32,658 bases of DNA from a virus, in the IMG/VR virus record IMGVR_UViG_3300025013_000005, positions 1-32,658 of that record. One strand, 5' to 3'. The first letter of the stretch is position 1. Each line of letters opens with the position of its first letter. Shown here piece after piece: positions 1 through 32,658 of the stretch. The notes beneath the pieces are model-generated. The model had not been told where the DNA came from and did no database searches. It saw only the letters and a program-made list of their open reading frames with translations. The translations under genes were made by a program, and so were the position numbers.

Positions 1-385
1 AAGCGGCTCATCCGACAGCAGAGTCTATTCGGTCGGCAACATATCACGTCGAGTTAACGACTTTCAATTCGAAAATGCCCATCGGCACCTGAAAAGCGCA
101 CCTGTCGCGGAGACTTCGATGCTCAGCAACATTTGACTACGCCACCTCCTGCAACGTTGGTCGGGCAGGAGGGGAGAGTGGTAAGTTGTGTAAGTTGCTG
201 CTGGTGTGCATAGAAGATTCGCCAACAGCCACACCCGGCTAGACCAGCCGGTGGCTACCACCATTGGTCAGCCTCAAGCGTTGCGAAAAGAGGCTGGGGC
301 ATGTTTAGCCGGATGGAGTTCCTGAAAGCTTGTCGCGATCTGACCACCTCGCCAAAGCATTCACTCGCTCACAACCGCCAGCAAG
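1..385. other. left flank, presumed host DNA
   Basis: No complete gene is convincing here. A frame open from the window edge ends with TGA at 134-136 (about 44 residues, ending SMLSNI) and might be the 3' end of a host gene on the plus strand, but nothing in it is recognisable. The rest shows no RNA gene, terminator or clear promoter. It is called host because the inferred phage end lies at about 386. Confidence 0.4.
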
Positions 386-562
386 TGTGAACCACTAGGA
401 GCTATGGCAGTGAAATGATTATGGGTCGGATTGTGGAAGTGGGGGAAATCTTGAGGAAAACTTGCGCAACAATTGTGCTGCGTGGACAAACAAAAATTTA
501 TGAGTCATTTGGCAGTGGTGGGATGTAAGGCTATTTTTGCACCCGCTTTGGCAGTGTGGTGC
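386..562 (+). repeat. phage left end with three putative transposase-binding sites (L1, L2, L3)
   Basis: TGGCAGTG occurs three times in the same orientation, at 405-412, 510-517 and 549-556, with partly conserved upstream bases (GCTA, CATT, GCTT). The spacings of 105 and 39 bp are close to those recalled for L1-L2-L3 at the Mu left end. A Mu-type end begins with TG; TGTGAACC at 386-393 puts the first core about 19 bases inside, as in Mu. The last site ends just before the stop codon of the first cargo gene. The exact end base and the 5-bp target duplication cannot be confirmed without the right end. Confidence 0.6.
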
Positions 563-564
563 CT

Positions 565-1128
565 TTACTTCATTTTGTTAAGAAGACGTTCTCGCTCCTT
601 AGATTCCCTCGCTCGTTCTTCTATTTGAAATTTAAATCTCTCAACCTCTCCGAATGCCAGCAGCAAACAAATAAAAGAAAAGAAAGCAAAGGTCAAAAAA
701 CAAATGACAGCTATAACAAGTTGGTCTGGTCTAGATAGTACACTGCCTAATAATGGAGAGAAACCAAGCACCACAGCTACAACTATATAGTATATGGTAA
801 GCCAAAAAATATAATTAACATTCCTCTGTATGATCCTATTTAACCTTTGTTGTTCCGACTCAGATAATCCATCTTTGCCGGAAAGCTCAACTATTTTAAG
901 GCGTAAGTTATATGCCACAACCATCATAGCTGGTGGCAAAAATGTAAGCTTTTGGAAAGCATCGAGAACTCTGTCAATATCAAAAAGATACAAAAATTTA
1001 TATGACACCGCAGCTGTGAGCATAACGAGAAAAAGGCCCACACAGGTTTCAATAAGGCTGAAGCCTTTATTTTGTACCTCTATTGATTTCAAGTAATAGT
1101 TCCTAACTGTATCTGGTTTGTAAGCCAT
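565..1128 (-). CDS. RexB-like multi-span inner-membrane protein (lysogenic cargo)
   Basis: This 187-aa protein has three or four hydrophobic segments, at roughly residues 23-47, 62-76, 105-128 and 136-160, followed by a charged, probably helical C-terminal tail rich in E, R and K. It starts inside the end of the upstream 323-aa gene (40-base overlap), so translation is probably coupled; no strong ribosome site precedes the ATG. The DNA is visibly more AT-rich than the phage core. It is the last gene of a leftward unit that begins with the repressor, so it should be made in the lysogen. Position, partner and topology recall lambda RexB, a four-span membrane protein of 144 aa; sequence similarity is not claimed. 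It could be another small channel or exclusion protein. Confidence 0.6.
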   Translation of the reverse strand: MAYKPDTVRNYYLKSIEVQNKGFSLIETCVGLFLVMLTAAVSYKFLYLFDIDRVLDAFQKLTFLPPAMMVVAYNLRLKIVELSGKDGLSESEQQRLNRIIQRNVNYIFWLTIYYIVVAVVLGFSPLLGSVLSRPDQLVIAVICFLTFAFFSFICLLLAFGEVERFKFQIEERARESKERERLLNKMK

Positions 1129-2060
1129 GCCAGCATTTCGTTGTAAAGATCGCTGGAATCTATGATCCCGTTGTAAGTCTTTACCCGAACATGACCAGCA
1201 AATTTTAAATCTGCACCTTTAAGTACAGGGCCATCTTGCAAATGAACCTTGACGTCATCAGGTTCGGCGTGCCTCATTGCAGTAGCGATATTGTCAAGTA
1301 TTTTGTGGGCGGCGTCGGTGGTTTTTCTGTAGTAAGACACCTCTAGGTTTACCCGCAAATTAGCTTCGTCAAGTGAGTCGTCAAGTTTCAGGCCCTTTCG
1401 CCAGTCCGCACCGAGTGCTGCTGTTAAGATATCAAAACCCCTCCCGACTGGCCCAAAAACCATCTTACTAGTTTTTTTACCTTCATCTTGTTCAGAATAT
1501 TTTGTTTCCAAAGATGATCCAATAACAACCTTCTTAACTGGCATTTTTTCTACTCTTTTACGTGCTTCCTTTGTTGGAAGATCGGACAAAAGTATAGCAT
1601 TTCTCTTATCTAAAGTCGAGGTGCAATCTCTAAAAAACCACATTAGATGATTTTCCAAATCCCTGGACTTCAATGATTTAGACTGTAATATCAGTACATG
1701 GTTTTCAAGAACACCGAAATATAGCACTGATTCCAAAAACTCTTGTGTCTTACCATCTTTACTTGGTGGAAGGGACAGAGCTTCTATAGGAAATTCGTCA
1801 GAAGCTTCATCAAGGACAAGAATAGTTGAATCTTTTCCTTCCTCATAACTCAAAAGCTGTCCGAATATCATGCCCCCTTGTAACCTGAAAGAATTTATAA
1901 ATCGTTTGTACTTTGCTTCTGGATCTATATATTCGACCCGTGATATTGGCTTTTTTCTAAGTTCGAGAGCTTTTTCTAAATGCGACTGTAGGTGAGATGA
2001 CTTTTTTTGAAATTGCGCAACCTTGTAGTAAATAGTCTTCGTTTGCGTTACAGGTTTCAT
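1089..2060 (-). CDS. RexA-like soluble protein of unknown function (lysogenic cargo)
   Basis: This 323-aa protein has no signal peptide or membrane span. The ATG at 2060 is preceded by GAGGG at a good distance. Residues around FDILTAALGAD, followed by a basic helical stretch and a beta-rich C-terminus, resemble the recalled arrangement in lambda RexA (GDILKVLGATD, then a similar helix and strand pattern). This is an eye comparison from memory, not an alignment score. The gene is AT-rich, lies downstream of the repressor, and overlaps the following membrane-protein gene, as rexA precedes rexB. If the analogy holds, it would sense an infecting phage or bind DNA and gate the membrane partner. 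A short dyad (ATGTT-gat-AACAT, 2083-2095) lies just upstream and could serve a local promoter. Another prophage defence family is possible. Confidence 0.6.
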   Translation of the reverse strand: MKPVTQTKTIYYKVAQFQKKSSHLQSHLEKALELRKKPISRVEYIDPEAKYKRFINSFRLQGGMIFGQLLSYEEGKDSTILVLDEASDEFPIEALSLPPSKDGKTQEFLESVLYFGVLENHVLILQSKSLKSRDLENHLMWFFRDCTSTLDKRNAILLSDLPTKEARKRVEKMPVKKVVIGSSLETKYSEQDEGKKTSKMVFGPVGRGFDILTAALGADWRKGLKLDDSLDEANLRVNLEVSYYRKTTDAAHKILDNIATAMRHAEPDDVKVHLQDGPVLKGADLKFAGHVRVKTYNGIIDSSDLYNEMLAWLTNQIQLGTIT

Positions 2061-2189
2061 TGTACCCTCTTTGAATTACGTCATGTTGATAACATTTTAG
2101 CACCGACCGGGTGTGCTGCCGATGCCCCAACGGTCACTACAGCTGCTGCCTCTTCACCAATTCAATAAAAACGGATTCTAGGCGTCCCG

Positions 2190-2570
2190 TCATTTTAAAC
2201 TACGTAGGCTTTGCTTACACGCTTTCATGTTGTCCAAGTAGTCCCCCAGCTTGTTTTCCAGGAGCTGGTGGCCCAACTGATCTGGGGTCAGAAAGTACTG
2301 CCGCTGACCGGACCATAATGAACGAGCTGAATCCGAGGCAAACGAGCAGGCATCGGCATCTACAAAAATGGCCCGTCTCTTCTTGTCCAGGGCGGCATAC
2401 CACTTGTTGTGCTTTCTGATGGCGTCCGGCCCGCCTTCAAGCATCCTAGAATTGGCCTTTACGGCGGCTTCTACCTCTTTGACGAATGCCGTGGCTTCCT
2501 TCCTTGTCGGAGCTGCAACAGCCACCGTCACCCAGGAGAGCACAACCAGGACCAGGCAGAGCACCCGCAT
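2190..2570 (-). CDS. small secreted (periplasmic) protein translationally coupled to the repressor
   Basis: This 126-aa protein has a clear signal peptide: MR, then a hydrophobic core of about 15 residues, then AVA-AP as a likely signal peptidase I site near residue 19-20. The mature part is helical and charged, with two cysteines about 45 residues apart that could form a disulfide. The ATG at 2570 shares its A with the TGA stop of the repressor (TGATG), and GGGAGGA lies just upstream, so this start is preferred over an in-frame GTG at 2588. Co-translation with the repressor implies expression in the lysogen. A role in surface or periplasmic superinfection exclusion is inferred from position only; the family is not recognised. 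Confidence 0.7.
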   Translation of the reverse strand: MRVLCLVLVVLSWVTVAVAAPTRKEATAFVKEVEAAVKANSRMLEGGPDAIRKHNKWYAALDKKRRAIFVDADACSFASDSARSLWSGQRQYFLTPDQLGHQLLENKLGDYLDNMKACKQSLRSLK

Positions 2571-3280
2571 CACATCTTCCTCCCGCACCAGACCACCCGG
2601 CCGATCACGTTAAGCATGGCAGCTGCTTCGCCCTGGAGGACCTCCGCGTCATAGATCGGATTATCACCTTTCACTATTACCGTGCCATCAAGCCTTCGCT
2701 GAATCCGCTTGACCAACAGCCCCCCATTCAGCTGCAAAACATAGATGGCATTCTCCTGGATCTTTCGCTCGCGAAGGTCGACCAGGATCATATCGTCGCT
2801 GGACAATGTCGGCTCCATCGAGTCGCCTTTAACGTTGATCAGAGCCAGATCCTTGGCCGATAGCCCCATCACGTCCTTTATCCATCCCGCCTTAAACGAC
2901 AGGTAATCAACTATTTGCTCACTATGTACAGTCGTTGCGCCACCGGCCCCTGCAGAGACGTTGTACCTGGGCACCATCACAAAATCTGCCTGACGCTTAG
3001 CAACATACTCGATTTGCTCCTGACGCTCCGCGACAAGGTTAACACCAGGCGAGGTGTCTACGACATTGCCCCGCATCATCTCACCTTCCCCCGTCATTAA
3101 CCAATCCGTGCTGCAATTGTAATGCTGGGCGATCTTAAAGGCCCATTCAAGCGGCATTACACCGCGCGACTTAGCGCCAGAAACGCTAGCCGCCGTGACT
3201 TGCAAAAATGCACTGAACCGGTTGAACGACTTCCAGCCAGTCACCTGCATGATCCTGGTCCACACCTCTACAAAATCCAT
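2570..3280 (-). CDS. CI-like phage repressor with S24 (LexA-type) self-cleavage domain
   Basis: This 236-aa repressor keeps lytic genes off. Residues 1-65 form the N-terminal helix-turn-helix domain of the bacteriophage CI repressor family, and residues about 95-236 form an S24 peptidase domain. The catalytic pair is visible as Ser154 in GDSMEP and Lys191 in LLVKRIQ, and an Ala-Gly cleavage site lies in the AGAGG stretch near residues 110-114. The family is cleaved after RecA activation, so SOS induction of this prophage is expected. This differs from Mu's own repressor, which lacks this domain. AGGG precedes the ATG by about eight bases. It reads away from the early genes, with operator repeats directly upstream. 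Confidence 0.93.
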   Translation of the reverse strand: MDFVEVWTRIMQVTGWKSFNRFSAFLQVTAASVSGAKSRGVMPLEWAFKIAQHYNCSTDWLMTGEGEMMRGNVVDTSPGVNLVAERQEQIEYVAKRQADFVMVPRYNVSAGAGGATTVHSEQIVDYLSFKAGWIKDVMGLSAKDLALINVKGDSMEPTLSSDDMILVDLRERKIQENAIYVLQLNGGLLVKRIQRRLDGTVIVKGDNPIYDAEVLQGEAAAMLNVIGRVVWCGRKM

Positions 3281-3290
3281 GTCAATCCCT

Positions 3291-3422
3291 GTTCGGAGTT
3301 CTGGGGCTTAACTCCGAACTAAACTCCGAACAAGCGAAGTTAGTTCGGAGTTGATTAAATGCCTGAAAATAGGTCTAGTTTGCTGAGCGATCCTGTATTG
3401 CCTAGAAAAGTTAACTCCGAAC
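3291..3422. promoter_or_regulatory. five-copy operator array, AACTCCGAAC
   Basis: The decamer AACTCCGAAC occurs on the plus strand at 3310-3319, 3322-3331 and 3413-3422, and as its complement GTTCGGAGTT at 3291-3300 and 3343-3352. Each lies in an imperfect dyad centred on TCCGA (TTAxxTCxGAxxTAA in the best copy). The array covers the region between the divergent repressor and early genes, so these are the probable repressor operators. The first copy sits against the repressor start, which suggests autoregulation. Confidence 0.8.
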
Positions 3423-3434
3423 TCATTTTATTAG

Positions 3435-3463
3435 TTGACAGCTAACAAAAGTTAGCTTAAAAC
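3435..3463 (+). promoter_or_regulatory. early (lytic) promoter candidate
   Basis: A perfect -35 box TTGACA lies at 3435-3440, then a 17-bp spacer and TAAAAC as a modest -10 at 3458-3463. It points toward the Ner and transposase genes and starts 13 bp after the last operator decamer. The predicted transcript would begin at about 3469-3470. Confidence 0.6.
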
Positions 3464-3478
3464 TTATTGTCATGACAA
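3440..3478. promoter_or_regulatory. two perfect dyads over the early promoter
   Basis: AGCTAAC-AAAA-GTTAGCT (3440-3457) fills the promoter spacer, and the 12-bp palindrome TTGTCATGACAA (3467-3478) covers the predicted transcription start. They differ in sequence from the repressor decamers, so a second regulator, most simply the Ner-like protein encoded next, may bind them. Confidence 0.5.
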
Positions 3479-3700
3479 GACAACTAAATACCAAAAAAAC
3501 CCGCCGAGCGCAGGGTCTGGATCAAAGGTCAATTAGAGGTCATTGGCGAATCTTTCGCGTCCATTGGTCGCGAGCTGGGAACCAGTCGGCAAGCGGTGCG
3601 CAGTGCTCTCGATTCGCCCTATCCAAGGATGGAAAAAGCCATCGCTGAAAAGCTCGGGGTGCCCAGAGAAAAGATCTGGCCAGAGCGATACGCGGCTTAA
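3472..3700 (+). CDS. ner: Ner/Nlp-like DNA-binding regulator, frame interrupted at an A7 run
   Basis: The frame ending with TAA at 3698-3700 encodes a typical Ner-type domain: a Trp near the N-terminus, SIGRELGTSRQAVRSAL as the helix-turn-helix, then LGVPREKIWPERY matching the family's IWPSRY ending. In phage Mu, Ner represses early transcription and promotes lytic growth. That frame is open only from 3488 and has no ATG, GTG or TTG before the domain. An ATG at 3472 in the neighbouring frame would join it after loss of one A, or +1 slippage, in AAAAAAA at 3493-3499, giving about 75 aa, the right length. No ribosome site precedes 3472, and the predicted transcript start is 2-3 bases upstream, so the message could be nearly leaderless. 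A sequencing error is the main alternative. Confidence 0.65.
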
Positions 3701-3796
3701 CTATCGACTAATGAATAGTTATGGAGATGCGAATAGTAACCCATTTTTAATGCTCCTGCAATTGGAATATAGCCGCAACACTAGGAAGGCAATCAC

Positions 3797-5953
3797 ATGG
3801 TCGAATCAGAGCTGAAAACGCATTATACCGCGAAGGATCTTGCCGGTTTACCGGCAATGCCGTCTACAGAGCGCGGCGTTCAAAAGCTTGCCGACCGTGA
3901 AGGCTGGCCCAACCGCAAGCGCGCCGGCCGTGGTGGTGGCAAAGAGTATGCTCTGGACTCCCTCCCCCCGGAAACCCGCGACCACCTGGCCAACCAGACC
4001 ATCGCTCAACTGACCGAGAAAGTATGTCCCTTTCCTATGACTCCCCGGCAAGAGACCACACCCGCCGTCATCGAAAAGCCTGACTATTCAGAGATCGCTG
4101 CCATGAAGAAATGGCAGACCTCAACCATGGACGCCCGCCTGGTCATAATACGACTTATCGAGCAGGCCGCCCCGTCGATCGGCGCCACCAAGGCCATCAG
4201 GATCCTGGTCAAGCAAGCTGCAGACGGTGTGCTCCCCCCCGAGATTCAGGCCCTGGTGCCGATCGCCAACAAGCGCGCCGGCGACAGTGGCGATCGCACC
4301 TTATCCGAGCGCTCATTGATGCGCTGGTGGAGCGATTACAAGAAGACCGGCGGCAACTATTCCGCCCTGGCGCCGGTGGCCGTAGAGAAGGCCGAGCTGC
4401 CGCCCTGGGCGCCCTACTTCCTTAAGTGCTACCGCGTACCGCAGAAGATATCGGTCGCCCATGCGATCGAGGATCTGGCTGCCATCCTCCCCGCCGGGAT
4501 CGCGCTACCTTCCGAGGCGCAGGCCTATCGTCTCCTCGGGAAAATGAGCAAGCTGGATGTGCAGCGCGGCCGCATGACAGGCAAGGAACTGCGCAGCCAG
4601 AAAGGCTTTATCCGCCGCTCCACCGACGAATTCCAGCCGCTCGACATCTGCATCCCGGACGGACACTCCTGGAAGGGTTACATCGCCCACCCGGTGCACG
4701 GCCGCCACTTCAAGCCCGAGGTCTGCGCCATCATCGACGCCGTCACCAAGGTGATCATCGGTTGGAGCGCAGGGCTCGCCGAGTCATCCCAGACCGTTGC
4801 CGACGCCGTCCGCCATGCGGTCACCGTCAACGACGAGAAGCGCTACGGTGGCATCCCCGCCATCTTGTACGCCGACTGCGGGGCCGGCAACGAGGCCACC
4901 GTCAACAGCGACCCCTTCTGCGGCATGTATGCCCGGCTCGGCATGTCCTACAAGACGGGCATCCCCGGCAACTCCCAGGCGCGCGGTCTTATCGAGCGCG
5001 CCCAGAAGACCGTCTGGATTCGCGCCGCCAAGAAGCTACCCACCTACACCGGCCCCGGGATGGACTCATCAGTCCAGCGCAAGATGTACCTCGCCCTGGA
5101 GAAGGATGTGAAGGCCGCAGTAAAGGCGGGCACCCCCGGCAAGAAGTCGGAGAAGCTTCTCTCCTGGCAGGAGTTCCTGGATTTTTGCCAAAACGAGATC
5201 GAGGACTACAACCGCCGCCCGCATAGCTCGCTCCCCCGGATCACCGACAAGGAGACCGGCCTGCGCCGCCACATGTGCCCCCTGGAAATGTGGAGCAAGT
5301 TTCTCGCCGAAGGCTGGACTCCTGAAGTACCCGAGCCCGCCGAGCTGGACGCACTGTTCCGCCCGCACGTCACCGTCACCACCCGGCGCGGAGAGGTTCG
5401 AGTCTTCGGCAACCTCTACTACTCCGGGGATCTGGTGCACTACAACGGCGAGACCGTCATCGTCGCCTACGACATCCACGATGCCAACCAGGTATGGGTA
5501 AAAGACCAGGAAGAACGCCTGATCTGCATCGCCCGCTGGAACGCCAACAAGAAGGCATTCTACCCGGTACCAGTGGTCGAGCAGGCCCGCGAGGACCGCA
5601 AGAACCGCCGCCGGAAGCTGCTGCTCGGCCACCTGGAAGAAGTCGAGGCTGAAGCCGCGGTTTCCGTCGAACTGGTAGCCACCCGCGAGCTCCCCCCCGA
5701 GGTCATCGCTTTCGAGCAAAGGCAGGAAGAAAAAGTGAAACAGAAAGAGATAGGCCAGACCTTTTTTGACAACATCGCCGACCTTTCCGACGACATCCGC
5801 CGCCGTCAGAAACGTGGCGAAGCCAGCGCATACGAGACCACCTGGGCGGAGGATTACGACCGGTCCCTGGGCAGCGGTAAGCGCCTCGGCCTCTACAAGA
5901 CAGACCCCAACTGCGCGGGACGATTCGCGGCGCAGGCAGCACAGCACCAATAA
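3797..5953 (+). CDS. A: MuA-like DDE transposase
   Basis: This 718-aa transposase catalyses strand transfer for integration and replicative transposition. Residues 1-70 look like the Mu-type N-terminal winged-helix DNA-binding domain (YTAKDLAGLPAMPSTERGVQ). The integrase-fold core begins near residue 280. The probable DDE triad is Asp288 in CIPDGHS, Asp360 in ILYADCG and Glu400 in GLIERAQK, followed by the family's C-terminal beta-barrel and a charged tail that should contact protein B. Mu A is 663 aa, so the size fits. AGGAAGG precedes the ATG at 3797. It is the first large early gene and is followed by a hairpin terminator and the B gene. Confidence 0.96.
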   Translation: MVESELKTHYTAKDLAGLPAMPSTERGVQKLADREGWPNRKRAGRGGGKEYALDSLPPETRDHLANQTIAQLTEKVCPFPMTPRQETTPAVIEKPDYSEIAAMKKWQTSTMDARLVIIRLIEQAAPSIGATKAIRILVKQAADGVLPPEIQALVPIANKRAGDSGDRTLSERSLMRWWSDYKKTGGNYSALAPVAVEKAELPPWAPYFLKCYRVPQKISVAHAIEDLAAILPAGIALPSEAQAYRLLGKMSKLDVQRGRMTGKELRSQKGFIRRSTDEFQPLDICIPDGHSWKGYIAHPVHGRHFKPEVCAIIDAVTKVIIGWSAGLAESSQTVADAVRHAVTVNDEKRYGGIPAILYADCGAGNEATVNSDPFCGMYARLGMSYKTGIPGNSQARGLIERAQKTVWIRAAKKLPTYTGPGMDSSVQRKMYLALEKDVKAAVKAGTPGKKSEKLLSWQEFLDFCQNEIEDYNRRPHSSLPRITDKETGLRRHMCPLEMWSKFLAEGWTPEVPEPAELDALFRPHVTVTTRRGEVRVFGNLYYSGDLVHYNGETVIVAYDIHDANQVWVKDQEERLICIARWNANKKAFYPVPVVEQAREDRKNRRRKLLLGHLEEVEAEAAVSVELVATRELPPEVIAFEQRQEEKVKQKEIGQTFFDNIADLSDDIRRRQKRGEASAYETTWAEDYDRSLGSGKRLGLYKTDPNCAGRFAAQAAQHQ

Positions 5954-5954
5954 A

Positions 5955-5990
5955 AAAACCGCCCAGGTGATCGCAACACCGGGCGGCTTT
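5955..5990 (+). terminator. intrinsic-terminator-like hairpin between A and B
   Basis: CCGCCC (5959-5964) plus GGTG (5966-5969) pair with CACC plus GGGCGG (ending 5986), with one bulged A and a seven-base loop. The stem is flanked by an A run before and CTTT after. The T tract is short, so termination is probably partial. It starts two bases after the transposase stop. Confidence 0.6.
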
Positions 5991-6035
5991 CATCACCCCT
6001 TAATGGGGATCTTATGACAGGAGGGAAAATACCAG

Positions 6036-6779
6036 ATGAAACACAAAATGGCAATCACCAAGAACATGAGGCGCTTCACCCAGGCAATCGACGATCTCTT
6101 GAACCGCCCCCAGGGGACCGAAGGAATGGGGCTCCTCTGGGGGCCTCCCGGGGAAGGCAAGACGACCTCGGTCGCCTACGTCGCCAACGTCTACGACGGC
6201 ATCTTTGTCCGCGCCGTCGGGTGCTGGACCGTCACTAGCATGCTCGGCGACCTCTGCCGCGAGTTGGGCGGGAAGCGCTTGCTGCGCCGCTCCGACATGG
6301 TCGAGTACATCGTCCACGAACTCACCCGCGACGGCCGGGCCCCGCGCCCCATTTTCATCGACGAAGCCGATTACTGCTTCCGCCAGTTTGAAATGGTCGA
6401 CAGCCTGCGCGACATCTACGACCTCTCCGGCTGCCCCGTCATCCTGATCGGCATGGAGGATATCGCCCGGCGCATCCGCACCAACGAGCGGATCGCCCGC
6501 CGCATCACCCAGTGGATCGAGTTCAAAGGGCTTGACCTGGACGACACCACCCTGGTCGCAAACGACTGCTGCGAGGCAACCCTCGCCCCCGATCTGCTGC
6601 GCCACCTGCACCGCGAAACCGGCGCCAACATCGGCCGCATCATCATCGGCCTGACCAAGATCGAGAAGTACGCGCAGACCAACGGCCTGCAGACAGTTTC
6701 AATCTCCCAGTGGAGCGATCGCAACCTTTACTTCGACCAGCCCAACTTCGCCCGCAAACCAAAGACCGGAGAGCTTTAA
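6036..6779 (+). CDS. B: MuB-like AAA+ ATPase, transposition target selector
   Basis: This 247-aa ATPase would bind DNA in its ATP form, deliver target DNA to transposase A and stimulate it. The Walker A motif GPPGEGKTT is at residues 36-44 and Walker B PIFIDEAD at 105-112, followed by a sensor region (VILIGMED) and an arginine-rich segment (RRIRTNERIARRI). Mu B is 312 aa with an extra N-terminal helix-turn-helix; here the ATPase begins almost at once, so that domain is missing. AGGAGG at 6018-6023 precedes the ATG at a slightly long distance; Met5 is an alternative start. It follows the transposase after a hairpin, as in other Mu-like phages. Confidence 0.93.
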   Translation: MKHKMAITKNMRRFTQAIDDLLNRPQGTEGMGLLWGPPGEGKTTSVAYVANVYDGIFVRAVGCWTVTSMLGDLCRELGGKRLLRRSDMVEYIVHELTRDGRAPRPIFIDEADYCFRQFEMVDSLRDIYDLSGCPVILIGMEDIARRIRTNERIARRITQWIEFKGLDLDDTTLVANDCCEATLAPDLLRHLHRETGANIGRIIIGLTKIEKYAQTNGLQTVSISQWSDRNLYFDQPNFARKPKTGEL

Positions 6780-6781
6780 AT

Positions 6782-7189
6782 ATGCCAGGTATCAAGGGAA
6801 TGAAACGTGTTTCCGCAGCCAATGCAATAAGGCGTCAGATCTGGCGCAGCATCCGTATTCTCCGGAGATTCACTCAGCCGGACCTGATGAGAACTGTACC
6901 GGGCTCCACCATGAACAACATCGGTAAGTATGTCCACATGCTCACGCGTCACGGCTATCTCAGCAAGAACGGCGCCGTCCCAACCGGGCGCCTCGGTGAA
7001 TTCCAGGTGTTCCAACTGGTCCGCGATACCGGCCCGACGCACCCGAACCGCTGCAGCGTATGCGATCAGCCCCTGACCGCAAAAGAGTGCGTCGACCCGA
7101 AAAAGAAAGAAACAGAAAAAGAGAAAGAAACAAAGGAAGAGACAAACAAACAGAGAGAGACCGGGGAGGTGACCCATGACGCGGCCTGA
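6782..7189 (+). CDS. winged-helix-like early protein with charged tail
   Basis: This 135-aa protein starts two bases after the B stop, with GGAGAG upstream. Residues 15-85 look like a winged-helix DNA-binding fold: a helical stretch with RRFTQPDLMRTVPGSTMNNIGKYVHMLTRHGYLSKNG reading as recognition helix and wing. A CSVCDQPLTAKEC segment near residue 100 carries three cysteines. The last 35 residues are nearly all K, E, T and Q and probably disordered. The domain reading is by eye; the function is unknown, perhaps early gene regulation. Its end overlaps the next gene by 14 bases. Confidence 0.75.
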   Translation: MPGIKGMKRVSAANAIRRQIWRSIRILRRFTQPDLMRTVPGSTMNNIGKYVHMLTRHGYLSKNGAVPTGRLGEFQVFQLVRDTGPTHPNRCSVCDQPLTAKECVDPKKKETEKEKETKEETNKQRETGEVTHDAA

Positions 7190-7487
7190 CCGTATGGATC
7201 TGCTCCGCGCCAAGTGCGCCGAGATGGGCCAGGCCGAAGTGGCCCGGCGCCTCAACTACTCCCCTTCAGCCATCAACCAGGCGCTGCGGGGGAGCTACCA
7301 GGGAGACCTGACCAACCTGCTCACGCGGGTAGAGGAAATATTCGGACAGTCCACGGTGGTCTGCCCGATCGTCGGCGAGATAACCCTGGGGAAGTGTGCC
7401 GAAAACCGCAAACGCCCCTTTGCCGCCACCAACCCGATCCGTGTGGCGCTTTTCAGAGCCTGCCCAAAATGCGGAGGCAAACCGTGA
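7176..7487 (+). CDS. HTH protein with C-terminal cysteine motif
   Basis: This 103-aa protein has a Cro/C1-like helix-turn-helix at residues 18-42 (GQAEVARRLNYSPSAINQALRG). Its C-terminal half carries Cys pairs (CPIVGEITLGKC and CPKCGGK), suggesting a bound zinc. Proteins of this shape are common beside the transposase genes in Mu-like phages. GGGGAGG at 7163-7169 supports the ATG at 7176, inside the end of the previous gene. It probably regulates early transcription, but its target is unknown. Confidence 0.8.
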   Translation: MTRPDRMDLLRAKCAEMGQAEVARRLNYSPSAINQALRGSYQGDLTNLLTRVEEIFGQSTVVCPIVGEITLGKCAENRKRPFAATNPIRVALFRACPKCGGKP

Positions 7488-7525
7488 AGAACTGCAGATG
7501 GACACTTTTAAAGGAGGGTTTACAG

Positions 7526-7699
7526 ATGCTTAAACGCGACGGCAAAGGCAAAGGGATGTTCAAACGGATTCACGCATGGATGAAGTGGTCGCAGTTCCGG
7601 GAGTACCGCAGGATCTCCGATTACCGGGCCACCAGCATCGCAGTAAAGCTCACCCTGTCCGGAGCGCTCACCCCGTGCCGGCCGATCAAGTCTCACTAA
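7526..7699 (+). CDS. small basic protein, unknown
   Basis: This is a 57-aa protein rich in Lys and Arg with aromatic residues (HAWMKWSQFREYRRISDYRA). AAGGAGGG at 7511-7518 supports the ATG at 7526. An in-frame GTG at 7484 overlaps the previous stop (GTGA) and has its own GGAGG, so a 71-aa form is possible. No family is recognised; nucleic-acid binding is a guess from charge. Confidence 0.6.
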   Translation: MLKRDGKGKGMFKRIHAWMKWSQFREYRRISDYRATSIAVKLTLSGALTPCRPIKSH

Positions 7700-7715
7700 A
7701 CAAAGGAGCAACACC

Positions 7716-8336
7716 ATGCAGAACGCCACAAACAAAGTGCCCGCAGGATACATGCAAGATGCTCAGGGCCGCCTGGTACCCGAAGAGATGGTCAAGGAGA
7801 TCGACAAGCTGCGTGACCAGACCGTGCACCGTATCGTCGTTGCCGCCAAGATCGCTGCGGCCACCGTCCGCGACTTCAAAGAGACCGCCGAGTCCGATAT
7901 CAAAACCTTTACCACCCTTTCCGCAGAAGAGTTCGGCACCAACCTGGGCGGAGTCAAAGGCAACATCACCCTGCGGAGCTACAACGGCAAATACAAGGTT
8001 CAGCGCGACATGGCCGAGAGCCTCGTTTTTGACGAGCGCCTCCAGGTCGCCAAGGCGCTGATTGACGAGTGCATCAACAGCTGGTCCGAGGGCTCCGACG
8101 CCAAGATCCGCACACTGATCCTCGACAGCTTCCAGGTTGACAAGCAGGGGAGGGTGAACACCAAGCGCATCCTCTGCCTCCGCAAGCTCAACATCGACGA
8201 CCCCACCTGGAAGCGCGCCATGGAAGCCATCGGCGAGAGCATCCAGGTCGCCAACTCCCGGGCCTATGTCCGGGTCTACGAGCGCCAGGAGGATGACAGC
8301 TACAAGCTGATCAACCTCGATCTGGCCTCGCTGTAG
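7716..8336 (+). CDS. DUF3164 family protein
   Basis: This 206-aa protein carries the typical DUF3164 pattern: GYMQDAQGRLVPEEMVKEID at the start, a long helical middle, then LRSYNGKYKVQRDMAESLVFDERLQVAK and the C-terminal WKRAMEAIGESIQV...RVYERQ. The family is found in the early region of many Mu-like and other phages, near the transposition genes; its function is not known. AAGGAG precedes the ATG. It sits in the usual place after the A and B genes. Confidence 0.9.
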   Translation: MQNATNKVPAGYMQDAQGRLVPEEMVKEIDKLRDQTVHRIVVAAKIAAATVRDFKETAESDIKTFTTLSAEEFGTNLGGVKGNITLRSYNGKYKVQRDMAESLVFDERLQVAKALIDECINSWSEGSDAKIRTLILDSFQVDKQGRVNTKRILCLRKLNIDDPTWKRAMEAIGESIQVANSRAYVRVYERQEDDSYKLINLDLASL

Positions 8337-8346
8337 GGGGTCGGCT

Positions 8347-8538
8347 ATGGACTGGATCCCCTGCGCGGAGCAGCTGCCCGACAGCGATCAAACGGTGATG
8401 ACCTACGACCCAAACAGCAACGAGCCGGTGTGGCCCGGGTACCACGACGGAGAGCAGTGGTGGTGCATAAGCGGGCTGGCCTTGCCGGCCCCCAGCGTAA
8501 CCCACTGGCAGGACTTCCCGGAGCCGCCTGCAGCATAG
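8347..8538 (+). CDS. DUF551-like small protein
   Basis: This 63-aa protein shows the DUF551 pattern: WIPCAEQLPDSDQTVMTYD near the start, then a Trp-rich centre (WPGYHDGEQWWC) and VTHWQDFPEPP at the end. Such proteins are common accessory genes in phages and have no established function. GGGGG lies upstream of the ATG, ten bases after the DUF3164 stop. Confidence 0.85.
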   Translation: MDWIPCAEQLPDSDQTVMTYDPNSNEPVWPGYHDGEQWWCISGLALPAPSVTHWQDFPEPPAA

Positions 8539-8545
8539 AAGCGAA

Positions 8546-8600
8546 ACGACCATTCCGAGAACATCCTCGGGATGGTCGTCATCTGGAGGTGGCTCTCCAG
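8546..8600 (+). other. two adjacent RNA hairpins in the gap before a mini-gene
   Basis: Bases 8546-8559 pair with 8566-8579 over 14 positions with one G-U pair and a six-base loop. Bases 8583-8588 (CTGGAG) pair with 8595-8600 (CTCCAG). No T run follows either stem, so they are not ordinary terminators. They fill most of the 93-base gap between the DUF551 gene and the 25-aa reading frame and may act as a structured leader or an RNA-stability element. Confidence 0.55.
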
Positions 8601-8631
8601 GTCTGATGATGCAGCCAAAGAGGAGGGGCCT

Positions 8632-8709
8632 GTGGACCCGTCAACGATAATAGTCACGCTGGTTCTGAACGCAGCAGGCGCTCTCTTCATCAAATGGATT
8701 GCGAGGTAG
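8632..8709 (+). CDS. 25-aa single-span membrane mini-protein
   Basis: A GTG at 8632 follows a strong ribosome site, AGGAGGGG (8621-8628). The product is 25 residues: a short DPST head, about 15 hydrophobic residues (IIVTLVLNAAGALF), then a basic IKWIAR end. This matches a single inner-membrane helix. It ends two bases before the next ATG, which suggests a real coupled gene. Its size and shape recall type I toxin peptides or small phage membrane proteins, but no family match is claimed. Confidence 0.5.
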   Translation: MDPSTIIVTLVLNAAGALFIKWIAR

Positions 8710-8711
8710 TC

Positions 8712-8831
8712 ATGGGAAAGACCAGACAAAACCCACGCTACAACGTCTTATCCTGTCGCACCAGCGACGCCGTGTTGGAGAAGGCCCGGCGCGACCGGCA
8801 GCGGAGGTTCGACGATGCCCTGTCACAGTGA
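8712..8831 (+). CDS. small basic protein, possibly ribbon-helix-helix-like
   Basis: The 39-aa reading frame begins two bases after the mini-membrane gene and overlaps the next gene by 17 bases. It is strongly basic (NPRYNVLSCRTSDAVLEKAR and a DRQRRFDD end). A short strand followed by one helix resembles a minimal ribbon-helix-helix regulator, but it is shorter than most. Its function is unknown. Confidence 0.5.
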   Translation: MGKTRQNPRYNVLSCRTSDAVLEKARRDRQRRFDDALSQ

Positions 8832-9183
8832 GTGCAAGTACCACGGCTTCTTCGGCCTGGTCGAATGGTGCCGGCACCCGGATCACGTCGAGCCCCTGGA
8901 GCCCAGCCGCATCTTCGCCATCATGGGCGCCGGCGGCAAGTGCCCCAACCACATCGAGTGGGAGGCAAAGGTCATGCCCGGCGTAAAGCCCCCCTGGCCG
9001 CTGCCCGTGTGCATCCGCCAGCTAGTCGCCGTAATAGCTCTATCTATACCCAGTGGGTACAAAACAGAAGAAACGAGCACAAAAAATGACAACCACCGAA
9101 CTGAAAGCCGCGAGGAAAGAACTTGGCCTGAACCAGACCGAGCTAGCCAAGCGGCTGCGCACCAGCCGTTCTGCTTATGTTAA
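8815..9183 (+). CDS. Cys/His-rich protein, overlapping the next HTH gene
   Basis: The first 55 residues look genuine: CHSECKYHGFFGLVEWCRHPDHVEP and a later GGKCPNHIEWE, with Cys and His spaced as in a small zinc-binding domain. GGAGG lies seven bases before the ATG. The frame stays open to residue 122, so it overlaps the following HTH gene by 98 bases; the last 50 residues are low-complexity and polar and may simply reflect a missing stop. Its function is unknown. It opens a run of small cysteine-rich genes. Confidence 0.6.
   Translation: MPCHSECKYHGFFGLVEWCRHPDHVEPLEPSRIFAIMGAGGKCPNHIEWEAKVMPGVKPPWPLPVCIRQLVAVIALSIPSGYKTEETSTKNDNHRTESREERTWPEPDRASQAAAHQPFCLC
9047..9059. promoter_or_regulatory. 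perfect palindrome TACCCA-G-TGGGTA
   Basis: A 13-base perfect dyad lies 27 bases before the HTH gene at 9086 and overlaps a possible -10 hexamer, TATACC (9045-9050). It could be an operator for that regulator. No good -35 is visible, so promoter status is weak. Confidence 0.35.
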
Positions 9184-9307
9184 ATGGGAGCGCGGCGAGC
9201 GCCCCATCACCGGCCTGCTGGAGACCGCCATCGAGCTGCTGCTGGCCCACGATCGCCGCGTCATGCAAGCCATCACCGAGAAGCTCGCCAGGGAGTTAAA
9301 CCAATGA
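9086..9307 (+). CDS. XRE-family HTH regulator
   Basis: This 73-aa protein is a Cro/C1-type helix-turn-helix domain: TELKAARKELGLNQTELAKRLRTSRSAYVKWERGERP, followed by a helix ending in AIELLLAHDRR. ATG 9086 gives the normal family N-terminus. An in-frame GTG at 9053 lies inside the upstream palindrome and has no ribosome site, so it is not preferred. It probably binds DNA as a dimer and regulates early genes. It shares four bases (ATGA) with the next gene. Confidence 0.85.
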   Translation: MTTTELKAARKELGLNQTELAKRLRTSRSAYVKWERGERPITGLLETAIELLLAHDRRVMQAITEKLARELNQ

Positions 9308-9486
9308 TCAGACTCTGCCCCTGCGGCAACAGATTGAAGGACAACCAGAAGCTGTACTGCAGCGCGAAATGCACAGGTAGGTACCGCCCTGTAAAAGCAC
9401 GCGGTCCCTGGAAGACCTCCGGCAAAGCCAAGCCCGGCCTCAAGGAGTTCCTCGAAGGCGGCCAGCATCCGCAGCACGACCTCTAG
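9304..9486 (+). CDS. small zinc-finger protein (CxCG-CxxxC type), first copy
   Basis: This 60-aa protein begins MIRLCPCGNRLKDNQKLYCS and continues AKC, a compact four-cysteine finger. The rest is basic. AGGGAG lies upstream and the ATG overlaps the previous stop. It resembles the gene immediately downstream (CPCG, basic linker, C-x-x-KC), so the two look like a tandem duplication. It probably binds nucleic acid or protein; its function is unknown. Confidence 0.75.
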   Translation: MIRLCPCGNRLKDNQKLYCSAKCTGRYRPVKARGPWKTSGKAKPGLKEFLEGGQHPQHDL

Positions 9487-9496
9487 AGGGAGCGAC

Positions 9497-9715
9497 ATGG
9501 CACGCCTTTGCCCTTGCGGCACACCCCTGCAGCGCAAGCAGAAAGAGTCCGAGGCAGCCTTTCTCAAGCGCAGACACTGCGACGGCAAATGCCGCGCCAA
9601 GTACTACAAGCCGAAGCCGGCCACCCAGGCCTTTGGCATCGAGCTACGCCACGACAAAACCAAAGGCCGCGTAGGCCACGGCATGCTGAACTACCTGTAC
9701 GGCAGGCCGGTTTAA
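9497..9715 (+). CDS. small zinc-finger protein, second copy
   Basis: This 72-aa protein begins MARLCPCGTPLQRKQKESEA, then HCDGKCRAKYYKPK, the same four-cysteine layout as its upstream neighbour with a longer linker. The C-terminal part (FGIELRHDKTKGRVGHG) is unlike the neighbour. AGGGAG precedes the ATG. It is a likely paralogue produced by duplication and divergence; its role is unknown. Confidence 0.75.
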   Translation: MARLCPCGTPLQRKQKESEAAFLKRRHCDGKCRAKYYKPKPATQAFGIELRHDKTKGRVGHGMLNYLYGRPV

Positions 9716-9735
9716 TCGGCCTGTACCCTGGAGGG

Positions 9736-10110
9736 ATGATGAGTAAGAGTAGAGCGCAAATTTTGACCGAGGCGATGGGTGGATGCTGGCATGACACTGC
9801 CGAGACGAAGCCTTATCACGACGGCGGGACGATCCACATCTGCAAGTGCGGTGCAAGAGACACCATGTTCGAAGCGTCTTTCTCCTCCGCCACCAGGAGC
9901 CCATGGGACCGCCTGCGCAATCAGAATGATTTCTCTACATGGGTTGGCTTCGGCAAACTCTGGGAGTGGGCAAAAGAGCAAGAGTGGTGGGCCGATTTCA
10001 TGTCGGCAGATGTTGACGCCGTAGATTTCTTCGAAGACCTGATAAACCCTAACAGGTTTGCAGATGCCGTAATGAACGAACTAGAACGGCAGACAGAGGT
10101 GAACGCATGA
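9736..10110 (+). CDS. conserved phage protein with Cys/His motif and Trp-rich core
   Basis: This 124-aa protein has CWHDT near residue 17 and CKCG near residue 37, then an aromatic segment (DFSTWVGFGKLWEWAKEQEWW) and FEDLINPNRFADAVMNEL. This pattern recurs in hypothetical proteins of many tailed phages. GGAGGG abuts the first ATG, so Met2 at 9739 may be the real start. Its stop overlaps the next mini-gene (ATGA). Its function is unknown. Confidence 0.75.
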   Translation: MMSKSRAQILTEAMGGCWHDTAETKPYHDGGTIHICKCGARDTMFEASFSSATRSPWDRLRNQNDFSTWVGFGKLWEWAKEQEWWADFMSADVDAVDFFEDLINPNRFADAVMNELERQTEVNA

Positions 10111-10193
10111 AGGGGATTCGTTTCCGTTGCCTGTTCTGCGGACGTGAGCACGACACAGTGGAGGAATGCAATGTCTGCGAAGAAAGCCACTAA
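10107..10193 (+). CDS. 28-aa zinc-ribbon mini-protein
   Basis: The ATG overlaps the previous TGA (ATGA), and the product contains CLFC and CNVC pairs separated by 12 residues, a minimal zinc ribbon. It overlaps the start of the next gene. At 28 residues it is below most annotation cut-offs; coupling and the two Cys pairs are the evidence. Confidence 0.45.
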   Translation: MKGIRFRCLFCGREHDTVEECNVCEESH

Positions 10194-10428
10194 GGCTCCG
10201 GGAGTTGATGTGTCGCTCCATGAGGGACAGATAAGCATCTACTTCAACTGCGTTGAGGCGGAGTCCTGTCGGTTTGCGCTGTGCCATTCCATGCCCCCCG
10301 ATGGCAGTGAAGAGTGTTTCTTCCGCGATCACGGGTCATGTCGCCGCACAGTGGCACAGCAGACTACGCTGGAGATACTCATCAGCAAGCTCAAGAAAGA
10401 GCTGAAGAAACTTTCGGAAGAGTATTAG
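10171..10428 (+). CDS. small Cys-containing protein with helical tail
   Basis: This is an 85-aa protein. GGAGGA at 10160-10165 supports the ATG at 10171 rather than an in-frame GTG further up. Residues 15-60 hold a beta-rich part with cysteines (FNCVEAESC, FALCHSM, ECFFRDHGSC), and the last 20 residues form a Lys/Glu helix (LISKLKKELKKLSEEY). No family is recognised. It ends eight bases before gemA. Confidence 0.6.
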   Translation: MSAKKATKAPGVDVSLHEGQISIYFNCVEAESCRFALCHSMPPDGSEECFFRDHGSCRRTVAQQTTLEILISKLKKELKKLSEEY

Positions 10429-10436
10429 GAGCCACC

Positions 10437-10865
10437 ATGGCAACCCCAGCCCAAATAAAGAAAATCCACATTCTGAAGTCGGCGCTCAAGATCGACGATG
10501 CCACCTACCGCGCCATCCTGGCCAGCTTCGGCGTCAAGTCCTCCAAGGACCGCGCCTTCACCATCGGCAAAGCCGACGAGCTGATCCAGGACCTGGTCGA
10601 GAAGGCGACGGCCGCTGGAGTCTGGGAGAAGCGCAAGCCGGCGCGTAAGGCCAAAACCACCCGCAAACTTGCCGACGACGACCAGTCCCGCATGATCCGC
10701 TACCTCTGGATCCAGCTGCACGAGGTAGGCAAGGTGAAGAATTCAAGCGAGGATGCCCTGGGCGCCTACGTCAAGCGCATGACCGGCATCCCCGCCCTGC
10801 AATGGCTCGATGTAAAGCAGGCTTCAAAGGTCATTGAAGCCATGAAAAAGTGGCTGGAGAGATAG
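10437..10865 (+). CDS. gemA: GemA-like regulatory protein (Mu gp16, DUF1018)
   Basis: This 142-aa protein matches the Mu gp16/GemA family: IKKIHILKSALKIDDATYRAILASFGVKSSKD at the N-terminus and a C-terminal domain with MIRYLWIQLHEVGKVKNSSEDALGAYVKRMTGI and LQWLDVKQASKVIEAMKKWL. In Mu, GemA is reported to alter host gene expression and DNA supercoiling; the mechanism is not settled. Its place just before the Mor gene is the usual one. Confidence 0.93.
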   Translation: MATPAQIKKIHILKSALKIDDATYRAILASFGVKSSKDRAFTIGKADELIQDLVEKATAAGVWEKRKPARKAKTTRKLADDDQSRMIRYLWIQLHEVGKVKNSSEDALGAYVKRMTGIPALQWLDVKQASKVIEAMKKWLER

Positions 10866-11069
10866 ATGCACCTCACTGTTATCCAAGGTGGGGGTGACAC
10901 CTCATCACGCTTTTATACCTGCTCAATCTGTGGTCGCCGCGATAAATGGGGGGCCACCTGGGCCTGGTATGGCTCATACGCGGAGATGGAAGAATGGGGC
11001 ATACAAAAGTGCGTGCTGGTCTGCTCTGCCGAATGCCAACAAAACCATGAGAAGGAACGACGCAAATGA
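10866..11069 (+). CDS. small zinc-ribbon protein
   Basis: This 67-aa protein starts on the base after the gemA stop codon. It has CSICGRRDKWG and, 30 residues on, CVLVCSAEC, the layout of a treble-clef or ribbon zinc finger. The middle is aromatic (WGATWAWYGSYAEMEEWG). It overlaps the next gene by four bases. Its function is unknown. Confidence 0.7.
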   Translation: MHLTVIQGGGDTSSRFYTCSICGRRDKWGATWAWYGSYAEMEEWGIQKCVLVCSAECQQNHEKERRK

Positions 11070-11845
11070 ACCTCCACTGCCCCTGCTGCCACGCACAATT
11101 CAGCATCGAGCTGCTCACCCAGGACGCCGCCGCGCGCGAGCTGCTCGGCATGCGCGCCGCCATGCCGCCGCACCTCTTGAGCTACCTCACCCTGTTCCGA
11201 TCGGAGAAGCGCGCACTGGCTTTTGATCGCGCCCTGAAGCTTGCCAAGGAAGCCCTCCAGCTCTCCTCCGACCTCGCCCAGCTGGACGCCGCCATGGCCG
11301 AGACGGTCGAGTCCATGAAAGCCAAGCGCGACCAGGGGCAAGCCAAGCCGCTCAAGAACCACAACTACCTGAAGCGGGTCCTGGAGAGCACCCCGGCCAC
11401 TGGAGTCTCCAGTAGCCTGACCACGCAAAGGAGTGCTTCCAGCTCTACCAGCAAGCGCGCCCAAAGCTTCGACGCCCTCGAAACATGGGCCGGCGGCGAG
11501 TGGCTGCGCTCCGCGATCGCCGCCGGGCTGCAGGCGCTGGTCGCGCTCTCCCTGGACAACACACCGGCAGCGGACACCATCTGCCGCACCGCCGACATCT
11601 GGTACCACGTGCTGACCAAGAACAACGCACTGGACATTCAGGAAATTGACTCCCCCAGGGTGGAGTTGGCATTTTCAACCCTGCTCACAAAGACCGGTGG
11701 CCGCTGGCCCGAACCGAAGACACTGAAAGACCTGCTCCCCAAGCGTCCCCAGCGCAAGGCGATCGAGCAGGTGGAAACCGAGGAAGTGAGGGAGCGCGGG
11801 CGCCAAGCCGCGCGCGCCCTCACCGCCCTGGTAGGAGGTAAATAA
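11066..11845 (+). CDS. phage protein with N-terminal zinc finger, unknown role
   Basis: This 259-aa protein begins NLHCPCCHAQFSIELL, a short zinc knuckle, then an Ala/Leu-rich helical region (residues 20-90), a Ser/Thr-rich linker (about 108-130) and a second helical domain. Proteins with this N-terminus occur before the Mor gene in other Mu-like phages, but none has a known function. A link to DNA replication or host takeover is only a guess. ATGA coupling to the previous gene and one-base overlap with mor place it in one operon. Confidence 0.75.
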   Translation: MNLHCPCCHAQFSIELLTQDAAARELLGMRAAMPPHLLSYLTLFRSEKRALAFDRALKLAKEALQLSSDLAQLDAAMAETVESMKAKRDQGQAKPLKNHNYLKRVLESTPATGVSSSLTTQRSASSSTSKRAQSFDALETWAGGEWLRSAIAAGLQALVALSLDNTPAADTICRTADIWYHVLTKNNALDIQEIDSPRVELAFSTLLTKTGGRWPEPKTLKDLLPKRPQRKAIEQVETEEVRERGRQAARALTALVGGK

Positions 11846-12186
11846 TGGACCTGTCCCGGTACCCCGAAATTCTGCGCGACCTGATCGACAAGGCAGCGGA
11901 GCCCCTTGCGGCAAAGCTCCAGATACCGCTTCCCCAGGCCCGGGAAGTCGCCTTCGTGATATGCGAGATCATCCGGCGGGACTGGAGCGGCAACAACCTC
12001 TACCTCCCCGTCGGCCTCGCCCACGATATCAGCAAGCGCGACCTGGAGATGTACGAAGCCTTCACGGGCAGCAACCACGCCGAACTCTCCAAGCGCTTCG
12101 GCATCACCGTCCGCCAAGTCTACGAGCGCCTCGGCCTGGTCAGCGCCGCCGAGTTCGCCCGCCGGCAGCCCAGGCTCTTTGATTAA
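11845..12186 (+). CDS. mor: Mor-family middle/late transcription activator
   Basis: This 113-aa protein belongs to the Mor/C activator family. The N-terminal half is a helical dimerisation region and the C-terminal part is a helix-turn-helix (FTGSNHAELSKRFGITVRQVYERLG). In Mu, Mor switches on the middle promoter, whose product C switches on late genes. No separate C gene is seen here, so this protein may activate the late operon directly. It is the last gene before a promoter-like element and two terminators. Confidence 0.92.
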   Translation: MDLSRYPEILRDLIDKAAEPLAAKLQIPLPQAREVAFVICEIIRRDWSGNNLYLPVGLAHDISKRDLEMYEAFTGSNHAELSKRFGITVRQVYERLGLVSAAEFARRQPRLFD

Positions 12187-12191
12187 AAGGA

Positions 12192-12220
12192 TTGACACCC
12201 GCAGCACAAACAGGTTACAC
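12192..12220 (+). promoter_or_regulatory. promoter-like element after mor
   Basis: TTGACA at 12192-12197, a 17-bp spacer and TTACAC at 12215-12220 form a good sigma-70-type promoter. A 5-bp dyad (AGGTT/AACCT, 12212-12228) overlaps the -10 and could be a regulator site. A transcript would start near 12227 and meet the first terminator within about 45 bases. Confidence 0.5.
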
Positions 12221-12237
12221 GGAAACCTTACTCAAAA

Positions 12238-12272
12238 AGCCCTTCTCCAACCCCCGGAGAGGGGCTTTTTTT
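12238..12272 (+). terminator. intrinsic terminator closing the early/middle operon
   Basis: Bases 12238-12248 pair with 12256-12266 in an 11-bp stem with one G-T pair and a seven-base loop, followed by a run of seven T. This is a strong rho-independent terminator. Confidence 0.9.
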
Positions 12273-12341
12273 CTTGAAAAACCTCAAAAGACCCCCGCCC
12301 CCAATCCCTGTAATGTACCCCTCGAACACCGGTCTTGACAT

Positions 12342-12384
12342 GGTCCGCCCCGGGCCACTCCTCCCTGGGCGGGCCGCATTTTTT
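12342..12384 (+). terminator. second intrinsic terminator, just before the late genes
   Basis: GGTCCGCCC (12342-12350) pairs with GGGCGGGCC (12367-12375), with one wobble and a 16-base loop, followed by GCA and six T. It ends 20 bases before the endolysin ATG. A TTGACA at 12335-12340 directly precedes it, but no -10 follows. Confidence 0.75.
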
Positions 12385-12403
12385 CTGACATTTGAGGGAC
12401 TAC

Positions 12404-12997
12404 ATGGATCACTCCGACCTGGTCGCACGCTTCCGCAAAATCATCATCGCCAACGAGCTGGACAACAGCATGGCGCACGTCACCAAGTTCAGCGACCCGG
12501 ACGGCGTCCGTTCCGGGAAGTCCGGCTGGTCGTTTGGCATCTCCCAGTTCGACCTGCAGAACAACCCGATCGCGGCTGCCTGCCTGCGCGCCTGCAAGTT
12601 CTCCGAAGACGAGATCCAGGGGCTGATCAAGCAGACCGTCGACGCCAAGGCCTTGGAGCCCAAGCTTAAGGCGAACGCGGGCATCATTGAGCTGTTCGAC
12701 GCCGCGCAGCTGAAAGGGTGCATCGACCGCGCCCAGCGCATCCTCTCCAAGCGCGGCATCACCCCGGCCAACGACTCGGCCCTCCTGGCCGTCGCGGACT
12801 ACGCCAACCAGTATCACCTCTCGGACATCGACAAGCCCGGCTACCTGGTGCACTACCTCCTCGGCCTGAAGTACCCCTTTACCGCCAAAGACGTGCTGCA
12901 GTTTAAGCTCACCGCCACCAAGTACGGCCGCGAGCACAGGGGCGATTGTGAGCGCCGCTACAACAACCTGGTCAGGATCATGAAGGAGGCCGCGTGA
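12404..12997 (+). CDS. putative endolysin (lysozyme-like)
   Basis: This 197-aa protein is the first late gene and probably degrades peptidoglycan at lysis. Its motif KFSDPDGVRSGKSGWSFGISQFDLQNNP resembles the active-site region of phage lysozyme-like proteins that share this SGWSFGxxQFD signature. The C-terminal part is helical (DYANQYHLSDIDKPGYLVHYLLG). It has no signal peptide, so it would need a holin or other release route. GAGGG precedes the ATG at 12404; an in-frame TTG at 12392 is less likely. The catalytic Glu is not assigned with confidence (E in ANELDNS is a candidate). Confidence 0.75.
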   Translation: MDHSDLVARFRKIIIANELDNSMAHVTKFSDPDGVRSGKSGWSFGISQFDLQNNPIAAACLRACKFSEDEIQGLIKQTVDAKALEPKLKANAGIIELFDAAQLKGCIDRAQRILSKRGITPANDSALLAVADYANQYHLSDIDKPGYLVHYLLGLKYPFTAKDVLQFKLTATKYGREHRGDCERRYNNLVRIMKEAA

Positions 12998-13203
12998 AAA
13001 GGACTCTGCTGGTCATATCCCTGCTGGCTCTTACAGCCTGCACGGTCACTGTCCAGTCCGTCTCCCGGCCGGTACCCGTCTCGCAGGCCTGGGTGCCCGA
13101 GACCATCGCCATCGAGGCAGGTACCACCGTGCGCCATGATGTCGGCGAAGCGCCCAGCAAGATCAACACGGCAATAGTTAAAGCCCTCTGGAGGTTGAGA
13201 TGA
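12994..13203 (+). CDS. small lipoprotein of the lysis group
   Basis: A GTG start overlaps the endolysin stop (GTGA), with AAGGAGG at 12983-12989 upstream. The 69-aa product begins MKRTLLVISLLALTAC, a lipoprotein signal with Cys16 as the lipidated residue. The short mature part (about 54 aa) has no membrane span. Position suggests a role in outer-membrane disruption, as for Rz1-type spanins, but no inner-membrane partner is obvious and the sequence is not Pro-rich like Rz1. Confidence 0.75.
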   Translation: MKRTLLVISLLALTACTVTVQSVSRPVPVSQAWVPETIAIEAGTTVRHDVGEAPSKINTAIVKALWRLR

Positions 13204-13427
13204 ACCCTGCAGTCGTGAACAGTTGCGGCCAAGGCCGCGTGAAAGCCTTAGCCCTCGCCATCTGCCTGATGATGGCCCTCACCGGCTGCGCCGTACTGGG
13301 CGGCATAGTCGACATCCTTGCCCCTGAGCCGGTGCCCGTATGCGACAGCGAATCCGTAGGAGCCGAACACGACGGCATGCAGTGCCTCAAACTCTCCGAC
13401 GACACCTACAGGTGGGTGACCAAATGA
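13200..13427 (+). CDS. second small lipoprotein
   Basis: This 75-aa protein has a lipobox, ALTGC, at Cys30 after the hydrophobic stretch ALALAICLMM. GGAGG lies just before the ATG at 13200; an in-frame GTG at 13239 would give a more usual 17-residue signal. The mature part has two further cysteines (VCDSE, MQCLK). It overlaps its neighbours by four bases on each side, so it is translated with the lysis group. Its function is not known. Confidence 0.75.
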   Translation: MNPAVVNSCGQGRVKALALAICLMMALTGCAVLGGIVDILAPEPVPVCDSESVGAEHDGMQCLKLSDDTYRWVTK

Positions 13428-13852
13428 AGGTGATCGAGATGCAGCTCTACGCGCCGGCAAGCTACGTTGCCGCGCCTCCCGAGGTCCGCCTCCAGGTCGT
13501 CAACGGCTGCGGCCCCGGCGGCTGGAAGGTCGACCTGGTCCCGGACCGCATGTGGGGGCTCAATGTCTCCCCCGTCTGCGACATTCACGACTGGATGTAC
13601 GTCGTCGGCGCCACCCTGGCAGACAAAGAGGAAGCCGACCGCGTCTTCCTTAACAACCTGCTGCGACTCATAGACTCTGCCCCCGGCTTCCTGAATCAGC
13701 TCTGGGTAGTGAAGCGTCTGCGCCGCAACCGCGCCCGCGTCTACTACGAAGCCGTGCACCACTTTGGCGGCCCCGCCTTCTGGGCAGGGAAGAACCAGCA
13801 GGCCAACCTCGTACCAGCATCAGTCGCCGCTGCCGGCGCTATCGGGAGGTAG
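13424..13852 (+). CDS. phospholipase A2-like HD protein
   Basis: This 142-aa protein carries NGCGPGGW (residues 27-34) and, after VP and a short stretch, CDIHDWMY (52-59) with His55-Asp56. A CGPG segment followed by C-x-x-HD-x-x-Y is the pattern of small secreted and phage phospholipase A2-like proteins, where the His-Asp pair is catalytic and the Gly-rich turn binds calcium. A helix follows (DKEEADRVFLNNLLRLID) and a basic end (RLRRNRARVYYEAVHHFGG). If active it would cleave membrane phospholipids, fitting its place among lysis genes. It has no signal peptide. It could also be a structural protein reusing the fold. Confidence 0.65.
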   Translation: MKVIEMQLYAPASYVAAPPEVRLQVVNGCGPGGWKVDLVPDRMWGLNVSPVCDIHDWMYVVGATLADKEEADRVFLNNLLRLIDSAPGFLNQLWVVKRLRRNRARVYYEAVHHFGGPAFWAGKNQQANLVPASVAAAGAIGR

Positions 13853-13853
13853 C

Positions 13854-14066
13854 GTGACCGACGAGATAGACCAGGCCCAGGCGATCAACGAGCAGTTCCA
13901 GCAAGGCGTCCTCGCCGATCACCGCGCCCGGCAGCCAAAAGGCCAAAGCCGCGAGTCCTGTGCCGACTGCGAAGAACCGATACCCGAACCCCGGCGCCAG
14001 GCAGTCCCCGGCTGCCGGCGCTGCATCAGCTGCCAGACACTACACGAAAACTGGAGACCCATGTGA
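13854..14066 (+). CDS. TraR/DksA-type C4 zinc-finger protein
   Basis: This 70-aa protein starts with GTG after GGGAGG. Residues 40-65 form a C4 finger, CADCEEPIPEPRRQAVPGC then CISC, the signature of the phage/conjugal TraR family. Helices around the finger (DEIDQAQAINEQFQQGVLADHRA) match the coiled-coil-like N-terminus that reaches the RNA polymerase secondary channel in TraR. It probably modulates host transcription, as related proteins do without ppGpp. Such genes are common at this point in Mu-like phages. Confidence 0.9.
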   Translation: MTDEIDQAQAINEQFQQGVLADHRARQPKGQSRESCADCEEPIPEPRRQAVPGCRRCISCQTLHENWRPM

Positions 14067-14494
14067 CACCACCGATCACCAATTATCAGCCCTGGATCTT
14101 TGCCTTTAACGTCTGCCAGTTTTTGGTGACCAGCGGGGTGGGCTACTACGCCTACCGCATTAACAAAGAGAAGGTCACCAACACCCGCTTCGAGGAGCAG
14201 GACAAGCGCATCGCCCAAATCGAGGCCAGCATCGCCCTGGACGCGGCCAACAGCAAGAAGGAACTGGAGCTCAACAACGAACGCCACCAGGCCATAGTGA
14301 AACGTCTTGACGAGATCGGCAGGGAAGTCGGACGCCACGCCGAGTGCAAGCACCACCAGGGCTTCGAGGATCGCCTGGACAAGATGAACGGCAGCATCAA
14401 CAAACTTGAGGGTGTCGTCGAGGGGCGCATGGAGGGGATCGGCAGCGCCCTCGACATGATCCAGCAACACCTGATTTCCGGAGGGAGCAAGTAA
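14063..14494 (+). CDS. DUF2730 family membrane-anchored coiled-coil protein (Mu gp25-like)
   Basis: This 143-aa protein has one N-terminal membrane span (about residues 11-30) and then a long heptad-rich helix (RFEEQDKRIAQIEASIALDAAN onward) to the C-terminus. This matches DUF2730, the Mu gp25 family, found between lysis and terminase genes. Its function is not known. A membrane anchor plus a periplasmic or cytoplasmic coiled coil could also suit a spanin-like or holin-linked role. GTG start, overlapping the zinc-finger gene. Confidence 0.85.
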   Translation: MTPPITNYQPWIFAFNVCQFLVTSGVGYYAYRINKEKVTNTRFEEQDKRIAQIEASIALDAANSKKELELNNERHQAIVKRLDEIGREVGRHAECKHHQGFEDRLDKMNGSINKLEGVVEGRMEGIGSALDMIQQHLISGGSK

Positions 14495-14794
14495 ATGTCA
14501 TTCGCCGACCTCATGAACCAAGACGAGCGCCTGGTGATCCTGCGCGCCCTGGCCGAAGACACCGGCGGCTATAGCGCCAACGAGTCCATTCTGCAGTCCA
14601 TCCTGGTCGAGTTCGCCCACAAGGTGAGCCGCGACAAGGTCAAGACGCAGCTCAACTGGCTGCAGGAGCAGGGGCTGGTGACGCTGAAGGAAACCGCCGG
14701 CTGCCTGATCGCCACCCTGACCTCACGCGGCCTGGACGTCGCCACCGGCCTGATCACGGTCCCCGGGGTGAAGCGCCCCCGGCCCAAGGACTGA
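14495..14794 (+). CDS. Mu gp26-like winged-helix protein
   Basis: This 99-aa protein begins directly after the previous stop. It looks like an ArsR-type winged helix: ERLVILRALAEDTGGYSANESILQSIL, then VSRDKVKTQLNWLQEQGLVTLKE as recognition helix and wing, and a tail reading TSRGLDVATG. This matches the small Mu gp26-type proteins that precede the small terminase. Its function is unproved; it may take part in packaging or bind DNA. Confidence 0.85.
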   Translation: MSFADLMNQDERLVILRALAEDTGGYSANESILQSILVEFAHKVSRDKVKTQLNWLQEQGLVTLKETAGCLIATLTSRGLDVATGLITVPGVKRPRPKD

Positions 14795-14795
14795 T

Positions 14796-15365
14796 ATGGG
14801 CAAGCGCGCCGAACTTGAGCAGCAGGCCATCGAGCAGTATGCGGGTGGCAGCGATATCCCCCAGATCAGCAAAGCGCTGGGCGTCTCTGAGAACTCCCTC
14901 CGGACGTGGAAAAAGCGCGCCGGCGAAGAGTGGGACGAAGCCCGCGCCGTCTGCCGCAAAGGGATGCTGGCCAGCATGGAAGACGTGGGCAGCCGCCTGC
15001 GCCGCTCCCGCGAGATCGCCGCCGCCCTGGGCGGGCAGGCCGGCCTGCAAAGCCAGGGGCAGATGGGGCAGGTCGTCAACGAGCTGCTCCGGTCGCTCCT
15101 CTTCGACCTGACCGCCAAGGTGCAGACCGCAGGCATCCTGGACGGCGATGAAATGGCCGCCACCATCGAGCAGTTGAAGGGCCTCGCCCTCACCATGCAT
15201 CGCCTCGAGGGCGCCGCCAACCTGAACCTGAAGCGCGAAGCCGAGATCCGCAAGCAGGCGCTGGACGATGTAGACAAGGCAGTCGACGGCGCCGTGGCCA
15301 CCGCCACCCAGCCGCTCACCGTCGAAGATTTCAAGCGCATCATCCGGGAGAGCTACGGTGTCTAA
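14796..15365 (+). CDS. small terminase subunit-like protein (Mu gp27, DUF1804)
   Basis: This 189-aa protein starts with a helix-turn-helix (QYAGGSDIPQISKALGVSENSLRTWKKRAGEEW) followed by long helices, the organisation of small terminase subunits that recognise the packaging site and oligomerise. The family is DUF1804 (Mu gp27). Its stop lies inside the start of the large-subunit gene, so the two are co-translated. Confidence 0.92.
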   Translation: MGKRAELEQQAIEQYAGGSDIPQISKALGVSENSLRTWKKRAGEEWDEARAVCRKGMLASMEDVGSRLRRSREIAAALGGQAGLQSQGQMGQVVNELLRSLLFDLTAKVQTAGILDGDEMAATIEQLKGLALTMHRLEGAANLNLKREAEIRKQALDDVDKAVDGAVATATQPLTVEDFKRIIRESYGV

Positions 15366-16701
15366 GCCCCTGTTCCTGCCATACCAGAGCCGGTGGATCT
15401 CCAACGAGAGCCGCTTCAAGATCGGGATGTTTGCCCGGCAGACCGGCAAGACCTTCGGCACCACCTTCGAGCTGGCCCAGGACAGCCAGCTCGCCGATCT
15501 GGAAGCTAGGCGCACCCGGTGGGTCATCCTGTCGCGCGGCGAGCGGCAGGCCAAGGAGGCCATTGAAGAAGGGGTCAAGCGCCACTGCCAGGCCATGGGC
15601 AGCATCATCAAGGCCAGCGAGTACGACTACAAGGGTGGGGACGCCAGCTACAAGGCGATGGAGGTTTCCTTCCCCAACGGCTCCAGGATCACCGCGCTCC
15701 CCGCGAACCCCGACACCGCCCGCGGCTTTTCTTCAAACGTCTTTCTTGACGAGTTCGCCTTCCACCAGGACAGCCGAAAGATCTGGACGGCGCTTTTCCC
15801 CGTCATCTCCGCCGGCTGGAAGCTGAGAGTCGTCTCCACCCCCAACGGCAAGAGCAACAAGTTCTACGACCTCATGACCGGGGAGGATGAACTCTGGTAC
15901 CGCCAGACCTGCGACATCTACCAGGCCGTGGCCGACGGGCTCCCGCGCGACATCGAGCAGCTGCGCACCGCCTTGGCCGACGACGACGCCTGGCAGCAGG
16001 AGTACGAGCTCAAGTGGTTGGACGAAGCAAGCTCCTGGCTTTCCTACGAGCTGATCAACAGCGTCGAGTCCGAGCGCGCCGGGCTCCCCGACCAGTACAC
16101 CGGCGGCCCCTGCTTTGTCGGCGTCGACATTGCCGCCCGAAACGACCTGTTTGTCATCTACGTCCTGGAGGCAGTGGGCGACGTGCTATGGACCCGAGAG
16201 ATCATTGCCCGCAAGAGGATCAGTTTTGCCGAGCAGGACGCTCTCCTGTACGACGTGTTCAAGCGCTACCGTGTCGCCCGTTGCTGCATGGACCAGACCG
16301 GCATGGGCGAGAAGCCCGTAGAGGATGCCCAGCGCCGTCATGGCAGCTCCCGCGTTGAAGGGGTCCTGTTCACAGGGCCCAACAAGTTGACCATGGCCAC
16401 CCTTGGTAAAGAGGCCTTTGAGGATAAGAAGATCCGCATCCCCATGGGTGACCAGGCGCTGCGCTCCGACCTGCACAAGCTGCAGAAGATCACCGGACCC
16501 ACCGGCACCCCGCGCTTTGCCGCCGAGTCCGACAGCGCCGGCCACGCCGACCGCACCTGGGCATGCTTCCTTGCCGTCAACGCGGCAGCCGGCGAGGTGG
16601 AGATATTTGAGTACCACCGCATCAACGCCGACGCCATAAAGGACCTCGGCCGCCCCCTGCGCCTCACCGCCGGGTTCGGCCGCACCAAAGGCGCCTGGTA
16701 G
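15358..16701 (+). CDS. terminase large subunit (Mu gp28-like)
   Basis: This 447-aa packaging motor pumps DNA into the head and cuts it. The Walker A-like ARQTGKT is at residues 26-32 and Walker B VFLDE at 128-132. The RNase H-like nuclease domain starts near residue 250, with Asp257 in FVGVDIAARND and an Asp near 310 in CCMDQTGMGE as likely metal ligands. Mu packages headfuls from the left end into flanking host DNA, so the same is expected here. GTG start overlapping the small-subunit gene. Confidence 0.95.
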   Translation: MSKPLFLPYQSRWISNESRFKIGMFARQTGKTFGTTFELAQDSQLADLEARRTRWVILSRGERQAKEAIEEGVKRHCQAMGSIIKASEYDYKGGDASYKAMEVSFPNGSRITALPANPDTARGFSSNVFLDEFAFHQDSRKIWTALFPVISAGWKLRVVSTPNGKSNKFYDLMTGEDELWYRQTCDIYQAVADGLPRDIEQLRTALADDDAWQQEYELKWLDEASSWLSYELINSVESERAGLPDQYTGGPCFVGVDIAARNDLFVIYVLEAVGDVLWTREIIARKRISFAEQDALLYDVFKRYRVARCCMDQTGMGEKPVEDAQRRHGSSRVEGVLFTGPNKLTMATLGKEAFEDKKIRIPMGDQALRSDLHKLQKITGPTGTPRFAAESDSAGHADRTWACFLAVNAAAGEVEIFEYHRINADAIKDLGRPLRLTAGFGRTKGAW

Positions 16702-16898
16702 TGGCGAGCAAGCGCCGGATACGCCGCCGGTCGTGCGAGAAGAAACGGCGCTACGAAACGTCGACCGCTGCCCTGGACGCGATGCACCAGGTCATTCGGA
16801 AAGGCAAGAGCCGTGGCGGGTACCTGCACATTTACCGCTGCCAGTTCTGCCGTGGCTACCATTTCGGACACGCGGCCGGAAAACCAGAAGGAGCATAG
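16701..16898 (+). CDS. small basic zinc-ribbon-like protein
   Basis: This 65-aa protein starts at a GTG that shares one base with the terminase stop (TAGTG). It is very basic (SKRRIRRRSCEKKRRY) and ends YRCQFCRGYHFGHAAG, a half zinc ribbon with CxxC and nearby His residues. Small proteins like this occur between terminase and portal genes in related phages. A DNA-packaging accessory role is possible but unproved. Confidence 0.7.
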   Translation: MASKRRIRRRSCEKKRRYETSTAALDAMHQVIRKGKSRGGYLHIYRCQFCRGYHFGHAAGKPEGA

Positions 16899-16899
16899 A

Positions 16900-18489
16900 A
16901 TGCCCGAAGTCACCCTTTACGACGCCTACAACAGGCCTATAAAAAAACAGGATCTCACCCGTGAGTTCGCGGCCCCGACCCTCACCGGCATTCGCACCCT
17001 GTTCACCAACACGGTCGCCTCCGGCATCACCCCCGAGCGGCTGGCCGGTCTGCTGCAGCGCGCCGTCGATGGCGATCCCCACGACTACCTCACCCTCGCC
17101 GAGGAGATGGAGGAGAAAGAGCCCCACTACGCCAGCGTGCTCGCTACCCGCAAGCGTGCCGTGAAAAAGCTCCCCATCCAGATCGAAGCCGCCAGTGACT
17201 CCCCCCTGGACGTCAAGATCGCCGACGCCGTGCGCGAGCTGGTGAAGCGTGCCGGTTTCAAGGCGATGTTGGAAGACCTCCTGGACGCGCTGGGTAAAGG
17301 CTACAGCGCTGTCGAGATCGACTGGGACAAAAGTGGCAGCAAGTGGTTCCCCAAAAGCTACAAGCACCGCGACCCGCGCTTCTTCACCTTTGATAGGGCA
17401 ACCCGCACGCAGCTCCGCCTGCTCGACGAGTCCGACCTGATGAACGGTGTGGAACTCCCGCCCTACAAATTCATCGTCCACCTGCCCAAGCTCAAGAGCG
17501 GCATCCCGATCCGTGGCGGCCTCGCCCGATTGGTTGCCTGGTCCTACATGGCGAAGATGTACACCTTCAAGGACTGGCTGGCATTTCTGGAAGTATTCGG
17601 CATGCCGTTGCGGGTAGGCAAGTACGGCCCCAATGCCACCGACCGGGACATCGAGATCCTGAAGACTGCCGTGGCCAACCTGGGGAGCGACGCCGCCGCA
17701 GTACTCCCCGACTCCATGAAGATCGAGTTCGAAAAGGCCGCCCAGGCCACCGGCGGCGAAACTCTTTTCCAGGGGCTCGCGGAGTGGAACGACAAACAGA
17801 CCTCCAAAGCTGTCCTCGGCCAAACCATGACCGCCGACGACGGCTCCAGCCAGGCCCAGGCCAACGTGCATAATGAGGTGCGCGGCGACATCACCGAAAG
17901 CGATGCCGAGCAGCTGGAGGAAACGCTTAACCTGCAGCTGATCAAACCGTTCGTCGATCTGAACTTCGGCCCCCAGGAGAGCTACCCGACCCTGGAACTC
18001 TACATAAAAGAGCCCGAGGATATTGGGGCCATGGTCAACGCCCTGGACAAGCTGGTCCCCCTGGGGCTGAAGGTCGAGCAGAGCGTGATCCGCGACCGGC
18101 TGAACCTCCCGGACCCCGACCCCAACGCCAAGCCCGAGGACCTGCTGGGCCCGCGCGCAACCGCAGCGCCGGCAGCCGCCGTAGGGGCGAATCATCATTC
18201 GCCCAACTGTCCGCACTGCGCCACCGCCCTGAACCAGGAAGGCGCAGCCGCCCCCGACCTGGCCGACGACTTCGCCTACCGCCTCGGAAACGAAGCGGCC
18301 AAAGCGATGGACGCCATGATTGACCAGGTGCGCGACCTGGTCATGACCGCAGGGAGCCTCGAGGAGATCCGCGACCAGCTCTTCGCCCTCTACCCGGGAA
18401 TGAACAGCGCCACCCTGGGCGAGCTGCTCGCCACCGCCCTGACCTGTGCCAACATGGCAGGCCGTGCCGAGGTAGCCGATGGCGAGTAA
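16900..18489 (+). CDS. portal protein (Mu gp29-like, DUF935)
   Basis: This 529-aa protein forms the dodecameric portal at the head vertex through which DNA enters. The family is DUF935: EEKEPHYASVLATRKRAVKKLP and the core GKGYSAVEIDWDKSG...PRFFTFD, SGIPIRGGLARLVAWSYMAKM and LEVFGMPLRVGKY are typical. The C-terminal 120 residues are Ala-rich and carry a short inserted segment (VGANHHSPNCPHC) encoded by a palindromic repeat. GAAGGAG precedes the ATG at 16900. It overlaps the gpF gene by 11 bases. Confidence 0.95.
   Translation: MPEVTLYDAYNRPIKKQDLTREFAAPTLTGIRTLFTNTVASGITPERLAGLLQRAVDGDPHDYLTLAEEMEEKEPHYASVLATRKRAVKKLPIQIEAASDSPLDVKIADAVRELVKRAGFKAMLEDLLDALGKGYSAVEIDWDKSGSKWFPKSYKHRDPRFFTFDRATRTQLRLLDESDLMNGVELPPYKFIVHLPKLKSGIPIRGGLARLVAWSYMAKMYTFKDWLAFLEVFGMPLRVGKYGPNATDRDIEILKTAVANLGSDAAAVLPDSMKIEFEKAAQATGGETLFQGLAEWNDKQTSKAVLGQTMTADDGSSQAQANVHNEVRGDITESDAEQLEETLNLQLIKPFVDLNFGPQESYPTLELYIKEPEDIGAMVNALDKLVPLGLKVEQSVIRDRLNLPDPDPNAKPEDLLGPRATAAPAAAVGANHHSPNCPHCATALNQEGAAAPDLADDFAYRLGNEAAKAMDAMIDQVRDLVMTAGSLEEIRDQLFALYPGMNSATLGELLATALTCANMAGRAEVADGE
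18180..18204 (+). repeat. palindromic repeat inserted in frame in the portal gene
   Basis: GGGCGAAT (18185-18192) and ATTCGCCC (18197-18204) are perfect inverted arms around CATC, preceded by GTAG. Similar GTAGGGGCGAAT...ATTCGCCC elements are recalled as dispersed intergenic repeats in Geobacter and other bacteria. Here it is read through in frame in a variable linker. Confidence 0.6.
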
Positions 18490-19246
18490 AGCCGAGTGGG
18501 GAAACCTGCCTTTTGAAGAGGCCATCAAGTTCTTCCGCTCCAAGGTGCGCATCCCATCCGAGCGCTGGAACGACCTCCTGCAGGAAGAACACGACATGGG
18601 CTTCATGGTAGCCGGCGCCACCAAGGCCGAGCTGCTTACCGACTTCCAGAGCGCCATCGACTCCGCGATCGCCGAGGGCACCACCCTGGAAACCTTCCGG
18701 AAGGAGTTTGACAACATCGTCGCCAAACACGGCTGGAGCTACAAAGGCTCACGCGGCTGGCGCAGCGAGGTGATCTACAGCACCAACATCAGGAGCGCCT
18801 ACCAGGCCGGGCGCTTCCAGCAGATGACGGACCCCGACGTGCTGGCCTACCGCCCCAACTGGCTGTACCAGCACGGCGACTCTATCCGCCCGCGTCCCCT
18901 GCATCAGTCCTGGAGCGGTACCGTGCTCCCGGCAGATCATCCCTGGTGGGAGACCCACTTCACCCCCAACGGCTGGGGCTGCAAATGCCGGGTCGTTGCC
19001 ATGAGCGACCGCGACCTGAAGCGCAAGGAGCTCACCGTAGCCAAGGCCGCCCCCGACGACGGCAGCTACGAGTGGGTCAACAAGAAGACTGGCGAAGTCC
19101 AGCAGATCCCCAACGGCATCGACCCCGGGTGGAACTACACCCCCGGCCGCGCCCCGGCGAAAGACCGCGAGCGCATACTCAAGGGCATGATCGCCGGCGT
19201 CCCCAAAGAGCTGCAGGCCCTGGTCAGGTCAGAGGCGGGCCTATGA
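18479..19246 (+). CDS. F: gpF-like minor head protein
   Basis: This 255-aa protein is a head morphogenesis protein of the Mu gpF / SPP1 gp7 family (Mu gp30). Hallmarks are an N-terminal helical part (LPFEEAIKFFRSKVRIPSERW), then RSEVIYSTNIRSAYQAGRFQQM and the conserved WETHFTPNGWGCKCRVVAMSDRDL. It binds near the portal and may follow DNA into the host. Its stop overlaps the start of a repeat-encoded mini-gene. Confidence 0.93.
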   Translation: MASKAEWGNLPFEEAIKFFRSKVRIPSERWNDLLQEEHDMGFMVAGATKAELLTDFQSAIDSAIAEGTTLETFRKEFDNIVAKHGWSYKGSRGWRSEVIYSTNIRSAYQAGRFQQMTDPDVLAYRPNWLYQHGDSIRPRPLHQSWSGTVLPADHPWWETHFTPNGWGCKCRVVAMSDRDLKRKELTVAKAAPDDGSYEWVNKKTGEVQQIPNGIDPGWNYTPGRAPAKDRERILKGMIAGVPKELQALVRSEAGL

Positions 19247-19311
19247 GAAAGGCTTCCCATGCCTCCCATAATTCCCATGCTTCCCATCCCTCCCATCGAG
19301 GTTTGGCGTAA
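19243..19311 (+). CDS. 22-aa (x-Ser-His)n mini-gene bridging gpF and gpG
   Basis: The ATG overlaps the gpF stop (ATGA), and its TAA overlaps the gpG start (TAATG). The product is 22 residues: MRK, then five x-Ser-His triplets (ASH ASH NSH ASH PSH), then RGLA. The triplets come from a 9-base DNA repeat. His content suggests metal binding, but the peptide may only keep ribosomes moving between two structural genes. Confidence 0.5.
   Translation: MRKASHASHNSHASHPSHRGLA
19253..19297 (+). repeat. five tandem 9-bp units, yTCCCATn type
   Basis: CTTCCCATG, CCTCCCATA, ATTCCCATG, CTTCCCATC and CCTCCCATC run without spacers. The period of nine keeps the frame, so unit number can change without breaking the overlapping starts and stops. 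It is a candidate variable-number repeat. Confidence 0.85.
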
Positions 19312-19856
19312 TGGCTGGCACCTTCACCGTCATATCAAAGATCGACGACCGCGCCATCCAGCGCAAGCTGCAGGAGCTGGAGAAAAAGGCGGACAACCTG
19401 CACCCCTGCTTGAAGAACATCGGCGAGTACCTGGTCGACTCCACCCAAGAGCGCTTTGGCAAAGAGGTCGACCCGGAGGGAAAGAAGTGGGCGGCTCTCA
19501 AGCAGTCCACCAAGGATAGGAAGAAGCACACCAAGATTCTCACCGAGTCGAGCGGCCTGCGCGACAGCATCATCTACGCCGTCCGCAACAACGGCCTGCG
19601 AGTCGGCACCAACAAGATTTACGCAGCCGCGCATCAATTTGGTTTGGACAAAGACATTAAGATAGGGGCTCACAAACGTAAGGTTAAAGTTGCGTCTTTG
19701 AAAACTATGAACTTCCCATCGTGGGCTCAGGTCAAAAGTCAGAGCATCAAAAGCCATACTCGTAACCCGAAAATACCGGCTCGGCCCTTCCTTGGGTTCT
19801 CCTCGGAGGACCGGCAGGAGATCATGGACATCACCCAGGATTTCATCAACCGGTGA
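19311..19856 (+). CDS. G: gpG-like virion morphogenesis protein
   Basis: This 181-aa protein is of the Mu gpG family, implicated in tail completion or head-tail joining. It has a helical N-terminus (IQRKLQELEKKADNLHPCLKNIGEYLVDSTQERFGKEVDPEGKKWAALKQST), then LRDSIIYAVRNNGLRVGTNKIYAAAHQFG, and the conserved end IPARPFLGFSSEDRQEIMDI. Bases about 19615-19780, encoding the variable loop before IPARPFLG, are clearly more AT-rich than the flanks, which suggests exchange with another phage. Confidence 0.92.
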   Translation: MAGTFTVISKIDDRAIQRKLQELEKKADNLHPCLKNIGEYLVDSTQERFGKEVDPEGKKWAALKQSTKDRKKHTKILTESSGLRDSIIYAVRNNGLRVGTNKIYAAAHQFGLDKDIKIGAHKRKVKVASLKTMNFPSWAQVKSQSIKSHTRNPKIPARPFLGFSSEDRQEIMDITQDFINR

Positions 19857-20046
19857 GGGCGCCAAATTTGCCTTGTAGCGGGTTTGGGGGTGAGAGGTAC
19901 GCGCCGGAGTGGCCGAGGCCGCTGTAGGGATTTTTAAATGGGGTTTTAATGCGGTTCCAAACTAGGGCAGTGCAATTTCTGGAGGGGCTTCAAAAGACCC
20001 GACAGTCAAAGAGGGCTACTGTGCGAATACGCACAGCGGAGGGAAG
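19857..20046 (+). other. 190-base gap with hairpin before the protease gene
   Basis: No gene is seen here. The main feature is a perfect hairpin, CTGTGCG-AATA-CGCACAG (20019-20036), directly upstream of the ribosome site GGAGGG. No T run follows, so it is not a standard terminator. A G-rich, then T-rich stretch (TTTTTAAATGGGGTTTTAATG, about 19928-19950) may be a decayed gene end or a promoter region. Confidence 0.6.
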
Positions 20047-21069
20047 ATGAGAATTTTGGTTATTGAAGATGAGCCGGGCATCGGTAAAGCCGTAGCCGTA
20101 GCCCTTTGTGGTGAGCAGCAACCCCAGTGCATGGCCCTCAACTTTGAGATCGTCGCCGCCCCTGAAGCCCCGGAGTGGATCCAGCTGCTTCCCGCCGGCC
20201 AGATCATCACCGGTCGCGACGGTCGCACCTGGATCAACGATCGCCCCGACATCATCCTGGCAGCCTTTGCCGCAGAGGGTAAGGACCTCCCCATCGACTG
20301 GGAGCACAGCACCCAGCTCAAGGCGCCCAAAGGCGAAGAAGCCCCCGCCGCCGGTTGGATCAAGGAGATGGAGCTGCGTGAGGGATCGCTCTGGGGGCGT
20401 GCAGAGTGGACCGCCAAGGGCGCCGCCGCCGTGATCAGCCGGGAGAACCGATACATCAGCCCCGTCTTCCACTTTGAGATAGAAACCAACCGCATCTTCC
20501 GGATCGTCTCCTGCGGCTTGACCAATCAACCGAACCTTCACCTCGACGCACTCAACCATGAAAAGGAGTCAACCATGCTCAAGAAGCTGCTCTTGGCGCT
20601 CGCCCTGCCGGAGACCACCACCGAGGACATGGCCATCAACCATGTCATCACCATGAGAAACGACCATGCCACAGCCCTGAACCAGGCGAAGAACCCGTCG
20701 CTTGACCTTTTCGTCCCCAGGGTGGACTACAACACCGCGATGAACCGCGCCACCACCCTTGAGGCCGAGCTGACTTCCATCAAGAGCGCCGGCCTGGAGA
20801 CTGCCATCAACACCGAGATCGACGCCGCCCTCGCCGCCGGCAAGATCACCCCGGCCACCAAGGAGTACTACGTCGCCCAGTGCCGCCAGGAAGGAGGCCT
20901 TGACCGCTTCAAGGACTTTGTCAAAGTTGCCCCCGCCGTCGCGGGTGACTCCGGCCTGGACGGCAAAGACCCCAACAAAGGCGACATCGCCTTGAACGCT
21001 GAGGCTCAGAAAGTCGCCGACATGTTCGGCAACAGCGCCGAGGACATCAAGAAGTACGGCGGGCAGTAA
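20047..21069 (+). CDS. I: prohead protease with receiver-like N-terminal extension (Mu gpI-like)
   Basis: This 340-aa protease trims the scaffold during head maturation. Family features begin at ALNFEIVAAPEAPEWIQLLPAG (about residue 29) and include LPIDWEHSTQLKA, PAAGWIKEMELREGSLWGRAEWT and RYISPVFHF. Residues 1-20 (MRILVIEDEPGIGKAVAVAL) instead look like the start of a response-regulator receiver domain, which does not belong to this family. GGAGGG supports the ATG at 20047; Met29 at 20131 would be the normal family start but has no clear ribosome site. An in-frame start at 20575 probably makes the scaffold separately. Confidence 0.9.
   Translation: MRILVIEDEPGIGKAVAVALCGEQQPQCMALNFEIVAAPEAPEWIQLLPAGQIITGRDGRTWINDRPDIILAAFAAEGKDLPIDWEHSTQLKAPKGEEAPAAGWIKEMELREGSLWGRAEWTAKGAAAVISRENRYISPVFHFEIETNRIFRIVSCGLTNQPNLHLDALNHEKESTMLKKLLLALALPETTTEDMAINHVITMRNDHATALNQAKNPSLDLFVPRVDYNTAMNRATTLEAELTSIKSAGLETAINTEIDAALAAGKITPATKEYYVAQCRQEGGLDRFKDFVKVAPAVAGDSGLDGKDPNKGDIALNAEAQKVADMFGNSAEDIKKYGGQ
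20575..21069 (+). CDS. Z: nested scaffold protein (Mu gpZ-like), in-frame internal start
   Basis: In the same frame as the protease, ATG 20575 follows AAGGAG (20563-20568) at ideal spacing. The product would be 164 aa: the C-terminal half of the protease reading frame, helical and charged, with LEAELTSIKSAGLETAINTE and an acidic end. In Mu, scaffold Z is likewise translated from within gene I. The strong internal ribosome site is the evidence. Confidence 0.75.
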   Translation: MLKKLLLALALPETTTEDMAINHVITMRNDHATALNQAKNPSLDLFVPRVDYNTAMNRATTLEAELTSIKSAGLETAINTEIDAALAAGKITPATKEYYVAQCRQEGGLDRFKDFVKVAPAVAGDSGLDGKDPNKGDIALNAEAQKVADMFGNSAEDIKKYGGQ

Positions 21070-21100
21070 CCCTTAAACCACCTTTCAAGGAGGCTTCACC

Positions 21101-21505
21101 ATGGCTTTAGCTGCTGACAGAAACACCCCGCACAAAGACGGCGAGCTGGTCTCCGTCCCTGTAGCGACGAACAAGAAGATCTATGCGGGCGCCCTGGTCG
21201 CCGCCAACGCAACCGGCTTTGCCACCCCTGGCGCCACCGCCACCACGCTTACCTACCTCGGCCGGGCCGAGCAGTTCGTCGACAACACCGGCGGGGCGGA
21301 CGCGGCAAAGAGCGTGGTGGTGCGCCGTGGCAAGGCGTTCAAGTGGAAGAACAGCGCCGGCGATGCCGTCACCCAGGCCGAGATGGGCAAGACCTGCTAC
21401 ATCGTCGACGACGAAACCGTCTCCAAGACCAACGCCGGTGGCAACACGCAGTCCGCAGCCGGTAAAGTAGTCGGCGTCGACAGCGACGGCGTCTGGGTCG
21501 AGTAG
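21101..21505 (+). CDS. probable capsid decoration (cement) protein
   Basis: This 134-aa protein is Ala, Gly, Thr and Val rich with predicted strands and no membrane span. The pattern KDGELVSVPVATNKKIYAGALVAANATGFATPG and a later YLGRAEQFVDNTGG resembles small proteins encoded between protease and major head genes that stabilise the capsid surface. AAGGAGG precedes the ATG. The assignment rests on position and general pattern. Confidence 0.7.
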   Translation: MALAADRNTPHKDGELVSVPVATNKKIYAGALVAANATGFATPGATATTLTYLGRAEQFVDNTGGADAAKSVVVRRGKAFKWKNSAGDAVTQAEMGKTCYIVDDETVSKTNAGGNTQSAAGKVVGVDSDGVWVE

Positions 21506-21540
21506 GCCCCAACCATCAACCGCCTTTCAGGAGGGCACCA

Positions 21541-22590
21541 ATGAAACAGAGAGTCTCCACATTTTTCACCCTGGTCGGGCTGTTGCTCCTGGCCATACTG
21601 CTGGCCCCCGGCCAGCAACTGCTTCCGGCTGGTACCGAGAGCACGCTTCCGTTTCTCGGCATCGGCTGCATGATCATCAACTCTGCAACCTTGTCGGCGG
21701 TTTTTCTCAACATCAAGACCACCTTCAACAGGGCATTCGATGCGACCCCTGCGCAGTGGCAGCAGACTGCAATGCTGGTCCCTTCCGGTTCGGCCCAGAA
21801 CGACTACTCCTGGTTCAACAATTTCCCGAGGATGCGGAAATGGGTCGGCGACAAAACAGTGAAAGCCCTTGCGGCCTTCAAATACTCCCTGGTCAACGAG
21901 GACTTCGAGGCGACCGTGGAAGTCGACCGCAACCACATCGAGGACGACACCCTCGGCATTTACGGACCGCAGGCAGAGTCCGCTGGCTTTTCCGCGAAGC
22001 AGCTGCCCGACGAACTCGTCGCAGACCTGAAGAACAACGCCTTCACCACGCTCTGCTTCGACGGCCAGTACTTCTACGACACCGACCACTCGGCTGGTGA
22101 CGGCGCAGGCGGTGTCGTGTCGGTGAGCAACAAGCTGGCCAAGGTGCTCTCCAATGCCACGCTGGTCGCTGCCCAGGCATCCTACGGCGCTGCGCGTACC
22201 GCCCTCATGACCATGAAGGACGACGAAGGGCGCCCCCTCGGCCTCATGCCCACCGTGCTGGAAGTCCCCCCGGCACTGGAGGCAATGGGCAACCTGCTGC
22301 TCACCGCCGACAAGTTGAATGACAACTCCCCCAACCCCTACAAGGGTACCGCCACGCTCCTGGTCAATCCTCGCCTGACCAGCACCACTGCATGGTTCCT
22401 GCACTGCACGAGCCACCCGGTCAAGCCGTTCATCCTCCAGGAGCGGAAGAAGCCCGTCTTCGTCCAGCAGACCGGCATGGACTCCGACGAAGTCTTCATG
22501 CGTCGCAAGTTCAAGTTCGGAGCCGAGGCCAGGTATGCCGCCGGCTACTCGCTGTGGCAGCTTTCTTGTGGCAGCACCGGAACCGAGTAA
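21541..22590 (+). CDS. T: major head protein (Mu gpT-like) with hydrophobic N-terminal extension
   Basis: From residue 44 (MIINSATLSAVFLNIKTTFNRAFD) this 349-aa protein matches the Mu gpT family: ATPAQWQQTAMLVPSGSAQNDYSWF, a central YDTDHSAGDG region and a C-terminal VFMRRKFKFGAEARYAAGYSLWQL. Hundreds of copies build the capsid. Residues 1-43 are unusual: MKQRV, a hydrophobic run (FFTLVGLLLLAILLA) and a short linker. GGAGG sits well before ATG 21541, whereas ATG 21670, the usual family start, has no ribosome site. The extension could be cleaved, be a separate coupled peptide, or alter assembly. Confidence 0.93.
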   Translation: MKQRVSTFFTLVGLLLLAILLAPGQQLLPAGTESTLPFLGIGCMIINSATLSAVFLNIKTTFNRAFDATPAQWQQTAMLVPSGSAQNDYSWFNNFPRMRKWVGDKTVKALAAFKYSLVNEDFEATVEVDRNHIEDDTLGIYGPQAESAGFSAKQLPDELVADLKNNAFTTLCFDGQYFYDTDHSAGDGAGGVVSVSNKLAKVLSNATLVAAQASYGAARTALMTMKDDEGRPLGLMPTVLEVPPALEAMGNLLLTADKLNDNSPNPYKGTATLLVNPRLTSTTAWFLHCTSHPVKPFILQERKKPVFVQQTGMDSDEVFMRRKFKFGAEARYAAGYSLWQLSCGSTGTE

Positions 22591-22603
22591 GGGGGAATAG
22601 CAC

Positions 22604-22942
22604 ATGATCAGGATCACTTCTAAAGCCGATGGGTTCCGCCGCTGCGGCGTAGCCCACCCTTCCACCGCCACCGACCATCCGGACAAGGCCTTCACGGCAA
22701 AGCAGCTGCAGCTCCTGCAGGAAGAACCCATGCTCATGGTTCAGGTCCTGCCCGACGAAAGCAGCCAGGGCAGCCAATCCGGGTCCGGGAAGAACTACCT
22801 GATGAACTCCAGCGACACCCAGGCGAAGATCAAGGCAGCAGCCACCCTGGAGGAAGTCGAAGAGCTGGCCAAGGATGACGACCGCAAGGGCGTCATGGAC
22901 GCCGCCGAGAAGCGCCGGAAAGAACTGCAGCCGGCAGAGTAG
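22604..22942 (+). CDS. FluMu/HI1506-type protein (Mu gp35 position)
   Basis: This 112-aa protein has the Mu-like FluMu N-terminal domain: IRITSKADGFRRCGVAHPSTATDHPDKAFTAKQLQLLQEEPMLMVQVL. The C-terminal half is a Ser/Gly linker and a charged helix (LEEVEELAKDDDRKGVMDAAEKRR). Proteins of this type follow the major head gene in Mu-like phages; their role in the head is not established. A terminator-like hairpin follows. Confidence 0.88.
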   Translation: MIRITSKADGFRRCGVAHPSTATDHPDKAFTAKQLQLLQEEPMLMVQVLPDESSQGSQSGSGKNYLMNSSDTQAKIKAAATLEEVEELAKDDDRKGVMDAAEKRRKELQPAE

Positions 22943-22969
22943 GAATCAATCAACAGGGATAGACGACAA

Positions 22970-23000
22970 GGGGCGGCGCCCAAACCGCCGCCCCCTTTTT
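22970..23000 (+). terminator. strong intrinsic terminator between head and connector/tail genes
   Basis: GGGGCGGCG (22970-22978) pairs perfectly with CGCCGCCCC (22986-22994) across a seven-base loop, followed by C and five T. It lies inside the late operon, so it must be partial or be bypassed for the tail genes to be made. Confidence 0.85.
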
Positions 23001-23011
23001 AAGAGGCCACC

Positions 23012-23437
23012 ATGTACTGCGCGCTAGCCGACATTTTGAAACAGATCCCGGAAGAGGTGATCCTCCAGCTCACGGACGATGCCAACATGGGGGTGGTCAA
23101 CCAGGAAGTGGTGGACGAGGCGATCGCCAACGCCGGCGCCGTGATCGACGGCTACTGCAGCGCGCGCTACACCATACCGTTTGCCACCGTCCCCGCGATC
23201 ATCAAGCCGATCGCCGTCGACCTGGCCGTCTACAACCTCTACGCCAGGCGCGTGGAAACCATGCCCGACGTCAGAGAGGCGAACCAGAAAAACGCCATCA
23301 AGCTCCTGGGCGACATCTCCAAGGGCGCCATCCGGCTGGGTGCTGAAGCGGCAACTGCCGGAGTACAGCCGCAGCAATCCCCGATGGTCACCAGCGCCCC
23401 CCGCATCTTCACCCGCGACAAAATGGGGGGTCTGTGA
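23012..23437 (+). CDS. Mu gp36-like protein (DUF1320)
   Basis: This 141-aa protein matches DUF1320: YCALADILKQIPEEVILQLTDD, VVDEAIANAGAVIDGYCSARYTIPF, VPAIIKPIAVDLAVYNLYARR. It is predicted to be helical and is thought to sit at the head-tail junction as an adaptor. It is the first gene after the internal terminator and overlaps the next gene by four bases. Confidence 0.92.
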   Translation: MYCALADILKQIPEEVILQLTDDANMGVVNQEVVDEAIANAGAVIDGYCSARYTIPFATVPAIIKPIAVDLAVYNLYARRVETMPDVREANQKNAIKLLGDISKGAIRLGAEAATAGVQPQQSPMVTSAPRIFTRDKMGGL

Positions 23438-23955
23438 TTACCAGCATTGAAGAAGCCGTCCTCGCGCGAGTGCTCGACAGGATCGAGGCGTTCAGGGTGG
23501 GCGGGGTCCAGCAGGGAAGCCGCCAGCTCCTATCCGATATAGCTGTTGCCGTCGCGGTCCTTGAGGGTGACTTCGAGCGCGTCACCGACACCAGGTGGCG
23601 CCAGGACGTAACCGTAAGCGTCCTGGTCAAGTTCAAGAACCTGACCAGCGAGGAGGCCCGTCGCAAGGGGATCAACCCACTGGTCCAGGCCATAGTCCAG
23701 TTGCTGCTCATGCAGACCCTGGGTCTCAAGATAAAGCCGCTGCGCCCCAAACGCTTCCGCGACGTTACCACCGAGGAAAAGATCGTGGCCGGCGTCATCG
23801 AATATCTGATCGAGTTCACCACCTCGTTCACCATTGATGCCCTTGACGAAGAACAGGTCACCGACCTGCTCGTAGTCGGGCTCTCGTACCTGCTCAAGCC
23901 CGGCGATGATGTCGCCGATGCCAGCGACAAAGTCATCTTGGAGGGACCGCAATGA
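23434..23955 (+). CDS. Mu gp37-like protein (DUF1834)
   Basis: This 173-aa protein of the DUF1834/gp37 family starts with GTG overlapping the previous stop. It has an N-terminal helix (IEEAVLARVLDRIEAF), a strand-rich middle (AVAVAVLEGDFERVTDTRWRQDVTVSVLVKFKNL) and a helical end. Related proteins are placed at the tail terminator or head-tail interface. It overlaps the gp38-like gene by four bases. Confidence 0.9.
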   Translation: MITSIEEAVLARVLDRIEAFRVGGVQQGSRQLLSDIAVAVAVLEGDFERVTDTRWRQDVTVSVLVKFKNLTSEEARRKGINPLVQAIVQLLLMQTLGLKIKPLRPKRFRDVTTEEKIVAGVIEYLIEFTTSFTIDALDEEQVTDLLVVGLSYLLKPGDDVADASDKVILEGPQ

Positions 23956-24128
23956 AAGTAAAATCCAGGCCGGGCACCAAATGCCCGATGGGGAACGCTC
24001 CGAAGAAGTACATCACCGACTCTGTAGCTGTCACGGTCGACGACAGCGCCTACTACGTGAGGTTGGTGCAGGACGGCTCCCTTGTTGAGGAGCCGGAGAA
24101 GAAACCCAAAGGGGGTGAGCAGCAATGA
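23952..24128 (+). CDS. Mu gp38-like small protein (DUF2635)
   Basis: The ATG overlaps the gp37-like stop (ATGA) and follows GGAGGG. The 58-aa product KVKSRPGTKCPMGNAPKKYITD...YYVRLVQDGSLVEEPEKK fits DUF2635, a small protein always found just before the sheath gene. Its exact function is unknown. It overlaps the sheath start by four bases. Confidence 0.88.
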   Translation: MKVKSRPGTKCPMGNAPKKYITDSVAVTVDDSAYYVRLVQDGSLVEEPEKKPKGGEQQ

Positions 24129-25534
24129 TCGAATTCGAAAAGATCCCGAGCAGCATCCGCAAGCCGGGCCGCTACCTGGAGTTCAACACCTCCTTGGCCG
24201 TCCGCACCCTTCCTGCCAACAGGCAAAAGATGCTGATAATGGCTCAGCGTTTGGCAGCAGGCACCATAGCCGCGCTTAAGCCGACCGCCGTTTTTTCGGA
24301 CGCCGATGCCGCCCTGTACTTTGGCGAAGGGTCCATGGCGCACCTGATGGTCCGCGCGGCCATCAAGGCGAACCCCTACCTCGACCTGACCGTTTGCGCG
24401 ATGGACGACGCCGCAGGCTCTGCTGCTGCATCCGGCACGGTCACCATTGCCAACGCGGCCACCTCCTCCGGGTACCTGCGATTGTGGGTAGGCAACCATC
24501 GTATCGAGGTCGCGATAGCAAAGGGCGATGCGGCTGCCACGGTGGCGACTGCGCTGGAGAATGCGCTGTTCTTCCTTCCGGATCTCCCGGTGACATCCTC
24601 TATCGTTGGTACCGTGATAACGCTGACAGCTAGGAATAAGGGGACCGTCGCTCACCAGATCGACCTCACTGTCGAGGTCACTGCCCAGGGCACAATCGGT
24701 ACCGTGGTGCCGCTTGCCAACGGCGCTGTCGACGCGAACCTCCCGACGGGGCTGGCCAAGGTCGTATCGCAGCAGTTCGACATAATAGCCACCCCCTACA
24801 TCGAAGAGTTGCAGCTCGGTTCGCTGCGGGATCATCTTGACCTGGTCTCCGGCCCCATGGAGCAGCGCCCCGGGGTGGGCGTGTTCGCCATGGACAGCTC
24901 CCTGGCCACCACCACGACACTGGCAGCAGCCATCGATTCCGGCCGGATCGTCTGCGCCTACCTGCGCGGAACCAAAACCCCCGGCTACGAACTCGCTGCA
25001 GCGTATGCCGCTGTGCTGGCATCGGAAGAGGACCCGGCGCGGCCCCTCAATACCCTGGAGCTGAAAGGGGTCTCGGTTCCGGACATCACGCAGAGGTTGA
25101 CCAGGACCGAGCAGGAGGCCTGCCTGGCCAACGGCGTAGCGCCCCTCGAGGTGGGACCGGGAGAGCGGGTGCAGATCGTTCGTGCCATCACCACCTACCT
25201 CCACAACGCCACGGGGAGCGACGACATCAGCCTCCTGGACGTCACTACCATCAGGACCCTTGACTATGTCAGAAGGGCACTGCGCGAGCGGATCGCCCTG
25301 CGCTTCCCCCGCACCAAGCTCTCCGCCCGCACACCCGGCCGGGTTCGTGCGGAAATCCTCGACGTGCTCAAGAAGCTTGAGGAGCTGGAGATAGCGGAGA
25401 TGGTCGATGACAACAAGGACGGGCTGATCGTGGAGCGCTCCGGCCAGGACCCGAACAGGCTCGACGTCCAGATTCCTGTCGACGTGGTCAACGGCCTGCA
25501 CGTCTTCGCTGCCAGGATTGACCTGCTCCTTTAA
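24125..25534 (+). CDS. L: contractile tail sheath protein (Mu gpL-like)
   Basis: This 469-aa sheath subunit polymerises around the tail tube and contracts at infection. The family start IEFEKIPSSIRKPGRYLEFNTSLAV and the C-terminal domain with YVRRALRERIALRFPRTKLSARTP and an ending beta-strand are clear. The central part (about residues 90-200) is Ala, Thr and Val rich and probably forms the outward-facing variable domain. Gene order gp38, L, M matches Mu. Confidence 0.95.
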   Translation: MIEFEKIPSSIRKPGRYLEFNTSLAVRTLPANRQKMLIMAQRLAAGTIAALKPTAVFSDADAALYFGEGSMAHLMVRAAIKANPYLDLTVCAMDDAAGSAAASGTVTIANAATSSGYLRLWVGNHRIEVAIAKGDAAATVATALENALFFLPDLPVTSSIVGTVITLTARNKGTVAHQIDLTVEVTAQGTIGTVVPLANGAVDANLPTGLAKVVSQQFDIIATPYIEELQLGSLRDHLDLVSGPMEQRPGVGVFAMDSSLATTTTLAAAIDSGRIVCAYLRGTKTPGYELAAAYAAVLASEEDPARPLNTLELKGVSVPDITQRLTRTEQEACLANGVAPLEVGPGERVQIVRAITTYLHNATGSDDISLLDVTTIRTLDYVRRALRERIALRFPRTKLSARTPGRVRAEILDVLKKLEELEIAEMVDDNKDGLIVERSGQDPNRLDVQIPVDVVNGLHVFAARIDLLL

Positions 25535-25559
25535 CGATCTTTAAACGGAGGTTCAAACG

Positions 25560-25913
25560 ATGGACAATTACGTTTCCAGGGTGCGGCTGGTAGTGAACGG
25601 TGAGGAAATCACCGACTTTTCCAGCGTCACCGAAAAAGAATACGAGCTGCGCCGCCCTGTGCGGCTCATGAACAAAACCGGCGTGATGCAGGTCAACCCG
25701 CAGTACGGCGTTGATGTCGATTACGTCATCCCGGAAGACAGCGTTGAGTTCGACTTCAACTCTCTCGAGGATGCCACGCTGATCATCGAGTACCCCAACG
25801 GCAAGCTCACCACCTACACCGGCATCAGCACCCTGAAGGTCGGGTCCACCAAGTACGACGGCGATAAAGAAGCGACTCGCACCATTGAGCTGCTCGCCAC
25901 GGGAAGGAACTAG
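25560..25913 (+). CDS. M: tail tube protein (Mu gpM-like)
   Basis: This 117-aa protein is beta-rich and matches the Mu tail tube family: VSRVRLVVNGEEITDFSSVTEKEYELRRPVRLMNKTG, then YVIPEDSVEFDFNSLEDATLIIEY. Hexamers stack to form the inner tube. ACGGAGG is upstream of the ATG. Confidence 0.95.
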   Translation: MDNYVSRVRLVVNGEEITDFSSVTEKEYELRRPVRLMNKTGVMQVNPQYGVDVDYVIPEDSVEFDFNSLEDATLIIEYPNGKLTTYTGISTLKVGSTKYDGDKEATRTIELLATGRN

Positions 25914-25915
25914 CC

Positions 25916-26287
25916 ATGCAAATCACCGGCACCTTTCCCGAAGGCATCATCACCGAAGACGGCCGCATCTGCCGCGACTTCATCCTCCAGGAGCAGACCT
26001 TCCGGACCAGGTTGGAGATCGCCTTCGATCCGGACATCGACGCCGACCTCCTTACCGATCCTGTCTATGACGCCGCCTGCCTCATGGCCAAGCGTCTGCA
26101 GGTGGAGGGTCTCGACAAGGTCACCCCGGAGCAGGTGCTTGACCTCTCCGCCCAGGACAGTGACGAGCTGATCGGCAAGACGATGTCCCTGGAGACCCAG
26201 CGCTCCAACTTTCGAGGCGCGGCACAAGCCGCAGAGAAAGAAAGAGCTGGCACTGCTAAAGCTGGGGCTGAAACGCTCGGAGATTGA
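25916..26287 (+). CDS. tail assembly chaperone, short form (Mu gp41-like)
   Basis: This 123-aa protein sits between the tube and tape-measure genes, the fixed place for tail chaperones. The N-terminal part (TGTFPEGIITEDGRICRDFILQEQTFRTRLEIA) and following helix (DPVYDAACLMAKRLQVEGLDKVTPEQVLDLSAQDSDEL) fit the Mu gp41 family. The last 20 residues are low-complexity Ala/Glu/Lys, and the overlapping frame is open with better coding sense, indicating a frameshifted longer form. Confidence 0.88.
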   Translation: MQITGTFPEGIITEDGRICRDFILQEQTFRTRLEIAFDPDIDADLLTDPVYDAACLMAKRLQVEGLDKVTPEQVLDLSAQDSDELIGKTMSLETQRSNFRGAAQAAEKERAGTAKAGAETLGD

Positions 26288-26396
26288 AGCCATGGCCATC
26301 GACGAAGGCGACGCCTACCTGATCGCCTACGACGAGATCCTGAACCCCAAGCGGCCCACGAAACACAAAGTGCTCCGCAAAAACCGTAAGAAGTAG
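26211..26396 (+). CDS. frameshift extension of the tail chaperone (gp41 long form)
   Basis: In the +1 (or -2) frame relative to the chaperone, codons from about 26211 to TAG 26394-26396 read EARHKPQRKKELALLKLGLK, then RSEIEAMAIDEGDAYLIAYDEI and a very basic end. This looks like real protein, unlike the in-frame tail of the short form. A likely shift site is TTT-CGA at 26210-26215: tRNA-Phe can move from TTT to TTC, with a slow CGA next. A fused product of about 159 aa would pair with the tape measure. An internal ATG at 26292 (34 aa) is an alternative. Confidence 0.65.
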   Translation, partial: FEARHKPQRKKELALLKLGLKRSEIEAMAIDEGDAYLIAYDEILNPKRPTKHKVLRKNRKK

Positions 26397-26415
26397 ACCA
26401 ACCGGAGCCCGCTCG

Positions 26416-28149
26416 ATGGACATGAAGCTGTTCCTGCAAATAGTGGCAAATGCCAGCGGCCTGAAGCGCGAGATGAAGGACTCTAAAGACTCCGTCACCC
26501 GCTTCACCCAGGGCGCGCGGCGCGAGCTCGACTCGCTCAAAGGCAGCTTCGGGTCCTTGCAAGGAAAGCTTGCCGCCATCGGAGTGACCATCGGCGCCAT
26601 GCAGCAGCTCACCCAGTCGGCTCGGCTGGACAAGGGGCTGGTGCAGGTGCGGCAGACAGCAGGCGAAGGGCGGGACATGGTCAAAGGCTTGCGTCGGGAA
26701 TTCTTCCTGATGTCCAAGGAGTCCGGCCAGCAGGTGGAAGGGCTCAAGGAAGGCTTCGACGGCCTTATCGCTTCCGGGCAGTTCTGGAAGGCAGCCCTTG
26801 AGTCCACCAAGGGGATCAACATAGCCAAGGCAGTCACGGGTGCGCAGGAAGGTGTTCTTGCCGGCGCGCTTACCGTCGGCGCCGCAGCCTTCGACATAGA
26901 TCTGGAAAAGCCGGGCCAAGCTCTGGAGCTCCTGGATAAGATGACCGTGGCCGGCAGGCAAGGCAACGCCGAGCTGCAAAACCTCGCCGATATCTTCCCG
27001 CGGGTGGGTGCAAATGCCAAGGCCGCCGGTATGCAGTACGACTCGACCCTTGCTTTTATCGAAGCGCTCTCCCTGGTCGAGAAATCCCCCGAGCGGCTGG
27101 CCACCCTGGCCGACTCCACCCTGCGTGTATTCACCAACCTTAACTACATGAAGGCCGCGCAGAAGGGTACCGGCGTCAAGTTCTTTGACGCCAAGGGGGC
27201 GCGACGTGACGCCATAGATGTGCTGCAGGATATCAAGGGTCAGTGGGACAAGCTGGGCAGCGACAAGGAGCGCGCTCTGTTTATCCAGAAATCCTTCGGG
27301 AAAACCGACCTCGACACCATCAAAGGGATCAGGACGCTCCTCACCGGCGATTCGCTGAGCAAGATGCGGCAGTTCACCAAGGAGATCGGCAACGCCGGCG
27401 GCACCCTAGAGCGCGACCTCCCGGACGCCATAGCCAACGCAGTCGATCAGACCGGCCGCCTTAAGGCAAATCTGAGCGAGGCAGGTGATGCCTTTGCGCA
27501 ACCCATCAATAAGGCCCTCGCCGACCTTATCCAGTTCAGCATGGGCGGCAAGGAGAAAGGCGGCCTCGACCTCTCCGGGAAAGAGATGCTTTTCGGGGGG
27601 GGCGCTCTGGCAGCAGGCACCCTACTCACCGCCCGCTACGGCGGCAAAGCAATCGGCGGTCTCGCATCGAGGCTTTTGGCAAAAGGGGGGAGTACTGGGA
27701 TCGGTGTAGCTGAGGGGAAGGCCCTGGAAGCCGCGGCCGGTATCACCCCCGTCTTTGTGACCAACTGGCCAGCAGGCGGCATGCCCGGAGTAACGCCTGG
27801 TGTTTTGCCGACTGGTGCAAAGTTCGCTGGATTGGCTGGCCTTGGCGTTACCGCTGCCGCGGCAGTCGGCCCCCTGGTTGCCAAGGTGATCAGCGACGCC
27901 CAGCGACGCAACGGCTGGGGATGGGATGGAGAAAGCTCTGGCTTAGGTCCAGGTGCAAATAACCGAGAGGTGATGGGGATCGGCGGCCGCCGCGCCTCCG
28001 CCCCCAAGAACGACATCAAGATCGACGTCCACTTCGACGAGCTCGGCCGCGCCTTTACCCGGGTGAACGACATGAACACCCGCACCGACGTGAAGAGCCT
28101 GAATCGCGGCAGCCTGTGGAACGCGCTGATGACCACTGAGGGGATCTGA
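26416..28149 (+). CDS. tail tape measure protein
   Basis: This 577-aa protein sets tail length. The N-terminal 70 residues are a coiled coil (LKREMKDSKDSVTRFTQGAR), followed by a TP901-type core (AGEGRDMVKGLRREFFLMSKESGQQVEGLKEGFDGLIASG) and several hydrophobic segments around residues 385-420 and 470-500. At about 1.5 angstrom per residue, 577 residues would suggest a tail of roughly 85-90 nm; this is inference. One-base overlap with the gpN gene. Confidence 0.93.
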   Translation: MDMKLFLQIVANASGLKREMKDSKDSVTRFTQGARRELDSLKGSFGSLQGKLAAIGVTIGAMQQLTQSARLDKGLVQVRQTAGEGRDMVKGLRREFFLMSKESGQQVEGLKEGFDGLIASGQFWKAALESTKGINIAKAVTGAQEGVLAGALTVGAAAFDIDLEKPGQALELLDKMTVAGRQGNAELQNLADIFPRVGANAKAAGMQYDSTLAFIEALSLVEKSPERLATLADSTLRVFTNLNYMKAAQKGTGVKFFDAKGARRDAIDVLQDIKGQWDKLGSDKERALFIQKSFGKTDLDTIKGIRTLLTGDSLSKMRQFTKEIGNAGGTLERDLPDAIANAVDQTGRLKANLSEAGDAFAQPINKALADLIQFSMGGKEKGGLDLSGKEMLFGGGALAAGTLLTARYGGKAIGGLASRLLAKGGSTGIGVAEGKALEAAAGITPVFVTNWPAGGMPGVTPGVLPTGAKFAGLAGLGVTAAAAVGPLVAKVISDAQRRNGWGWDGESSGLGPGANNREVMGIGGRRASAPKNDIKIDVHFDELGRAFTRVNDMNTRTDVKSLNRGSLWNALMTTEGI

Positions 28150-29456
28150 TGGAAGAGCTTTACGCGGCACAACTTGACGGGTTCGCCCTTGAAATAGAGT
28201 CCATTGACGACTCTTTCGAGAAGTCGATCGCGCGCCATGAGTTCCCCAACCGTGACGGCGCGCTCCTCGAGGATCTCGGACAGAAGGCTCGGACGGTCAA
28301 CTTCCGCTGCTACTTCTGGGACCACGGCGATCACCTCACCTATGGCGACCACATCCGGTTCGTCAATCACCTGGCCTCCCAGGCACTCTTCGAGCTGATC
28401 CACCCGACCTACGGCATCATGCTGGGGATGGTGGAACGGGTGACGGTGCGCCACGACGACAGGAACTGGACCGCCGAGGTGGATGTCACCTTCGTGGAAA
28501 ACATGCGTGAGCCGATCGACGAGACGCGGTACCAGGACGTGGAAGCCGCGACCGAAGAGGCCTTCATCGCTGGCCAGCAACAGCAGCAAGACGAATTGGC
28601 AGAAGATATGGCCGGCGAAGGACTCGACCTGGATCAGGAGCTGGTCGCGGAGCAGAGCATCCTTTCCCAGGTAAAGGCTACGGCCCAATCCGCCCGGGAA
28701 ATGGCGCGCGAGATGGACGGCTACCTGAACTTCGCCACGGGGATCGCCGCCGACGTCACGGACCTGCAGGGCTCCCTGGTGAGCGTGGTCAACTATGGCG
28801 TGAACCTTCCGGGGCGCGCGATCGGCGTGCTGGCCCGGGTGGTGGAGCGCACTGCCAGAAGCTACAGCGCGATAAAGACCGCGCCGGCCCGGCTTATGAA
28901 GAGCCTGAAGCTTGCCTTTCAGAACCTCGAAAACCAGTTCGAGAGCTTCTCCTCCGGTAAATCGAAAAGCGCCGTGGCCACCCGGGAGCTGATGATAAAG
29001 CACCTGCGCCTTGCCTGTGCCCAACGCCTCGCCCTGGAGGCCGCCTACGCCTACAGCGCCGACGAGCAGCTGCGCCAGCAGGTGCGCCGATCTGAGCAGA
29101 CCCAAAGCTTCGACGTCAACGGCAACTACGTCGGGACACCGACCGAGACGGTACTGAATGCCCGGGAGCTGGACGAATCCCTGGCCGATACCAGAGAGCT
29201 GCTGCAGGCGGCGCTTGACCAGGCCAGGGGCATGCGCAGCCTCAAGGTCATGGCGATCAGCCTTCTCGACCATGTGAACATCGTGAAGCTGGAGCGTGAT
29301 CGCATCGTCTCCATCACCCTGGAGAGCCCCCGGCCGTTGCACCTGGTCTGCCTGATGTACGGCTTGCCCTACCAGATGGCAGAGCGCATTGCCAGCATCA
29401 ACGACATCCCCAATCCCAACTTCACTAGCGGGAGCATCGATATCTATGTCCGATAG
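28149..29456 (+). CDS. N: gpN-like baseplate/DNA circularisation-family protein
   Basis: This 435-aa protein begins with the DNA_circ_N domain (AAQLDGFALEIESIDDSFEKSIARHEFPNRDGALLEDLGQKARTVNFRCYFWG-like pattern), residues 1-95. The rest is mainly helical. In Mu this is gpN (gp43), a baseplate hub-proximal component; the family name comes from an early proposal about DNA circularisation and is not a proven function. It overlaps the gpP gene by 11 bases. Confidence 0.92.
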   Translation: MEELYAAQLDGFALEIESIDDSFEKSIARHEFPNRDGALLEDLGQKARTVNFRCYFWDHGDHLTYGDHIRFVNHLASQALFELIHPTYGIMLGMVERVTVRHDDRNWTAEVDVTFVENMREPIDETRYQDVEAATEEAFIAGQQQQQDELAEDMAGEGLDLDQELVAEQSILSQVKATAQSAREMAREMDGYLNFATGIAADVTDLQGSLVSVVNYGVNLPGRAIGVLARVVERTARSYSAIKTAPARLMKSLKLAFQNLENQFESFSSGKSKSAVATRELMIKHLRLACAQRLALEAAYAYSADEQLRQQVRRSEQTQSFDVNGNYVGTPTETVLNARELDESLADTRELLQAALDQARGMRSLKVMAISLLDHVNIVKLERDRIVSITLESPRPLHLVCLMYGLPYQMAERIASINDIPNPNFTSGSIDIYVR

Positions 29457-30516
29457 CGTCGTTCTTCAGATAGCCGGCAGGCGCATTGATAACTTCCTCT
29501 CCTACGAGATCGAAGCGGATCTGTACCAGGCCGCCGACAAGTTCTCCCTGGAGCTGGCCAGCCCCGAATCGCCGGTGGCAGCCGGTGACCTGTGCGAGCT
29601 CTACGTGAACGGCATCCTGGAGCTTAGCGGGATCATCGATGTGACCCGCAAGGCATGGAGTAAGGGGGGGCAGACCCTCACTGTGGAAGGGCGCGACCTG
29701 ATGGGGCTCGTGGTGGACTCCTACGCGGAGCAGTTTGTGGACGTTGAGAACAAGACGGTCAAAGAGCTGGCGCAGATGCTGCTGGCCAGCATCCCCTACG
29801 TGAACCGCAAGAGCATCGTCGGCGGCGAGTTCATCGGCAAGGGTAAGGGGAAAAAGAAGACGGTGGACAATCCGCTGGAAGGCTTCATCTCCATGCCCCA
29901 GAAGATCAGCCATATCGAGCCCGGCATGACGGTCTTCGAGATCCTCGCCATCTACGCCAGCAGCCGCGGACTTATGCCGTTTTCCTGCCCGGACGGAAGC
30001 ATCGTATTCGGCCGCCCCAAAGCCAAGGGGGAGTCGAGCTTTACCCTTACCTGCAACCTTTCGGGCAAGGGGAACAACGTCTTGAGCGCAGAAGAGGTCA
30101 ACGACATATCGCGGCGCTACTCCAAGGTGACGGTGATCAGCCAGGTCCAGGGGCACGACTCGGACGGCGAGGACACCGGTAAGGTGAACCAGAAGTCGGT
30201 CAAGCTGGACCCCACCTTCACCTACTTCTACAAGCCGTATGTCACCAAGCTCAACAGCGACTCCCAGGCGCCCGCCCTGCACGCACGCATGATCATCGAG
30301 AGGCAGCGCCACGAAGGCTACCAGCTGAGCTATACGGCGGAAGGGCACAGCCAGAACGGCCGCAACTTCAGCATCAACGAGCTGGTTCAGGTCAACGACG
30401 AGCGGCTGGCCATCAAAAAGCAGATGCTCCTGTTCGGGCGCGTTTTCAGACGATCGAGGGGGGGCGGGACCACCACCCTGCTCAAGCTCGGGCCGCCGGG
30501 TCTGGTGGCCGTATGA
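29446..30516 (+). CDS. P: gpP-like baseplate hub protein (Mu gp44)
   Basis: This 356-aa protein belongs to the Mu gp44/late-control D group, whose trimer forms the baseplate hub. The start DSVVLQIAGRRIDNFLSYEIEADLYQAADKFSLEL and the core LTVEGRDLMGLVVDSYAEQF are typical. ATG 29446 is chosen because it gives the family N-terminus; an upstream in-frame ATG at 29389 lies deep inside gpN. It overlaps the gp45-like gene by four bases. Confidence 0.93.
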   Translation: MSDSVVLQIAGRRIDNFLSYEIEADLYQAADKFSLELASPESPVAAGDLCELYVNGILELSGIIDVTRKAWSKGGQTLTVEGRDLMGLVVDSYAEQFVDVENKTVKELAQMLLASIPYVNRKSIVGGEFIGKGKGKKKTVDNPLEGFISMPQKISHIEPGMTVFEILAIYASSRGLMPFSCPDGSIVFGRPKAKGESSFTLTCNLSGKGNNVLSAEEVNDISRRYSKVTVISQVQGHDSDGEDTGKVNQKSVKLDPTFTYFYKPYVTKLNSDSQAPALHARMIIERQRHEGYQLSYTAEGHSQNGRNFSINELVQVNDERLAIKKQMLLFGRVFRRSRGGGTTTLLKLGPPGLVAV

Positions 30517-31022
30517 TACGGGGCACAGTCATCAGCGTGCTGCAGGGTATGATCCAGCGCATCAGCGCGACCTGTCGCGTAGACGAGACCCTGTCGAACC
30601 GGGAGTTCATCCAGGACTACGGCTTTACCAGCCGCCCCAAGCCGGGCGCCGAGGTGATCTTCATCCGGGAGGGGAACCACTTCATCGCCATCGCCTCCGA
30701 CGATCGCCGCTACCGCATCGCCCTGGAGGAGGGGGAGATCGCCCTTTATGACGACCTCGGGCAGATCGTGCACCTGACCCGTGACGGTATCGTCGCATCG
30801 AGCCCGACCAAGATCAGCGCCACAGCGCCCGAGATCACGCTCACGGCCACCAGCAAGGTGCTCCTGGTCACCCCGACACTTGAGGTCACTGGTTCCATCA
30901 CTGCCGGGGGCAACGTGAGCGACGTGGCAGGATCAATGGTCGAGATCCGGACCACATACAACGCCCACACCCACCCGGTCGTACCCGGGGTGACCCAAAC
31001 ACCCACGCAGGTAATGTCATGA
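30513..31022 (+). CDS. baseplate spike protein (Mu gp45-like)
   Basis: This 169-aa protein has an N-terminal OB-fold region (residues 1-75), then a repetitive Thr/Val/Ser beta-helix segment (ISATAPEITLTATSKVLLVTPTLEVTGSITAGG) and a tip motif, NAHTHPV. The His-x-His pair would bind an iron ion at the spike apex, as known for Mu gp45 and P2 gpV. It pierces the outer membrane on sheath contraction. Confidence 0.94.
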   Translation: MIRGTVISVLQGMIQRISATCRVDETLSNREFIQDYGFTSRPKPGAEVIFIREGNHFIAIASDDRRYRIALEEGEIALYDDLGQIVHLTRDGIVASSPTKISATAPEITLTATSKVLLVTPTLEVTGSITAGGNVSDVAGSMVEIRTTYNAHTHPVVPGVTQTPTQVMS

Positions 31023-31375
31023 GCCTTCAAGTCACCGTAATAGACGGCCGTCCCGCGATGTCCTTCAAGAGCGGCAACGACCTCCTTACCAACGTGATCC
31101 TTTCGCTTGAGATCCAGCAGGGGAGCTTCTTCGCCGATCCGCTCTTCGGCCTGAAGGCCAGGCCCCAAGCCAAGAAGACCTTGAAAACGGCCCGGCTGAT
31201 CAAGGCAGATGTGGAGCAGGCGCTGCAGTGGCTGTTGGATACCGGCAGGGCGGCGCTGGTAGAAGTTGAGGTCGCCCTGGACAACCATGATCTGCATCGA
31301 GTCCTTGCCGCGATCGTGGTCACCGACCCGGGCGGCAACCGTATCAGCTATGAAAAGTTTGTGGAGGTGGTGTAG
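31019..31375 (+). CDS. baseplate wedge protein (Mu gp46-like)
   Basis: This 118-aa protein matches the gp46 family, related to T4 gp25: GNDLLTNVILSLEIQQGSFFADPLFGLKA, KADVEQALQWLLDTGRAALVEVEV. It forms part of the wedge that starts sheath assembly. It overlaps the spike gene by four bases and the next gene by one. Confidence 0.93.
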   Translation: MSLQVTVIDGRPAMSFKSGNDLLTNVILSLEIQQGSFFADPLFGLKARPQAKKTLKTARLIKADVEQALQWLLDTGRAALVEVEVALDNHDLHRVLAAIVVTDPGGNRISYEKFVEVV

Positions 31376-32169
31376 TGAAAAGCCCTTTTGCCAGATCGTT
31401 TGATGAGCTGTTAAATGACGTTTTAACGGACTATCAAAACCAGATAGACCCCGAGACCGGAGCGCCAATCGACGTGTCGAAAGGCTCACTGGCCTTTGTC
31501 AAGGGTGCGGTTATGGCCAGCGCCGCCTGGGGGCTTTACCAGTCCATCGACTGGACCGGCGACCAGATCTTTCCCGACACCTGCTCCGTCGACAATCTCT
31601 ACCACCACGGCGCCGTGAAGGGTGTCGCGCCGCTGGTCGAAGAGTCGGCGGCCGATTACCTTGTCCGGGTGCAGTTTGCCGAGCAGAAGCCGCTTGCCGG
31701 CGGCAACCGTTACGACTACATCGCCTGGGCCTTGGAGATCTCCGAAGTGCAGCGCGCCTGGTGCTACCCGGCGGTGCGAGGCAACGGCACGGTCGACGTC
31801 GTAATCCTGCAGGACCCCGCAACCGTCGCCGAGCTGGAATCAGCAACGCTGTGCGCCCTGGTCAAAGCCTTCATCGATCAGCGCCGTCCGGTCGGCCGGG
31901 GCTTAGATGCCGTCCTGGTAGTGGCGCCGACGGTCGACCTCACCAACGTGACGATCAGCAACCTCGGCACGGCTGATCCTGAAGTAGTGGCGGCGGAGAT
32001 CTCCGCATTCCTTGCTGCGTTCGATCCTGACCAGTCCCTGTACATCGCGCAGCTCAAGGCGATCGCCATCAATAACGGGGCGGTTAACCCGACAGTGACC
32101 GCGCCGGCAGCGGACGTCGTTCCGGCGGCGTATCACATGATCCGTCCAGGGGTGATCAATGCTTCATAA
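31375..32169 (+). CDS. baseplate J-like wedge protein (Mu gp47-like)
   Basis: This 264-aa protein has the baseplate J pattern: SPFARSFDELLNDVLTDYQNQ, SLAFVKGAVMASAAWGLYQSIDW, then VEESAADYLVRVQFAEQKPLAGGNRYDYIAWALEISEVQRAW and LVVAPTVDLTNVTISNL. Mu gp47 is about 360 aa, so this version appears about 100 residues shorter. GTG start sharing one base with the gp46-like stop. Confidence 0.92.
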   Translation: MKSPFARSFDELLNDVLTDYQNQIDPETGAPIDVSKGSLAFVKGAVMASAAWGLYQSIDWTGDQIFPDTCSVDNLYHHGAVKGVAPLVEESAADYLVRVQFAEQKPLAGGNRYDYIAWALEISEVQRAWCYPAVRGNGTVDVVILQDPATVAELESATLCALVKAFIDQRRPVGRGLDAVLVVAPTVDLTNVTISNLGTADPEVVAAEISAFLAAFDPDQSLYIAQLKAIAINNGAVNPTVTAPAADVVPAAYHMIRPGVINAS

Positions 32170-32658
32170 GGAGATCCTGCAGCTGCTCTTCCCGATGGCT
32201 CTGGGCGGGGTACATGACCTGGACCAGGTTGTGGAAGGCGCGCTCCTGGACCGCGTTCAAAGCCGTATCCAGGAGCTGAGCCTGGAGATGTTCCCGGACA
32301 CCTGCGCCGAGACCATCGACCGGTGGGAGGAGCGCTACGGCATCACCCCGAACCAACTGCTCAACCTGCAGCAGCGCAGGGCCCAGGTGATAGCCAAGAA
32401 GAACGCCAGGGGAAGTCTGTCCAAGCCGTTCTTCGTGCAGCTGGCAGCCGACCTCGGTTACGAGGTCACCATCGACGAGGCCGTAGACGGGGACCGGTAC
32501 AAATGGCGCGTCAACATCCCATCGGCAACCAACGAGTACCTGTTCCGCGCCGGCGAATCCGCTGCGGGGGAGTCGCTCCTGGACTGGCCGGATGATACCG
32601 GCATAGAGCAGCTCTTCACCGAGCTTAAACCCGCCGATACCACTGTCATTTTTGCATA
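32159..32658 (+). CDS. Mu gp48-like tail protein (DUF2313), cut by the window edge
   Basis: At least 166 residues are seen: LHKEILQLLFPMALGGVHDLDQVVEGALLDRVQ, then FPDTCAETIDRWEERYGI, QRRAQVIAKKNARGSLSKPFF and a terminal DWPDDTGIEQLFTELKPADTTVIFA. This fits DUF2313, the gp48 protein that links the baseplate to tail fibres. The final two bases (TA) may begin a stop codon, so the gene may be nearly complete. It overlaps the gp47-like gene by 11 bases. Confidence 0.9.
   Translation, partial: MLHKEILQLLFPMALGGVHDLDQVVEGALLDRVQSRIQELSLEMFPDTCAETIDRWEERYGITPNQLLNLQQRRAQVIAKKNARGSLSKPFFVQLAADLGYEVTIDEAVDGDRYKWRVNIPSATNEYLFRAGESAAGESLLDWPDDTGIEQLFTELKPADTTVIFA

Follow-up and report, generated by a model that had tools for sequence, protein, structure and literature searches.

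Background

Among the known systems closest to the locus reported here is the cI-rexA-rexB operon of phage lambda, in which RexA binds DNA and acts as the sensor, with RexB as the effector in the membrane (PMC11077077, PMC12894663). Five RexAB-like systems have been described so far (PMC12894663). For RexABpp of the Pseudomonas putida prophage P1 (PP_5643/PP_5644; Sci Rep, January 2026), defense needs both genes, and overexpression of RexApp leads to RexBpp-dependent growth arrest and membrane damage (PMC12894663).

Here, we analyze a stretch of viral DNA (IMG/VR record IMGVR_UViG_3300025013_000005, positions 1 to 32,658), which at its full length of 32,658 nucleotides we call the window. It carries a 323-aa soluble protein and a 187-aa membrane protein encoded side by side. 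We think it likely that this pair represents a divergent RexAB-type module for abortive infection, one that a Mu-like phage has as cargo behind its repressor. We favor this reading because the predicted fold of the soluble protein has RexA as its only significant match, the pairing is obligate, the pair recurs behind CI, it belongs to low-GC variable cargo, and RexABpp provides a precedent.

Locus Layout in a Mu-Like Phage

The phage is Mu-like: besides a MuA-type transposase gene (3797..5953, plus strand; PF09299 1.5e-17, PF02316 3e-17), it encodes a terminase, a portal, a head protease, a major head protein, and a contractile tail sheath, and it has relatives whose MuA proteins are 53-70% identical. 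The contig ends inside the tail genes and the right end is missing, so we speak of a phage rather than a prophage. Comparison of the contig ends gave no convincing inverted repeat and the left end of the phage was not located; we infer that the pair lies between that left end and the repressor.

Divergent from the transposase gene, and all on the minus strand, are four genes. The first, cI (2570..3280), encodes a 236-aa S24/CI-type repressor (S24 peptidase PF00717 1e-18; CI helix-turn-helix PF07022 2e-8) and heads a presumed lysogenic operon. Behind it come a gene for a small exported protein (2190..2570; 126 aa, with an N-terminal signal peptide by eye), the rexA-like gene (1089..2060; 323 aa, predicted RexA fold), proposed to encode a DNA-binding sensor and trigger, and the rexB-like gene (565..1128; 187 aa), which overlaps the preceding gene by 40 nt and is proposed to encode the membrane effector. 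An AGAGGG ribosome site lies upstream of the rexA-like gene. A promoter and terminator scan of the window gave results at chance level, and this includes a promoter-like site before the rexA-like gene.

The original prediction, made from the letters of the sequence, had read this layout leftward from an S24 repressor, and its overlaps and sizes are borne out by the exact coordinates and open reading frames. It had also called the two distal genes AT-rich relative to the phage core, which is correct: GC content is 36.7% in the rexB-like and 39.8% in the rexA-like gene versus 61-62% in MuA, MuB, and the remaining core, with the exported-protein gene at 54.9% and cI at 53.7%.

The stretch that separates cI from the rightward early genes contains AACTCCGAAC five times, each copy exact, in both orientations (3291..3422). 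Allowing up to one mismatch adds no further copy in the window, and five copies were reached in 1 of 100 shuffles; as far as sequence can tell, this is a probable repressor operator array. When viral contigs were searched with the window repressor's own peptides, no relatives of this exact repressor were found.

To the right of the array, a ner-like frame (about 3472-3700, plus strand) ends in ...KIWPERYAA and has no in-frame start. The likely ner ATG, at 3472, belongs to a different frame, and seven A in a row (around 3492-3498) lie in between. The gene seems frameshifted, be it through sequencing error, slippage, or a true break; an intact ner-like relative is found at 3193-3528 of L126, a related Mu-like contig (we use our own L numbers for contigs and loci).

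The Soluble Protein: Sequence and Predicted Fold

Sequence by itself ties the soluble protein to lambda RexA in no way. Its family is PHROG 3482 (full-length match, 1.4e-81), annotated there as of unknown function, and it shares 34-37% identity over the whole protein with homologues in Escherichia coli phage Perceval, Acinetobacter phages, and Shigella phage SfIV. Pfam, NCBIfam, and PADLOC gave no match above cut-off, with PF15969 and the PADLOC RexA profile both absent, and since the protein matches PHROG 3482 and not the PF15969 profile, it is not filed in PF15969. As positive controls, lambda RexA was matched at 1e-97 (Pfam) and 9e-110 (PADLOC), and lambda RexB was also matched. Aligning the family (5, 36, and 42 sequences) with lambda RexA by hhalign gave no signal, nor did a custom alignment of profiles, run domain by domain and with shuffles, to five RexA sequences, and a PDB sequence search with a profile of the PHROG 3482 family matched nothing. 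The profile check against RexA and RexB proposed at the outset thus produced no link through Pfam, PADLOC, or hhalign. The motif DIL-x-x-LGAD, first pointed out as shared with RexA, had to be dropped as evidence: it is off by one (DIL-TAA-LGAD in the window, DIL-KV-LGA-T in lambda) and is not conserved in the family. The "DIL" helix likeness coincides with the first helix of the dimerization domain in the model described below, which is consistent with the fold and carries no statistical weight.

The predicted structure provides the link. An AlphaFold2 model built with 36 homologues (pLDDT 76.7, pTM 0.75) was compared by Foldseek with 350,542 PDB chains, and only 8TWQ, the lambda RexA structure, fell below an E value of 0.001: chains B and A were found at 5e-5 and 2.5e-4, each with probability 1.00, and the next PDB match stood at 0.1. 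This comparison had been set beforehand as one that could refute the RexA reading, and it returned lambda RexA as the only significant match. The Foldseek alignment spans nearly the full length of the model. Global TM-scores against 8TWQ are low (0.28-0.33) and the rmsd is high. The crystal shows RexA closed, and its authors expect the domains to rearrange strongly (PMC11077077); a difference between open and closed states about a hinge is a likely candidate for the cause of the low scores.

The order of secondary structure supports the match. Published RexA has a beta-rich N-terminal domain, a beta-alpha-alpha-beta-alpha-beta-beta arrangement, and one long C-terminal helix (PMC11077077). By DSSP, our model shows after residue 200 a strand, two helices, a strand, a helix, two to three strands, and a long C-terminal helix, in agreement with the published dimerization domain and C-terminal helix. 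A fold search of BFVD found five unnamed phage proteins of similar fold and no entry named RexA. Judged on the whole-chain match, the modeled protein belongs to the RexA fold superfamily, with its split globular domain and dimerization domain.

The Membrane Partner

The 187-aa protein had been credited with about four membrane spans, and its AlphaFold2 model (32 homologues, pLDDT 89.3) indeed consists of four long helices, at residues 25-46, 51-83, 90-122, and 134-186. The last of these reaches in the model well past the membrane and has a charged end. Across the 32 homologues E92, R95, and R172 alone are near-invariant, and they sit in charged, probably cytoplasmic parts of the protein.

By sequence, the protein matches phrog_4510 (1.7e-8) and phrog_16807 (4e-8), which are also the partner families in the Acinetobacter phages and in phage Perceval. 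Neither PF15968 nor the PADLOC RexB profile is matched, and hhalign against RexB gave nothing. No profile of Pfam, NCBIfam, or PADLOC scored above cut-off, and a weak hit to DUF3169 (0.0018) was ignored because it fell below it. Foldseek of the model against the PDB gave nothing significant, and we did not find a solved RexB structure with which to compare it. What identifies the protein as RexB-like is its position, topology, and pairing, and these only: it is a small four-span protein encoded directly after the rexA-like gene.

Two alternatives concern what the two proteins do. One is a pair with reversed roles, as in mycobacteriophage Butters, in which the soluble protein would be the toxin, held inactive at the membrane by its partner. 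Such an arrangement is documented for Butters gp30/gp31 (PMC12894663), and overlapping genes fit a tight stoichiometry; we nevertheless consider it decidedly unlikely, as in RexABpp, the tested Gram-negative system, the membrane protein is the effector (PMC12894663), and Pfam and other profile searches of the soluble protein turned up no toxin domain. The other is that the pair decayed to cargo without function. The window is a single contig with an apparently frameshifted Mu-like ner gene nearby, but both frames of the pair are intact, the invariant residues of the family are kept, and the ribosome site and the overlap are present, so that we give this idea practically no credence.

Pairing and Position Across Homologues

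Loci were retrieved with the soluble protein and grouped at 80% identity into 42 clusters, 3 of them fragments and 39 intact. In every intact cluster (39/39), a multi-span membrane gene of about 160-200 aa lies directly downstream of the rexA-like gene; 38 of these partners were scored by script, and the one in L008, of 185 aa, was missed through start-codon choice and seen on inspection. Because retrieval used the soluble protein, the partner could not skew this rate. PHROG 3482 is represented in Escherichia, Shigella, Klebsiella, Acinetobacter, Pseudomonas, Marinobacter, and other phages and hosts. Of the matches in the plasmid collection, most were Acinetobacter records, and one was a Klebsiella phage-plasmid. 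In L122 (A. baumannii ATCC 17978 plasmid pAB1, 4001-4994), the rexA-like gene is in pieces and the downstream membrane gene is annotated as intact.

The position of the pair varies. A CI-like repressor gene lies upstream, on the same strand and within 2.6 kb, in 17 of the 39 intact clusters, and in phage Perceval and the Acinetobacter phages the pair is directly or near-directly behind CI. In SfIV and the Klebsiella phage-plasmid pKPTCM2-4, it is found between Q and the lysis genes (holin), and in the Mu-like L019 (53% identity) and L069 it sits within the head operon, beside the gene for the head protease. The original prediction of a gene order like that of cI-rexA-rexB stands in the form of a conserved two-gene unit that is often in the rexAB position behind CI. 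Recurrence of the pair at different sites indicates that the module moves as a unit, and since several homologues are located elsewhere, coexpression with CI is no general rule.

These observations bear on a further reading, that the pair chiefly tunes the phage's own lysis/lysogeny switch, with the RexA-like protein binding the operator region and exclusion being a side effect, a role that has been proposed for lambda RexA. A protein of predicted RexA fold is encoded beside a repressor and a five-copy operator array, and in lambda, RexA can bias the switch without RexB and shows non-specific DNA binding (PMC11077077). However, every intact homologue keeps the membrane partner, for which a pure switch would have no use, and many copies are far from a repressor. 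We regard this reading as unlikely.

It is more improbable still that the pair is some other two-gene defense or toxin-antitoxin system that resembles RexAB in layout only, for example Kiwa (membrane KwaA plus soluble KwaB). A soluble protein of about 320 aa with a small membrane protein is a frequent defense layout, and the Mu-like L069 has a pair of this kind composed of a DUF4747 protein and a membrane protein. However, no Pfam or PADLOC match points to any other system (for Kiwa, the pair matched neither the KwaB domain DUF4868 nor the PADLOC profile), and the fold search was specific for RexA.

The Cargo Site and the Exported Protein

Four relatives were found by MuA, three of which (L124, L126, and L127) include the region to the left of MuA. 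All three keep CI, at 38-48% identity to that of the window, and in none of them was the Rex pair detected. In L124, the genes behind CI (453-2736, minus strand) encode an HSDR_N protein (PF04313 2.4e-12) together with a membrane-anchored protein of 316 aa that has no family; in L127, a small lipoprotein is accompanied by a Bro-N protein, and L126 has a small lipoprotein. The position behind CI in Mu-like phages is a variable cargo site. That Mu-like relatives keep CI and hold other genes here agrees with the earlier proposal that the two distal genes of the window are imported cargo.

The L069 contig holds, at 2805-4309 (minus strand), a gene for the DUF4747 protein (PF15931 9e-56) and one for a 210-aa membrane protein, a candidate second defense pair in that Mu-like phage.

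The most likely start of the exported protein between cI and the rexA-like gene is an ATG at 2570 that shares the sequence TGATG with the CI stop and is thereby translationally coupled to it; the open reading frame list gives it as 132 aa from an upstream GTG. Pfam, PHROG, PADLOC, and further profile searches found no convincing family match. Other small exported or lipoprotein genes are located at or near the 3' side of CI in L126 (1924-2379), L127 (1683-2024), L069 (755-1234), and L145 (4259-4588), and the proteins behind CI in these phages share no detectable family.

L145 is from a distant Pseudomonas branch of the pair (L119 and L143-L150, phage contigs of about 52-64 kb; phrog_3482 3.4e-39 for L119), and its gene order is cI, lipoprotein, rexA-like, rexB-like. 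That the window's order of cI, exported protein, rexA-like, and rexB-like genes recurs in so distant a branch would fit a system of three components, in which the exported protein would participate, perhaps by regulating a RexB-like pore from the periplasm or by plugging it. We consider this very unlikely. The exported protein as an extra Rex component finds no support: L126 and L127 also have an exported protein behind CI, and no Rex pair was detected in them. Defense by RexABpp against the phages tested does not require the two genes that separate it from CI in the P. putida prophage P1 (PMC12894663). On the simplest reading, the exported protein comes from an independent lysogenic-conversion gene and is probably cargo of its own.

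How the Pair May Act

A RexAB-type module in this place would probably serve as a suicide-type defense against other phages, by analogy with the described systems. In the lysogen, the cI transcript would extend across the exported-protein gene and take in rexA and rexB. The RexA-fold protein may dimerize and bind DNA non-specifically, as its predicted fold and the biochemistry of lambda RexA and RexApp suggest. Replication or recombination intermediates of another phage, or a specific trigger protein, could then switch the state of RexA, and the switched form would activate the four-helix membrane partner. This partner might form a pore or depolarize the inner membrane in some other way, with the result that growth stops and the infection is aborted.

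Comparison with Known Systems

To the best of our search of the open-access literature, no RexAB has been reported in a Mu-like phage, and the setting claimed as new from the start does appear to be so. On our best reading, Mu-like phages have a RexAB-type module at two sites, one following the repressor gene and the other within the head operon. The match in fold, together with a partner that is always present, further indicates that PHROG 3482 is a large RexA-like lineage missed by the Pfam and PADLOC profiles. If PHROG 3482 is RexA-like, it offers many natural variants with which to probe the trigger of Rex exclusion, a question since the 1950s.

Among named systems, lambda cI-rexA-rexB (8TWQ; PF15969/PF15968) is like the window in predicted RexA fold and in the order of cI, a soluble gene, and a multi-span membrane gene on one strand. 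It differs in having no detectable sequence similarity, in size (279 and 144 aa in lambda versus 323 and 187 aa here), in the exported protein that the window has between cI and the rexA-like gene, and in the Mu-like nature of the window's phage. The RexA fold, as modeled here, is common to the pair and RexAB, yet by sequence the pair does not belong to PF15969/PF15968.

RexABpp is likened to the pair by its published description, which gives similar size classes, a four-helix partner, a RexA-like fold, and a place behind CI with intervening genes. A search of 399 Pseudomonas genomes directed at PP_5643/PP_5644 found the distant branch mentioned above and not those proteins. The published positions of residues mutated in the RexABpp membrane protein served as a fingerprint in this search; 3 of 7 were matched, no better than background.

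Actinophages Sbash (gp30/gp31), CarolAnn (gp44/gp43), and Butters (gp30/gp31) also have a soluble RexA-like protein with a membrane partner in prophages, a likeness taken from their published description; their hosts are actinobacterial and the roles in Butters are reversed (PMC12894663). Relatives by sequence are the PHROG 3482 and phrog_4510/phrog_16807 pairs of phage Perceval, the Acinetobacter phages Ab105, Ab1656-2, and phi1_092021, and Shigella phage SfIV, which are of the same family and have the same two-gene arrangement. These carriers are lambdoid and other phages, whereas the phage of the window is Mu-like.
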